Positions 1 through 64,000 of a DNA stretch of 64,000 nucleotides are shown here, piece by piece. The notes beneath the pieces were generated by a model. The model saw nothing but the letters and a program-made list of their open reading frames with translations. It had not been told where the DNA came from and made no database searches. Origin of the DNA: Bdellovibrionales bacterium (GTDB lineage: Bacteria; Bdellovibrionota; Bdellovibrionia; Bdellovibrionales; UBA1609); the NCBI GenBank assembly GCA_019637855.1, contig JAHBUX010000001.1, positions 457,337 through 521,336 on the forward strand, in the 5' to 3' direction. Made by a program: the position numbers and the translations under genes. Within the stretch, counting starts at the first letter, position 1. Each line of letters starts with the position of its first letter.

Positions 1-1
1 T

Positions 2-2479
<2,478 letters not shown>

Positions 2480-2482
2480 GCC

Positions 2483-4981
2483 ATGGCTGATTTGGATGAC
2501 AACTCTCGCATAGCGAACGTGGACATCAACAAAGAGATGCGCGAAGCGTATCTTCAATACTCGATGAGCGTGATCGTCGGTCGTGCTCTGCCCGACGTGC
2601 GCGACGGTCTGAAGCCCGTGCATAGACGCGTGCTGTACGCGATGAATGACTTGGGCAATACCCATGATAAGCCGTACAAAAAATCGGCTCGTATCGTCGG
2701 TGACGTGATCGGTAAATATCACCCGCACGGCGATATGGCTGTGTACGACACCATGGTGCGCATGGCGCAGGACTTTTCTCTACGCTATCCGTTGATCGAC
2801 GGTCAGGGGAACTTCGGCTCGATTGACGGCGACTCCCCTGCGGCTCCCCGTTACACTGAAGTGCGTATGACTCCGTTGGCTGAAGAGCTTTTGGCCGACA
2901 TCGAAAAAGACACGGTCTCTTTCGGTTGGAACTACGACGACTCGCTTTTGATTCCGCAAGTGTTGCCGGCCAAGTTTCCCAATCTGCTGATCAACGGCAG
3001 CGCCGGTATCGCTGTGGGTATGGCTACGAACATTCCGCCGCATAATATGCGCGAAGTGATCGAGGGCTGTGTCGCGTTGATTAAAAATCCCAAACTTTCC
3101 CTGGATGAATTAATTAAGTTTATTCCCGGCCCGGATTTTCCGACCGCAGGTGTGATCGCCGGTACCAATGGCATTTTGCAAGCTTATAAAACCGGTCGTG
3201 GCGTAATCACGCTGAAGGCTGTTGCCGAGATTGTTCCGAAAAAAGATCGTGAAGAAATCATCATCACCGAGATTCCCTATCAGGTGAACAAGGCGAAGTT
3301 GATCGAGAGCATTGCCGACTTGGTCAAAGACAAGAAGGTCGAAGGCATATCCGATATTCGTGATGAATCGTCGCGTGAGGGTATGCGCATCGTGATCTTG
3401 CTCAAACGCGGTGAAAATGCGCAGGTCGTGCTGAACCGCCTGTACAAGTTTACGCAACTACAAGTCAGCTTCGGCATCATCATGTTGGCGCTGGATGCTC
3501 GCAACCAGCCGGTGGTTTTCGATCTCAAGCAAATGCTTGAGGCCTTCGTGGCTCACCGTAAGGACGTCGTCACTCGTCGTTGCATTTTCGATCTCAAGAA
3601 AGCTGAGGCTCGAGCTCATATTCTCGAGGGTTTAAAGAAGGCTCTGGATCAGATCGACGCTGTCATTGCCACTATTCGTGCGGCTAAAGAGGCCGATGGT
3701 GCTCGCGCTGGCTTGATAAGCCAATTTGGCTTTTCAGAAAAGCAAGCCACTGCAATTTTGGAAATGCGTCTGCAACGCTTGACCGGATTGGAGCGTCAGA
3801 AAATTCTCGATGAACTAGCCGAAGTGCAAAAGCATATTGCTTGGTTGAAACAGGTGCTCGGCAACGTCGAAGAGATTTACAAGATCATCGTTGGCGAATT
3901 GGAAGAGATCAAAAAGAGCTACGGTGACGAACGTCGCACGAAGATTGAACGCCTGACGGACGAAATTCAGCTCGAGGATTTGATCGCCAAAGAAGACATG
4001 GTCATTTCGATGACCTTCTCCGGCTATATCAAGCGCATCTCGATGGAAGAATACCGTTTACAAAAACGTGGTGGAAAGGGTCTGAAGGGCGCTGAGCAGC
4101 GTGAGGAAGACTATGTTTGGCGTTTGTTTATGGCCAACACGCATACGACTCTGCTGTCCTTCTCTGATCGCGGCAAAGCTTATTGGACCAAGGTTCATGA
4201 GTTACCGGCCGGCTCGCGCACGAGCAAAGGCAAAGCGATCAATAACGTTTTGCAGCTCTCTTCCGGTGAGCAGGTGCGTGCCATCGTTCCGATTGAAGAA
4301 TTCAAAGAAGACCAGTACGTGGTCATGCTCACGGTGAAGGGCATTATCAAAAAGACCTCTCTTGAGCAGTTTTCGCGTCCCCGTCCAAGCGGCATTATCG
4401 CTCTGACTACGGACATCGAGGACAACTTGATTGGTGCCAATGTATCGACCGGCAAAGATCATATTTTCATCGTCACCCGCGAAGGCATGTCGATCCGCTT
4501 TCCGGAAGAGGACGTGCGGCCAATGGGTCGTGGAGCGCGCGGCGTGCGCGGTGTTTCTTTGGCCGAGACCGACCGTGTGGTGGGCGTAGAAGTGATCGCA
4601 CCCGACTCAAAAGAGACGATTCTGATCGTGACCGAAAAGGGTTTTGGCAAGCGTACGGTGATGGATGAGTACCGCATTCAGGGCCGCGGAGGCATGGGTG
4701 TGATCACCGCCAAGACCACCGACAAAGCGGGTATGGTCGTGACGGCAAAACTGGTGACGGACAAAGACCAGATTTTGCTCACCACCAATTCGGGCCAAGC
4801 CATCCGCATTCGTTGTTCCGATATCCGCGTTTGTGGTCGCAACACGCAAGGCGTGAAATTAATGAATCTAAACGAAGGCGAGTACGTGACCAGTGCCGCC
4901 CTCTTGGGTGAAGCCGACGAGGATGCCGAGACCGCTAAGGTCGAAGATGATGGCGCCGACGGTGGTTCCGGAGCCAACTGA
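2483..4981 (+). CDS. gyrA: DNA gyrase subunit A
   Basis: Breakage-reunion subunit of gyrase, 832 residues. The N-terminal winged-helix core contains [17 protein letters not shown] and the active-site tyrosine in APRYTEV (about residue 124). The GyrA box QKRGGKG near residue 526 opens the C-terminal beta-pinwheel that wraps DNA and separates gyrase from topoisomerase IV. The last about 30 residues are acidic and Gly-rich. The start lies 3 bases after gyrB, so the two are cotranscribed; the stop overlaps the next ATG by one base. Confidence 0.97.
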
Positions 4982-5790
4982 TGATCAGTGTGCGGCTAGC
5001 TTTCGTTGTGCTGGCCGCGCTTGCGATCTCGGGTTGCTCCTTTAATTTCGATTGGTTCTCCTATTTGCGTGGTCGTCGAGCAATGGTTCAGCGCGACTAC
5101 CCGGCCGCCATCTCTATTTTTCATGAGCTCATGTTACGGCAGCCAGACAGTGCGCGAGCCTTGAGCTCGTCGCGCCAAGGAGCCCGCCTGGCGCACCTAG
5201 AGACCAAGAACTACCCGCAGGCTGTGGAATTCTACAAACACATTATCCTGCGTTCGCAAGATCCACTGGAGCGCAAGTCGGCGCAGCGCTACGTCGCGCA
5301 GATCTACTTCGAAAACATTCAGGACTACGAACGCGCCGTAATCGAATATGAAAAGTTATTGAAATTGATTGAGTCCCCGTCGGAGGCCTTTCGCTATCGT
5401 TTGAATCTGGCCAAGGCACACTTACAACTGAACAATCTGGATCAGGCTGCCAATGAGCTGGATGTGATCCTCTCGCAGAAACTGGACGAGGATGAGATCT
5501 TTGAAGCTAAGATTTTAAAGGGCAATATTCTGGTCAGCGCCCATAAGCTGCCTGAAGCCGCAGTCGTATGGCAAGAGATCCTCAAAGAGTTTCCGGAGCG
5601 CTCCAAAAAGGAAAACGTCGCGCTCAATCTCGTGGTTTGTTATGAGGAAATGAAGGATTTCGAAAAAGCCATTGAAGCGCTGGAGCAAATGCGGGCCGAC
5701 TATCCCAACCCTCAGTTTTTGAATGACCGGATCAGTCGATTGCGTGAGCGCAAGTCCAATCAACCGGGTGCGCAGGGCTGGAGGCGCTAG
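4981..5790 (+). CDS. TPR-repeat lipoprotein
   Basis: 269-residue predicted lipoprotein: hydrophobic signal with lipobox AISGC (Cys at about residue 19), then at least five helical TPR-like repeats (for example NYPQAVEFYKHI, DYERAVIEYEKLL, DFEKAIEALEQM). TPR arrays act as protein-binding scaffolds; a BamD-like or other periplasmic role is possible but BamD-specific signatures were not recognised. It overlaps gyrA by one base and the next gene by one base, so it belongs to the gyrase transcript although its job is probably in the envelope. Confidence 0.85.
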   Translation: MISVRLAFVVLAALAISGCSFNFDWFSYLRGRRAMVQRDYPAAISIFHELMLRQPDSARALSSSRQGARLAHLETKNYPQAVEFYKHIILRSQDPLERKSAQRYVAQIYFENIQDYERAVIEYEKLLKLIESPSEAFRYRLNLAKAHLQLNNLDQAANELDVILSQKLDEDEIFEAKILKGNILVSAHKLPEAAVVWQEILKEFPERSKKENVALNLVVCYEEMKDFEKAIEALEQMRADYPNPQFLNDRISRLRERKSNQPGAQGWRR

Positions 5791-6023
5791 TGAATTCCAA
5801 GGGCATCGTCTTTTTAGGTATCGGTTTTGAACTTGTGGCTTTGTGTGCGGGTGGGTACTTTATCGGCGATTTTCTCGATAAGCACTATGGCTGGAACGGT
5901 ACTGGCGCCACCTACTTGACCCTTGTCCTTATGATTAGCTGGTTCATGCATCTGATCTATTTACTCCGTAAATTCGAACGCGAAGAAAACAGCGATGATT
6001 CCAGCCCCGGTCCGCAGCCTTAG
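5790..6023 (+). CDS. atpZ: AtpZ/AtpI-family small membrane protein
   Basis: 77 residues, GTG start overlapping the previous TAG by one base. Two hydrophobic helices (about 5-28 and 40-60) carry the family pattern GIGFELVALCAGGYFIGDFLDK, with Gly-rich faces and an LD-K pair. This AtpZ (F0F1-ATPase assembly / ion transporter-like) family typically sits immediately ahead of atpI and atpB, as here. It probably helps c-ring assembly or cation supply; family membership is fairly clear, exact role is not. Confidence 0.8.
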   Translation: MNSKGIVFLGIGFELVALCAGGYFIGDFLDKHYGWNGTGATYLTLVLMISWFMHLIYLLRKFEREENSDDSSPGPQP

Positions 6024-6372
6024 TCGCCTCGCAGTGGCCCAGATGCTGGTTGGGGCTCTGGGAACCTTGCTCATAGGGCTGTTCGCGGGCTTACATCAAG
6101 GTGCGTCGTTCGGCGCTGGAGCCGCATTGATGCTGGGAAATATGGTGGCTTTGGCGTGGGGTTGGTGGCGGGTAATTACGCAAAAAACGATTGCTTGGAC
6201 CGTCCTGATCATTGTAATCAAATACGCGGTTTTACTTAGCACCATTTATTTTTTGGCTCGAGCGCCCTGGTTCAACGTGGCCCTTGCGGGTTTTGGCGTG
6301 ACCAGTTTTGTGCTCGCGGCCCTGTTGTGGGCGATCACCTCGAAAGAATTCGAGGTCAAGAAAGAGATTTAA
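5995..6372 (+). CDS. atpI: ATP synthase protein I-like membrane protein
   Basis: 125 residues with four predicted membrane helices (about 14-32, 38-58, 67-85, 92-115) and a short charged tail. Size, topology and position directly before atpB fit AtpI, a c-ring assembly factor. The chosen ATG overlaps the 3' end of the AtpZ gene by 29 bases; a later ATG near 6041 would remove the overlap. Sequence similarity to AtpI is weak by eye, so the name relies partly on context. Confidence 0.75.
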   Translation: MIPAPVRSLSRLAVAQMLVGALGTLLIGLFAGLHQGASFGAGAALMLGNMVALAWGWWRVITQKTIAWTVLIIVIKYAVLLSTIYFLARAPWFNVALAGFGVTSFVLAALLWAITSKEFEVKKEI

Positions 6373-6373
6373 A

Positions 6374-7081
6374 ATGGCAGCGGCACATTTTAATTGGTTG
6401 CAGTTAGTTCCCGGAGTTACTCACGACAACGTTCACGTGGCCACGGCTCTTGCCACCAGCGGAATTCTTATCGCGGGCGCTGCGGTCGGCCGTTTAGCAC
6501 TGGGTAGCGGCGATGCGGCTGTAGCTCCCGCTTCAAAGTTTTCCATCAAAGGCATCTACGAATTGGTTTTGGAGTTTATTGTTGGTGTCTGCGACATGGT
6601 CGTGGGTGAAGAGGGGCGAAAATTCGTTCCAATGTTTGCCGCCATCTTCTTTTACGTCTGGATCAATAACTTTGTCGGGATCTTGCCCGGCATGACTCCT
6701 GCGACAGACAACATCAATACGACGCTAGCTCTCGGGATCTTTTCGTTTCTCGTCTACAACTACTATGGTTTCAAAGAGCACGGCATTGGCTATTTGAAAC
6801 AATTCTTGGGCCCGTTGCTTCTGCTGGCGCCGTTGATGATTGTTATCGAGATCATTGGTCACTTGGTGCGGCCTCTCACTTTGGGCCTTCGTCTTTATGG
6901 AAACATCATGGCCGATCACACGGTCTTGAGTGTTTTTATTGAGATGTTCGAAAAATTCTGGTTTATTCCAGTTCCGGCAATTTTCTATGGCATGGGAATC
7001 TTTGTGGCATCAATGCAGGCTTTTGTCTTCACGATGCTGTCGATGATTTATGTGTCCATGGCGATTTCGCACGATCACTAG
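6374..7081 (+). CDS. atpB: ATP synthase F0 subunit a
   Basis: 235-residue integral membrane stator subunit that forms the two ion half-channels against the c-ring. The key helix VRPLTLGLRLYGNIMADH carries the essential arginine in LGLRLYGN. Further upstream are the usual NNFVGILPG and TDNINTTLAL segments. ATG at 6374 is only one base after the atpI stop; an in-frame ATG at 6308 would add an unlikely Arg-rich leader overlapping atpI. Genes for b, delta and F1 subunits are not in the window, so the operon is split. Confidence 0.95.
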   Translation: MAAAHFNWLQLVPGVTHDNVHVATALATSGILIAGAAVGRLALGSGDAAVAPASKFSIKGIYELVLEFIVGVCDMVVGEEGRKFVPMFAAIFFYVWINNFVGILPGMTPATDNINTTLALGIFSFLVYNYYGFKEHGIGYLKQFLGPLLLLAPLMIVIEIIGHLVRPLTLGLRLYGNIMADHTVLSVFIEMFEKFWFIPVPAIFYGMGIFVASMQAFVFTMLSMIYVSMAISHDH

Positions 7082-7112
7082 AAAACAACTAAAGACTCAA
7101 GGGAGTTACACA

Positions 7113-7427
7113 ATGAAGAAAGCAACGTTTGTTACCGCTTTGCTGTTCTCGGCACAAGCCTTCGCACAGGAAGCAGGTCACGCTGCTGCCGCTGTTGGCG
7201 GCGATAAAGGCTGGTACGCTATTGCCGTCGGCATCATGCTGGGCTTGGGCGTATTTGGCGCCACCATGGGCCAAGGTCGCGTTGGCGCCTCGGCAATGGA
7301 AGGTCTGGCTCGCAATCCGCAAGCTCGTAACGCCATGTTCGTTCCGATGATCGTGGTTTTGGCTCTTATCGAGTCGCTCTTCATCTTGACCTGGCTGATC
7401 GGTCAAGGCCTCGCCGGCAAGATCTAA
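7113..7427 (+). CDS. atpE: ATP synthase F0 subunit c, with predicted signal peptide
   Basis: 104 residues; the mature proteolipid is a two-helix hairpin whose ring rotates with ion translocation. The first 18 residues look like a cleavable signal (MKKATFVTALLFSAQAFA, then QEAG), which most c subunits lack. Helix 1 contains GATMGQGR (Gln54), the polar loop ARNPQARN, and helix 2 ALIESLFIL (ion-binding Glu87, followed by Ser88). The Q...ES combination recalls sodium-binding rings, but the usual Thr and Tyr further along are Leu. GGGAG upstream at 7100-7104 is the ribosome binding site. Last gene of the ATP synthase group. Confidence 0.93.
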   Translation: MKKATFVTALLFSAQAFAQEAGHAAAAVGGDKGWYAIAVGIMLGLGVFGATMGQGRVGASAMEGLARNPQARNAMFVPMIVVLALIESLFILTWLIGQGLAGKI

Positions 7428-7454
7428 GTCTACGTTTAGACTAGAATCCTAACC

Positions 7455-7462
7455 GCCGATAA
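7455..7462 (+). promoter_or_regulatory. possible FliA-type -10 element
   Basis: The octamer GCCGATAA is identical to the -10 consensus of flagellar sigma-28 promoters. The matching -35 (TAAA about 15 bases upstream) is poor: only TTTAGA at 7435-7440. It would drive the 641-residue gene at 7532. Weak evidence. Confidence 0.25.
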
Positions 7463-7481
7463 GAATTCGAAGAAGCTGAGT

Positions 7482-7505
7482 GGGGACCGGTATTTCCCGG
7501 TCTCC
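7482..7505 (+). other. hairpin downstream of atpE
   Basis: GGGGACCGG and CCGGTCTCC form a 9-pair stem (one G-U) with a 6-base loop. No T tract follows on either strand, so it is not a standard intrinsic terminator; it may be an mRNA end-protecting or leader structure for the next gene. Confidence 0.5.
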
Positions 7506-7531
7506 AAAAGCTTTAAGGATTTGATCGGCAC

Positions 7532-9457
7532 ATGGCTCAGGATACCGGTTCACAGGAAAGTTCAAAGCCCCAAGAGGTCAACCTCGACGAACTCGAGGTG
7601 GTGATATTGATTTTGGGTAAGAATGCGAGCTCGCTCAATCAGGCGGGCGCATTTCTAACACGACGTGGTTGGCCTACCACCGTGATGACCAATATGTCGA
7701 AGGCCGTCGAACACATTGCTGAAAAGAAGCCTGATTTCGTACTGGTAAGTTTCAATCACCCAAATCCTGCGGTGATGAAGTTGCCTGAATTGATCACTCA
7801 GACATTCAATCTCACTTGCGTGGGATTCATTGAGAATCTGGATGCAGGTTCTTCTGCCAAACTGAACAACTACAAAATGCGCTATAAGATTCAAGGCATG
7901 CCCAGCGGCCCGAACCTGCAGCGCTCAATTCGAAAAATTCTGGCAGAAAAGTTTAATATCAAGACGGACGACGACAAACGCCAAGAGTCGGCGCGCGAGC
8001 GTGACGGCAACACGGTAACGGTGAAGGGCTCCAACAAAGAAGGTGGTGCGGCAAGTGGCGGCACCATCGTTCAAAGTGGCGCCAAAGGGCCAAGTTCTCA
8101 GCAAAAAGGCGCTCACATGGTTAAAGGCGGCGAAGGAGCCGCTGCGACTTATGGTTCCGGATTGATGCAAGGCCCGGATGGCGAAAGCTATGACGGCGAT
8201 CACGCGGAGACCGAAGGGGATTCGATCACTTCGGGCAAGTACAAGATGTCGAAGCCGCGTAAGTCCCTCAAAGATCTGCAGGGATCTCTCGGAGGTGATG
8301 TTACGGGCGCATCTGAGGGAAAATCTGGAAATCTCGAAGCCCTAAAGAAATCGTTGTTTGGAGAAGGCGCGCAAGATTCTTCCGAGAGCGAAGATGAGTT
8401 GCAGACGGCCGACACCAAAGGTGGCGGCTCTGTCGCGGCAGCGGCGGCTGCCGCCGCGAAAGCCGCACAAGACTTGGCGGATCAAGAGGCCGCCGCTCGC
8501 AATCCGACCGATGCCTACTATGCGAACGCGCGCAAAAAATCTGACGGCTCGGAAGAGGGTGAGTCTTCACAAAGCGCTTCAGCAGCCAAGGGAGGCTCGC
8601 TTGCGGCTGCCGAGGCCGCTGCGAGTGCTGCCGCGATGATGGCGGCTTCACAAACGGCCAATGCTGCAAAGGCTGCTCAAGCCGCGCAGGCGGCGGCTGT
8701 TGCCGCATCGGTGGCTGCAGCCGAAGCAGCTAAGAAAGCGGCTCATACACTGGCGGACATGAGTCCCGCGCAAGTGGCTGCATTGCCGCCCCAACAACTC
8801 TTAGAGCGAGCTGTGGCAAGCGCCATGCATCGGATCTGTCAGCGCACACCGAATACCATTACCCGTGAGCTTGGGATGTTGAGCAAGGTCGCCGTGTTCC
8901 CCATTGAGTCAGCCACTTTGCCTGGCTATCTGGTAGTCGGGATGGAGCAAGATGCGAATAAGATCGAAGATTTTTTCTTAAAAACCTGTGAAACCGCATT
9001 GCGTGAAGAGCTTTCAGCATTGAAAGTGCCCGCTGTTTTAGAGAGCGGTTTTTGGATACATGTGCCTGAAGTTCACTTCCACATTTGGACGGGTGAAAAA
9101 GGTTCGTTCAAAGTGGTGTTGCCGCACGAAGAGGGCGAGATCGGTATCGGCTATTTTCCGATCGCCGGTGGCGTGCCACGTGGTGAAGTCTACGCTGAAA
9201 ACAAAGATATGCTGAAAGTGGCGATAGACGACATCTCAACTGAGCAGCCGATCAATTTCAAAGCTTATCTGCATATGAAAAAGAACAAGAAGTACTTTCT
9301 TTACTTGAGAAACGGCCGCCAACTGCAAAAAGAGCAGAAGGCGCGTTTGAAGACTCGTCAGGTGACAAACATCTTTATGAAGACTGTCGAGGCCGAAAAT
9401 CTAAGGATGTACTTGGCGGCCTCGTTCTTGCGCGACACGATGAAAAAGGTCGCCTAG
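7532..9457 (+). CDS. receiver-like / Ala-rich coiled protein of unknown function
   Basis: 641 residues, no family recognised with certainty. Residues about 20-145 have the alternating strand/helix pattern of a response-regulator receiver (LEVVILILG, PDFVLVSF, LTCVGFIE) but lack a convincing phospho-acceptor Asp pocket. Residues about 145-300 are Gly/Ser/charged and probably disordered. Residues about 300-415 are strongly Ala-rich (runs of AAAAAAAAAKAA type) and likely helical. The C-terminal about 220 residues form a separate globular domain (SAMHRICQRTPNTI onward; FWIHVPEVHFHIWTG). No signal peptide, so probably cytoplasmic. Standing alone between atpE and a convergent gene, possibly a lineage-specific signalling or structural protein. 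Confidence 0.9.
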   Translation: MAQDTGSQESSKPQEVNLDELEVVILILGKNASSLNQAGAFLTRRGWPTTVMTNMSKAVEHIAEKKPDFVLVSFNHPNPAVMKLPELITQTFNLTCVGFIENLDAGSSAKLNNYKMRYKIQGMPSGPNLQRSIRKILAEKFNIKTDDDKRQESARERDGNTVTVKGSNKEGGAASGGTIVQSGAKGPSSQQKGAHMVKGGEGAAATYGSGLMQGPDGESYDGDHAETEGDSITSGKYKMSKPRKSLKDLQGSLGGDVTGASEGKSGNLEALKKSLFGEGAQDSSESEDELQTADTKGGGSVAAAAAAAAKAAQDLADQEAAARNPTDAYYANARKKSDGSEEGESSQSASAAKGGSLAAAEAAASAAAMMAASQTANAAKAAQAAQAAAVAASVAAAEAAKKAAHTLADMSPAQVAALPPQQLLERAVASAMHRICQRTPNTITRELGMLSKVAVFPIESATLPGYLVVGMEQDANKIEDFFLKTCETALREELSALKVPAVLESGFWIHVPEVHFHIWTGEKGSFKVVLPHEEGEIGIGYFPIAGGVPRGEVYAENKDMLKVAIDDISTEQPINFKAYLHMKKNKKYFLYLRNGRQLQKEQKARLKTRQVTNIFMKTVEAENLRMYLAASFLRDTMKKVA

Positions 9458-10828
9458 CTACAAAAGCGGATTCACCACTGACTCAAACGCATTTTGAATG
9501 CGATTCAAACCTTCTTGCGAAGTCGATTCAAAGCGCAACACCAAAACGGGTTGCGTATTCGAAGCGCGCGCCAGGGCCCACCCATCGCGAAAGCTTACGC
9601 GAATGCCATCTATTAGGTTGGTTTTATAATCGACAGAACTGTCCGCGAACTTGCTCTTAAGCATCGCTACAATCGAATGTTTTTTCTCTTCGGTCGTATC
9701 GATGCGAATTTCCGGAGTGCAGAAACCCGGCTTTAAATCCGCCAGGAGCTGCGAAATGGTTTTGCCCGTCTTTGACAGAATTTCGATTACCCGCAGGCCC
9801 GCATAAAGAGCGTCATCATAGCCATAGTTGCGATCAGCAAAAAAGATATGACCGCTGAGCTCTCCACCAAAAGGAGCTTTTTCTGTCTTAACCTTCTCTT
9901 TGATCAGCGAGTGACCGGTTTTCCACATAATAGGCTCGCCACCCAAGGTCTTTACGAAATCGTATAGGCGGTCTGAACATTTCACATCGCCGATAATTTT
10001 GGCTCCCGGAGAAGTGAGTAAAATATCTTGTGCGATCAAGGCCATCATCTCATCGCCCAAGATAAACCGACCATTTTCATCGACGAGGCCAATGCGGTCT
10101 GCATCGCCATCAAAACCAATACCGACGCGTGCGCCGGTTTTCTTAACTTCCGCTTTCAATGCGGTCAGATTTTTTTCGACGGTTGGATCCGGGTGGTGAT
10201 TCGGAAAAGTCCCATCCGGTTGTTCATACATAAATACCGGACTCAAACCCACGGCTTCATAGAGACGGCGCACAACACTGCCAGCTGCTCCGTTGCCGCA
10301 GTCGACGACTAAGGGAATTGGCTTCATACCGCCGAATTCTTTTTTGTAGCGTTCCACGTAAGGAGTCAGAATGTCGATCTTCTCTTCGCTGCCTTGGCCT
10401 TCGAAGTAGCGCTTGTCGTTGATGATGGTTTCCAAAGACTTGATCTCTGCGCCATGAATGGTGGTGCGATCATAGGAAATTTTAAAGCCATTGTATTCGG
10501 GTGGATTGTGCGAGCCGGTCACCATAATTCCACCGACCACACCGGGCACAGTGAAGGTCGAGAAATAACTGATCGGCGAAGTCACTAGTCCTAAGTGAAT
10601 CACATGAGCACCGGAAGCTGTGAAGCCCTCGGCTAAGCTTTTGGCGACCTCGGGGCTAGACAGTCGCGCATCATGTCCGAGAGTCAAACGCGGATGGGCT
10701 TGACCACTCTTTTCGCGCACGTAAGTGACGAAGGCGCGCCCGAGATGATAGGCGAATTCCTTGTCGAAATCGGAATTGTAAACACCGCGGATATCGTACT
10801 CGCGAAAAACTACCGGATTCATTTTCAT
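9458..10828 (-). CDS. phosphomannomutase / phosphoglucomutase
   Basis: 456-residue alpha-D-phosphohexomutase interconverting hexose 1- and 6-phosphates for nucleotide-sugar, lipopolysaccharide and glycan synthesis. The catalytic phosphoserine is in TGSHNP (Ser106), the metal loop is DGDADR (240-245), and the C-terminal phosphate-binding domain ends in ARASNTQPVLVLRFE. Length and motifs match the ManB/AlgC group; PGM versus PMM specificity cannot be told from sequence alone. AAGGAG lies 8 bases before the ATG. The start overlaps the pdxA stop by 4 bases. Confidence 0.93.
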   Translation of the reverse strand: MKMNPVVFREYDIRGVYNSDFDKEFAYHLGRAFVTYVREKSGQAHPRLTLGHDARLSSPEVAKSLAEGFTASGAHVIHLGLVTSPISYFSTFTVPGVVGGIMVTGSHNPPEYNGFKISYDRTTIHGAEIKSLETIINDKRYFEGQGSEEKIDILTPYVERYKKEFGGMKPIPLVVDCGNGAAGSVVRRLYEAVGLSPVFMYEQPDGTFPNHHPDPTVEKNLTALKAEVKKTGARVGIGFDGDADRIGLVDENGRFILGDEMMALIAQDILLTSPGAKIIGDVKCSDRLYDFVKTLGGEPIMWKTGHSLIKEKVKTEKAPFGGELSGHIFFADRNYGYDDALYAGLRVIEILSKTGKTISQLLADLKPGFCTPEIRIDTTEEKKHSIVAMLKSKFADSSVDYKTNLIDGIRVSFRDGWALARASNTQPVLVLRFESTSQEGLNRIQNAFESVVNPLL

Positions 10829-11790
10829 ACATTGCGCTCCTTGATCAAACGAATGGCCGTGGTCAAAGCATCTCGCATGGAACCGGCATCGGCTTTATTT
10901 TTGCCGTAAAGTTCTTTGGCGGTGCCATGGTCTACACTGGTTCTGACAAACGGCAGGCCTAGAGTCAAATGCACTCCGCCGCTAAAGCCATGCACCAGCT
11001 TAAATGGGATCAATCCTTGATCGTGATATGGACAAACAAAAACCGAATAGATCTTCCAGTTCTTTGGTAAGAAGGCCCCATCAGGTACGAGCGGGCCGCG
11101 CACGTCTGTGCTGGTCAAGCCGCCAAACCATCCTTCTTCTGATCCAAGCAACCCATGCTCACCGGCGTGGGGATTCAACCCGACGAGCGCCATGGGCAGG
11201 CGTCGTCGTCTTTCCGGCAAGCTGGAGCGTAGTTCGCGTGCGGCTTGAATGGCTTTCGCCATTTTTTCCAAATTCAAACTGCGCACGGCTTGTGCCAACG
11301 GCTCATGGCCGGTGGCTAAAACCACGCAAAACTTCGCTCCGACAAAACCCATAAACAGATCGTGCACGCCGCTGACTCGGGCCAGGATTTCTGTATGGCC
11401 GATGTCATTCAACCCTGCCTCAATAATTGAGGTCTTGGACAGAGGCGCTGTCACCAAAGCGTCAAACTGCTTGCTCATGCAGGCTTGAGCTGCTTCTTCT
11501 ACCCACAAAGCCGGCGCCTTCGAACTTCGAACTTCGATGACGGCGCGGGGATCAAAAGGCAAGCCGGCCGCATCTTGCAGGCTCGTGGCGACGACACGGC
11601 GAAACTTTTTTATCAACGCAGGCCCTGTTTTTGCGGCTTTGGCGTGTCGGTAAAAAACAAACTGCACGCCAGGGCGTGGGCCAAGCGCATTTAACGCTTT
11701 GGCGGTAACTTCCCAGCCAATTCCATCCGAATCGCCGGTAGTGATAAGAAGGCGTCGCTTAGAAGCCGTTGATTTTGATGAACGCATCAT
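10825..11790 (-). CDS. pdxA: 4-hydroxythreonine-4-phosphate dehydrogenase
   Basis: 321-residue NAD-dependent metalloenzyme of the DXP-dependent pyridoxal phosphate pathway. The family metal ligands appear in GHTEILA, in NPHAGEHG and in YHDQGLIPFK; the N-terminus has TTGDSDGIG. The start lies inside the 3' end of the SurA-like gene (32-base overlap) behind GAGG. That continues the coupling of the minus-strand operon and parallels the surA-pdxA neighbourhood of gammaproteobacteria. Confidence 0.95.
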   Translation of the reverse strand: MMRSSKSTASKRRLLITTGDSDGIGWEVTAKALNALGPRPGVQFVFYRHAKAAKTGPALIKKFRRVVATSLQDAAGLPFDPRAVIEVRSSKAPALWVEEAAQACMSKQFDALVTAPLSKTSIIEAGLNDIGHTEILARVSGVHDLFMGFVGAKFCVVLATGHEPLAQAVRSLNLEKMAKAIQAARELRSSLPERRRRLPMALVGLNPHAGEHGLLGSEEGWFGGLTSTDVRGPLVPDGAFLPKNWKIYSVFVCPYHDQGLIPFKLVHGFSGGVHLTLGLPFVRTSVDHGTAKELYGKNKADAGSMRDALTTAIRLIKERNV

Positions 11791-12709
11791 CGCGCCTCTG
11801 ATTCAGCCAGAGACGGAACTGCCGCTTGAAAGCGTCGGCGTACAGCGTGTGACGAATACTCTCACGCTCTTCCTCTAGCTTCGGATCTGAAATCAGGGTG
11901 CGTTTGTTGACCTTGATGATTTGGTAACCCTGAGGGGTTTTGATAATGGAGCTCACTTCACCCGGGGACACTTTGCGAACCGCTTCTTCCAACTCTTTGT
12001 TCATCTCGCCGGCAGAAAATGTTCCCAGCGATCCACCTTTAGAAAAGTTCGGATCTTCGCTGTATTGCTCGGCCAGTTTGTCGAAAGACTGGCCGCTTTT
12101 CAATTTCTCTTCCACTGTACGAGCGCGCGCTAGTGCACCTTGGTCGCCGCCCGCTTTAGGCGTGAATAAAATATGCGACAACGTATACTCGAAAATTTGA
12201 GCTCCTGACGGGCCTTTCTTCGAAAGATAATATGAACTGACGTCCTCATCGGAGATACGAATACGCGAGGTGACCTCGCGCTCGATCAAACTTTGGCGTT
12301 CGAGACTAGTCTTAATAAAATCTTGATACTGCGCCATCGTTACGCCTTTGGCCTGTAAAGCCGCCTGCAGCTGTTGGCGAGTGATGTTGTTTCCTTTGGC
12401 GATTGTGCGAATCTCTTGCTCCACGCGTTCGATGGTGACTTCGAGATTACGGTGTTTGACTTCACTGTCGATCAAGCGCTCATCGATCATATGGTTCAGC
12501 AAAGCGTTGCGATCTTTGAGCAACAACTTCGGATCGGTCAATTTTAATAGAGCGTCATCAACCAAACCACCGCTTTGCAGTTTGCGTTTGAACTTTTCCA
12601 CGTCAGACAAGGTTAAGGGCTGGTCATTTACGATAGCCACAATCTTATCCACAACTTTAGCGTGAGCGACGCCGGTCAAAAATAAAACAAGCAGTACTAG
12701 ACGTTTCAC
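11759..12709 (-). CDS. surA: SurA-like periplasmic chaperone / prolyl isomerase
   Basis: 316 residues. Signal peptide (cleavage near VAHA, residue 17), SurA N-terminal domain (about 20-165: DKIVAIVNDQPLTLSDV), then one parvulin domain (about 170-275: LSHILFTP, FSKGGSLGTFSAGEM, PQGYQIIKV). SurA escorts outer-membrane proteins through the periplasm. E. coli SurA has two parvulin domains; this one has one, so orthology is likely but not exact. The GTG start overlaps the preceding stop by 4 bases (GTGA), implying translational coupling with the lipoprotein upstream. Confidence 0.88.
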   Translation of the reverse strand: MKRLVLLVLFLTGVAHAKVVDKIVAIVNDQPLTLSDVEKFKRKLQSGGLVDDALLKLTDPKLLLKDRNALLNHMIDERLIDSEVKHRNLEVTIERVEQEIRTIAKGNNITRQQLQAALQAKGVTMAQYQDFIKTSLERQSLIEREVTSRIRISDEDVSSYYLSKKGPSGAQIFEYTLSHILFTPKAGGDQGALARARTVEEKLKSGQSFDKLAEQYSEDPNFSKGGSLGTFSAGEMNKELEEAVRKVSPGEVSSIIKTPQGYQIIKVNKRTLISDPKLEEERESIRHTLYADAFKRQFRLWLNQRRDDAFIKINGF

Positions 12710-13656
12710 TGAACTCGAGTCTCCACCTTAAGCGCGTCGATAAATTCCTGGTCTTTAAAAACGCGTGACTTGCGAACTTGTTCTTCCAGCCATGCAAGAT
12801 AGGCCGACTGTTCCTTTTTTTCTATTAAATTACGTTTAATGTCGTCCTTCACATCGGCATAAGGTTTTGCCCGTGAGGGTTTGCGGCCGGCCACTTCGAA
12901 GATATGGTAGCCAAATGTGCTTTTAATGATCGGGCTGCGCTGTCCCGACTTCATGCGAAAGGCCGGCTCGAACACGTCAGTCAGGCCCTTTTCAATCCAG
13001 CCCACCATCCCGCCTTGGGGACCTTCTGGTGAGATCGAATACTTTTTGGCCAAATCCGTCATTCTTACGCCTCTTTTTAACTCGTTCTCCATCGTGCGTG
13101 CGTCGCTTTCGGCGGCGACCAAAATCTGGCGCACCTGGGCGCTCTCCGCCACCGTGAACTCTGGCTTATGTCCCTGATAGTAAGCCTGCATTTCCACTTC
13201 GCTGGGCGGGGTGATCTTTTCCACTAAGTGACGAGCCACGCGCTTTTGCAAAACGCTATCGGCCAAGCGGTCTTTCCAGGCCTTAAACGTCGTCCCCTCT
13301 TCCGCCAGGGCTTGCTGAAATGCCAGGTCATCCGGGTAGCTCTTTTGCACGGCCTTGATTTCATTTTCAAGGTCTTCCGCTTTGACGATGAGACCGTGCT
13401 CTTTCGCCCAGCTTTCAGTCATCGTTTGCACGATAAAGTCTTCGACGATCCTTGCTTTGGTGATCTGCACGAGCTTTGGATCTTTTGCCGACAAGGCATC
13501 TTGATCTTTCAGGCGATAGGCGAGCTCTTGCGCAAAGGCTTGCGCGGTCATCTGGCGGCCGTCGACATCGACCACCACCTTTTGGGTCATGTTGGGCTTT
13601 GAAAGATTGCACGCCGACAGAATCAAAACTGCCGGTAATAAAAAAAGACGCATCAC
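12706..13656 (-). CDS. parvulin-type prolyl isomerase lipoprotein
   Basis: 316 residues with lipobox LILSAC (Cys16) and a parvulin domain at about 175-270 (VRQILVAAESDA, YSISPEGPQGGMVGWIE, FGYHIFEVAGR). This resembles PrsA/PpiC-type foldases held at a membrane. Start is GTG-ATG at 13656/13653, overlapping the upstream isomerase gene's stop. Second of three consecutive parvulin genes; likely works on exported or outer-membrane proteins. Confidence 0.9.
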   Translation of the reverse strand: MMRLFLLPAVLILSACNLSKPNMTQKVVVDVDGRQMTAQAFAQELAYRLKDQDALSAKDPKLVQITKARIVEDFIVQTMTESWAKEHGLIVKAEDLENEIKAVQKSYPDDLAFQQALAEEGTTFKAWKDRLADSVLQKRVARHLVEKITPPSEVEMQAYYQGHKPEFTVAESAQVRQILVAAESDARTMENELKRGVRMTDLAKKYSISPEGPQGGMVGWIEKGLTDVFEPAFRMKSGQRSPIIKSTFGYHIFEVAGRKPSRAKPYADVKDDIKRNLIEKKEQSAYLAWLEEQVRKSRVFKDQEFIDALKVETRVQ

Positions 13657-14462
13657 TTCAGCGCTTTCAGCGCCTCTTTATTGATTTCGATCTTGTATTG
13701 CTTTTTCAGCTTATCGAAATAGTCGTTAAAGATTTTGGCGCGTTTATCGTCGAACAGCGCCGCTCGAATCTGGCGCTTGTCGGCCAGATCATAGCTGCGA
13801 TGATCGATCAGTTTCAAAATATGAAAACCGTACTTGGTCTCGACCAAGCCTCTCACTTCACCAATGCGCATGCGCATTGCTTGATCGTAGATCATCGGCA
13901 CCAAGGTTACGCGCGATTGATAGCCAATATCGCCACCCATCTCTTTTGTGGCGACGTCGTCGCTATAAAGTTTCACAAGTTCCTCGAACGGACGTTTGGA
14001 TTTCTTGACGTCATCCAAAATCTCAAGAGCCCGTTTTTTCGCGGCGTCACGCTCGGCTGTGGTGGCGTCGGGTTTGATGTCGATCAGGATGTGCGCCAAA
14101 CGCAATTCCGGGTTCTTTTTATAGAAATCCTTCATCTCCGCGTCCGTGATCTTAATCTGCTCCACTTTGCTACCCAGCTGTTTTTCGAGCAGCGAGTTGT
14201 ACAGCACCTGTTCAAAACGCTCCTTCACCAGGGGATCGTTTTGCAGCTTTATCTTCTCAGCCTCTTGTACGCCAATCTTAAAGCGCACGAGATCTTCAAG
14301 ATATTGTTCTTTGCTAGGTGGATTCATCGCCTGCTTGTTGACGTCGTCAAGGCGCCGTTTGAATTCTTCCGCAGTGATTTTTTGTCCACCGACGGTGGCC
14401 ACTGTTTGGGCCAACACGTGACCTGTGAAAAACAATGTGAAGGCGATGCCAAGCATTTTCAT
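13653..14462 (-). CDS. periplasmic parvulin-type prolyl isomerase
   Basis: 269 residues: signal peptide (MKMLGIAFTLFFTGHVLAQ), SurA/PpiC-like N-terminal helices, and a parvulin domain at about 120-225 (LRLAHILIDIK, ATKEMGGDIGYQSR, TKYGFHILKLID). I chose ATG at 14462, four bases after a GGGGGG Shine-Dalgarno run; a longer frame to 14510 lacks a sensible N-terminus. First gene of the parvulin trio in transcription order, overlapping the lipoprotein gene by 4 bases. Confidence 0.9.
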   Translation of the reverse strand: MKMLGIAFTLFFTGHVLAQTVATVGGQKITAEEFKRRLDDVNKQAMNPPSKEQYLEDLVRFKIGVQEAEKIKLQNDPLVKERFEQVLYNSLLEKQLGSKVEQIKITDAEMKDFYKKNPELRLAHILIDIKPDATTAERDAAKKRALEILDDVKKSKRPFEELVKLYSDDVATKEMGGDIGYQSRVTLVPMIYDQAMRMRIGEVRGLVETKYGFHILKLIDHRSYDLADKRQIRAALFDDKRAKIFNDYFDKLKKQYKIEINKEALKALK

Positions 14463-14479
14463 AGTACCCCCCAGGCCTG

Positions 14480-15121
14480 TTATCGTAGGTGCTCCTCGGA
14501 TTCCTTGCAAGCTTTAGCGATTTCGATCGCCAGTCGGTCTGCCAAGGCGGGATCTTTGGCATCGTCATCGCGCGTGAGTACCGGCCACGGTTCGCCGAAA
14601 GTCACGGTCAGTCGGCTGAAGGGTTTGGGGAGATGTGCTTTGTTCCACGATTTATGAAAAATAATGGCGTTGGATGCGCAGGCGCCCATCGGAACAATTT
14701 TGGCGCGTGCTAGACGTGAGAGTTCAAACACTCCGGGTTTAACTTTGTGCAAAGGACCTTTGGGACCATCGACGGCCATCGAGGCACGGTAACCTTGTCC
14801 CATCAAACGTACCAAACCTTTGAGCGCGCCCACGCCTCCGCGCGTGCTCGATCCACGACTTGTGGCGCCCCCTAGGCGGCGAATAACGAAGTCGATAAGA
14901 GCGCCGTCTTTGCTCGTTGAAGTCATAGTGGCGATACGATAGTGCGTGACCAGCGGCACGATACAAAGCTCGTCGCCATGCCAATGCGCGAAGATCACGG
15001 GATCGCCTTTTTCCAAGGCTTCAAGTAGAGCGGGATGTTCAATGCGAGTGACCCGCCAGGTGAGCGTCCAGGCTCGGTAGAAAAACCAAACTAGCCATGG
15101 CAGCAACAACCGGCGGAACAC
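14480..15121 (-). CDS. DUF374 lysophospholipid acyltransferase-like protein
   Basis: 213 residues. N-terminal hydrophobic anchor, then the HX4(D/E) acyltransferase motif in FAHWHGDEL (about residue 46) and the second block MAVDGPKGPLHKVKPG (about 115). This matches the DUF374 family of LpxL/PlsC-related enzymes that act on lipid A precursors or phospholipids at the inner membrane. The GTG start follows etfA by one base; the ribosome binding site is weak, so translation may be coupled to etfA. Confidence 0.85.
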   Translation of the reverse strand: MFRRLLLPWLVWFFYRAWTLTWRVTRIEHPALLEALEKGDPVIFAHWHGDELCIVPLVTHYRIATMTSTSKDGALIDFVIRRLGGATSRGSSTRGGVGALKGLVRLMGQGYRASMAVDGPKGPLHKVKPGVFELSRLARAKIVPMGACASNAIIFHKSWNKAHLPKPFSRLTVTFGEPWPVLTRDDDAKDPALADRLAIEIAKACKESEEHLR

Positions 15122-15122
15122 G

Positions 15123-16091
15123 TTATTTGTGCAGAGCCTTTTTGAACTCTTCAGTCAATTTGGGGATCACTTCAAACAGATCGCCGACGATACCGTAAGT
15201 CGACTTTTGAAAGATCGGTGCATCGGGATCTTTGTTGATGGCCACGATCACTTTGCTGCCGCTCATGCCTGCCAAATGCTGAATGGCGCCCGAGATTCCG
15301 GCGGCGATGTACAGGCTGGGAGCCACGGTCTTACCGGTTTGTCCGACCTGCATGCTGTGTGGGACCCAACCGGCATCGGCCACAGCGCGAGAAGCGCCGA
15401 CGGTAGCGCCTAAAGTGTTGGCCAAATCGTCGAGGATCTTAAAGTTCTCGGCATTCTGCATACCGCGTCCACCGGAAACAATGGCGTTCGCTTCCGTCAA
15501 ATCGGTTTTGTTCGAAGCGCCCTTAACCATTTCTTTGCAAGTGATCTTGCCCGAACCCGCCGGTAGCGGAAACTCGCGGACCGTAGCCGTAGCCGCCGCA
15601 TCTGCGGCGCCAACCGGTAGTTGATTGGGGCGCATCAACACGAAGCGTACAGGCGAATTCACGAACTCGACTTCCGCAGTGCACTTGCCCGAATACAAAG
15701 GTTTGCGAACTTTCACCCCGCTTGCCGAGAGCTCGAGAACGGTACAGTCTGAGGCCACGCCGGAATCCAAGCGCGCGGCTACACGCGGAAACAGATCGCG
15801 CGCCATGACCGAGCTCGAAGCAAGCACGACATCGGCGCCAGACTCTTTCACCATTGTGCTGACAGCGGCGGTGAAGGTGTCGGGATTGTAGTGGCCCAGT
15901 CCGGCGTCGTCGCAAACGAAAACCGTTTTGGCGCCATTTTGACCCGCCTTCGCAGCCAGTGCCTTTGTGCCGGGGCCTACCAAACCGGCGATTACTTCGC
16001 GGCCGGACTGTTTAGCGGCGTTGAGCAACTCGAGGCTGCCTTTTTTTAATTCGCTCCCATGGCCTTCAACGAAAACAAAAATTTTCGACAT
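15123..16091 (-). CDS. etfA: electron transfer flavoprotein subunit alpha
   Basis: 322 residues. The C-terminal FAD domain carries the ETF-alpha signature GASRAVADAGW with QVGQTGKTVAPSLYIAAGISGAIQHLAGM. The N-terminal half is the alpha/beta fold. With EtfB it shuttles electrons from acyl-CoA and other dehydrogenases toward ETF-quinone oxidoreductase. AGAGGGG lies before the ATG. Eight bases downstream of etfB. Confidence 0.96.
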   Translation of the reverse strand: MSKIFVFVEGHGSELKKGSLELLNAAKQSGREVIAGLVGPGTKALAAKAGQNGAKTVFVCDDAGLGHYNPDTFTAAVSTMVKESGADVVLASSSVMARDLFPRVAARLDSGVASDCTVLELSASGVKVRKPLYSGKCTAEVEFVNSPVRFVLMRPNQLPVGAADAAATATVREFPLPAGSGKITCKEMVKGASNKTDLTEANAIVSGGRGMQNAENFKILDDLANTLGATVGASRAVADAGWVPHSMQVGQTGKTVAPSLYIAAGISGAIQHLAGMSGSKVIVAINKDPDAPIFQKSTYGIVGDLFEVIPKLTEEFKKALHK

Positions 16092-16099
16092 AATCCCCT

Positions 16100-16873
16100 C
16101 TATAAAACCTTAGCTTCGTCCATGATCAGGCGCACCAGCTCTTTGGCCTGAGTGGCCGCATCGCCGGCAATCATCTTCACAGCCGGCTTTTCCGGCGGCA
16201 ATTGAAAGTCTTTGAGACGCGTTTTCAATTGGCTGGCCTGGACACCGGTGTCGGCAAGAGCCATCTCTTTGAGCGGCTTTTTCTTCGCTTTCATAATGCC
16301 AGGCAGGCTTGCATAGCGGGGCGTGTTTAAACCTTTGTTGGCTGCGATCACGCAGGGACCTTGCACTTCAAAAATTTCACGTGCACCGCCTTCGATTTCG
16401 CGTTCGGCGACTAAGGTTCCACCCGCGGTAAGTTTGGTGACCACGGTCACATGCGGGAGGCCTAGAGCTTCGGCAAGAATCTGAGGCACGCTGGCCGCAT
16501 TGTCATCGATCGCCAGTTTACCAGCGAAAATCATATCAAATGCGCCCTCTTTCTGAATGGCGCCGGCCAAGGCTTTCGCGGTCCAGAAAGTGTCCAGGGG
16601 CTCGTTGCTGTCTATCACGATGCCATCATCGGCGCCCATCGCCATGGCGGTCCGTAGGGCTTCGGTGACGCGGGCCTTCGGACCTACGCTGATCACCGTA
16701 ACACTTCCTGCACCTTTGGCTTCTTTGAGCTTGAGAGCCTCTTCTACCGCGAATTCATCGTAGGGATTCATCACCCATTTTACGCCGTTCTCTTCGATAC
16801 CGGATTTGTCGGCTTTGATTTGAATTCGCGTCTCGGTGTCTGGCACCTGTTTGAGGCAGACGAAAATCTTCAT
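16100..16873 (-). CDS. etfB: electron transfer flavoprotein subunit beta
   Basis: 257 residues. Begins MKIFVCLKQVPDTE and contains VKWVMNPYDEFAVEEAL, GADDGI and FAGKLAIDDNAASVPQILAE, all typical of EtfB. The AMP-binding subunit partners EtfA. First gene of the minus-strand unit, divergent from sdhC across about 100 bases; GAGAGG precedes the ATG. No acyl-CoA dehydrogenase or ETF:quinone oxidoreductase gene is adjacent. Confidence 0.96.
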   Translation of the reverse strand: MKIFVCLKQVPDTETRIQIKADKSGIEENGVKWVMNPYDEFAVEEALKLKEAKGAGSVTVISVGPKARVTEALRTAMAMGADDGIVIDSNEPLDTFWTAKALAGAIQKEGAFDMIFAGKLAIDDNAASVPQILAEALGLPHVTVVTKLTAGGTLVAEREIEGGAREIFEVQGPCVIAANKGLNTPRYASLPGIMKAKKKPLKEMALADTGVQASQLKTRLKDFQLPPEKPAVKMIAGDAATQAKELVRLIMDEAKVL

Positions 16874-16973
16874 GTAACCTCTCCGCGTTAGTTTTTTCCT
16901 TTGTTGTGACCTTTAGGGTTTTGTGGGCTATTTATTTGAATGTCAATTGATAAGAATCTCAAGGGCTTAACTG

Positions 16974-17654
16974 ATGCAAAACGTCTCTCGTAAAATGGGT
17001 TGGCTGACGTCGTCCGTCGGCCGCAAACAGCTGATAGGTGTGACCGGTTTGGGACTGTGCGGATTCCTTGTCGCGCACATGGCGCCCAATATGCTCATTC
17101 TGTTCAGCGCTGAGATGTACAACAAGTACTCACATGCGCTGATTAGCAATCCTCTGATCTACGCCGCAGAGGTCGGATTACTTTTACTTTTCCTTGGTCA
17201 TTTGGTTTTCGCTTTGCGCTTGAGTTGGATGAACTGGCGCGCACGCGACACGCGTTATGCCGTGATGTCGAACGGACCGAAGCGCACCGCGTGGGCACAG
17301 CGAAGTCTGTGGGCTCAAGGTTTAGTGATCCTGGTTTTCGTGATTTTGCATTTGATCACCTTCAAGTACGGCACTCATTATTCGGTGACTTACGATGGGG
17401 TTGAGATGCGTGACTTGCACAAACTTGTGGTCGAAGTGTTCAGTGAACCAGCGTATGTGATTTGGTACGTAGTGGCCTTATTCGTTTTGTTCTTTCACTT
17501 GCGGCACGGTTTGGGTTCAAGCCTTCAAACTCTCGGAATCAATCATCCGCGTTACAACTGCGCAATTAAGGTCGCCAGCTGGGCTTATGCGGTGATCGTC
17601 GTGGGAGGATTTCTGTCGCAACCTATTTACGTTTACCTTCTTCAACGGGGCTAG
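16974..17654 (+). CDS. sdhC: succinate dehydrogenase cytochrome b subunit (type B)
   Basis: 226 residues with about five membrane helices (for example [52 protein letters not shown]). Histidines in VAHMAPN, FLGH, VILHL and FFHLRHG are plausible heme b ligands. Length and a single anchor without sdhD place it in the diheme type-B group (Bacillus SdhC, Wolinella FrdC). It anchors SdhAB and passes electrons to or from quinone. AAGGG lies 10 bases before the ATG. Confidence 0.9.
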
Positions 17655-17656
17655 CC

Positions 17657-19606
17657 ATGGCAGACGCAACTCCCAAAAGCACGGGCAAACTGGATTCCAA
17701 GGCGCCGAGTGGCCCTATCGAAAAACGCTGGGACACGCACAAGTTTCAAATGAAGCTGGTTAACCCGGCCAACAAACGCAAGCACACCATCATCGTGGTG
17801 GGCACAGGTTTAGCTGGCGCATCCGCGGCTGCTTCGCTGGGTGAGCTTGGCTATCATGTAAAAGCTTTTACTATCCACGATTCTCCCCGCCGCGCGCACT
17901 CGATTGCGGCGCAGGGTGGAATCAATGCGGCCAAGAACTACGCGAACGACGGCGATTCCGTGTACCGTTTGTTCTATGACACTGTGAAGGGCGGCGACTT
18001 CCGTGCTCGTGAATCGAATGTTTATCGCTTGGCGCAGGTGTCGACGGCGATCATCGATCACTGCGTGGCGCTCGGGGTGCCGTTTGCGCGTGAGTACGGC
18101 GGTCTACTCGACAATCGTTCGTTCGGCGGCTCGCAAGTGTCGCGTACGTTCTATGCCCGCGGTCAAACGGGACAGCAGCTTTTGCTCGGTGCTTATTCGA
18201 GCATGAATCGCCAGGTCGATCGCAAGAATGTGGAAGTGTATTCGCGTCGCGAGATGCTGGACTTGGTGCTGATCAATGGCGTAGCGCGCGGAATTACCGT
18301 ACGTAACTTGATTACCGGTGAGATTGAATCGCACGCTGGCGACGCCGTTCTGCTCTGCACAGGTGGCTATGGCAATGCCTACTTCTTGTCGACCAACGCG
18401 ATGAACAGCAACGCTACGGCGGCTTGGCGTTGCCATCGGCGGGGGGCTTACTTCGGTAATCCTTGCTTCACGCAAATCCATCCCACTTGTATTCCGCGCT
18501 CCGGCGAGCATCAATCCAAACTGACATTGATGTCCGAGTCGTTGCGCAATGATGGCCGAGTGTGGGTGCCGAAAGCGAAGGGTGACAAACGCTCGCCCAA
18601 AGACATCCCTGAGTCCGAGCGCGACTATTATCTCGAGAGAATCTATCCCAGTTTTGGAAACTTGGTTCCGCGCGATGTGGCTTCTAGGCAAGCCAAATTT
18701 CGGGTCGATGAAGGCCGCGGTGTCGGTCCCTCTGGCGAAGCGGTGTATTTGGATTTTGCCGATGCGATAAAACGTTTAGGGCAGGCTGCCGTTTCGGAGA
18801 AATACGGCAACCTGTTTGATATGTACGAAAAGATCACTGACGAAAACCCGTACGAGCAGCCGATGCGGATGTATCCAGCTGTGCACTACACCATGGGTGG
18901 TTTGTGGGTGGACTACAATCTGATGAGCACTATCCCTGGTTTGCACGTCTTGGGTGAAGCCAATTTTTCTGATCACGGCGCTAACCGTTTGGGAGCTTCG
19001 GCGTTGATGCAGGGTTTGGCGGACGGTTACTTTGTAATCCCATATACGCTGGGCAACTACATCGCCTCTAATCCCCTGCCGAAAGTGGATATCAGCCACG
19101 ATGCTTTTAAAGCTTCGCGTGAAGACGTGTCTTTGCGTTTGAACCGACTGTTGTCAGTAAAAGGCAACAAGACAGTTGATGATATCCACAAGCAGTTGGG
19201 CAAGATCATGTGGGACCTAGTGGGCATGTCGCGCAACGAAGCGGGATTAAAGACCGCTATCGAAAGCATCCGTCAGCTGCGTTCGCAGTTCTGGTCTGAT
19301 GTCCGCGTGGCCGGTGAATCGAATTTTAAAAACAGTGAGCTTGAGAAAGCCGGTCGCGTGGCCGACTTTTTGGAACTAGGCGAATTGATGGCCACAGATG
19401 CACTTGAGCGCAGGGAATCCTGCGGTGGGCATTTCCGCGACGAATTTCAAACGCCGGATAATGAAGCAAAGCGCGACGATGAGCACTTCTCGCACGTGGC
19501 GGCTTGGGAATACGCTGGCAGCCAGGGCGACAAAGTCACTTGGACCAGAAATCAAGAGCCACTCAACTTTGAGTATGTCCATCCGTCGCAAAGAAGTTAT
19601 AAATAA
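17657..19606 (+). CDS. sdhA: succinate dehydrogenase / fumarate reductase flavoprotein
   Basis: 649 residues. FAD dinucleotide fold [19 protein letters not shown] (about residues 46-64), the covalent-FAD region [14 protein letters not shown], the HPTCIP substrate motif and [19 protein letters not shown]. It oxidises succinate in the TCA cycle or runs in reverse as fumarate reductase. The about 650-residue size matches the type-B enzymes rather than the 590-residue E. coli SdhA. Two bases after sdhC. Confidence 0.97.
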
Positions 19607-19614
19607 GGTGAGCT

Positions 19615-20379
19615 ATGGCTGAACAAAAAGGCATGACCCTCAATCTAAAAATCTGGCGTCAGGCCGGCCCCAAAGAGAAGGGCGAGTTCCTGAAAATCCA
19701 GGCCAAAAATATCATTCCTGACATGTCGTTTTTGGAAATGCTCGACGTGGTGAACGAAGAGTTGGTGCGTACAGGAAAAGAGCCGGTGGAGTTCGATCAC
19801 GATTGCCGCGAAGGTATCTGTGGCGCGTGCTCGCTGGTTATCAACGGCAATCCGCACGGCCCTGAGGTCGCCACCACTACCTGTCAGTTGCACATGCGCA
19901 AATTCAAAGATGGTGATTCCATCGTGATCGAACCGTTTCGTGCAAAGAGCTTCCCGATCGTCAAAGATCTTGTGGTCGACCGCAGCGCATTTGATCGCAT
20001 TCAGCAAGCGGGCGGTTTTATTACGGCCAATACCGGTGCTGCCCAAGATGCGAATTGCATTCCTGTACCCAAGAAGAACGCCGACTTGGCTTTCTCCTCC
20101 GCGACTTGCATCGGCTGTGGTGCTTGCGTCGCCGCTTGCAAAAACGCCAGTGCTTCACTCTTTACTTCGGCCAAAGTGGCTCACCTGGCTTTGTTGCCGC
20201 AAGGTCAAGCGGAGCGGGAAGAGCGCGTCTTGAAGATGGTCGCACAGATGGATGCCGAGGGATTTGGTGGTTGTACCAATACGGGTGCTTGTTCAGCAGC
20301 TTGCCCGGTCGAGATTTCTCTTGAGAACATCGCTCGCATGAATCGGGACTTCTTGGCTGCATCTATTAAACATCGTTAG
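19615..20379 (+). CDS. sdhB: succinate dehydrogenase iron-sulfur subunit
   Basis: 254 residues. The N-terminal [2Fe-2S] domain has [18 protein letters not shown] and a later Cys in TTTCQLH. The C-terminal ferredoxin domain has [15 protein letters not shown] and [16 protein letters not shown] for the [4Fe-4S] and [3Fe-4S] centres. It relays electrons from SdhA flavin to the SdhC hemes. Eight bases after sdhA with GGTGAG before the ATG. Last gene of sdhCAB; no intrinsic terminator was seen directly after it. Confidence 0.96.
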
Positions 20380-20535
20380 TTTTTGTTCGGTGAGTTCGCA
20401 CTCGCGGCTCACCCATCCCCAACAGGTCCTTACAAAGGTTGTTTGCGGCAATCGTAGGCAAAGGTTGGGATGAGAATTTAAGAGTAAAAAGTGGTTGGGG
20501 CGAGTTGTACTTGATGCCTTTTTATTCAACACCAG

Positions 20536-20549
20536 CACTAGATCTAGTG
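20536..20549. repeat. 14-base perfect palindrome CACTAGATCTAGTG
   Basis: Perfect dyad with CCAG 5' and, after two unpaired bases, CTGG 3' extending the symmetry. It may be a dimeric regulator site or the stem of a small RNA; no promoter is placed clearly relative to it. Confidence 0.5.
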
Positions 20550-20603
20550 TTCTGGACCTAAGGCCCACCACCTATAGCGAGTTATGAACATAAACCCACA
20601 GCC

Positions 20604-20612
20604 TTATCCACA
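20604..20612 (+). promoter_or_regulatory. single consensus DnaA-box sequence
   Basis: TTATCCACA matches the DnaA-box consensus exactly. Only one copy was seen, without AT-rich unwinding repeats, so it is at most an isolated DnaA-binding site and could be chance. Confidence 0.3.
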
Positions 20613-20657
20613 TTTACCCGGTGTGCCATGGGCCGCTCCCAGACCATTGTCGTGATT

Positions 20658-20678
20658 TTTGGGGCAAAATTGCCCAAA
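20658..20678. promoter_or_regulatory. operator-like inverted repeat
   Basis: TTTGGGGCAA and TTGCCCAAA arms flank AA, with one extra G in the left arm. It lies just upstream of TATAGT at 20690-20695 (preceded by ATGGG), i.e. over the expected -35 region, where a regulator commonly binds. The target would be the 75-residue gene at 20790. Confidence 0.4.
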
Positions 20679-20789
20679 TGAGGTATGGGTATAGTCCGCC
20701 GTGTGATGATTTCTCCACCGTACGGCCCCCTGCTCAACATCATTTTGAGCCCGAAATCTGCCGAAGAGACCTCATTAGTAGGAGATTGA

Positions 20790-21017
20790 ATGCGTCGGGC
20801 GCGTGAGATTTTGCATGAAATCGGGTTCAGAAAGGATGCGCCTAAGGGCGCTCAAGAGGCGCTTTTCAAACATCTGTTTAAGAATGCAATCGCAACATCT
20901 GCTCAAAAACTCTCCACAAATTCTGAACAACCTGCTCCGGGCGAGCAACTATCTTTCTCAGCGGAGATACTCGGTTCCTGTGCGCTCGAGGCAGTTCCAC
21001 GTCGAACGCGACGCTGA
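20790..21017 (+). CDS. small protein of unknown function, 75 residues
   Basis: ATG follows an excellent ribosome binding site (GGAG at 20781-20784, 5 bases before the start). The protein is basic at both ends (MRRAREILHEIGF; ending in PRRTRR), has an amphipathic helical N-terminal half and a QLSFSAEIL segment near the C-terminus. No signal peptide or membrane helix. Preceded by an operator-like repeat and a possible promoter. Probably real; no family recognised. Confidence 0.6.
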   Translation: MRRAREILHEIGFRKDAPKGAQEALFKHLFKNAIATSAQKLSTNSEQPAPGEQLSFSAEILGSCALEAVPRRTRR

Positions 21018-21193
21018 AGATTTCTGAACACAAACAAAAAATTTGATTGCGGTTCATACTCTGCTTGGTACCATTTTGGAACTGGCAGGGGGACATTGGC
21101 GCCGAATGGATTCGGTGTAGCACTTCAAGGACGAAGGCCCTCTTCCCTCCGAGACAATCAAATACACGAAGCTCAATGATGAGCGGGGGGACC

Positions 21194-22837
21194 ATGAATC
21201 ACGGACGACTCTTGGGGGTGGTGACACTCCTGGCTGCATTTTCATTTGCAGCAAATGCAAAAGATTTTCCGGCAGTGCCTGGCGAATATGTTGTTAAGTT
21301 GAAGCCGACATCCGCTACAATGAGCGTATCTAGCCTGGCTGGCACCCTTGGTGGTGAAATCAAGCGCACCATTAACCAAGACGAGCGTCTGATCCTTATA
21401 CAACGTCCGATGGTTGAAACGCGCGCGACGGCGATTCAAACTCTCTCGCACAATGCAATGGTTGAGTATGCTGAGCCAAACTATATATATAGAGTCGTGG
21501 GCGGCGCACCCGATCTTCCCACGGATAGCCGTTTCAGCTCCCTCTGGGGTATGAAAAATACCGGCGGCAACTATGCCGGCGACGCTGGCACAATCACGGG
21601 CAAGGCCGGTATTGATATCGATGCCGAGCGTGCTTGGAAGATTGAGACTGGTTCGCGTGAAGTGATTGTCGGAGTGATCGATACCGGCGTGAACTATCGC
21701 AACCCTGATCTTGCCGCCAATATCTTTGTAAACGAAGCCGAGATGAACGGTCTGCCCGGCGTCGATGACGACGGCAACGGTTACATTGACGATGTGAATG
21801 GTTATGATTTTGCAAAAAAAGACGCCGACCCTATGGACGTCTACGGTCACGGCACGCACGTCGCAGGAACCATTGGTGCGATTCCGAATGCCGACGGTGT
21901 TGTTGGTGTGGCATGGAACGTTCGCATTCTGCCGATTCGCTTCCTGGGTGATGATGGCGGCGGCAGCTTGGCCGATGCGGTTAGCTCGATCGACTACGGC
22001 GTGAAGATGAAAGCGCACATCCTTAGCAACTCTTGGGGTGGCGGCGGTTTTTCGCAAGCCCTACAAGATTCTATTCAGCGTGCTCAAGATGCAGGCGTTT
22101 TGTTCGTCGCAGCGGCTGGTAATTCGTCGAATGACAATGATCGTTCACCCGAATATCCCGCTTCTTACCCGCTAAACAATGTGATCTCGGTGGCCGCAAT
22201 CGATCCTGCCGGAATGATGGCGGACTTTTCGAACTTTGGTAAAACTACAGTTCATCTCGCAGCTCCTGGCGTGAACGTGTTGAGCTACACGATGCGTGGA
22301 TTGGAAAGCTGGTCGGGAACCTCGATGGCTTGCCCGCACGTATCAGGCGTGGCCGCGTTGCTCCTGTCGCAAGATATGAGTCAGCCTTTCTCGACCATCA
22401 AAAACCGTTTGCTTGCTTCGGCGCGTACGGTTTCCACCATGCGCGGCCGTGTCGCGACTGGCGGGATGGTGAATGCTTACTACGCGTTGACCAATACCGT
22501 GGCGCCGATGGACCCGGATGATCCCTATAATTGGCAAAAAGACTCGCAATCGGCGAGCACAACTCACCCCTACGCTGCCAATACGAAACAGGAGTTCACA
22601 TTTAGCGTTCCCGGCGCCAAGCGCGTAGCTATCTACTTCAATAATTTCGACACCGAAGCTGGTTACGACAAAGTGACTTTCAAGGATGCGAGCGGCAAAA
22701 CCTACGGTACTTTGAGCGGTAAACTCGGCCAAACGTTTAGCCCGCCGATAGAAGGCGACACAGTGATCATCAGCTTTAGCTCCGATGATTCGGTACAATC
22801 TTACGGTTTCGAAGTGGGCGGCGTCGCCTACCAGTAA
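21194..22837 (+). CDS. secreted subtilisin-like serine protease
   Basis: 547 residues. Signal peptide (MNHGRLLGVVTLLAAFSFAANA), an I9-type inhibitor propeptide (EYVVKLKPTSATMS..., about 25-110), then the S8 catalytic domain. Its triad is Asp in VGVIDTGVN, His in HGTHVAGT and Ser in GTSMACPHVSG, with the oxyanion Asn in AAGNSSND. The last about 110 residues form a beta-rich domain (KRVAIYFNNFDTEAGYDKVTF) resembling a CUB-like module. The start is the ATG at 21194, just after a G-rich run; upstream in-frame ATGs give no signal peptide. A degradative exoenzyme fits a predatory or scavenging lifestyle. Confidence 0.92.
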   Translation: MNHGRLLGVVTLLAAFSFAANAKDFPAVPGEYVVKLKPTSATMSVSSLAGTLGGEIKRTINQDERLILIQRPMVETRATAIQTLSHNAMVEYAEPNYIYRVVGGAPDLPTDSRFSSLWGMKNTGGNYAGDAGTITGKAGIDIDAERAWKIETGSREVIVGVIDTGVNYRNPDLAANIFVNEAEMNGLPGVDDDGNGYIDDVNGYDFAKKDADPMDVYGHGTHVAGTIGAIPNADGVVGVAWNVRILPIRFLGDDGGGSLADAVSSIDYGVKMKAHILSNSWGGGGFSQALQDSIQRAQDAGVLFVAAAGNSSNDNDRSPEYPASYPLNNVISVAAIDPAGMMADFSNFGKTTVHLAAPGVNVLSYTMRGLESWSGTSMACPHVSGVAALLLSQDMSQPFSTIKNRLLASARTVSTMRGRVATGGMVNAYYALTNTVAPMDPDDPYNWQKDSQSASTTHPYAANTKQEFTFSVPGAKRVAIYFNNFDTEAGYDKVTFKDASGKTYGTLSGKLGQTFSPPIEGDTVIISFSSDDSVQSYGFEVGGVAYQ

Positions 22838-22872
22838 CGATGAGACTTGGTCAGTGAACGTGTTTCCCTTGA

Positions 22873-22899
22873 AAACCCCCGTACCCACGGGGGTTTTTT
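22873..22899. terminator. bidirectional intrinsic terminator
   Basis: CCCCCGT and ACGGGGG form a 7-pair GC stem with an ACCC loop, flanked by A4 on the left and T6 on the right. It can stop both the protease transcript and the convergent hydrolase transcript, whose TAA stop lies in the T tract. Confidence 0.9.
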
Positions 22900-23776
22900 A
22901 TTTCTGAAGGCTGGCGAGAAAGCGCTCAATCTTCAAGTTCACCAACTCGGGCATGTCCAGCTGTGTGCAGTGCGATCCATAGGGCACGCTAAAGAGTTCA
23001 GACCCTTTGATTAAGTGGTGCATCTCTTCCTGATGCTTTGCCGGCGTTACGGAGTCTTGTTTGCCCGCGATAATGATCGTTGGCACATCAATGCGCTCAA
23101 GCACCGGGCGACCATCATAGTGCAGCATAGATTCGAACAATTGAATAAAGGCATTGAGATCCATTGAAGCGATCCCACGGGCGTAGATTTCAATATCCTT
23201 CAATGACGTCAGCTGCAGATTGAACCCGCCGGCCAAAGCGCTGAGCTGAATGGCGAGGGGCGATTGAATGCCGGTTTTCCACAGAAAGCCCAATGTCTCG
23301 GGCAACATTTGATAGCCGGATTTGAACAGTTGGAAGGCGGAGGACGTAAGATCAGGGCTGCCGAACATTCCATGCAGAGGGTTTTCGACGAACCCATTCA
23401 CAAAAACCAAGCTGTGGGCGAACTCGGGGTACAAGTCATAGTGACGCGCCAGCATCTGCACGCCAAATGAATGACCCCATAAACTGGCTTTTTGAATCTC
23501 CAGGTGATCCATCAAGCCTTTGAGGTCTTGTGCCATCGCATCGATACTGAGATGCTCGCGGTTTTCGGGAATCTCAGAGCGATGATGGGCGCGGTAGTCG
23601 TAGGCAATGACCTTGTAGTGCTGGGCGAAGTGCTTTATTTGCGGGCGCCAATGGTTAACCAAACAACCGATGCCGTAGTTAAGGACGATAGGAAAACCTT
23701 CGCCGCGCACTTCATAGTAGATCCGGGTTCCGTCAAAGCTGCGGAATGTGCCGGTCTGTTTTGGAACAAGGTTCAT
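22898..23776 (-). CDS. alpha/beta-hydrolase
   Basis: 292 residues. Alpha/beta-hydrolase fold with nucleophile elbow GHSFG (Ser103), a likely acid in AGKQDSVTP (about 240) and the catalytic His in YGSHCTQLD (about 270). The N-terminal strand pair RSFDGTRIYYEVRG is typical of the haloperoxidase/epoxide-hydrolase-like clan. No signal peptide, so cytoplasmic; substrate unknown (ester, lactone or similar). The start overlaps the FHA gene stop by 4 bases, so the two are translationally coupled. Confidence 0.88.
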   Translation of the reverse strand: MNLVPKQTGTFRSFDGTRIYYEVRGEGFPIVLNYGIGCLVNHWRPQIKHFAQHYKVIAYDYRAHHRSEIPENREHLSIDAMAQDLKGLMDHLEIQKASLWGHSFGVQMLARHYDLYPEFAHSLVFVNGFVENPLHGMFGSPDLTSSAFQLFKSGYQMLPETLGFLWKTGIQSPLAIQLSALAGGFNLQLTSLKDIEIYARGIASMDLNAFIQLFESMLHYDGRPVLERIDVPTIIIAGKQDSVTPAKHQEEMHHLIKGSELFSVPYGSHCTQLDMPELVNLKIERFLASLQK

Positions 23777-24513
23777 TCGACAAAATCCACTTCGATGAGA
23801 GTTTCATTGATCTTGATGGTATCTCCCATACGAAGCAGTTCGTTGTCTATCTCTTGCCCGTTCAGTTTGACGATCTGTGGATGTTGAGTCTTAAACAAGA
23901 GCCCTTGCGGCGTGGGATGGATTTCAAAACACACTTCGGGAGCACCCGGCTCCCAAATCGGTAGGTCAAGTGCGACGGGGCCGATACGGCGTGGCCCGTA
24001 TCCCAAAATCCATTTTGAGTTGGTTTGTACACCACGCACGAATTCTAAAATCAGTCCTGGTTCAAGGGGTGCCAGTGCGCTCTCTTTGTTTTTAAATTTG
24101 GCGGCGTTGGTTTCTAGAAACTGCCACAGGATTTCGTGCCAGTAGCGCGCCTTTTTCTTCTCTTTCTTGGCTTCCACAAAACCGGGATCGGCCCCCGCGG
24201 CCTTGGGGGTTTCGGGGGCCTCCGCCACCTCGAAGCCACTTTCGCCGATATGAAAAATAGCGCCGGCTACAAGCTCTAGGCTGTCGATTCGGTCGCCCTG
24301 TGCGTTGCGCACGCCATTTTTGGAATTATTGTCCAAAACCCGCCAAGGCCCATCGGCGTTGGTGATCCGGGCGTGCACCGAGGACACCTTAGGATCGTTT
24401 AAATTGATTGTGGCGTCCTGGCGGCCAATAATCATCTCTCCCCGGACGGCAAAACTCTGTCCCTGGAGAGGTCCGCTGAACGCCTTTAAAATCAACCCCA
24501 TGGGCCAAATCAT
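23773..24513 (-). CDS. FHA-domain protein
   Basis: 246 residues. N-terminal forkhead-associated domain (about 8-95) with the phosphothreonine-binding signature: MIIGRQDATINL, SSVHARI and DNNSKNGVR. A Lys/Glu-rich linker follows (about 100-130). The C-terminal region (about 165-246) looks like a second, degenerate FHA beta-sandwich (LLFKTQHPQIVKLNGQEI, LLRMGDTIKINETL). FHA proteins read Ser/Thr phosphorylation or organise secretion machines; no kinase is nearby. The start could also be Met5 (24501). Divergent from rpsF. Confidence 0.87.
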   Translation of the reverse strand: MIWPMGLILKAFSGPLQGQSFAVRGEMIIGRQDATINLNDPKVSSVHARITNADGPWRVLDNNSKNGVRNAQGDRIDSLELVAGAIFHIGESGFEVAEAPETPKAAGADPGFVEAKKEKKKARYWHEILWQFLETNAAKFKNKESALAPLEPGLILEFVRGVQTNSKWILGYGPRRIGPVALDLPIWEPGAPEVCFEIHPTPQGLLFKTQHPQIVKLNGQEIDNELLRMGDTIKINETLIEVDFVE

Positions 24514-24598
24514 CCCATGTTGTGGGGGTTAAGAGAAAGTCCGGCTTTCGCTTGTCGACCTCTGGAGGGCGTGTTAAACGCATGTGTTTTCAACATTA

Positions 24599-24642
24599 AT
24601 CCTTGCTCCGGACCTAAAGGCTGGGGCTTAACCCGAAAGGAT
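24599..24642 (+). promoter_or_regulatory. rpsF leader hairpin that would sequester the ribosome binding site
   Basis: ATCCTT (24599-24604) pairs with AAGGAT (24637-24642), which contains the rpsF Shine-Dalgarno AAGGA. Inside lies a second small stem GGG/CCC (24624-24626 with 24632-24634, loop CTTAA) and a CCGGACC segment. A CCG-bearing bulged stem before rpsF recalls the S6:S18-binding leader known in many bacteria. Structure read by eye; function inferred. Confidence 0.45.
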
Positions 24643-24648
24643 GTCTGA

Positions 24649-25095
24649 ATGGCTGGATCCAGCTCTAAAGTACGTCGTAAATATGAACTCGTGGTGATCT
24701 TGCACCCCGATGCCACTGAAGAAGAGCAAAAGGCTTTCTTCAAAAAGAACCGTGAGATTCTCGCGACCTTCGACGGCACGATTCATCACCTCGATACCTG
24801 GGGCAAGCGTAAGCTCGGTAACCCGATCGATCGCATCGCCCGCGGCAACTACTTTCACATGACCTTTGAAGCTACTGGCGGCGCTGTCGCTGAGCTTGAG
24901 CGCACTATGCGCATCAACGATCGCGTTTTGCGTTTCCAGCACACGCGTCTTGATGACCGCATCAGCCTCACCAAGTTCGTGGAAAAGTTCAAAGAAGCTT
25001 TGGTCGAGACTGCTAATCGCGAACGCGAACGCGAAATCAAAAACCAACAGCGCAAAGCGATGCGCGCTGAAGGCATGCGCAGAGACCGGGCCTAA
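24649..25095 (+). CDS. rpsF: 30S ribosomal protein S6
   Basis: 148 residues, longer than the roughly 95-135 usual for the family. Core matches S6: RRKYELVVILHPDA, TWGKRKLGNPIDRIARGNYFHMTFEA and LRFQHTRLDD. The C-terminal about 40 residues are highly charged (NREREREIKNQQRKAMR) and probably disordered. S6 normally pairs with S18 on the 30S platform, but no rpsR follows. First gene of an rpsF-DUF2232-rplI unit. Confidence 0.96.
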   Translation: MAGSSSKVRRKYELVVILHPDATEEEQKAFFKKNREILATFDGTIHHLDTWGKRKLGNPIDRIARGNYFHMTFEATGGAVAELERTMRINDRVLRFQHTRLDDRISLTKFVEKFKEALVETANREREREIKNQQRKAMRAEGMRRDRA

Positions 25096-25101
25096 TTACG
25101 C

Positions 25102-25986
25102 ATGAGCAACTTTGCCCGTTTCGCATTCTTAACCGTCTGGGCCGTCTTTATGACTGCCTTGACGTATGTCTTTGGGGCTCCGCCCTTTAAGATTCTGCGT
25201 GCGAAACTGGGGCGAGTCGGCTTCTGGGCTTTGGGTACGATCCTCGCGATCGCGGCCACAGCCTATCAGCCGATGTTTGGCGTAATGATGACCAGCCTGA
25301 TCGTTTTGATTGGCGTGTTTGGCGAGATGGAAGAGGACGGTTTCGGTTTTGCGGTCAGCGCCGGTTTCACGCTGTTGATCTGCAGCTTGCTGAGTTCCGC
25401 TGCTTTTGCCATCTGGGTTTCTAAAGCCGGCGCAAAGTGGTCGTCACTGATTGTGACGGGCATTGAAACGGCTTTCAAACCCGTGCTGGAGCTAAACCCG
25501 GGCGTGGAGATCAATTACTATGATCTCATGCTGCAACTGCCGTCGGTGATCCTGGCGTTTTGGATGGGTGCGATTTATCTAGCTGTGGTGCTAGAGCCCC
25601 GCCTGAATGGTGGAGAGCCAGCAAGTCCGCGCAGTGCTGCGACCCGTACTCAGTTATTCGAATACCGCTTGCCCGATCCGGTGGTGTGGCTGTTTACGGC
25701 CGCGTTGCTTGGTTCGTTCGGGGGTTTTGGACCGGTTTGGCTTGAGGCCATTGCACGCAACGTTTTGACAGTGACAGTGATGTTGTTCTTCTTCCAGGGG
25801 ATCAGCGTGGCCATTCGGTTTTTCGAAACCATGCGGGCCCACTGGTTTTGGCAGACGCTGATCATGGTGGTCTTGGTTGTTCAGTTATGGCCTTTGGTGA
25901 TTTTACTTGGCCTTCTGGATTTCTGGTTGGATTTCCGCACCCGCTTATCGAAGCGCGCGGAGCAGTTTAAAAGTGATGAAGTTTAA
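25102..25986 (+). CDS. DUF2232 (YybS-like) multipass membrane protein
   Basis: 294 residues with about eight hydrophobic helices and the family-like C-terminal segment [13 protein letters not shown] ... [18 protein letters not shown]2232 proteins are often found between rpsF/rpsR and rplI, as here. The role is unsettled; transport or envelope maintenance has been proposed. Starts 6 bases after rpsF and ends 23 bases before rplI. Confidence 0.85.
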
Positions 25987-26009
25987 AATTTTTAAGTGAG
26001 AGGTTAGTT

Positions 26010-26456
26010 ATGAAAGTAATTCTGCAAAAAGACGTTAAAGATCTCGGCAAGATCGGCGATATGGTCAACGTGAAGACGGGCTTTGCTCGCAACTTCTTGT
26101 TCCCGCGCCAACTGGCCGTGTTGGCCACTGAAGAGAAGCAGACTGAATATGCCCACTTGAAAAAAGTGGCTGATATTCAGAGAAAGAAAGCTTTGGCTGG
26201 TCGCCAGGAGCTCATCGGCAAGTTGAAGGGCACGACCTTGAATTTCCGTTTAGAAGCGGCTGCGGACTCGGAAAAGCTTTTTGGCTCGGTGACCACAATG
26301 GACATCTCCAAACAGCTTGAGCAAAACGGGTTCTCTGTGGATAAACGCGACATCCACTTGGAAGAGCAAATCAAAGTTTTGGGCCAACACAAGGCCATCA
26401 TCCGCTTAGGTGAAGGTTTGGAAGCCGAAGTCACCATCGTGGTGGACAAGACTTAA
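26010..26456 (+). CDS. rplI: 50S ribosomal protein L9
   Basis: 148 residues. N-terminal domain [32 protein letters not shown] matches L9, followed by the long connecting helix (about 41-75) and the C-terminal rRNA-binding domain ([14 protein letters not shown]). Binds 23S rRNA at the L1 stalk base. GAGAGGTTAGTT precedes the ATG. Followed by a strong terminator. Confidence 0.97.
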
Positions 26457-26479
26457 TCGCTATTTACAATTTGATACGA

Positions 26480-26509
26480 AAAAGGCCGCGATAGCGGCCT
26501 TTTCTTTTT
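26480..26509 (+). terminator. intrinsic terminator after rplI
   Basis: AAAAGGCCGC and GCGGCCTTTT form a perfect 10-pair stem with loop GATA, followed by CTTTTT. Ends the rpsF-rplI operon; the flanking A/T pairs could also work for the convergent gene at 26541. Confidence 0.92.
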
Positions 26510-26540
26510 GTGCGCCGAGGTTCGCCCGTACTAGGGCGCT

Positions 26541-26735
26541 TTAGCCGGCGGAGTCTTTGGCTTCGCAGAGGGCATCTTGCAGATATGTTGCGAGGACTTC
26601 GCGAATATCATCAAGAGTGATGTTGGCAGGGTCTAAGCCTTTGGCGCGGATCACGCGATCCATTTCTTTTTCGAGCGAGTCGCCAGGTAGACCTGTGGCC
26701 TCGATAATCGTGCGGAGCAATCCTGTTCCGTCCAT
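26541..26735 (-). CDS. small acidic protein of unknown function, 64 residues
   Basis: ATG preceded by AAGGAGGGGTT, a near-perfect ribosome binding site. Acidic and helical (LLRTIIEATGLP, LEKEMDRVIRAKGLDP, TLDDIREVLATYLQDAL), without signal or membrane segments. The heptad-like spacing suggests a small helical bundle or dimeric adaptor. No family recognised with confidence. Convergent with rplI; 168 bases from a divergent exported-protein gene. Confidence 0.75.
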   Translation of the reverse strand: MDGTGLLRTIIEATGLPGDSLEKEMDRVIRAKGLDPANITLDDIREVLATYLQDALCEAKDSAG

Positions 26736-26902
26736 AACCCCTCCTTGGGTTTCACTTTCTTTGACAGCTTCATTCCAACAAAAAGGTTAGAAGATTGAAA
26801 GGCTTGAACGCCGGACCAGTCATTGGTCCGGCGCCACGCGCAGATCAGATTGCCGTCCATGAACACTTGCACTCTAATGTTTCCATCTGCTCAGGAGGGG
26901 AA

Positions 26903-27208
26903 ATGAAATTAGTTGCGCTTTTGATTCTATGTCTAAATTCGCTCAGCTCGTTTGCGGCAGTGGAGTTTGTAGGTCCTGGTTGGGGATATGGTCACGGAGA
27001 AAAACTGCAGGTCGATTCCATTGGTGTGTCCACTACTGAGACCGAAACTGTGCGCGTGGTTTTTAACTTTGAAGACGGTCGCCAAATGAAGCTCGATGGC
27101 GCGCATCTGGCTCTCGGACTCTCACTCTTGGACTATTCGGGTAAATGTTTGAAGTTCATTCCAGGCTATCAGTTTCGTTCGGTGAGCATCATCACCAAAT
27201 GTGACTGA
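26903..27208 (+). CDS. small exported protein, 101 residues
   Basis: Starts at ATG 26903 behind AGGAGGGGAA. Signal peptide MKLVALLILCLNSLSSFA, mature chain of about 83 residues that is beta-rich (VRVVFNFEDGRQMKLDGAHLAL) with two cysteines (in GKCLKF and TKCD) that could form a disulfide. Periplasmic or secreted; function unknown. Convergent with dnaB. Confidence 0.75.
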   Translation: MKLVALLILCLNSLSSFAAVEFVGPGWGYGHGEKLQVDSIGVSTTETETVRVVFNFEDGRQMKLDGAHLALGLSLLDYSGKCLKFIPGYQFRSVSIITKCD

Positions 27209-27232
27209 AGAAGGCGAGCCACCGCAAACACT

Positions 27233-28651
27233 CTAAGCGTTGCCCGCGCCCGGTGCAAAGTTCATGGGCTTGCCGCCGCGAATGGGAGTGGGTGGAGGAG
27301 TGTCAGGCATCGGCGCTTCGGGGCCCCCGCCGCGAATCAGATTGTCGAAGATACCGTACTCAGGAATCCAACGCAGTTTGACTGTATCGACCGGACCGTT
27401 ACGCTGTTTGCCGACAATGATTTCAGCCAGACCTTTGATCTCCGGATTGTCACGATCGTAATAGTCTTCACGATAGATCATCATGATCACGTCGGCGTCT
27501 TGCTCGATAGAGCCAGATTCACGTAAGTCGGAGAGCATCGGGCGTCTGTCGCTACGACCTTCCACCCCTCGGTTCAGCTGAGCGAGTGCAATCACAGGAA
27601 CCTGCAATTCCTTGGCGATCGATTTCAACAATTTTGAGATTTCAGATACTTCGCGTTCGCGAGATTCCGACTTTTGTTTCATCGACATCAACTGCAAGTA
27701 GTCGATCATGATCATATCCAGGCCGTGCTTGGCTTTGAGCCGGCGCACTTTGGCGCGAATATCAAAGGGCGAGATGCCCGAGGTATCGTCGATAAACAGC
27801 CCGGTTTCACTCATGGCCGCGGCGGTGTTGATCAAGCGCGGCCAAGCCTGGTCGTCGATTTTACCGATACGCAAATCGCCCAGGCGAATTTTGGCGCTAG
27901 AGGCGAGCATACGCACCATCACCTGCTCTTTACCCATCTCGACGGAGAAGTACGCGACTTTCTTTTTCTCTTTCATCGCGGCATGTAGGGCGATGTTCAG
28001 CGAGAACGCGGTCTTACCCATCGAGGGGCGCGCGGCGATGATGATCAGTTCGCCAGGATGAAAGCCTGCGGTCATTTCATCGAGTTCGTTAAAGCCGCTC
28101 GGAACACCCGTCACCATCATCTGGCTGGCGTAAAGACTTTCGATTTTCTCAAGACTTAGCTTCACCAGCTCGCTGGCATCGGTAAGACCCGAAGTGGCTT
28201 TGTTTTCCGCCAGTTGAAACACGCGCGCTTCCATCGCATCGAGGAACGCATCCATGTTTTCGAATTCTTGCGAATAGGCTTTCTCGACGAACTCTTGGCT
28301 GGATTGAATCACTTTGCGCAGGAGTGACTTTTCTTGCACGATCTTGGCGTAGGAAGCGATATTGGCCGTGGACGGCGTCATATCGATCATCTCTGCTAAG
28401 TAAACAGCCCCACCTAAGCTCTCGAGTTCACCGCGTTCGAGCAGTATATTGCTGACAGTGACGAGGTCAGACGGCATTTCGCGGCGATGCAGTTCACGAA
28501 TGGCCGCGTAAATTTTTTTGTGAGCAGGTTTATAGAAATCATCTTCGACCAAGAGCTCAGAGACTTCGTCCCAAGCTTCTTGCTCAAGCATCAACCCACC
28601 GAGAATCGATTTCTCGGCGTCAATGTTTTGCGGAGGCAAACGATTTTCCAT
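27233..28651 (-). CDS. dnaB: replicative DNA helicase
   Basis: 472 residues. N-terminal primase-binding domain (NIDAEKSILGGLMLEQEAW), then the RecA-like motor with Walker A ARPSMGKTAF (about 207-216), Walker B MIMIDYLQLM and the DnaB motif ALAQLNRGVEGR. The hexamer unwinds the fork and binds DnaG. C-terminus is Pro/Gly-rich. dnaB often follows rplI in bacteria; here it is inverted relative to it. GGGG precedes the ATG. Confidence 0.97.
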   Translation of the reverse strand: MENRLPPQNIDAEKSILGGLMLEQEAWDEVSELLVEDDFYKPAHKKIYAAIRELHRREMPSDLVTVSNILLERGELESLGGAVYLAEMIDMTPSTANIASYAKIVQEKSLLRKVIQSSQEFVEKAYSQEFENMDAFLDAMEARVFQLAENKATSGLTDASELVKLSLEKIESLYASQMMVTGVPSGFNELDEMTAGFHPGELIIIAARPSMGKTAFSLNIALHAAMKEKKKVAYFSVEMGKEQVMVRMLASSAKIRLGDLRIGKIDDQAWPRLINTAAAMSETGLFIDDTSGISPFDIRAKVRRLKAKHGLDMIMIDYLQLMSMKQKSESREREVSEISKLLKSIAKELQVPVIALAQLNRGVEGRSDRRPMLSDLRESGSIEQDADVIMMIYREDYYDRDNPEIKGLAEIIVGKQRNGPVDTVKLRWIPEYGIFDNLIRGGGPEAPMPDTPPPTPIRGGKPMNFAPGAGNA

Positions 28652-28727
28652 TGTCCCCTAGAATAGCTGCGGGTCATACCAGAGCTGTCCGTGCGATTGG
28701 CCCGCTGATGCCGTAGTCGATGATCTT

Positions 28728-29030
28728 TTAATTAATTTTATTTCTAACTCGGATCTTGTAACTATCAATCTTTTTCTTGAGGGTGTTGCGATTGATACCG
28801 AGCATCCTGGCCGTCTTCACCTGATTACCATTGTATACTCGAAGGGCCAACTCGATCAGAGGCTTTTCAACTTGCTCCAACACGATCTTATGCAGACCGT
28901 CCAATTCGACTTGGGCTTCTTGCTGTTGCTGAAAAAGAACTTCCAACTTGCTGCGGACGAGTTTCTCCAAGCTGACTGTTTGGAGATTTGCAACGAGAAG
29001 ATTATCTGAGCTGTTTGCGGTCGGAGTCAT
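28728..29030 (-). CDS. fis: Fis-family nucleoid / regulatory protein
   Basis: 100 residues, close to the 98 of E. coli Fis. The C-terminal half reads LHKIVLEQVEKPLIELAL then GNQVKTARMLGINRNTLKKKI, aligning along its length with Fis helices B-D. ATG at 29030 was chosen because AAGGA lies just upstream; a longer frame to 29117 would overlap queE. Fis bends DNA and organises promoters and supercoiling. In E. coli it sits with dusB; here it lies between dnaB and queE. A short NtrC-type DNA-binding fragment is the alternative, less likely at this size. Confidence 0.85.
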   Translation of the reverse strand: MTPTANSSDNLLVANLQTVSLEKLVRSKLEVLFQQQQEAQVELDGLHKIVLEQVEKPLIELALRVYNGNQVKTARMLGINRNTLKKKIDSYKIRVRNKIN

Positions 29031-29089
29031 TTGGTCCTTAGCCCCCTGATTTCCAAGAAGTAAGTTTCTAAAGTAAAAGCGCGTGGCCG

Positions 29090-29737
29090 TCAAACTCCGC
29101 GCGTGTCGGGAGACCAAATATATTTGTGTAGTTGCAATTGCAAGCGTGCTGCAGAGTGTGTCGACAGAATTTTCTCTGCCAACCAGCGTTCGCCAACGGA
29201 TTTAAATGATGGGCTGTATAAAACGTTTGATTTTTCGAAAAGATTATTTTGACGAGCGAAATTTTCTGACCATTCGAAATCTCGCTCCGAGCAAATCACA
29301 AATTTGTATTCAGTTAAGTGATCGGCGTATTGCAAGTTGCGTTCATCGAACGCCTTCGCTTCACCGCTGTCAGGAGTTTTTACGTCGATGATTTTTTTAA
29401 CGCGCGCATCTACTTTCGCACAGTCTTTGTCACCGCTGGTTTCTAACGACACGTTCAAACCGGCATCGCATAAACGGCGCATAAGTTCATAAATCCCCGG
29501 TTGCAACAAGGGCTCACCACCGGTTACGCACACGTACTGTGCGGGATAACCGCGCACAGCTTGCACCACGTCCTCAATGCTCAAGCGTTCGCCTTGATGA
29601 TATGCATAGGTCGTGTCGCAGTACGTGCAGCGCAAATGACAACCTGACGTGCGCACGAATACGGTCGGGTATCCCGACCAGGACGACTCACCTTGAATGC
29701 TAAAGAAGATCTCATTGATCTTGAGCGCGTTATCCAT
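29090..29737 (-). CDS. queE: 7-carboxy-7-deazaguanine synthase
   Basis: 215-residue radical SAM enzyme of the queuosine / 7-deazapurine pathway. Cluster motif CHLRCTYC (CxxxCxxC), preceded by INEIFFSIQGESSWSGYPTVFVR and followed by VTGGEPLLQ, all standard for QueE. ATG at 29737 gives the expected N-terminus MDNALKINEIF. Other queuosine genes are not in the window. Divergent from ftsK. Confidence 0.95.
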   Translation of the reverse strand: MDNALKINEIFFSIQGESSWSGYPTVFVRTSGCHLRCTYCDTTYAYHQGERLSIEDVVQAVRGYPAQYVCVTGGEPLLQPGIYELMRRLCDAGLNVSLETSGDKDCAKVDARVKKIIDVKTPDSGEAKAFDERNLQYADHLTEYKFVICSERDFEWSENFARQNNLFEKSNVLYSPSFKSVGERWLAEKILSTHSAARLQLQLHKYIWSPDTRGV

Positions 29738-29817
29738 ACGTAGGGCCAAAGCTCTACTACAGCCCAGTCGGGAAATCCAGACTTTCAATCCCGATACCCC
29801 TCCCATAAACTGTTGTA

Positions 29818-32181
29818 ATGAAACGTTTATTCGAAAAGTACAACGGTGACTTGCGCGGTCTATTCTGGTTGGCTCTGGGCACGTTCCTTGCGGCCTCCCT
29901 TTACAGCTATAGCCCCAGCGATCCATCGCTCAATTCCATCGTGCAGAGTACGGGTAAACCGCACAACCTTTGCGGCTATTTAGGCGCCTTTCTAGCGGAT
30001 ATTTTATATCAGGGCTTCGGCTTACCCGCTTGGGTACTGGTTTTGGGGGCTGTTCGCCAAGCCTTGTTTAATTTCACCGTGCAACCCGCTCGTAGCAAAG
30101 AACGCACGCAGTGGTGGTTGGACGTGATGCTCTTGGTGTGCGTGACCGCCCTGCTCTCGCTGCACTTCGGAGACGTCCGCTTCTTTGCGGCAAAAATTCG
30201 TATCGGGGGTTGGGTCGGTCATGTTCTGACAATGGGATTGGTAAAGCTGATGAACGAAGTCGGTTTAGCCATCGTGTTGTGGACGGGCTTTGCTGCATTG
30301 ATGGTATTCTACACCGGCCGCACCTGGTCCGAATTGGTGCAGCGTCCGCGTGAGACCGCAGAGGATTGGGCCTCCGTTTTGTGGCGCAGTTTTAAATCGC
30401 AACTGTCGATGTTTAAGCCCACGCCGTTAGTGACGGCTGGAGTGAGTGAGTCGGCAATGGGCCCACGATCGACGTTCTTTAAGATTCAACCGCAAGTCGT
30501 GCAAGTGGAAGAGACTCGGGATTTTTCTGAGTCAGAGGAAACTGGCGGAGAGGACGATTTAGCGGCGCCGATTACGGGATTTTTGAAAGAGCAGTTTCAA
30601 GCCAAATTCAGCAAGCCCAAAAAGACCGTTGTGCGCATTCCGCGCCGAGTGGCGAATTGGGAGTTGCCGAAGCTTTCGATGCTCGATGACCCACCGTCAA
30701 CGCGCACCCGTTTAGACGAGCGTGAGATCAAAGGAAAAGCACGGTTACTGGTAGAGAAACTCGCGCAGTTTTCCGTGCGCGGCGAGGTAGTTGGAATCAA
30801 ACCTGGCCCCGCGGTCACGATGTTTGAGTTCAAGCCCGCGGCCGATGTGAAGATCAGCAAGATCACCGATTTGGCAGACGATCTCTCTTTGGCGTTGTCG
30901 AGCGAATCGGTGCGTATCATTGCGCCGATTCCCGGTCGCGACGTGGTGGGAATTGAGACCTCGAACTCACAGCGCGAATCAGTTTTTGCAAAAGACATCA
31001 TTTCGCAACAGGAATTCTGGAACGAAGAGATGAAGCTCCCCGTAGCACTGGGGCGGAAAGCCGACGGTGAGCCGCGGATCGTCGACTTGCGCAAAATGCC
31101 ACATTTGTTGGTGGCCGGCACCACCGGCTCGGGTAAGTCGGTGTTCATCGTGTCCATGATTACTGGGCTTTTGTTTCGTCACTCGCCCAAGTCTTTGAAG
31201 CTGATTTTGGTGGATCCGAAGCAAGTGGATCTGGCCGCATTCAACGATGTGCCGCATTTGATTATGCCACCGATCCGCGAAGCAAAAAAAGCGGTTGGAG
31301 CTTTGCGCTGGGCCATCAAAGAGATGGAAAAACGGTATCGTTCGATGTCCAAGTTCGGCGCTCGCGGCTTGGAGGCGTTCAATGAAATCGTTGAGAATTT
31401 GCCGAGTGAAAAAATGCAAGAACACGCCGATGTCAATATGGCGTTTGAGCACAGCTATCATCCCGAATCTTACTATCATCAGACCTTGCCCTATATCGTG
31501 ATCGTGGTGGAAGAATTTGGTGATCTTATGGTGGTGGACAAAGTGAATGTAGAACAGGCGGTCGTACGCCTCGCGCAAATGGCGCGTGCTTGCGGAATCC
31601 ACCTCGTTTTGGCGATGCAGTCGCCGCGTAAAGATGTGGTGACGGGTCTGATCAAAACCAATATTCCAGGCCGCATTAGCTTCAAAGTGGCCAGCAAAAT
31701 GGATTCGCGCATTATTCTGGATGAGGGGGGCGCCGAACGCCTATTGGCGCGCGGGGATATGTTGTTCCTGGCGCCCGGTGTATCGAAGCCTGAGCGCCAC
31801 CACGGCCCCTTTCTATCAGAAGAAGAGATCGCACGCGTGATGGAAAACTGGAAGAGTCAGGGTGAACCTGACTACGACGCCGTGGCTATGAAGGCCATCG
31901 AAGGCTCGGGCGGAGGCTTTGAGGTCGATGGGACCGCGGGTGTTAGTGGCGATGGCGGCGGTGACTATGAAGATGGCGAAATCAAAGACGATCGCTATGA
32001 CGAAGTATTGGCCTGGGTCGCCTCGCAGAAAGAAGTCAGCGCGTCTCTACTGCAGCGCAAATTCCGGCTCGGCTATCCTCGTGCCGCGCGAATGATCGAG
32101 ATATTTGAGATCGAGGGTGTTGTGGGCCCGGCCAATGGCTCCAAGCCGCGCCAGGTTCTGGTGCGCGAGATGCCACGCTAA
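29818..32181 (+). CDS. ftsK: DNA translocase FtsK/SpoIIIE family
   Basis: 787 residues. N-terminal four-helix membrane domain (about 15-170), a short charged linker (about 170-290), then the alpha/beta motor with Walker A AGTTGSGKS (about 432-440) and Walker B IVIVVEEFGDLM. A gamma winged helix follows at the C-terminus (SASLLQRKFRLGYPRAARMIE) that reads polarity sequences. It pumps chromosome ends apart at the septum and activates dimer resolution. The linker is short compared with E. coli. No clear ribosome binding site before the ATG. Confidence 0.95.
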   Translation: MKRLFEKYNGDLRGLFWLALGTFLAASLYSYSPSDPSLNSIVQSTGKPHNLCGYLGAFLADILYQGFGLPAWVLVLGAVRQALFNFTVQPARSKERTQWWLDVMLLVCVTALLSLHFGDVRFFAAKIRIGGWVGHVLTMGLVKLMNEVGLAIVLWTGFAALMVFYTGRTWSELVQRPRETAEDWASVLWRSFKSQLSMFKPTPLVTAGVSESAMGPRSTFFKIQPQVVQVEETRDFSESEETGGEDDLAAPITGFLKEQFQAKFSKPKKTVVRIPRRVANWELPKLSMLDDPPSTRTRLDEREIKGKARLLVEKLAQFSVRGEVVGIKPGPAVTMFEFKPAADVKISKITDLADDLSLALSSESVRIIAPIPGRDVVGIETSNSQRESVFAKDIISQQEFWNEEMKLPVALGRKADGEPRIVDLRKMPHLLVAGTTGSGKSVFIVSMITGLLFRHSPKSLKLILVDPKQVDLAAFNDVPHLIMPPIREAKKAVGALRWAIKEMEKRYRSMSKFGARGLEAFNEIVENLPSEKMQEHADVNMAFEHSYHPESYYHQTLPYIVIVVEEFGDLMVVDKVNVEQAVVRLAQMARACGIHLVLAMQSPRKDVVTGLIKTNIPGRISFKVASKMDSRIILDEGGAERLLARGDMLFLAPGVSKPERHHGPFLSEEEIARVMENWKSQGEPDYDAVAMKAIEGSGGGFEVDGTAGVSGDGGGDYEDGEIKDDRYDEVLAWVASQKEVSASLLQRKFRLGYPRAARMIEIFEIEGVVGPANGSKPRQVLVREMPR

Positions 32182-32220
32182 AGGCTCGACGGGCCCGGAC
32201 CCAGATGATAGGTTCGGGCG

Positions 32221-33042
32221 ATGTGGTTTTTATTCTCATTGATTCTATCAGCTCAGGCGTTGGATCCGGTCGCCACGACGATTGAACAGGCCCAAGCATT
32301 GGCCTTAAAGAAAAACCGCAAAGAGGCCTGCGCCGGTTTACAAGAAGCTCTCAAGAGCACGCCCGCTCCGGCGAAAACGGCGCGCGCCAAATTGAGCGAA
32401 GCTCTGGCACAAATCTCAAAGGTCTTCTTCACCGACAAAGGCCAAAAAGCTTTTGAAGCTGGGCAATCGCAAATGTTTGAAAATCCCGACCTTGCGATGA
32501 CTCAATTTCGCGAAGCTTTGGCTTTGGAAGACGATAATGTGGTCGTGCTCAGCAACATCGCCAAAGTGCAGTTGATGAAATCCGATTGCGATGGTGCTAG
32601 GGCCACTTTGGAGAAAGCCCGCATGATGAATCCGTCGGCCAGTGAGCCGGCAGTACTCGAAATGCGCGCTCTGGTGTGTAAGCAACAGGTGAAGGGCTTG
32701 CGCGAGATGGCCAAGCAGCTGCCATCGCTCGACAAGTGGGAAGAGCAGTATGTGCAGTACCTCTTGGCGCAAACTCTTTTGCAGGAGAAAAGCCCGAAGA
32801 AGGCGTTTGACGTCTTGAGCCGGGTGGTCGAAGAGCAGCCGCAGTTTCCGGAAAGCTACTTGTGGCTGGCGCGTGTAGGCGGTGAACTAAGTCGCGAGAA
32901 CGAAGCCTGGTTGCAAAAATACATTTCTCTGTGCAAAGCAGTGACTGGCAAAGAGCGTAAGCGTTTTTCGCTCGAGCCGAAACTATGTGCAGGTTTGAAG
33001 GAAGCGGAAGATGAACTGGCTAAGAAGAGCGTTGATATTTAG
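32221..33042 (+). CDS. exported TPR-repeat protein
   Basis: 273 residues with a short N-terminal hydrophobic signal (MWFLFSLILSAQA) and TPR-like helical pairs (PDLAMTQFREALALEDDNVVVLSNIAKVQL; DGARATLEKARMMNPSAS). Likely periplasmic scaffold; function unknown. Its last 32 bases overlap the lipoprotein gene, which starts a dap operon. Confidence 0.82.
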   Translation: MWFLFSLILSAQALDPVATTIEQAQALALKKNRKEACAGLQEALKSTPAPAKTARAKLSEALAQISKVFFTDKGQKAFEAGQSQMFENPDLAMTQFREALALEDDNVVVLSNIAKVQLMKSDCDGARATLEKARMMNPSASEPAVLEMRALVCKQQVKGLREMAKQLPSLDKWEEQYVQYLLAQTLLQEKSPKKAFDVLSRVVEEQPQFPESYLWLARVGGELSRENEAWLQKYISLCKAVTGKERKRFSLEPKLCAGLKEAEDELAKKSVDI

Positions 33043-33217
33043 CGCTTGTATGCAACTTTTGGGCTGCGGTGTGAAGGGAGATCCTTTGCCTCCCGAGCGC
33101 CCGGCCGAGCTCGGTCGCGGACGTCCTACGTATAAGCGTGCCACTGAGAAAATTAAAATCGAAAGCACTCGTCCCTTGGAAACTGACAAAGACGAACAGG
33201 ACGACGCCGATGAGTAA
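33011..33217 (+). CDS. LptM/YifL-like small lipoprotein
   Basis: 68 residues. Lipobox QLLGC followed at once by GVKGDPLPPE, the hallmark of the LptM (YifL) family (Cys-Gly-x-Lys-Gly-x-Leu). The tail is charged. In E. coli LptM helps assemble the LptD outer-membrane LPS translocon and its gene lies next to dapF; here it overlaps dapA by 8 bases, so the lysine-pathway neighbourhood is shared. Confidence 0.78.
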   Translation: MNWLRRALIFSACMQLLGCGVKGDPLPPERPAELGRGRPTYKRATEKIKIESTRPLETDKDEQDDADE

Positions 33218-34079
33218 CATCAAAGGCGTTATTACTGCGTTGGTGACACCGTTCAAAAACGGTGAGGTGGATTACGAGTCTTTTCGTCGCTTGGTTGCGG
33301 ATCAGAAGAACACCCAAAAAGTAGATGGCTTCGTGGTCAATGGAACTACCGGCGAAAGCCCTACGTTGTCCTTTGATGAGATAAAAAAACTGTACGAGAT
33401 CGCTCGCGACTCCGGATTGCCGGTGATCGTGGGTACAGGCAGCAATTCGACGGCTAAGACAATCGAGCTCAGTCAAAAGGTGGCGGCGTGGAAACCCGAG
33501 GCGCTTTTGGTGGTCGTGCCTTATTACAACAAACCTCCGCAACGTGGGCTGGAATCTCACTTCTCTGCTATCGCCAAGGCCAGTGCGTCGCCGATCCTAC
33601 TCTACAATGTTCCGGGCCGTACGATCACGATGCTGGAACCACAGACAGTGGGCGCTCTTAGTCGCATCGCGAACATTGTCGGCATAAAAGATGCGACGGG
33701 CGACATGAACGTGTTGGCCCAAACCAAAAGGGTTACACGCGACGATTTTATTTTTCTGTCTGGCGATGATGCTACCTGCGTAGACTTCTGTGCTGGTGGT
33801 GGGCATGGCACCATTGCTGTCGCTTCGCATGTCATCGGGCGCGAAATGGGCGAGGCCATTGCCCATGCCGCCGATCCGTCGGTACGCGCAGCCTACAAAG
33901 AGAAGTATCGTGATCTGATGAAGTGGTTGTATTGCGAGGCCAATCCGATTCCGGTCAAAAAGGCGACCCAGTTGATGGGGCTGATCGATTCGGCTGAGAT
34001 GCGCTTGCCGTTGGTGGAGCTGGATCCGAAATTTCATAAGGACTTGAGCACATGTCTAAAAAATCTGGGAAAAATATAA
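33210..34079 (+). CDS. dapA: 4-hydroxy-tetrahydrodipicolinate synthase
   Basis: 289-residue TIM-barrel aldolase condensing pyruvate with aspartate semialdehyde, first committed step to diaminopimelate and lysine. Contains GTTGESPTL, the Tyr in LYNVPGRT and the Schiff-base Lys in VGIKDATGD (about residue 161). ATG at 33210 gives the canonical MSNIKGVITALVTPF; a longer frame to 33138 adds Lys/Arg-rich sequence overlapping the lipoprotein gene. Overlaps dapB by 28 bases. Confidence 0.97.
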   Translation: MSNIKGVITALVTPFKNGEVDYESFRRLVADQKNTQKVDGFVVNGTTGESPTLSFDEIKKLYEIARDSGLPVIVGTGSNSTAKTIELSQKVAAWKPEALLVVVPYYNKPPQRGLESHFSAIAKASASPILLYNVPGRTITMLEPQTVGALSRIANIVGIKDATGDMNVLAQTKRVTRDDFIFLSGDDATCVDFCAGGGHGTIAVASHVIGREMGEAIAHAADPSVRAAYKEKYRDLMKWLYCEANPIPVKKATQLMGLIDSAEMRLPLVELDPKFHKDLSTCLKNLGKI

Positions 34080-34738
34080 AGCTCGCGGTCGTTGGGGCCT
34101 CCGGTCGTATGGGATCGGAGATCATGGCGCTGGCTGGCGATGCCGGTTTCGAAGTAACGGCTAAACTCGATAAGGCTAAATCATGGGGTGTGAAAGCCCG
34201 CGAAGTCGACATTGTCGTCGATTTCTCGCTACCTGCGGGTTTTGATCAGGCTCTGAATTGGTGCGTGGAGAACCGCAAACCGTTTGTTTCTGGCACCACT
34301 GGTCTTAGTGATAAGCAAAGAAAGCAGCTCAAACAGGCTGCTAAGCATATTCCGATTCTGTACTCCGCCAATATGAGTGTGGGCATCGCGGTGCTTTCAG
34401 CCATGCTGGAGCAATTTCGTGCGCTCGAAGATTGGGACTTTCATATTGATGAGGTCCATCATAATCAAAAGAAGGATCGGCCGAGCGGAACGGCCCTCTT
34501 GCTTGATGAAAAACTCGGTGCGGTGCTCGATCGCAAACTCCCCGCTCCCAACAGTATTCGCGGCGGTGGCGTTCCTGGCATTCATCAGGTCTGGGCCATG
34601 GGACCCGAAGAGGTCGTAGTGCTGCAACATACGGCCTTTAACCGTAAGGTTTTCGCGCGGGGGGCGCTAAAGGCGGCCCGGTGGCTGTTTGACAAAGCCA
34701 AGCCTGGACTCTATGACTTGTCGGACCTGTACAAATAA
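34052..34738 (+). CDS. dapB: 4-hydroxy-tetrahydrodipicolinate reductase
   Basis: 228 residues. NAD(P)-binding motif [20 protein letters not shown], and the catalytic block [16 protein letters not shown] with its His pair and Lys. It reduces the DapA product toward diaminopimelate, needed for peptidoglycan and lysine. Shorter than E. coli DapB (about 273), consistent with compact variants. Starts inside dapA, implying coupled translation. Confidence 0.95.
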
Positions 34739-34752
34739 GAGGAGCCGACCCC

Positions 34753-35397
34753 ATGCAATTTTATATCGACTCAGCGGACATTGAAGAGATTCGCCAAGCC
34801 AATCGTCGCGGTTGGGTGGATGGGGTAACGACCAATCCGACATTGGTGGCCAAGACCGGTCGTCGTCACGAAGATGTGATCAAAGACATCTGCAATGAGG
34901 TGAAAGGTCTGGTTTCTGCCGAAGTACTCAGCCTCAAAGCCGACGAGATGGTGAAGGAAGGCGTGCAGCTAGCCAAGATCGCCGACAACGTCGTGGTTAA
35001 GATTCCGATGTGCGAAGAGGGTCTGATTGCTGTCCGCCGTCTGTCGGCTGAAGGTATTAAGACCAATGTGACCTTAGTGTTTTCACCCCTCCAAGCCCTA
35101 CTCACGGCGAAGGCTGGGGCTACTCTGGTTAGTCCGTTTGTGGGGCGCCTCGACGATATATCGTCTAATGGCATGGAAGTGATTAGTCAGATTACTCAGA
35201 TTTTCCAAAACTATGATTTGGCTACTCAGGTGTTGGTGGCTTCTATCCGCCATCCCATTCACATTATGGAGTCGGCAATGATGGGCGCGGATGTGGTGAC
35301 GGTTCCCTTCAAGGTGTTGCAGCAGATCGTCAATCATCCACTGACCGACAAAGGTATTGCCCAATTCTTGAAAGACGCTCAGAACGTGCCAAAATAG
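34753..35397 (+). CDS. tal: transaldolase, small TalC/FSA type
   Basis: 214 residues. Starts [13 protein letters not shown] and contains [11 protein letters not shown], the Schiff-base Lys in VVVKIPM (Lys83) and [12 protein letters not shown]. The size is that of the short transaldolase / fructose-6-phosphate aldolase family rather than the about 315-residue TalB. Transaldolase in the pentose phosphate pathway is more likely; aldolase activity cannot be excluded. AGAGGAG lies before the ATG. Confidence 0.93.
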
Positions 35398-35401
35398 AGG
35401 G

Positions 35402-35863
35402 ATGAAGCTCCCTCTCGTTTTAGCGTTTCTGTTTATGACCGGCTGCGCGCTCATGCAGGCGCCGCGGCAAAGCAAGTTTATCAAAGAGGTCGACTGGCCC
35501 ATCACCCAGATTCGTGGACTGATCAGTTCGCAGATTCCTGTCGGCACCCGCTCGGTCAGTTCGAATGGCCGCGAGATCTTGTCGGAATACTTCGTGCCGG
35601 GCCGCAAAGTGGAACAATATAAGGACGGACACGAGGCAACTGATCGATATTACGTGCAATACACTATACTGGGCGACCGCAGGCCTTACGACATTGCCAT
35701 CATTGTCACTCATCAGCGCCGCATGCTTAAAGGCGATGAGTTTATTTACCAGACCATGGGTTACCACGATCAATTCACGCAAGAGCTGGCGGAACGCCTG
35801 CGCCGAGAGCTCTCCAAACGTCGCGAAGAGCGCAACATTATTGACGATTTTCGGGTGTACTAA
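35402..35863 (+). CDS. small lipoprotein of unknown function
   Basis: 153 residues with lipobox FMTGC (Cys15), then a basic, beta-rich chain (GREILSEYFVPGRKVEQY; RYYVQYTILGDRRPYDIAIIV) and an Arg-rich C-terminal helix (LAERLRRELSKRREERN). Unrecognised. Four bases after the transaldolase gene, so on the same transcript. Confidence 0.75.
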   Translation: MKLPLVLAFLFMTGCALMQAPRQSKFIKEVDWPITQIRGLISSQIPVGTRSVSSNGREILSEYFVPGRKVEQYKDGHEATDRYYVQYTILGDRRPYDIAIIVTHQRRMLKGDEFIYQTMGYHDQFTQELAERLRRELSKRREERNIIDDFRVY

Positions 35864-35869
35864 CAGACT

Positions 35870-37963
35870 GTGAAGATGGCGCATAGATACTCGCGCAGAA
35901 AGAAAACTCCATACGTTTTCTGGTCACAACTGCTTGCCGGCAGTATTGTGCTCTTTCCTCTATCCATGAGTCGTTTGGATTTTCGCGCGGTATTTTCGCA
36001 TGGCCTTTCTGTTGCGGCCCATCGCGCCTCACCCGCTTACGCTGCTTTTGAAGATATCAAAGAGAACTATGAAGACACTCTGGCTCTACCCGATCGTTCC
36101 GGAGAGATGATCGTTTTGGGTGAACGCTTTGAGTTGAAGAGTGTTGAGAGTTTTCCGCGTCAGCGGCATATCGCTTTAAAAGGCTTAACTATGAAGGCAC
36201 CGCCGCCGGAAGTCTATCCGGTCCGTGCTGAGCAACCGATCCTCTTGGCCGCACAAAGCGCTGTTCGTTTTCCCAAAAGACCTGTAACCCCCGTGCCTGA
36301 GTCTTCTTATCACGTGGATCCACGCGATGATGCATGGTCGATCTCGATGGCGTCGTCGCCTAGACGTACGATCACGGCTGCAAGTGGTACGCCGATTCTT
36401 ATAGCCCGTGGCGATATGCCGTCGGCGGCAAACACTCCTAATTATATAGACGAGCCCAGTGAAACCTTCGTTACCAATCTTTCCGCCGTGACTGGTGATC
36501 CGGATGCGGCGCGCCCCATGTGGTTGAACGGTCAAATCGAAATGACCGGAGGATTGGCTTTTGTTGGTCCAGAAACTCAGTTGTTGGTGAAACGTGTTCT
36601 GAATGGCGCCACGCAAGAGAGCGGTCGCATCTGGGTGACTGAAGGTCGTTTTGAAATTCATGTGAAGAAAGCCACAGGCTACTTGGTGGCGGAGTTGTTC
36701 ACGCGGGATGGTCGGGTTCTGGGTCGCGGTGAGCTGAATCTACTGCACCTACGCGATATTTCGACCAGCGAGAACCGCATCAACGATCTGCGCATCGCTT
36801 TGCGCCCGACGACGGACACCGCTTCCATCCGCGCGGTCAGCGACACGATGCCGGTCAATGCTCCGGCCTCTCTGCGCCAAGCGCGTGTGGAAATCGAATC
36901 TTATACCGAACCTACTGGCGTGAACGACGATGGGTATTTTTCCGAGCCCTCGTTAGATCGTGACTCCACGTTTGTGGCGCGCACTTCGGCCCCGGGAAAA
37001 TGGTCCAGCTTAGTGGTCGGTCAGGCTGGGCAACCGCAAGATGTGCGCGTGCTTTCGAATTCTTTAGTGGAAGCTTTGGTGCAATTGAACTTGGAGGGCA
37101 CTGACCGCGCGGAAGCTATGCAGATGGGTATCGTCTGGGGACAGATTCAGCGTGATGCCAAAGCTGTCAGTGGCGCGCAGGTAGAGTTGGCCGGCGAGTA
37201 TCAACCTATATATTTCAACGATGCTTTCTTGCCTGACAAAAATATGAAGGCGACGGGCAAGAACGGTCTGTTTGCTTTCTTGCGAGTGCGTCCGGGTGTA
37301 CAGGCTTTGCGAGTGAAGAGCTCCGGCTTGCTCTATCCTGCGCAAGTGTTTCCGACAGAAAACAAGCACGTCTCTTATCTTGAGCTTGAGCTACGCAATA
37401 AAGTGGTTTCGCAGTTCCGCGTCCTGGACGTTCTTGCCGCCGATAGGCCTGTGCAAGCGCGGATCCGTTTAGTGGGTACAGATAAAATTCTGCCCCTCAA
37501 TGGCGACCAGTATGTGGAGTACTCTGTGGCCGGCAGTGGATTCATGGTGGAAGCGGAAGCTGGACCGGAATACGAAGTGAGCCGCACAACTTTAAGTGGT
37601 TCTCCGCAAAGAGTGCATGTGCCGGTGGTTCGTCGTGAATGGCTGCGTGGCTTGGTTATGGATACTGGAATTAGTGTGCATCCGGCGCATGGGATTGTGG
37701 TCGGTTTTATTGATGATCAGGATTTTGAAGTCGAAATGACGGGTGCGGTACCGCAAGATCAAATGAGCATCGTTTATTTCGACGCTCAAGGCAAACCGCT
37801 GCCGGGTAAGTCCGGTGTGGCTGGTGGTGGATTTGCCATTTTCAATGCGCCCGTGGGACTGCAAACGGTTTTTGTGCATCCGCTACAAGCGCGGGGCAAC
37901 TTCAGCCAAGTGGTTGTGGCTGAGCCCGAGTATGTTCACGTTCTTGCCTGGCCGGCGAATTAG
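35870..37963 (+). CDS. large exported or membrane-anchored protein, 697 residues, unknown
   Basis: N-terminal basic stretch and hydrophobic segment (about 12-30, VFWSQLLAGSIVLFPLSM) act as signal-anchor. The rest is predicted all-beta: several Ig/carboxypeptidase-regulatory-like modules, e.g. TGYLVAELFTRDGRVLGRG, SGAQVELAGEYQPIYFND with a following FAFLRVRPGVQALRV, and PVQARIRLVGTDKILPL. Such modules are common in surface adhesins and polysaccharide-associated proteins. Alternative start ATG at 35876; neither start has a clear ribosome binding site, so coupling to the lipoprotein gene 6 bases upstream is likely. Confidence 0.82.
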   Translation: MKMAHRYSRRKKTPYVFWSQLLAGSIVLFPLSMSRLDFRAVFSHGLSVAAHRASPAYAAFEDIKENYEDTLALPDRSGEMIVLGERFELKSVESFPRQRHIALKGLTMKAPPPEVYPVRAEQPILLAAQSAVRFPKRPVTPVPESSYHVDPRDDAWSISMASSPRRTITAASGTPILIARGDMPSAANTPNYIDEPSETFVTNLSAVTGDPDAARPMWLNGQIEMTGGLAFVGPETQLLVKRVLNGATQESGRIWVTEGRFEIHVKKATGYLVAELFTRDGRVLGRGELNLLHLRDISTSENRINDLRIALRPTTDTASIRAVSDTMPVNAPASLRQARVEIESYTEPTGVNDDGYFSEPSLDRDSTFVARTSAPGKWSSLVVGQAGQPQDVRVLSNSLVEALVQLNLEGTDRAEAMQMGIVWGQIQRDAKAVSGAQVELAGEYQPIYFNDAFLPDKNMKATGKNGLFAFLRVRPGVQALRVKSSGLLYPAQVFPTENKHVSYLELELRNKVVSQFRVLDVLAADRPVQARIRLVGTDKILPLNGDQYVEYSVAGSGFMVEAEAGPEYEVSRTTLSGSPQRVHVPVVRREWLRGLVMDTGISVHPAHGIVVGFIDDQDFEVEMTGAVPQDQMSIVYFDAQGKPLPGKSGVAGGGFAIFNAPVGLQTVFVHPLQARGNFSQVVVAEPEYVHVLAWPAN

Positions 37964-38025
37964 AACTGTAGAGAGAAATACAGAACGGCCATCAAAACGA
38001 CCGTCAGTGCACCTAGAGACGACAT
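37960..38025 (-). CDS. candidate 21-residue membrane peptide
   Basis: ATG preceded by GAGGGGG (8 bases before the start) opens the frame MSSLGALTVVLMAVLYFSLQF then TAA, almost wholly one membrane helix. It overlaps the 697-residue gene's end by 4 bases on the other strand. A GGACCTAAG motif lies about 55 bases upstream on the same strand. Resembles KdpF-like single-helix peptides only in size and hydrophobicity. Confidence 0.4.
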   Translation of the reverse strand: MSSLGALTVVLMAVLYFSLQF

Positions 38026-38062
38026 GACGAAAACCCCCTCTTCGCCATTAAGGTAATACAAG

Positions 38063-38083
38063 GCCTAAGCCGACTTAGGTCCA
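38063..38083. repeat. inverted repeat CCTAAG-CCGA-CTTAGG
   Basis: GGCCTAAG and CTTAGGTCC pair around CCGA (one extra T in the right arm). It lies between the convergent 697-residue gene and the lytic transglycosylase, with no T tract. The minus strand reads GGACCTAAG, as at two other intergenic places. Confidence 0.4.
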
Positions 38084-38151
38084 AATAGGTTTGAACTGGC
38101 GGTCAACGCCTGTCTAGAGTTCGAACTGCAGTCATACGGTTGGACGGATCT

Positions 38152-39531
38152 TTAAGTGCGTGGTCGAGTGGATTTTTCCTGAATACCAATGCGGCGAATA
38201 AGTTTGTCCTTAAGACCCGGCGGAAGGTGGATTTCATAACCACGAGGAAGCATCCCGTTGCGCTTGAGCACGCCCCGCAGGTCTAAATTGTATTTGAGCA
38301 TCTCATTTTGAGACAGTCCCACTACTCTAGTGAGGAGACGCGCATTGGTTCGCCCACTAAGTTTCAAGGTTTCGCGTTCTTGAAGAGGTTCGCGTGGCAG
38401 CTCTTTAAACAGCAGTTCGCTATACTTCTCCGCATATAGAGCGGCTAAAAAACAGGTGTAGAAATTCGATGAGGCGAAACGAAAGGCACCGCGATGGTAG
38501 CGTTCGATGATTGTCGGGAGTTCGCGTGAACCGGCTCCCTTCATCGCTTTTTGCGTATTGCCGATGCCATTGTTGTAAGAGGTCAGAGCCAGGGGCCAGC
38601 TGTCGACCGCACGGAAGTAGGAGCGCAAGAGCCGTGCGGCCGCATTGGTAGCTTTCAGCGGTGAGTTACGCTCGTCGATCTGTTCACTCACGATCATATA
38701 GGATTTGCCGGTCGTAGGCATGATCTGCCAGATGCCGCTGGCGCCTACTTTCGAATAGGCCATTTCGTTAAAACTGCTTTCGACAAAGGGCAAGCGCGTG
38801 ATTTCGGTAGGTAAACCGTGACGCTTGAATTCCTCTTCCATGTACGGAAGGTAGCGACTGCTGTTGACTAAGCCGCGTTCGAAGAAATCTTTTTGTCCCA
38901 ACTGACTGCGCACTTCGGTCGCCGCTAAACGCAAAACAGCCTTACGCGGACCGGGCAGCACGGAGAGCTTTTCAAACAGCTCGCGTTCCAGCGTCGGTAA
39001 TTGGTCATAGGTTTTTCGTTTGGCTAAACGCTGAAGCGCCGTGCGGATCTCAGCGAGTTGCATCTTGGCCATTTTGCTTGCGCGCTCCCGACGTAACCAT
39101 AGAGGTCCTTTGCCATTCAAGATGGTGGAAGTGCCGTCAAACACGCGGTACACGATCCAGGGATAGCGTTGATGATGGACGATGTGGTGTGCATCACCAT
39201 AGCGGGTGTAAATGTCGAACCAAAATGAGGTGCGTTCTTTAAGGCCTTCGGGAATGGCAAATTCAGGATTGATGCGGCTACCGAAATCGGCCAGCACCTT
39301 GGCTTTAATGGCTCGCCATTTCTTCTCTTCTTCCGGGGAGCGTGCCTCGCTGCGCAGAGGGGCCGGCGCATCATGTGGTCGTCCCATTAGGGGGAAGAAT
39401 TCCGTATCGGTCAATATGGGTGTGCCTTCTGGCACCAGGTCAAGAGGTGTCGCCGCGTGCGCGAAGGCGCTAATCAAAACAAAACTAAGCAGTAGGAAAC
39501 TGCGTTCGGACGCACCTTTTCTCATTCGCAT
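38152..39531 (-). CDS. mltD: membrane-bound lytic murein transglycosylase, MltD-like
   Basis: 459 residues. Signal peptide (FLLLSFVLISAFAHA), then a Glu/Arg-rich N-terminal region, an SLT goose-lysozyme domain with catalytic Glu in FVESSFNE, and family motifs GASGIWQIMP and LALTSYNNG. A C-terminal LysM-like segment follows (LLTRVVGLSQNEMLKYN). It cleaves peptidoglycan glycan strands to 1,6-anhydro ends, in growth or in prey-wall remodelling. Start chosen at ATG 39531; 39525 is also possible. Divergent from the histone gene. Confidence 0.9.
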   Translation of the reverse strand: MRMRKGASERSFLLLSFVLISAFAHAATPLDLVPEGTPILTDTEFFPLMGRPHDAPAPLRSEARSPEEEKKWRAIKAKVLADFGSRINPEFAIPEGLKERTSFWFDIYTRYGDAHHIVHHQRYPWIVYRVFDGTSTILNGKGPLWLRRERASKMAKMQLAEIRTALQRLAKRKTYDQLPTLERELFEKLSVLPGPRKAVLRLAATEVRSQLGQKDFFERGLVNSSRYLPYMEEEFKRHGLPTEITRLPFVESSFNEMAYSKVGASGIWQIMPTTGKSYMIVSEQIDERNSPLKATNAAARLLRSYFRAVDSWPLALTSYNNGIGNTQKAMKGAGSRELPTIIERYHRGAFRFASSNFYTCFLAALYAEKYSELLFKELPREPLQERETLKLSGRTNARLLTRVVGLSQNEMLKYNLDLRGVLKRNGMLPRGYEIHLPPGLKDKLIRRIGIQEKSTRPRT

Positions 39532-39670
39532 GATGCAGAGCAATACAAGGGCCAGCGCGCGTAACTATTAGATGAATATTATTAGGATCTTACAGTCAGT
39601 CGGCAGCCCTAAAACGTCACCCCTGACCTAAATCCAGCAAAAGGCCGCGGCGTGCCCATCTGCAAATAAC

Positions 39671-39698
39671 TTCACTTTTAAATTCGAATAGGTTTAAT
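39671..39698 (+). promoter_or_regulatory. candidate sigma-70-type promoter for the histone gene
   Basis: TTCACT (39671-39676), 16-base spacer, TTTAAT (39693-39698). Matches 4/6 and 5/6 of the consensus; transcription would start near 39705, about 24 bases before the ATG. Surroundings are AT-rich. Confidence 0.4.
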
Positions 39699-39728
39699 CT
39701 GAGGTGCGTTTTTTGAGTGGAGGATTAC

Positions 39729-39923
39729 ATGGCAGATGTTCTGGTCGTTACCAGCAAAGTGAAGAAGTTCATCAAAGAAAAGGGCGGTTGCAACACATCC
39801 GCAGAAACTATCGACGTATTGAGCAAGGCCGTTGAGCGCCTTTGCCAAAAAGGCGTTGATAGCGCTAAAGCCGACGGCCGCAAGACCGTAATGGCTCGCG
39901 ATATCGTTATCGATCATCTCTAG
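39729..39923 (+). CDS. bacterial histone (HBb / Bd0055-like)
   Basis: 64-residue single histone fold: helix 1 (TSKVKKFIKEKG, about 8-19), long helix 2 (SAETIDVLSKAVERLCQKGVD, about 24-48), loop with the canonical GRKTV (50-54) and helix 3 (ARDIVIDHL, 56-64). The GRKTVMARDI segment matches archaeal and eukaryotic histones at the L2 DNA-contact loop. It has no tails, and is nearly the same length as HBb of B. bacteriovorus, an abundant chromatin protein reported to bind or bend DNA unlike nucleosomal histones. Two cysteines (21, 39) are present. GGAGG lies 5 bases before the ATG and a strong terminator follows, so it is monocistronic. Confidence 0.93.
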   Translation: MADVLVVTSKVKKFIKEKGGCNTSAETIDVLSKAVERLCQKGVDSAKADGRKTVMARDIVIDHL

Positions 39924-39931
39924 TAGATTCG

Positions 39932-39961
39932 AAGCCGGAGATCGACAGGTCTCCGGCTTTT

Positions 39962-39966
<5 letters not shown>
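39932..39966. terminator. intrinsic terminator after the histone gene
   Basis: AAGCCGGAGA pairs with TCTCCGGCTT (10 perfect pairs, 8-base loop), followed by TTTTTTATTTT. It ends the histone mRNA and lies against the stop of the convergent rarD gene. Confidence 0.92.
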
Positions 39967-42903
<2,937 letters not shown>

Positions 42904-42994
42904 TCAAGATAACATCGCGTCCGCGCTGCCTCCAGCATCAGTTCAGCTTGCCTGCGCCGCATCTTTCGGATTAGATGGTGCGCGGAGGAAAACC

Positions 42995-43279
42995 ATGATT
43001 TCCGAAGATGAAGTCGCCCGTGTGGCGCACCTGGCGCGTCTTTCCTTAAGCGCTGAAGAAACTAAAAAACTAGCGGCCCAGCTGTCGTCCGTATTGGGTG
43101 CTTTTGAGCATGTCTCCAAAGTCAAAACCGACGGTGTTGAACCCCTGGTGACTCCCACAGACATCAAGCCGTTCTGGCGTGAAGACAAAGCTGAAAATTG
43201 GGAGAGTGCGGAAACGGCAATGAAGAACGCACCTGAGGCAGTCGGCAATCTGTTTAAAGTTCCACCGGTGGTAGGCTAG
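42995..43279 (+). CDS. gatC: Asp/Glu-tRNA amidotransferase subunit C
   Basis: 94 residues beginning MISEDEVARVAHLARLSLSAEE and containing ETCSK-type helix sequence and the VEPLVTPTD segment typical of GatC. It clamps GatA and GatB. GGAGG lies 6 bases before ATG 42995; a longer frame to 42872 lacks a ribosome binding site. First gene of gatCAB, 2 bases from gatA. Confidence 0.95.
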   Translation: MISEDEVARVAHLARLSLSAEETKKLAAQLSSVLGAFEHVSKVKTDGVEPLVTPTDIKPFWREDKAENWESAETAMKNAPEAVGNLFKVPPVVG

Positions 43280-43281
43280 CC

Positions 43282-44754
43282 ATGAACGTGTTGACCTCAA
43301 GCCTTAGACAATTAAGCGATGCTATTCGCAAAAAGGATCTGTCGTCGGTTGAAGTGACCGAGAGATTCATGGGACAGATCGAGAAGTGGAATCCCAAGAT
43401 CAACGCCTATATCACGTTGAACGAAAAGGCGTTGGATCAGGCCAAAGCGGTCGATGCACGCTTGGCGAAGGGTGAAAATGTCGGCCCGTTGGCAGGTGTT
43501 CCAGTGGCCATCAAGGATATGCTGTGCACCAAGGGGCTGCGCACAACCGCTGCTTCTAAAATTTTGCATAATTTTGTTCCTCCTTATTCGGCCACGGTGG
43601 TCGAGCGTTTGGAAGGCGCGGGTGCGATCAATCTGGGCAAGACGAATCTTGATGAGTTCGCCATGGGTTCGTCGACAGAAACGTCTGCTTTCGGACTTTC
43701 GCGTAATCCGTGGAATATCGACTATGTTCCCGGGGGTTCTAGTGGCGGTTCTGCTGCTGCTGTGGCGGGTGGTATGGCCGCTGCCGCAATTGGTACGGAC
43801 ACCGGTGGTTCGATTCGGCAACCTGCGGGCTTTTGCAGTTTGGTGGGCGTAAAGCCGACTTATGGTCGTGTCAGCCGTTACGGTATCGTGGCTTTCGCTT
43901 CGAGCTTGGACCAAGCTGGCCCGATGACTCGCACTGTGGAAGACTCGGCGCTGATCATGGAATCCATTTGCGGGCGCGATCCCCGCGATAGCACGACCTC
44001 TGCGGAGGCTGTGCCGGCTTGGAGCAAGCAAATCAATAAAAGCCTCAAAGGCATCAAAGTCGGTTTGCCGAAAGAGTATTTCTCAAGCCAATTGGGCACG
44101 GACACTCGGGCTGCTGTTGAGCGGGCGATAGAAGCAGTGAAGAGAGCGGGTGCGGAGACGGTTGAGATCTCATTGCCGTTAACTGAAATGGCCGTTCCCA
44201 TTTACTACCTGGTGTGCACAAGCGAGGCTTCAAGCAATTTGGCACGTTATGATGGCGTACGCTTCGGTCATCGTGCGGACTTCAGCAAAAAACCGGCCGA
44301 GGATTTGGCTGAGTTCTATTGCCGCACGCGTGGTGAAGGTTTCGGTACGGAAGTGAAGCGTCGGATTATTCTAGGCACTTACGCTCTGTCGAGTGGCTAT
44401 TACGACGCCTATTACAAGAAAGCCGGTCAAGTGCGGCGTTTATTGCGCCAACAGTTTTTGGATGCGTTCAAGCAGTGCCAGCTTTTGATGAGTCCGGTGA
44501 CGACGTCGCCGGCCTTTAAGATCGGTGATCGCATATCCGATCCCTTGGCCATGTACTTGAACGACATTTACACCACCAGCGCGAACTTGGTCGGTATTCC
44601 TGGCATGAGTGTGCCCGCGGGATTCTCTAAAGACGGTTTGCCGATCGGCGTTCAACTCTTGGCCTCACACTTTCAAGAACAGCATCTTTTTAATGCAGGC
44701 AGCGTGATTGAAGAAACTCTGGCCTTAAAGGAACTTCCGCATGTCTTACAGTGA
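43282..44754 (+). CDS. gatA: Asp/Glu-tRNA amidotransferase subunit A
   Basis: 490-residue amidase that releases ammonia from glutamine. The Ser-cisSer-Lys triad is present: Lys in VAIKDMLCTKG, Ser pair in PGGSSGGSAAAVA and GTDTGGSIRQPA. Makes Gln-tRNA and/or Asn-tRNA together with GatB and GatC. Overlaps gatB by 14 bases. Confidence 0.97.
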   Translation: MNVLTSSLRQLSDAIRKKDLSSVEVTERFMGQIEKWNPKINAYITLNEKALDQAKAVDARLAKGENVGPLAGVPVAIKDMLCTKGLRTTAASKILHNFVPPYSATVVERLEGAGAINLGKTNLDEFAMGSSTETSAFGLSRNPWNIDYVPGGSSGGSAAAVAGGMAAAAIGTDTGGSIRQPAGFCSLVGVKPTYGRVSRYGIVAFASSLDQAGPMTRTVEDSALIMESICGRDPRDSTTSAEAVPAWSKQINKSLKGIKVGLPKEYFSSQLGTDTRAAVERAIEAVKRAGAETVEISLPLTEMAVPIYYLVCTSEASSNLARYDGVRFGHRADFSKKPAEDLAEFYCRTRGEGFGTEVKRRIILGTYALSSGYYDAYYKKAGQVRRLLRQQFLDAFKQCQLLMSPVTTSPAFKIGDRISDPLAMYLNDIYTTSANLVGIPGMSVPAGFSKDGLPIGVQLLASHFQEQHLFNAGSVIEETLALKELPHVLQ

Positions 44755-46174
44755 TTGGGAAGCCGTCATCGGCTTAGAGATCCATGCTCAACTGCTCACG
44801 GAGAGCAAAATGTTTTCCCCTGACACCACACAATTCGGTGGGGCCGACAACGAAAACACGCATCCGGTCAGCTTGGGTATGCCCGGAGCTCTACCTGTCT
44901 TGAACGCGCGCGCCGTTGAGTTCTCCGTGAAAACCGGGATGGCCTTGAACTGTGAAGTCCGTAAGAAGTCGGTGTTCGCGCGTAAGAACTATTTCTATCC
45001 GGATTTGCCCAAGGGCTATCAGATTTCACAGTTTGATCTGCCGATTTGTGAAAATGGCTACGTTGAATACGTTCTCGACGGTGAGCTTCGTCGCGTGCAT
45101 GTGCAACGCGCCCACATGGAAGAAGATGCTGGGAAATCTCTTCACCAGGGTGAGTTCACTCTGATCAACTTGAACCGTGCCGGTGTGCCATTGCTGGAGA
45201 TCGTGTCGGGACCGGATATGAAATCGCCGGCCGAGGCAGCCGAATACGCGCGTACGGTGCGCAAGATTTTGCGTTACTTGAATGTGTGCGATGGAAACTT
45301 GGAAGAAGGCTCCATGCGCTGTGATTGTAACGTGAGCGTGCGCAAGAAGGGCGAAACCAAGCTGGGCACAAAAGTGGAGTTGAAAAATATAAACTCATTT
45401 CGTTTTGTGGAAAAGGCGATCGAGTACGAAATCCAGCGGCAGATTGACTGTCTGACGACAGGTGAGAAGATCGTGCAAGAAACACGTCTTTACGATCCCA
45501 CCAAAAACCGCACCTTTGCCATGCGTTCGAAAGAGGAGGCGCATGACTATCGTTACTTCCCCGATCCGGACCTGTTGCCGGTCGAACTGGAAGATGATTG
45601 GCTGGCCAAAATACGCGGTGAGCTGCCTGAGCTGCCACTCACGCGCGCTCGTCGTTTTCAAAGTGAGCATGGCTTGCCTGAGTACGACTCTTTCGTGCTG
45701 ACCTCTGAGAAAGCGCTGGCGGATTATTTTGAAATCGTGGCTCAGGTTTCCAAGAACGCCAAGGCTGCATCCAACTGGATTATGACTGAGCTTCTGCGAG
45801 AGCTGAATGAAGCCAAACTCGAGGTCGAGAAAAGCCCCATCGGCGCCGCTCATCTGGCCGAAATGATTCAGATGATCGACAGCAAAGAAATCTCGGGCAA
45901 GATGGCCAAAGAGGTCTTTGCGGATATGTGGAAGACATCCAAGGCACCCAAAGAGATCGTTAAGTCCAAAGGCATGAGTCAGATCACCGACACTTCGGCG
46001 ATCGAAAAGATCGTCGACGACGTCATGGCCGCCAATGTGCAGTCGGTGACCGACTACCGCGGTGGGAAGGTCAAACTGTTTGGATTTTTTGTGGGGCAAG
46101 TGATGAAGGCTTCGAAGGGTCAGGCCAACCCAGAGATGGTGAATCAGATCCTGCAGAAAAAGCTGCAGGGTTAG
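44741..46174 (+). CDS. gatB: Asp/Glu-tRNA amidotransferase subunit B
   Basis: 477 residues. Starts WEAVIGLEIHAQLLTESKMF, contains RKNYFYPDLPKGYQISQ, HMEEDAGK and the YRYFPDPDL segment, then the helical/tail YqeY-like domain (MTELLRELNEAKLEV). Phosphorylates tRNA-bound Glu/Asp and transfers ammonia from GatA. The normal length is complete. The stop overlaps an in-frame GTG of the next gene. Confidence 0.97.
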   Translation: MSYSDWEAVIGLEIHAQLLTESKMFSPDTTQFGGADNENTHPVSLGMPGALPVLNARAVEFSVKTGMALNCEVRKKSVFARKNYFYPDLPKGYQISQFDLPICENGYVEYVLDGELRRVHVQRAHMEEDAGKSLHQGEFTLINLNRAGVPLLEIVSGPDMKSPAEAAEYARTVRKILRYLNVCDGNLEEGSMRCDCNVSVRKKGETKLGTKVELKNINSFRFVEKAIEYEIQRQIDCLTTGEKIVQETRLYDPTKNRTFAMRSKEEAHDYRYFPDPDLLPVELEDDWLAKIRGELPELPLTRARRFQSEHGLPEYDSFVLTSEKALADYFEIVAQVSKNAKAASNWIMTELLRELNEAKLEVEKSPIGAAHLAEMIQMIDSKEISGKMAKEVFADMWKTSKAPKEIVKSKGMSQITDTSAIEKIVDDVMAANVQSVTDYRGGKVKLFGFFVGQVMKASKGQANPEMVNQILQKKLQG

Positions 46175-46179
46175 TGCGT

Positions 46180-47082
46180 ATGCGGGTGGCGGCGCTCGAT
46201 CTCGGGTCCAATACTTCGTTATTGTTGATCGCCGAGATGGATGGTTCCCACCTTGTGCGCGTTTTGCATGACGAAACCAATGTCACCAAGATGGGGCAGG
46301 GCGTGCACGCCAACCGGCGCTTCCATCCGGAAGCTTTACAACGACTAGATTGTTGTTTCGCCGACTACGCCCGCACGATTGCTGAGTTTAAATGTGACAA
46401 GATCGTTGCGGTTGCCACCAGTGCCGCGCGCGATGTGAGTAACGGGCAAGAGTTGATCTTGCTGGGGAAAAAGCACGGAATACCTATTCATATTATCAGC
46501 GGAGACAAAGAAGCGCAGCTTACCTTCCGCGGTGCGCTTTGTGATAGGATGTCGACGGCTGGTATTGCCGTTATCGATGTGGGCGGCGGCTCCACTGAAA
46601 TCATCAGCGAACAAAATGGCGTTCCTAAAGGCACCAGTGTTGATGTAGGCAGCGTAAGGTTGACCGAACTTTTTGTGCATTCACACCCGATTTCGTCCGC
46701 AGAGATGCAGGCCGTGCAAGAATATAGCGATGAAGCCTTTGCCCAGGCACCGCTGCCGAAAAATCCGATTCATGAAGTGGTGGCAGTAGCCGGCACGCCG
46801 ACCACTCTAGCGGCCGTTGATCAGAAACTGGACTTTAGTGAAGATGCTGTGCACGGCTACAAGCTCTCGCTCTCGACAATTGAGGCGTGGACGGAGAAAC
46901 TGGCGGCAATGACCGTTGCGCAAAGAGAAGCGCTGCCGGGCATGCAACCTAAGCGGGCCGATGTGATTGTGACTGGTGCGCTGATTTTAGCGGGCGCCAT
47001 TCGGGCCCTTGGTAAAACGGAAGCGACCGTCTCTACTCGTGGCGTGCGCTATGGAGTTGCTCTAGCATGGCAAGAGTTCTAG
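46180..47082 (+). CDS. Ppx/GppA-family phosphatase
   Basis: 300-residue ASKHA-fold enzyme: VAALDLGSNTSLLLIAE (phosphate 1), VATSAARDVSNG, GDKEAQLTFRGA and VIDVGGGSTEI (phosphate 2). The family hydrolyses polyphosphate or pppGpp. It has only the catalytic core, without the C-terminal HD domains of long Ppx. I prefer ATG 46180 (CAGGG 9 bases before) over GTG 46174. Overlaps the DUF192 gene by 16 bases. Confidence 0.9.
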   Translation: MRVAALDLGSNTSLLLIAEMDGSHLVRVLHDETNVTKMGQGVHANRRFHPEALQRLDCCFADYARTIAEFKCDKIVAVATSAARDVSNGQELILLGKKHGIPIHIISGDKEAQLTFRGALCDRMSTAGIAVIDVGGGSTEIISEQNGVPKGTSVDVGSVRLTELFVHSHPISSAEMQAVQEYSDEAFAQAPLPKNPIHEVVAVAGTPTTLAAVDQKLDFSEDAVHGYKLSLSTIEAWTEKLAAMTVAQREALPGMQPKRADVIVTGALILAGAIRALGKTEATVSTRGVRYGVALAWQEF

Positions 47083-47576
47083 GCCTTATCCTTATTATAG
47101 TGACCTCACTCAGTAGCGAGGCGCGCGACCTGAGTAAGCTTTATGAAAAAGGCCACTTCAAAATCGGATCGAAGAGCTTTGAGGCTTATATTGCTGACGA
47201 TGACGGCCGCCGCGAACAAGGGTTGATGTTCATAGAGAAGATGCCGGAGGACAGCGGCATGCTCTTCGTTTTCGAAGAGTCACGCACGCTTGGCTTTTGG
47301 ATGAAGAACACTTTGATTCCCCTATCTATCGCTTTTATCGATAGCCAAGGTAAGGTCGTCGATATCCAAGAGATGGACGTGGCCTCTTCTTCGATGAGCA
47401 TCAACATTCCCAGCTATCAAAGTCGTCAGCCGGCCCAGTTCGCGTTGGAAATGAATCGCGGCTGGTTTGCCAAAAACAAGCTCAAGGTCGGTGATAAGCT
47501 TTCGGCCACAAGCAACGTGAAGTCCGCGCTGCTCAAGCGCTTGCTGCCCACTTCGACTAAACAATCCAGACAATAG
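47067..47576 (+). CDS. exported DUF192 protein
   Basis: 169 residues: signal peptide (MARVLGLILIIVTSLSSEA), then the DUF192 core with EQGLMFIEKMPEDSGMLFVFEE and FWMKNTLIPLSIAFID. DUF192 proteins are small periplasmic beta proteins of unknown function. C-terminus is basic. Same transcript as the phosphatase. Confidence 0.88.
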   Translation: MARVLGLILIIVTSLSSEARDLSKLYEKGHFKIGSKSFEAYIADDDGRREQGLMFIEKMPEDSGMLFVFEESRTLGFWMKNTLIPLSIAFIDSQGKVVDIQEMDVASSSMSINIPSYQSRQPAQFALEMNRGWFAKNKLKVGDKLSATSNVKSALLKRLLPTSTKQSRQ

Positions 47577-47680
47577 TCCAGAGCACCAACGTCTGGCTTC
47601 CCCGATATTTGTTTTCAGGCAATTCCTGCGTGTGATGTAATTAAGGCTGGATTCATAAGAAAACAACCGAGGTTAACGTC

Positions 47681-49054
47681 ATGTTCAGGAAGTATGTGAT
47701 CATCACCCTCGCAGCGGTCATGTTTATGTCGACTGCAGCTTGTACCTCCAAAAAAGCCGAGGATGATAGCGCCGATGTAGAATCGACTAGCGACGGTCTT
47801 GAGATGGCTGAGGCCACCGAAAATAATTCGGACTTGGATACTGGCGGCGGCGAAAGCGCCGGCGGTGAAGTTTCTGACCTGGGCGGCGGCGGTGGCGATC
47901 TGGCCGCGGACGAACAGCTTCCCGAAGATTCCGCTCCGGCCGTGGCCGATGCGGGCGGCGATTTGGCACCCAGCGACCTGTCGGAAACTCCTCCGGCGGA
48001 TGCGACGATGGGAGATGCTTCCCTGGATATGGCTGGTGGCGATGCCCCTCCTCCGGATATGGCAGCAAGCGAACCGATGCCGGAGCCAACTCCGGAACCC
48101 AGCGCTCCCTCTGTTCCTGAACCCTCTTTTGAAGATACGTCGGCTCCGTCACCGTCGCCTGTTGCCGGCGGTAGCCTGAAAAAGATCGATTCGACTCCGC
48201 GTAAAAGCGGCGGTGCTTTGTTGAACGCTGTCTACATCGCCCGCAAAGGCGATACCGTTAAAAATATCAGCCAAAAAGTTTTTGGCACGCCCGATCGCGT
48301 GAAAGAGATCTGCAAACACAATTCATATAACTGTTCGCGCGGTGTGAAGGTCGGCGATAAGTATTACTACAATTCGCCGCAACGTCCGACGGACGACACT
48401 GTTGTGAAAATCTTCTTTGAAGAAGCGGGCATTCAACCAGAAATGTACACTGCCAAAGCCGGCGACAATATCAGAACGGTGGGTAAAGACCTTTTGGGTG
48501 ATAGCCGCAGTTGGATGGAAATCTGGGCGACTAACGATGTTGAGTCGAAAGGCGCTTTGGATGAAGGCACTCAGTTGCGTTACTGGCCGAACACCGAAGT
48601 CGCGGCTCCTCAGCAAACTTTAGCTGACAACGCGGCTCCTCCGGCCGATATGGCCACCGCGGGAATGGAAACTCCGCCCGCACCGACCGAGGACGGCGGT
48701 GGTGCACCTCCGCCGATGGATCCCGGAATGGCTCCTCCGCCGACCGACATGGCGGCGAACGAACCTGTTCCGCCTCCGCCGACGGACATGGGTCATCCTG
48801 GCGACTTGCCCCCCGCTCCCGATCAGAACATGGCGGGTACGGTTGAGCCTCCACCACCCCCGCCGCCTCCCCCTCCTCCGCCGACCGACGAACATCAGAT
48901 GGCGATGGAAGGTGGGGACCCGAATCAAACCATGGCCGTGGGCATAGGCGCTATACTGTTGCTTGCCGCCGCTGCGCTCTTTATCTCGATGCGCAAACGC
49001 CGCCAACGCCGCGCCATAGACTTCAACACCACCACCCAAACCCAAATCGAATAG
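47681..49054 (+). CDS. LysM lipoprotein with C-terminal membrane helix
   Basis: 457 residues. Lipobox STAAC (Cys21), long acidic Pro/Gly/Ala-rich linker (about 25-180), two LysM peptidoglycan-binding domains (about 184-235, YIARKGDTVKNISQKVF; about 254-305, YTAKAGDNIRTVGKDLL), a Pro-rich segment ending in a run of 12 prolines (about 395-408). A membrane helix (about 418-437, VGIGAILLLAAAALFISM) and the basic tail RKRRQRR end the chain. Residue +2 after Cys is Thr, not Asp. Lipid anchor, wall binding and a C-terminal helix could connect membrane and peptidoglycan layers. No full-length family recognised. Confidence 0.88.
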   Translation: MFRKYVIITLAAVMFMSTAACTSKKAEDDSADVESTSDGLEMAEATENNSDLDTGGGESAGGEVSDLGGGGGDLAADEQLPEDSAPAVADAGGDLAPSDLSETPPADATMGDASLDMAGGDAPPPDMAASEPMPEPTPEPSAPSVPEPSFEDTSAPSPSPVAGGSLKKIDSTPRKSGGALLNAVYIARKGDTVKNISQKVFGTPDRVKEICKHNSYNCSRGVKVGDKYYYNSPQRPTDDTVVKIFFEEAGIQPEMYTAKAGDNIRTVGKDLLGDSRSWMEIWATNDVESKGALDEGTQLRYWPNTEVAAPQQTLADNAAPPADMATAGMETPPAPTEDGGGAPPPMDPGMAPPPTDMAANEPVPPPPTDMGHPGDLPPAPDQNMAGTVEPPPPPPPPPPPPTDEHQMAMEGGDPNQTMAVGIGAILLLAAAALFISMRKRRQRRAIDFNTTTQTQIE

Positions 49055-49116
49055 GGGTAGGGGCTAACATTTCCGGAAATATAGAGGCGCTCGGATCCGA
49101 ATGCCGGGCGACAATG

Positions 49117-49149
49117 AAAAAAGAGCTGGTTCATCGCCAGCTCTTTTTT
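49117..49149. terminator. bidirectional intrinsic terminator
   Basis: AAAAAAGAGCTGG and CCAGCTCTTTTTT (13 pairs, 7-base loop TTCATCG) with a T7 tract, between the convergent LysM lipoprotein and PilZ genes. The A and T tracts flank the GC stem on both sides, so it works in either direction. Confidence 0.93.
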
Positions 49150-49174
49150 TGTTTATGTTGTGGGGTAGCGCGGA

Positions 49175-49546
49175 TTATCCGGCTTGTTTGAAGATGTCGT
49201 CGAGCAGGCTGCGGCGGAATTCGCGACGGTTCTGCACGAAATACATTAGGTCGTCCACAATCTGAGTGTCGCGTTTATTGAAGGGGTGAAATTGGATTCC
49301 ACAGCCTTTGCCGTTTTTCCAAATAATAGTGGCGGCCATCTTACGACGGCGCTCGCTCACCACGAATTCAATAACCACTTTGTCTTCGGGAGCTAGCTCA
49401 ATAGTCTCAGTTTCAAGGAAGGCACCGGTAAGACTAATATTTTTGAGCACACCTTTGACGTTTTGCCGCCCATAGCTCTTGCGGTATTCAATATGCATCT
49501 GCAATGGGATACGCGGCGAGGGTACTTTGTCTTGCTTTACGTCCAT
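49175..49546 (-). CDS. PilZ-domain protein
   Basis: 123 residues. PilZ beta-barrel with the second c-di-GMP motif NISLTGAFLE (N-x-S-x-x-G) and a central strand TIIWKNGKGCGIQFHPF. The first motif, normally RxxxR, is incomplete: SPRIPLQ has the second Arg (Arg12) but Val at the first position, so nucleotide binding may be weak or lost. Cytoplasmic. Possibly a c-di-GMP effector of motility or predation; convergent with the LysM lipoprotein gene. Confidence 0.87.
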   Translation of the reverse strand: MDVKQDKVPSPRIPLQMHIEYRKSYGRQNVKGVLKNISLTGAFLETETIELAPEDKVVIEFVVSERRRKMAATIIWKNGKGCGIQFHPFNKRDTQIVDDLMYFVQNRREFRRSLLDDIFKQAG

Positions 49547-49601
49547 TGTTTCTCCTCCGGCCTAGAGAATAGATCGGCAGCCTGAGGCGAAAAGTTGAGT
49601 G

Positions 49602-49642
49602 GTCTCCCAACCTTAGGTGCACCGCGTGTTGGTTGGGTAGAC
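49602..49642. repeat. large inverted repeat with nested palindrome
   Basis: GTCTCCCAACC and GGTTGGGTAGAC pair over 11 positions with one bulged A; the 18-base loop contains the perfect palindrome GGTGCACC (49616-49623). It lies 56-96 bases upstream of the PilZ start and about 90 bases upstream of the rho promoter. Candidate operator or RNA structure. Confidence 0.5.
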
Positions 49643-49729
49643 AGTTTTCTGAAGATTTCGAACCGTTCTGAGACGGGCTTTAGTTGCGTCGCGTTATGAG
49701 ACGTTCAGGATCAACCCGTAGCACCTCGG

Positions 49730-49758
49730 TTGACAAAACCCCCCGGCTCTTAATAAAT
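49730..49758 (+). promoter_or_regulatory. candidate rho promoter
   Basis: Perfect -35 TTGACA at 49730-49735, followed after 15-18 bases by AT-rich TAATAAAT (49751-49758) as -10; the -10 match is imperfect. Would give a leader of about 155 bases. Confidence 0.5.
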
Positions 49759-49764
49759 AGAGGG

Positions 49765-49922
49765 AAGCCCGAAAATACAGATCCAATACAATCTAGTCAG
49801 ATCAAACCTATTAAAGGTTCCTACAAACTCCCAGCGGCTTTCTTAATAAACTCCAATCAAAGAAGTAATTCTTGGACGACAAAAAACCTACCAGTTCAAA
49901 ATCCACAAATGAGGTAAAGACA
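49765..49922 (+). promoter_or_regulatory. rut-like C-rich, G-poor rho leader
   Basis: From the inferred start to the rho ATG the RNA is rich in C and A with few G and no strong hairpin (e.g. CAATACAATC, CAAACTCCCAG, AACTCCAATC). That is the composition Rho loads on, and rho genes are autoregulated by attenuation in E. coli. Composition is visible; regulation is inferred. Confidence 0.4.
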
Positions 49923-51548
49923 ATGGACGAGAAACCCTCGACTCCAGCCGCTGAAGGCGGCGAAGCTCCTGCATCCAACGACTCCGCTGAGAGCGGTGGT
50001 CGCGAAGAAAATGGCGGTGGAGGACGTCGCCATTTCAAGCCCCGTCGAGATAGAGACGATCAGCGCGGCGGCGGTGGCCATCGCAGCGGTGGCGGCAAGC
50101 GCCCCTATCAGAATTTCAAAGGTCGTGACCGCGGTGACAGAGATCGTGACAGAGGCGATCGCAACGGTGGTTACCACCACAATGGCAATGGCGGCGGTCA
50201 TCAAGACCATCGTCCTGAAATGCATCACGACGAAGCGGCCAGTGAAGACAGTGCACCGGTTGATCTTTCCGAAATCAATCTGACGGAAGAGGAGCGCAAA
50301 GAGCTCAACTCCAAAAATCTCAAATCTAAAGACATCCGCGATTTGACCCAGTTAGCTCTCAAACTCAAAATCGAAAACGCGGCTGGCCTCCGTCGGCAGG
50401 ATATGGTTTTCGAAATTCTGAAGCGTGCCGCTCAGTTGGGCGATATCTTCGGCAACGGAGTTTTGGAGATTCTGCCCGACGGTTACGGTTTCCTTCGTTC
50501 GCCTGATTATAACTATCTGCCGGGACCCGATGATATCTACGTTAGCCCGTCGCAAATTCGCCGTTTCGGTTTACGTACCGGGGATACGGTCAGTGGAACC
50601 GTTCGCCCGCCCAAAGATGGCGAGCGTTACTTTGCGTTGCTCAAAGTCGATACCCTCAACCACGAGCCGCTAGAGAAGGCTCGCGACAAGATCCTTTTCG
50701 ATAACTTAACTCCGCTTTACCCCGACGAACGTCTGAAGCTTGAATACAATCCGAAGGAGTTCACGACCCGCGTTGTGGACTTGATGTCGCCGCTCGGTAA
50801 AGGCCAGCGCGGTTTGATCGTGGCGCCTCCGCGCACCGGTAAGACTGTGTTAATGCAAAACATCGCCAACGCCATTGCGGCCAATCACCCGGAAGTTTTC
50901 CTGATCGTTCTTCTTATCGACGAACGTCCTGAGGAAGTTACCGACATGATGCGCACGGTGAAGGGCGAAGTGATCAGCTCCACCTTCGACGAACCGCCCA
51001 CGCGTCACGTGCAAGTGGCTGAGATGGTGATCGAAAAAGCCAAGCGTTTGGTGGAACACAAACACGACGTGGTGATCCTACTGGACTCGATCACGCGTTT
51101 GGCTCGTGCTTACAACACCGTGGTTCCGCCGTCTGGAAAGATTCTCTCTGGTGGTGTGGACTCCAACGCCCTTCATAAACCGAAGCGTTTCTTCGGAGCC
51201 GCTCGGAATATTGAAGAAGGTGGTAGCTTGACCATTATCGCCACAGCGTTGATCGATACCGGTTCGCGCATGGACGAAGTGATTTTCGAAGAGTTCAAAG
51301 GAACGGGTAACTCAGAGATTCACTTGGATCGTAAGCTGATGGAAAAGCGGATTTTCCCGTGTATGGACATCAACAAGTCCGGTACGCGTAAAGAGGATTT
51401 GCTGATCGAAAAAGGCGATTTGAACCGTATGTGGATCTTGCGCAAGGTTCTGGCGCCGATGAATGTGGTCGACAGCATGGAATTCTTGCTCGACAAGCTT
51501 CAACATTCAAAGAGCAACACTGAATTCCTGGGTTCGATGGGCGGCTAA
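49923..51548 (+). CDS. rho: transcription termination factor Rho, with disordered N-terminal extension
   Basis: 541 residues. Residues 1-115 are a low-complexity Gly/Arg/Asp/His-rich extension ([29 protein letters not shown]). Then come the Rho N-domain ([22 protein letters not shown], about 120-165), the cold-shock RNA-binding fold (about 178-250, [19 protein letters not shown]) and the RecA motor. Motor landmarks are Walker A PPRTGKT (about 302) and Walker [12 protein letters not shown] chose ATG 49923, 7 bases after GAGGT; an in-frame TTG at 49872 has a poor site. Adjacent prfA and prmC form a translation/termination unit. Confidence 0.96.
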
Positions 51549-51570
51549 GTGCCGCCTAGCTTAAGTCTCT

Positions 51571-52638
51571 ATGTTCGATAAACTCTACGAGGTCGAAAAA
51601 CGTTACGAGCAGATCCAGGCTTCTTTGATGGAGCCTGGTGTTGCCGACAATCAGCAGCGTTATCGCTCGCTGATGAAGGAGATGTCTGACCTTGAAAAGG
51701 TCGTCGTTGTTTTTCGTGACTATAAGAAGACCAAGAGCGAACTCGAAGGCAATAAAGAGATTCTACTGACCGAGAACGACGAAGACTTGCGTGCGATGGC
51801 CAAAGAAGAGATCGCTCCTCTGGAAGCCAAGGTTGGAGAGCTCGAAGAACAGCTTAAAATCCTTTTGCTGCCTAAAGATCCGAATGATGACAAGAACATC
51901 ATCTTGGAGATCCGCGCTGGAGCCGGCGGTGATGAGGCCAGTTTGTTCGCCTACGAGCTGTACCGTGCCTACTCACACTTTGCGACCGAAAAAGGTTGGC
52001 GTGTGGAGATGATGTCGATCTCCGAGGGCAATGTCGGTGGCTACAAAGAAGTGATCGCCCAGATCACCGGCGACAAAGTCTATTCTCTGCTGAAATGGGA
52101 AAGTGGTGTGCACCGCGTGCAACGTGTTCCGAAAACCGAAGCTCAGGGTCGTGTGCACACGTCGACTGTAACAGTAGCGGTGATTCCCGAAGCGGAAATC
52201 AATGAAGTGAAGATCGATAACAATGATTTACGCATCGATGTGATGCGCTCCGGTGGAGCTGGCGGGCAATCGGTAAACAAAACTGAGTCCGCGGTACGAA
52301 TCACGCACATTCCGACCGGATTGGTCGTGGTTTGCCAAGATGGAAAGTCGCAGCACTCCAACCGCGAAACGGCGATGAAGATTCTGTACTCGCGTTTGAA
52401 GCAGCAAGAGGACGAGCGCGTACGCAAAGAAGCGTCTGACGCGCGTCTCTCGCAAATCGGTACCGGTGACCGTTCTGAACGTATCCGCACCTACAATTTT
52501 CCCCAGACCAGAGTCACCGATCACCGCATCGGGTTGACTGTTCACTCACTTCCCGATGTTATGAATGGAGCATTTACTCCTCTGATAGATCCGCTGGTTG
52601 CGCACTATCAGGCGGAGGCACTCAAACGGCAGGGATAA
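51571..52638 (+). CDS. prfA: peptide chain release factor 1
   Basis: 355 residues. GGQ motif in [17 protein letters not shown] (about residue 230), and the [16 protein letters not shown] stretch with the RF1 codon-recognition loop. Releases peptides at UAA/UAG. 22 bases after rho; the next gene, prmC, methylates the GGQ glutamine. Confidence 0.97.
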
Positions 52639-52643
52639 GCCAA

Positions 52644-53492
52644 GTGACTCTAAAGGCCGCCATCGACGAGATGATCCGCGCTTTCCAAAAAATCGGAATG
52701 GAGCAGCCGCAGTTCGAAGCCCGTCAACTGGTGCAGGAGTGTTTGAATCTTACCTTCGCTCAGCTAATGAGCCATCCGGATCGCAATCTAGATCCAACAG
52801 CCGAAGCCAAACTCAAAGAGTGGCAGGTTCAGCGTTTAGCGGGAGTGCCGCTGGCGTACCTTTCCCATCGCAAAGGTTTTTATAAATATGATTTCCTAGT
52901 GGAAAAAGGCGTGTTGGTTCCGCGTCCTGAAACCGAGATCGTGGTGGAAACCGCTTTGCGTCGTATGGAAGATCGAGCCTCCGTTTCAAGTCTATGTGAT
53001 TTGGGGTGTGGCAGTGGTTGCATAGGTCTAAGCCTCGTTGCCGAAATGACAGAACTCCGTCTGTGGAGTGTCGATGCTTCTCAAAAGGCCTGCGATGTGA
53101 CTTGGCGAAATGCGGTGAACCTGGGTGTGCAAGGACGGGTGAAAATTGAGAACAAGCGAGTCGAGGACTGGGAGCCAGGGTTACACTTCGATATGATCGT
53201 GGCGAACCCTCCCTATATCGGCGAGCATGACACCGAAGTTCAGCCTTCGGTGCGTCAACACGAACCGCACGAGGCCTTGTTTTCCGGCGATGACGGAATG
53301 GAAGCGATACGTTCCTGGGCGAGTTGGGCACACAGTCATCTCAGTCCCAAAGGTATTGTGATTTTTGAAATCGGCGCCGGTCAAAGCCGGCTGGTGCAAG
53401 ACATGTTCGCCAAGCTCGGGTATGATTCCATCCAAGTCGATCGAGATCTTGCCGGCCACGAGCGCGTGGTATCGGCCATCAAAGTGAGGTAG
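52644..53492 (+). CDS. prmC: peptide chain release factor N5-glutamine methyltransferase
   Basis: 282 residues. N-terminal helical bundle, then the SAM-binding fold (LCDLGCGSGCIGLSLV) and the catalytic NPPY motif (IVANPPYIG). GTG start at 52644, 5 bases after prfA stop; the standard prfA-prmC pair. Confidence 0.95.
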   Translation: MTLKAAIDEMIRAFQKIGMEQPQFEARQLVQECLNLTFAQLMSHPDRNLDPTAEAKLKEWQVQRLAGVPLAYLSHRKGFYKYDFLVEKGVLVPRPETEIVVETALRRMEDRASVSSLCDLGCGSGCIGLSLVAEMTELRLWSVDASQKACDVTWRNAVNLGVQGRVKIENKRVEDWEPGLHFDMIVANPPYIGEHDTEVQPSVRQHEPHEALFSGDDGMEAIRSWASWAHSHLSPKGIVIFEIGAGQSRLVQDMFAKLGYDSIQVDRDLAGHERVVSAIKVR

Positions 53493-53497
53493 AGCGC

Positions 53498-54751
53498 ATG
53501 GACAAAATGGTTGTTAAAGGCGGAAACCAGTTGAACGGTGTCACCACTGCCAGCGGCGCAAAGAATTCAACTCTCCCGCTGATCTTCGCCAGTCTTCTAG
53601 CGGACGGCGAACACGTTTTTCACAATGTTCCTAATCTGGCCGATGTTACTTCGGCTTCGGCTCTGCTGCAGAGTTTGGGTTGCGAGGTGACATACAAAGA
53701 TCACACCTTACGCATTTTTATGAAGCCGTTGAAAACCTTCGAGGCCTCTTACGACATTGTTCGCAAAATGCGCGCGAGCATTTTAGTTTTGGGCCCGTTA
53801 ATGGCGCGGTTTCATCAAGCCAAAGTCAGCTTGCCGGGCGGTTGCGCCATCGGCACGCGCCCTATCGATCTACATCTCGAGGGCATGAAGGCGATGGGAG
53901 CTCAAATGGACGTTGAGAATGGTTACGTGCTCGGCTCGGTTAAAAAACTTCAAGGTGCCAAGATTCTATTCGAATCCCCCACTGTCGGCGGTACGGAGAA
54001 CATCATGATGGCTGCCACATTGGCCGAAGGCGAAACGATTATCGAGAACGCCGCCAAAGAGCCGGAGATTGTGGATCTTGCCAACTACCTGAATAAGATG
54101 GGTGCTAAAGTTGAAGGCGCGGGTTCAAGCATCATCAAAATCAAAGGTGTCGAGAGACTTAGGGCCGCAGAGCACGATGTGATTCCGGATCGCATCGAAG
54201 CAGGTACTCTCTTGATCGCCGGCGCAATTACCGGCGGCGAGGTGACCGTACAAAAATGTGAGCCCGCCGATCTGGACGCACTCACCGCCAAGATGAAAGA
54301 GAGTGGTTTCAAAATCTCGCAAGATAAAAGTTCAGTGACTGTGCATAAGTGCAAAGAGTGGAAGGGCGTCGACATCACGACTTCACCGCATCCGGGATTC
54401 CCAACGGATTTGCAGGCGCAAGTGATGGCGCTGATGACTCAAGCGCAAGGTACCAGTGTGTTCACGGAAACTGTTTTCGAAAATCGCTTTATGCACGTAC
54501 AAGAATTGGTGCGCTTAAATGCTGACATCACTCCGAAGACGCGTGTGGCCGTGGTGCGCGGCGGCCCTGGTAAATTGCAGGGCGCGCCGGTAATGGCTAC
54601 GGATCTGCGCGCCTCCGCATGTTTGGTATTGGCAGGCTTAGTCGCTCAGGACGAGACAACGGTAAATCGCATTTATCACTTGGATCGCGGCTATGAGGAC
54701 ATGGAAGGTAAGCTGACAAAGCTCGGTGCGAAAGTTCGTCGGATCGAGTAG
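53498..54751 (+). CDS. murA: UDP-N-acetylglucosamine 1-carboxyvinyltransferase
   Basis: 417 residues of the EPSP-synthase fold. MurA markers: [21 protein letters not shown] at the start, catalytic Cys in [15 protein letters not shown] (fosfomycin target), and [15 protein letters not shown]. First committed step of peptidoglycan synthesis. Five bases after prmC. Confidence 0.97.
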
Positions 54752-54756
54752 CAGGC

Positions 54757-54796
54757 AAAAAAAGCCCGAGATCAGGAGGGGGCCGTCACTCGGGCT
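54757..54796 (-). terminator. intrinsic terminator for the minus-strand gene
   Basis: On the minus strand AGCCCGAG ... CTCGGGCT (8 pairs, 18-base loop) is followed by T7. It terminates the exported-protein gene at 54805-55236 and lies right after murA, where it could also act weakly. Confidence 0.85.
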
Positions 54797-54804
54797 AGCA
54801 AAAT

Positions 54805-55236
54805 CTAGTGCATCAACTCGGCGCCATAGGCTTGAATGGCGAAGTCAAAGCCCTCAGTTCGGATGACATACACAGTTTGCGGATCGAGCTGCAGCAAAGC
54901 AGTTCTCACCAGAAATGGTAAATCAACCACCCGCGAGTAGGGTTTGGTGACTTGCATACACGCATCTTGTGTGGGTAGGGGCGATGTGATGTTCAGGACC
55001 AGCGTGTTGGCATGTTTGGGATCTTCGGTCAAAACCGCAATCGGGTCGGCGAAACAGGGGTTGGGCAAGTAGCCATCCACTTTCAACTGCATCTCTCCAG
55101 CCACGGTCACGTCATCAATATGCACCGGAGTGGTGTAGGTGGTTTGCTGCACAAAGGGTGTCATCAGATCGGCGCGGGCAAAACCCGAAACGAGAAGTAC
55201 CGAGATAACGAAGATGGTGTAGGCGAGTGCTTTCAT
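54805..55236 (-). CDS. small exported protein, 143 residues
   Basis: ATG at 55236 follows GGGGG by 4 bases; a longer frame to 55431 has no fitting N-terminus. Signal peptide MKALAYTIFVISVLLVSGFARA, then a beta-rich chain with two cysteines (NPCFADP and QDACMQV) that probably pair. Contains VDLPFLVRTALLQLDPQ near the C-terminus. Function unknown; periplasmic or secreted. Confidence 0.75.
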   Translation of the reverse strand: MKALAYTIFVISVLLVSGFARADLMTPFVQQTTYTTPVHIDDVTVAGEMQLKVDGYLPNPCFADPIAVLTEDPKHANTLVLNITSPLPTQDACMQVTKPYSRVVDLPFLVRTALLQLDPQTVYVIRTEGFDFAIQAYGAELMH

Positions 55237-55505
55237 AAGTCCCCCATATTTTTTCATAAGACAGAGTAGAGCAACCTTAGTGCCAAGCATGGGCGCCCCG
55301 GCTTTTTGAATTGAACACCCTCGTCTAGTTCCAGCGTGAGACCAAACACACGTGTGACTGATTTTTTCTAGTAATTTCAAATGCTTATTATGGTGTAACC
55401 AAACTGGAACTAAACACCAGAGTGGAACCACCGCGTGTATAGATTACGATTCGCTTTGAACGGTCGGAGGTCTTGGTGCGCTGGCTCCTGTATGGTTTTG
55501 GATAG

Positions 55506-55511
55506 TACAAT
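55506..55511 (+). promoter_or_regulatory. possible -10 element giving a leaderless mRNA
   Basis: TACAAT (5/6 of TATAAT) ends 6 bases before the GTG start at 55518, so transcription would begin at or near the start codon. No clear -35 and no ribosome binding site were found. Confidence 0.3.
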
Positions 55512-55517
55512 ATTGGT

Positions 55518-58313
55518 GTGAGTTCCAACAGGCGATGGATCATCCGTGATGCTAAAGGGCGTATTGAAGGCCCGTTCACTACGGAAAAGGTTCTTTATAA
55601 AATTGGTCGTAGTGAATTCTCTGGCGAGGAATACATTGCGCATTTTCCTGATGGGAAGTGGATTCCCATTTCCCAGGATCCCCAGTTCTATGATCGTCTG
55701 CTCGAGGTGTTGTCCTCTAAGCAAGATGTAGAGAGTACCGAAGAGACACAGATTCTTGAGTTCACTCGTCAAGATGAACCGGGAAGTATGAACGTGCCGA
55801 GAGAAGATCTAACTCCCGGCGGTTCTATTAAGGTAGAGCCTACACGCGCTTCTTCGTCCCCGCGTAAAAAGAAAAAATCTCGGCGGAAACCTGAGGACAT
55901 CGAGTTGGTCGATGTACGCCCTCAAGTTTTCCGCCAGATTCTGCGACGCGCGCGTTTACCGATGTTTGTCGCGCTCGCCGGTTTACTGGTGACGGCGATC
56001 CTTTGGAGCGGTGGCGGTTCGCAAAGCGAGCAGCGCATTCGTCTATTGGCACCACAAAAGAATATTGCGCAGGTCGCACCAGAGACGCTCACTACTCGTG
56101 TTCGCTCTGGCTTGGCGGGCTTTCTGCGCGATTCACTCGACGGCTATTCGCGCGCGCAAAATGACTTTGTATATGTGATCGAGCGTAACACCAAAGACGC
56201 GAAGACTATGGGATGGCTGTGCATGACGTATCTGCAGCTCTGGCCCTATGCGTATCAGGACTCGGGCGATTCAAAAGTCATCACACAATTGATGCAGATG
56301 ACGTCACTGGCTGCTCCAGGAAGCATTGATGCGGCCACTTGTCGCGCTGTCGATCTGATCGTGCGCGCTCGCACCAGCGAAGCTAAGAACTTGGTTGAGT
56401 CCGTACTTGAAAACATAGGTAACAACGCCAATCCTCCGGTCATGTTTTATTTTATGAAGGGTGACCTGTTGGCCACGTCGGGAGACTATGCGTCGGCTGT
56501 AGGTTACTTGCGTTCGACTCAGCAGCTGTGGCCACAGTGGCAGCTGCCCTATATCGTTGAGGCCTACGCTCTCTCAAAAATGGAGAAGTATCCTGAAGCG
56601 GCACGCCTGTATCGTCAGGTTTTGAAGGCCAATCCCAACCACACCATCGCTCGCATCGAGCTGGGTTTGCTAGAATACAAGTACTTCAATCATCCCGACT
56701 TGGGAGAGAAATACCTGCTGCAAGCGCTCGAATTCCAGGATGCTCCGCGTACGACACTGTCACGTGGGCAATTCGGCCTGGCGCAGATCTCTTTGGCCCG
56801 CGGGAATCAGCAAAAGGCCTTGGAGTACGCACAAAAGGCGTTCTCTTTGAATTCGTCCAACGATTCGGCCAAGAACTTGATCGTTCAACTCGGTGGCGTA
56901 CAAAAACTGCGCACGATCAAAGTGAAAGGTCAGCAGTTGATGTTCGAAGGCGATCAGTTCTTTCGAGAGGGCGACTGTCATGCGGCACAAGCGCACTACA
57001 AAGCTGCTTTTGAAGAAGACCAGAAAAACGCCATGGCCGCGATGAAGGCGGCGCAGTGTCTGTGGAAGCTGTCGTTCAGCACGGAAGCCATCGACTGGTT
57101 GAATCGCGCGATCAAAAGCGATCCGAAGCTAATAGAAGCCTATGTGATCCTGGCTGACTATCATGCGCAACGCTATAATTTTATGGCCGCCGGTCGAGTT
57201 CTCGAGTCGGCTCGGCGTATGAACCCAAAAAGCAGCGAAGTTTATCGCGGTTTTGCCATGGTTGAGTTGCGCCGCGGAAATCCGAAGGGTGCTATCGCTT
57301 TTGGCAAACAGGCCACTCAGATTTATGAAAACGACGTCGAGATGCTGATCATTATGGCTGAGGCGTCTATGGCTCTGCGCGATCCGAAGATGGCGTTCAA
57401 CTACGCCAAGAAGGCGATGGAGATCGACGTCAACCATCGCAAAGCTCAGATCGTCTACGCGCAAGCGCTGGCCGGAATTCAAGGTGTCGATGCGGGCGTC
57501 GACTATCTTCTACGAATGGTGACCAACTATCCGCTCGTGAGTGAATACCGTCTTGCACTCGGCAAAATGCTTTTGGCCGATGAGCGCTATCAAAATGCTG
57601 AAGAGGTGTTTCGCTATCTGACTCGTATCGAGGAAAAGCCCAAGGAGGCCTACGTTGAATTGTCCAAAGTGCTCAAGTCGCAAGGTGAGATGAATGAAGC
57701 TTTGGATCTACTCTTAAAGGCCGCAGTTTTGGACCCTGCCGATGCTGAACCACTCTATCTGGCGGGAGGGATCTATCTTGATCTCAAAAAGCCGCAAGAG
57801 GCTGCGGTTCAGTTCAAGCGCGTGCTGATGATCAACAAACTTTATCCGTTGGTGAACTATCAGCTGGGTCGGGCCGCCATGCAGCTTAACGATCCGCAGG
57901 CAGCACTTGGATTTGCTGAACTTGAAAAGCGCGCCAATCCAAACCTTTCGGACGCCTATTTGTTGGCTGCCGATGCACAGACGATGCTGGGGCAGTTCTC
58001 CTTATGCGTGCAAGAGTACACTAAGGCCATCAAACTGCGTTCTCAGCCCGCAGGCATCTATGTGAAAGTGGCGTCCTGTAACCGTCGGGCGGGGCATTTG
58101 GATGCGGCCATGAACATGCTGAACGTCGCTGCCAGTCGCGAGTCGGGGTATGCTGATATCTACAAAGAGCAAGGCGCGATCTATGAACAGAAGGGCGATC
58201 CCAACCACGCCATCACGGCCTATGAGCATTATCTTGCCCTGGACCCCGATGCTCCCGACAAGGAGCAGATCGAACAACGGATTTCCACTTTACAGCGCGG
58301 TGGAAGGAATTAG
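55518..58313 (+). CDS. GYF-like/TPR membrane protein, 931 residues
   Basis: Residues about 1-65 resemble the GYF_2 (DUF4339) domain (GRIEGPFTTEKVLYKIGRSEF; PDGKWIPI). A disordered basic linker follows (about 100-130, SSPRKKKKSRRKPE), then one membrane helix (about 145-165, MFVALAGLLVTAILWSG). About 750 residues of TPR-like helical repeats complete it (e.g. YPEAARLYRQVLKANPNHT, PQEAAVQFKRVLMINKLYP). Cytoplasmic GYF-like and periplasmic TPR parts would suit a membrane scaffold. GTG start, possibly leaderless. Unknown function; cotranscribed genes downstream are a small membrane protein and serS. Confidence 0.88.
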   Translation: MSSNRRWIIRDAKGRIEGPFTTEKVLYKIGRSEFSGEEYIAHFPDGKWIPISQDPQFYDRLLEVLSSKQDVESTEETQILEFTRQDEPGSMNVPREDLTPGGSIKVEPTRASSSPRKKKKSRRKPEDIELVDVRPQVFRQILRRARLPMFVALAGLLVTAILWSGGGSQSEQRIRLLAPQKNIAQVAPETLTTRVRSGLAGFLRDSLDGYSRAQNDFVYVIERNTKDAKTMGWLCMTYLQLWPYAYQDSGDSKVITQLMQMTSLAAPGSIDAATCRAVDLIVRARTSEAKNLVESVLENIGNNANPPVMFYFMKGDLLATSGDYASAVGYLRSTQQLWPQWQLPYIVEAYALSKMEKYPEAARLYRQVLKANPNHTIARIELGLLEYKYFNHPDLGEKYLLQALEFQDAPRTTLSRGQFGLAQISLARGNQQKALEYAQKAFSLNSSNDSAKNLIVQLGGVQKLRTIKVKGQQLMFEGDQFFREGDCHAAQAHYKAAFEEDQKNAMAAMKAAQCLWKLSFSTEAIDWLNRAIKSDPKLIEAYVILADYHAQRYNFMAAGRVLESARRMNPKSSEVYRGFAMVELRRGNPKGAIAFGKQATQIYENDVEMLIIMAEASMALRDPKMAFNYAKKAMEIDVNHRKAQIVYAQALAGIQGVDAGVDYLLRMVTNYPLVSEYRLALGKMLLADERYQNAEEVFRYLTRIEEKPKEAYVELSKVLKSQGEMNEALDLLLKAAVLDPADAEPLYLAGGIYLDLKKPQEAAVQFKRVLMINKLYPLVNYQLGRAAMQLNDPQAALGFAELEKRANPNLSDAYLLAADAQTMLGQFSLCVQEYTKAIKLRSQPAGIYVKVASCNRRAGHLDAAMNMLNVAASRESGYADIYKEQGAIYEQKGDPNHAITAYEHYLALDPDAPDKEQIEQRISTLQRGGRN

Positions 58314-58322
58314 AATAGGGCT

Positions 58323-58616
58323 ATGGCGGGCATCATCTCGAATTTCCAGGACCGTGTAAAAACCTCTTCGAACGCGATCAGCCTTTTGTTGTTCAAAGTG
58401 CTCACCGGGCTTTTCCTCGGTCTCACTTTGGCGCTGATCGGCGATGCCATCATCGACTATGGCTGGTTTTCCTTTGTTCTTGTCATTGTGGTCACGGTCG
58501 GGGCTTGCTTGAAGGTGATGCGGTCGTGGACCTGGTTGCACGTTTTCATCTTCAACCTCATTTGTGTCTTGATAGGCCTTCTGCTCCGCATGTACATTCT
58601 GATCGCCCCAGGCTAA
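58323..58616 (+). CDS. small membrane protein of unknown function
   Basis: 97 residues with three predicted membrane helices (about 22-42, 46-64, 72-93). It starts MAGIISNFQDRVKTSSNAI. Nine bases after the TPR gene and 21 before serS. No family recognised. Confidence 0.7.
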   Translation: MAGIISNFQDRVKTSSNAISLLLFKVLTGLFLGLTLALIGDAIIDYGWFSFVLVIVVTVGACLKVMRSWTWLHVFIFNLICVLIGLLLRMYILIAPG

Positions 58617-58637
58617 ATCAACCGGGCGAGAGTAAAT

Positions 58638-59927
58638 ATGATTGATGTAAAAGCTTTGGAACGACCCGAGTACGCCGACGAGTATCGCCTTTCTCTGAAG
58701 AATCGCGGCGACGATCCGCAGTGGGTTGATAAGATCCTGGCGCTCAATGCGAAACGCAAACAGATCATCACACAGCAAGAGTCGCTGCGGGCCGAGCAAA
58801 ATAAAGTCGGAGAAGAGATCGCTAAGAAAAAACGCGCCAAAGAAGACGCCAGTGAAATGCTGACGCAAATGCAGGGTATTGCTGGGAAAGTGAAGGAGCT
58901 TGAGGCGGCGGTGGGTGATGCTCAAGCTGAGCTCGATCAAGTGCTTTTGCGATTGCCGAACAAACTGCATTCAAGCGTTCCGGTTGGTGAAAGTGCGGAA
59001 GACAATGTAGTCGTGCGTGCTGTGGGCGTGAAGCAGCAATATGCTTTCAAACCCAAAGAGCATTGGGAGCTGGGCGAGAAACTTGGCATTTTAGACTTCG
59101 AGCGCGGTAGCAAAGTGGCTGGAGCTCGTTTTACTTTCTTGCGTGGTGCGGCTGCGCTGCTTGAGCGCAGTTTGATTCAATTCATGCTCGATTTGCATGC
59201 GCATGAGCATGGGTACGAAGAAATGATCCCACCGTTCATCGCCAATTCGCAGAGCTTTGTCGGCACCGGTCAGTTTCCGAAATTCAAAGATGATGTTTTC
59301 CACTTGGAAGGCACGGATTATCATTTGATTCCGACCGCGGAAGTGCCGGTGACTAACTATTTTGCCGGTGAGATGTTAAAAGAGAGTGATTTACCGATCA
59401 AGTTTGTGGCCTATTCGCCGTGCTTTCGTAGTGAAGCCGGCAGCTATGGTAAGGACACACGCGGTCTGATTCGCCAGCACCAGTTCAATAAAGTGGAGTT
59501 GGTGATGTTCAGCCATCCGGATAAATCCTATGAATTGCACGATCTGCTCACTCAGCACGCGGAAAAGGTTTTGCAAAACCTTGAGCTGCCGTACCGGGTG
59601 ATGAAACTGTGTTCGCGTGATATCGGTTTTGGTGCCGCTAAGTGCCATGATTTGGAAGTGTGGTTGCCGGGTCAGAATGCTTATCGCGAGATCAGCTCGT
59701 GCTCGAACTTTGAGGATTTTCAGGCGCGTCGGGCGGGTATCCGCTTTAAGGGCAATGATCCTAAGGCAAAGCCGCAGTTTGTTCACACGCTCAATGGATC
59801 AGGCTTGGCCATTGGCCGCACCCTGATTGCTATCCTGGAGAACTATCAGCAGGAAGATGGTAGTGTGCGCATTCCAAAGGCGCTACAGCCTTACGTTTCC
59901 GGTCGCACCGAGATTAAGGCGCGTTAA
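58638..59927 (+). CDS. serS: seryl-tRNA synthetase
   Basis: 429-residue class II synthetase. N-terminal tRNA-binding coiled coil (about 25-105), then motif 2 [28 protein letters not shown] and motif 3 [14 protein letters not shown]. Substrate loop PTAEVPVTN is intact. GAGAG lies before the ATG. Confidence 0.97.
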
Positions 59928-59954
59928 GAAAAAAGCTCAATTTCTTCGCAGACG

Positions 59955-59983
59955 TTTACTTCCCCTCTTCGTCCCTTTATAGA
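59955..59983 (+). promoter_or_regulatory. candidate promoter for the 128-residue exported protein
   Basis: TTTACT, 17-base spacer, TATAGA (4/6 each), placing the start near 59990, about 17 bases before the ATG; the leader has a strong GGAAGGAAGG ribosome binding region. Confidence 0.4.
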
Positions 59984-60006
59984 GTGTTGAAGAGGAAGGA
60001 AGGCTT

Positions 60007-60393
60007 ATGACAAAACTCATCTCTTTGTTCGTGTTGTCCCTAGTGACTTTGCCAGCACTGGCTATCGAAAACGGTCACCGCGTGGATTGCATCAATAGTG
60101 TGCGTGGCGAGACTCTTGTTTTGTACGTCACTGAGCGCGACAAGCATGGTTGGGTTGAGATCAGAGATCGTATCCTCAGTCCGGATTCGAAACCTATCCA
60201 TTACACGCAAGATAGCGTCCAGATCGATATGAACAAGCTGGGCCGTTACGTGATTGACCTGTACGACTTGAAAACCAACACCAAGCTTGAGTCCTATGAG
60301 TTTCAGGCCGACATCACCACCGGTCGTATAGTTCCGGGATGGTACATAGATCAAGGTTCGCGCGAAGACCTGGCTTGCAGAATTGTGCGCTAA
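60007..60393 (+). CDS. small exported protein, 128 residues
   Basis: Signal peptide MTKLISLFVLSLVTLPALA, mature about 109 residues, beta-rich (GETLVLYVTERDKHGWVEI; KLGRYVIDLYDLKTNTKLESYE). Two Cys (VDCINS and DLACRIV) may form a disulfide linking the ends. AGGAAGGAAGG precedes the ATG. Function unknown. Confidence 0.75.
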   Translation: MTKLISLFVLSLVTLPALAIENGHRVDCINSVRGETLVLYVTERDKHGWVEIRDRILSPDSKPIHYTQDSVQIDMNKLGRYVIDLYDLKTNTKLESYEFQADITTGRIVPGWYIDQGSREDLACRIVR

Positions 60394-60579
60394 GGCCCCG
60401 CAGTCAAAATCACTTCTGTTCGAAAATTGAAAAAACCGTCGGCGTGATAGTCATCGCGCCTGGCGCAGACGATTCGCCCACAAAACCCCATCCCTTTTGA
60501 AATAGGCCCTACTTGGGACCTAAGGCCCGGCATACGGATTGCGAGTAGGTACTTTAGAGGGGACATTTGGAGGTTTGCT

Positions 60580-61602
60580 ATGAATTCAGCCAGTCTGAGT
60601 TCAAAGGCTGTTTTGTATACCTTTCTTGTTACCCTGTTGAGCGCTTGTTCTGGTGTGAGTTTTACCCCCACAGCCCAATCCTCCGAAGACAACTTGCAGT
60701 TGCCGGACACGGGAGCTCCGTATATTTCCAAACAAGAGTCATTTGCATTCAACAATGCGCCCGCGTTCTCTAAAGTAGATATCTTGTTTGTGATCGACAA
60801 TTCAGGCTCGATGAAAAACAAGCAAGAGAAGTTGGCTCCTGGCCTCTCAGACTTCATTTACTCCTTGGGTAATATCAACTGGCAGATTGGCATCACCACG
60901 ACGGACACGTCCAACGGCGTGCATGGCGTGAAGGGAGCTTTGGTGCCTTTGAGCAATGGCCAGAAGATTTTATCGGCGGGGACTACGAACTACGAAAATG
61001 TATTTAAACAAAGTGTCGTACGTTCTGATGACTGCAACGGTGGATGCCCTTCAAGTGACGAGCGACCACTGCAGGCCATCGTCAATGCGGTTGAAAAACG
61101 ACATAATCAGAATGCGGGCTTTTTTCGCGAGGGTTCGGATCTGGCCGTGGTGATCTTGAGTGACGAGGATGAGATGTACGCTCTGAGCAGCCCTCCCGTA
61201 AAGCCATCGGCGGTGGTGCAGTCGGTGAAGAGCGCGTTTCCGAACAAAAAACTCACCGTGTATGGGATCATCACGAAGCCGGGAGATATGGATTGCTTTG
61301 CGCAAGTCACTCCTGACGGTAAATACGGAACTTACACTGCGGAGTTGGCGCAGATGACCGGTGGCCTTCTGGGCAGTATTTGCGACACGAACTACTCCGG
61401 TACCCTGACTTCGATTGGGGGCAACTTAGTGGGCGGTTTGGCTTCACTGACTTTGAGTTCACCGCCTATTCCGAGCAGTGTGCAGCTCGATATTAAGCCT
61501 TTTGATCCCGGTCTGAGCTGGCGCTTAATGGGCAATACGGTGCAATTCAACAAACAGCCCAATCAGGGGACAAGAGTGATCGTGCGCTATGGCGCTCGTT
61601 AA
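60580..61602 (+). CDS. von Willebrand factor A-like lipoprotein
   Basis: 340 residues. Lipobox LLSAC (Cys24), then a VWA-type fold with MIDAS DNSGS (about residues 73-77, ILFVIDNSGSM) and a further metal-site aspartate pair in VILSDEDEM. Cys pairs in DDCNGGCP and in the C-terminal domain (DMDCFAQ, SICDTN) suggest disulfides. The last about 60 residues are a small beta domain. VWA lipoproteins usually act in adhesion or complex assembly at the surface. GGAGG precedes the ATG. Confidence 0.87.
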   Translation: MNSASLSSKAVLYTFLVTLLSACSGVSFTPTAQSSEDNLQLPDTGAPYISKQESFAFNNAPAFSKVDILFVIDNSGSMKNKQEKLAPGLSDFIYSLGNINWQIGITTTDTSNGVHGVKGALVPLSNGQKILSAGTTNYENVFKQSVVRSDDCNGGCPSSDERPLQAIVNAVEKRHNQNAGFFREGSDLAVVILSDEDEMYALSSPPVKPSAVVQSVKSAFPNKKLTVYGIITKPGDMDCFAQVTPDGKYGTYTAELAQMTGGLLGSICDTNYSGTLTSIGGNLVGGLASLTLSSPPIPSSVQLDIKPFDPGLSWRLMGNTVQFNKQPNQGTRVIVRYGAR

Positions 61603-61615
61603 ATTTTAGCGAGCG
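61593..61615. repeat. inverted repeat between convergent stops
   Basis: CGCTCGTTAAA and TTTAGCGAGCG form an almost perfect stem (one G-U pair) around a single base, overlapping the stop codons of the VWA and SMR genes. It lacks a T tract but may separate the convergent transcripts. Confidence 0.5.
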
Positions 61616-61935
61616 GTCAGCTTTAAACCGATGATGGACACTAGAAGCAGCGCCAAAAAACACAAACGCGCAGGTGATGCGGACTCATTGAATAGATAGA
61701 TACCCATGATGGCAGCGCCAAGCGCGCCGATGCCGACCCATACACCATAAGCCGTGCCGATGGGCAGAGCTTGGCTGGCCCGCGCAAGCATGTACATACT
61801 TGCGGCCAAAGTGACCAACGTGAAAACGCTAGGTCCTAGTTTGGTGAAGCCTTCGGTGTATTTCAATCCGATGGCCCAGCACACTTCCAGGAGGCCTGCG
61901 ATAACAAGTAAGATCCATGACCATGTGACAGACAT
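61606..61935 (-). CDS. sugE: Gdx (SugE)-type SMR exporter
   Basis: 109 residues, four membrane helices. Helix 1 [27 protein letters not shown] carries the essential Glu and the SugE/Gdx signature [11 protein letters not shown]. Gdx members export guanidinium; other SMRs export quaternary amines. ATG at 61935 gives the canonical MSVTWSW start. Follows the ABC-F gene by 13 bases; no guanidine riboswitch was seen before this operon. Confidence 0.9.
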
Positions 61936-61948
61936 AGACCTACTTGAA

Positions 61949-63484
61949 TCACGTCGCCGCGGATGTTGCAACCCCAGCGGACAAATTCAATTCTCTTTCG
62001 ACATTGACAGCCTCAACAAAGCTTTCGTCGTGCGAGATAAGTATCAGCGCGCCTGTATACGCTTGTAGCAAGCCTTCTAAAAACTCGATGTTCACCAAAT
62101 CCAGATTGTTGGTGGGCTCGTCCAGAATCAACAGCTCCGGCACGGCGCCGCTAAGATAGGCACAGGCCAACGTTGCGCGCAGTCGCTCGCCTCCGCTGAG
62201 ATCTTTGGCTTTCAAAAACACCGAGTCGGCGGGAAATAGAAATTTGGCCAATCCGCTGCGAATCTCACTTTCGCTTAGGGTCGATTTCTCTCGTACGTTT
62301 GCGAAGACATCGCGCTCATCGTCGAGCTGAGCACACCTCTGATCGACATAGAGGCACTTTATCTTTCCAAAGTTTAAACGCCCGCGGGTCTCGGCATTCA
62401 TTAGATCACCCAGAGCCGCTTTCAATAGACTGGATTTCCCGGAGCCGTTCGCACCTCGAATCACGGCGCGTACGGGCCCGCGCCAGGTGAAGGTTAGATT
62501 CTCGGAGTAAAGCCATGAGTTCGCGCCGTACCGTAAGTTGAAATCCTCGGCCTGTAGGATCAAACGCTGATTGTCGACCCGCACGGTGGGAAGGTCCGCA
62601 TACATCTGCGGATCGATCTTCAATCGAGAATAGGCCTCATAAGCTTCACTCACAGCCCGCTCAGCGCGCTCCGACGTGGTTACGTCTATGGCTCCATAAG
62701 TCACTTCGGCTTTTCTCTTCAAGCCACCCGCAAGAATTCTTGGCATTCCTCCTCGCGCGGCTTCGGCAGCGCCTTTTCGGCTGCGTTTGTCTTGGCGCGC
62801 GAGAGCTTTTCGCCGTTCTTCATCGAGGCGTGTGCGCAGCTGCTTGGCGGATTCAAGTTGTTGCCCTAGGCGGGTGCGCTCGGCGGAGCGCTCTTGACGA
62901 TAGCGCTCCCAGCCGAAGCCAAACTGCGCTAAGCCTTGATTGGAAAGCTCTAAAATTTCGTCTGCCAAACGCAAGATTTCACGATCATGCGCAATCAGCA
63001 AGATTCCACCCCGAAACTCGCGGATCAGGGTCTCAACGGCAGCGCGGCCGTCGCGGTCGAGATCGTTTGTCGGCTCGTCCAGCACCAAGAAATCCGGGTC
63101 CGCCACCAGTTCGGCGGCAATCCGCACACGCATCCACTCACCGCCGCTCAACTGCGAGCATAGGCGCGAGTATTCGATATTTTCGGTCAGGCGCTCAGAT
63201 AGCGATTCCCATTGGATGCGACGGCTCTCGATAAATTCCTCAACGGAGATGTCGGGTGCAACCAGTCGTTGCGCAACAACGGCTACACGTCCATGGTTGC
63301 GAATGCGCCCCTGTGTAGGTTGAAGATCGCCGGTCAGTAGGCGAGCCAAGGTTGTTTTTCCGACGCCGTTGGGTCCGACGAGAGCGTAGACCTTGCGGTC
63401 AAAAGACAAATTCAGATCAGAGAAAATTTTGCGGCCGTTCGGGAACTCGAACGCAACGCCGCTGAATATGGCGGTGGCAGACAT
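61949..63484 (-). CDS. ABC-F family ATPase
   Basis: 511 residues, two ABC domains and no membrane helix. Walker A sites GPNGVGKTT (about 37) and GANGSGKSS (about 347), signatures LSGGEWMR and LSGGERLRA, and Walker [10 protein letters not shown] and [10 protein letters not shown] basic linker separates them (about 215-260, [15 protein letters not shown]). ABC-F proteins bind the ribosome and tune translation or give antibiotic protection. Subfamily not assigned. The SD (GTGAGG) sits inside a possible hairpin. Confidence 0.92.
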
Positions 63485-63486
63485 AG

Positions 63487-63542
63487 AAAAACCTCACGCG
63501 AAGCATGTAAAGAGAATTGGACGGATAAGAATGGAGGTTTTT
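63487..63542 (-). promoter_or_regulatory. ABC-F leader hairpin overlapping the ribosome binding site
   Basis: AAAAACCTC (63487-63495) pairs with GAGGTTTTT (63534-63542) across 38 bases. On the minus strand the first arm is GAGGTTTTT just before the ABC-F ATG (63482-63484), so the structure would hide its Shine-Dalgarno. Such hairpins can mediate translational attenuation of ribosome-targeted genes. Confidence 0.35.
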
Positions 63543-63543
63543 T

Positions 63544-63597
63544 ATGAACGCATATATCTCTGGGTTGACCAGAGGAACTCAGTTTATTCCAGATTGA
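63544..63597 (+). CDS. candidate 17-residue ORF upstream of the antiporter
   Basis: ATG 6 bases after GGAGG (63533-63537) opens MNAYISGLTRGTQFIPD and ends at TGA. Same strand as the antiporter about 65 bases downstream, so it could be a leader peptide. It may be chance: the GGAGG is also part of the ABC-F leader repeat. Confidence 0.25.
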   Translation: MNAYISGLTRGTQFIPD

Positions 63598-63662
63598 GCG
63601 CAAAACCAAGTCCGGTTTGTCCCTAGTTCAAAATGAGACTATATGTTGATCAGGAGCGTCCT

Positions 63663-64000
63663 TTGCCACTCTTGCTTTGTATATTTATCGGAGGTATTTC
63701 CGCGCCTTATTTTTCTTTGGCGCCGGTCATGTCTGTCGCTGGCGGCATTTACCTTTTATTCTCCGGTCTCGAGATCAATCTTCGCCAGATAGGTAAAGAA
63801 AGTTCGGTCATAGGGAAGTTGTGGATCGGGGGATTTGTGCCGCCTTTCTTGGTGGGCTTGATTCTACCCTACATATTCCCGCATTTGTTTGCGAGTCCCG
63901 AGGGGCTGGACCATCATGCCACAGCTTTCATTGTCGGCATTGCTTTGTCGGTGTCGGCGGTGCCGGTCGTTATTAAAATTATCGAGGAGATCGGTTGGCG
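63663..64000 (+). CDS. cation/proton antiporter, CPA2-type (partial, 5' end)
   Basis: Frame open to the window edge. Several membrane helices (e.g. LLLCIFIGGISAPYF, GGIYLLFSGLEINL, GFVPPFLVGLILPYIF) and the CPA2 core GLEINLRQI and VGIALSVSAVPVVIKIIEE identify a sodium or potassium/proton antiporter. TTG 63663 has AGGAG 6 bases upstream; an in-frame ATG at 63633 has no ribosome binding site, so I prefer the TTG. C-terminal part lies beyond the window. Confidence 0.85.
   Translation, partial: MPLLLCIFIGGISAPYFSLAPVMSVAGGIYLLFSGLEINLRQIGKESSVIGKLWIGGFVPPFLVGLILPYIFPHLFASPEGLDHHATAFIVGIALSVSAVPVVIKIIEEIGW

Follow-up and report, generated by a model that had tools for sequence, protein, structure and literature searches.

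An hbb-type histone gene, predicted orthologue of Bd0055, in a Bdellovibrionales genome

Results

Organisation of the histone locus

The window is a 64,000-nucleotide stretch of contig JAHBUX010000001.1 (assembly GCA_019637855.1), and positions are counted from its first letter. The 64-residue open reading frame predicted at 39729–39923 is present there and is accompanied by the following features:

38152–39543, minus strand: SLT-domain lytic transglycosylase, divergent neighbour (Pfam SLT, E = 4.5e-23)
39662–39700, plus strand: putative promoter region, tentative (block common to two close orthologues)
39719–39723, plus strand: Shine-Dalgarno sequence GGAGG, with the ATG 5 nt further on
39729–39923 including the stop codon, plus strand: hbb, predicted 64-aa bacterial dimer (α3) histone, Bd0055/HBb orthologue (open reading frame, homology and fold)
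39931–39960, plus strand: intrinsic terminator with a 13-pair stem, 4-nt loop and T-rich tail (folding and shuffles)
39962–40861, minus strand: EamA-domain transporter (RarD-like), convergent neighbour (Pfam EamA, E = 3.7e-19)
40831–42897, minus strand: putative ligA, NAD-dependent DNA ligase, conserved convergent neighbour (open reading frame)

The hbb reading frame extends from an ATG at 39729 to a TAG at 39921–39923 (64 codons). The strong ribosome binding site ascribed to it in the original prediction is borne out by the well-placed GGAGG, and a Shine-Dalgarno-like motif precedes 75 of 76 hbb orthologues. An in-frame GTG at 39717, which would add four residues, was rejected as the start, the extension not being needed. 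The reading frame at 40831–42897 we take to be ligA, a name given by recognition of its sequence.

A 10-pair terminator had been proposed downstream of the gene, and a perfect core of 10 Watson-Crick pairs (AAGCCGGAGA/TCTCCGGCTT) was found, extending to 13 when adjoining pairs are counted. The segment folds with a z-score of -4.85, a stability equalled by none of 200 shuffled sequences, and a hairpin followed by TTTT occurs within at most ~107 nt of the stop codon in 58 of 76 orthologues, whereas this pattern follows 44 of 225 positions picked at random from these loci. The proposal of a terminator-bounded transcript holds at the 3′ end but not at the 5′ end, where there is a divergent gene instead of a terminator. 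With the upstream gene divergent and the downstream gene convergent, the layout is that of a single-gene transcript, which agrees with the stand-alone gene originally proposed; hbb would probably be the sole gene of a transcript that starts at a promoter in the region between hbb and the transglycosylase gene and stops at the hbb terminator. The putative promoter block (approximately 39662–39700) was identified by aligning the window with two related loci (L084 and L085), of which L085 matches just the first part, and a consensus scan returned no sigma-70 consensus promoter for hbb. No Rfam families or tRNAs were found in the 64-kb window.

Identity and predicted fold

Searches with profile models place the protein among the histones, with a match to Pfam CBFD_NFYB_HMF slightly above the cut-off (E = 2.2e-4) and one to the NCBIfam archaeal-histone model below its cut-off. 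Using phmmer, the HBb structures 8fvx (E = 1.1e-30) and 8cmp (E = 1.2e-30) were matched over residues 1–64, and the alignment to Bd0055/HBb is ungapped with 56 of 64 residues identical (88%), a value shared by the B. bacteriovorus copy at locus L038. An AlphaFold2 monomer built from a 39-sequence alignment (pLDDT 88.4, pTM 0.63; five models, 69 to 88) has helices at residues 2–19 and 25–48 and a short turn at 56–58, equivalent to the short α2 and one-turn α3 of HBb, and the best five Foldseek matches in the PDB, the full set with E below 0.001, are all HBb (probability 1.00; TM-scores, 0.80–0.89). The complete histone fold claimed for the protein is therefore supported by the Pfam and PDB matches and by agreement with the modelled helices, and the GRKTV placed between helices 2 and 3 is found as GRKTVMARD at residues 50–58, after the second helix, which provides an RKT motif with an RD clamp (R51–D58).

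Several features point to the bacterial dimer class, including the shortened α2 with an α3 of 3–4 residues in the AlphaFold2 model, sequence clustering with HBb/Bd0055, and a Ser-Lys pair and lysines in α1. All of the DNA-contact and fold residues described for HBb are retained, save for the conservative substitution I35V. The close resemblance to HBb/Bd0055 that was first recognised by eye is thus given a figure by the alignment, with the predicted fold and gene order in agreement.

Conservation and gene order

Matches to the window histone (E ≤ 0.001) occurred in 58 of 59 related genomes and in all 48 that are near-complete, and a public scan returned 80 loci labelled nearly all as Bdellovibrionales or allied groups. 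Residues V7, S9, K10, N22, T23, T27, L31, S32, A34, A46, R51, K52, T53, V54, R57, D58 and I59 are invariant in the 39-sequence alignment. Amongst 80 distinct orthologues, S9, K10, R51, K52, T53, R57 and D58 are each present in all 80, and K12 and K13 in 79. Differences from the three closest orthologues are concentrated at third codon positions (17/18, 26/28 and 17/21), implying strong purifying selection on hbb.

A ligA gene downstream of and convergent with hbb was identified at 73 of 80 related loci, including B. bacteriovorus kdesi (L038), where hbb, ligA and gatCA are consecutive; in 54 loci, the ligA match ends ≤400 nt from the hbb stop codon. The convergent order of histone and ligA (window 39729–42897; L003–L082) often continues with gatC and gatA. 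The same arrangement of hbb beside ligA, gatC and gatA as in the Bdellovibrionales occurs in a record titled Streptomyces griseus (L064), which is probably a mislabelled metagenome bin. The conserved hbb–ligA order offers a positional test of orthology, and the window gene lies at the same genomic position with one gene inserted, the EamA/RarD-like gene that separates hbb from ligA in this genome and that was not found next to hbb in the other fetched loci.

Taken together, the 88% identity, HBb-like fold, position relative to ligA, conservation, and third-position substitutions identify the gene, as judged from sequence, as hbb, a bacterial dimer α3 histone orthologous to Bd0055. The best explanation of the whole, held with high confidence, is that this hbb was inherited vertically as the orthologue of Bd0055 and encodes an α3-truncated dimer histone. 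The result fits the view that histones belong to the vertically inherited core genes of the Bdellovibrionales, and a well-described family gains one further sequence. The gene is an ordinary one, the type member of its family having already been crystallised with and without DNA.

Cysteine residues

Both cysteines noted in the original prediction, at residues 21 and 39, were confirmed. Of 80 distinct orthologues, 78 have Cys39, as does Bd0055 itself, while position 21 is most commonly Cys (n = 49), followed by Met (n = 26), the residue in Bd0055. The suggestion that Cys39 lies near the dimer interface stands in so far as it adjoins L38, a dimer-interface residue of HBb (PMC11317129), but the residue is not peculiar to this protein. 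The cysteines were rejected as a lineage novelty, and an argument built on them is weak because Cys39 is family-wide and relatives carry a cysteine at position 21 more often than any other residue. The terms ‘cysteine’, ‘C39’ and ‘disulfide’ are absent from the main text of the Bd0055 paper PMC11317129, and ‘cysteine’ appears in PMC10627809 in one methods line only. It is improbable, though conceivable, that Cys39 serves the histone dimer as an element sensitive to redox state or metal, a point not covered by the Bd0055 studies; if so, the window protein, with a Cys21 near loop 1 that is shared by most relatives, would suit a test of its role.

Other histones in this genome and its relatives

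Elsewhere in the window genome, a second histone is encoded (L002:1192–1692; 166–191 aa depending on the start). It shares 43% identity with the window histone over its C-terminal part, and its N-terminal part carries C11, C14, C27, C32, C42, C46, H50 and H56 (numbered from MQSESS). Allowing for an offset of one, seven of these eight Cys/His residues are spaced as in the ZZ histone profile; the exception is the final C4-site cysteine, at 46 where 44 is expected. Though no Pfam family was matched, by its predicted architecture (zinc finger plus α3 histone domain) the protein is a ZZ histone. Long open frames resembling it match in many relatives.

Eight relatives from three genera with small genomes (1.4–2.0 Mb; 83–94% complete) possess an hbb-like gene with a 65–75 aa product (L135–L142, also L124–L128 and L160–L163) in which KLK(T/V) replaces GRKT and R51, R57 and D58 are lost. 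In five of the eight genomes, this RD-clamp-less gene and ligA converge in the arrangement seen for hbb. In the others, ligA is upstream on the same strand (L125/L138), the contig ends right after the gene (L127), or ligA was not found within 6 kb (L128). In those five of the eight genomes that were also searched with the window histone, it was the sole match (E ≤ 0.001), although a canonical copy could lie in a missing part of these incomplete genomes. Judged by its position convergent to ligA, in at least five genomes the gene is hbb at its usual site rather than a separate paralogue. These genes form a natural set that could reveal what the otherwise invariant RD clamp is needed for.

Some relatives (L114, L116, L118, L120, L122 and L123) encode, away from ligA, a small histone of a third type, in many cases bearing an N-terminal tail rich in lysine. 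It is possibly FtF-like, and was not found in the window genome.

Discussion

Predicted function and alternatives

Bd0055 ranks 12th of 2,125 proteins in abundance, is enriched in the nucleoid and is probably essential (PMC10627809, PMC11317129). By analogy, the window histone is most likely abundant as well. The original prediction of high expression is plausible from these Bd0055 data, but codon usage does not set hbb apart: with one ribosomal-protein region as the reference and the mechanically called reading frames of the window as the comparison, its codon adaptation is 0.715 against a window median of 0.663, and a score this high is attained by 28.6% of window-gene pieces matched to it in length.

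Bd0055 is dimeric and binds DNA without sequence preference (PMC10627809, PMC11317129), though these two studies disagree on its binding mode, one finding that dimers coat straight DNA as a sheath and the other that they bend it. Bending in solution is favoured here because it is backed by ring closure, topology and simulation in addition to crystals. Extrapolating from Bd0055, two window-histone monomers would pair via α2, and loops 1 and 2 (T23, S24, A25; K52, T53, R57) would grip the DNA backbone at the minor groove, as would K12 and the start of α1 (T8, S9, K10). The dimers would bend and compact the chromosome at any sequence without nucleosome-like wrapping, since a long α2 and α3 are missing, as are, by a class-level report, the tetramer-forming residues. 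Three HU/IHF-family proteins are encoded in the window genome, so the histone would act in addition to HU/IHF.

An FtF α3 histone, forming tetramers that wrap ~60 bp in the manner of Leptospira perolatii HLp, would belong to the same α3 superfamily, and HLp (9qt0) is indeed a structural match, albeit a weaker one (E = 1.7e-2, 34% identity). HBb is much closer (88% identity) and is a dimer in solution (PMC11317129), and bacterial dimers are reported, at the level of the class, to be without the FtF tetramer residues (PMC11390915). Membership of the FtF group was rejected on the far greater nearness to dimeric HBb, leaving a wrapping tetramer extremely unlikely. That the protein is a site-specific regulator, or another histone-fold protein of CBF/NF-Y type rather than a global chromatin protein, might be read from the CBF/NF-Y in the Pfam family name, but the gene is near-universal in relatives, the backbone-contact residues are conserved, and DAP-seq of Bd0055 revealed no sequence preference (PMC10627809, PMC11317129), all of which make this reading very unlikely. 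By analogy with Bd0055, the window protein is most likely a dimer present in high amounts that bends DNA irrespective of its sequence.

Comparison with known histones

The closest known system is HBb/Bd0055 (PDB 8fvx, 8fw7, 8cmp, 9ezz, 9f0e), which shares with the window protein its length of 64 residues, RKT motif, RD clamp, Cys39, short α2, one-turn α3, and a convergent ligA. Eight substitutions separate the two (from Bd0055 to the window protein: E3D, L14F, Q20G, M21C, I35V, Q37R, L40Q and E44D), and the loci differ in the RarD-like gene between hbb and ligA in the window genome. ZZ histones, of which Bd3044 is likely the B. bacteriovorus member, have an α3 histone domain of similar kind preceded by an N-terminal zinc finger, whereas the window protein is a 64-aa reading frame with neither extension nor extra domain. 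HLp of L. perolatii (FtF) has the α3 fold in common at 34% identity, but is a tetramer wrapping ~60 bp. Archaeal HMfA/HMfB share the histone fold and the RKT...D motif with the window protein, and differ in their longer α2 and α3 and in forming hypernucleosomes.
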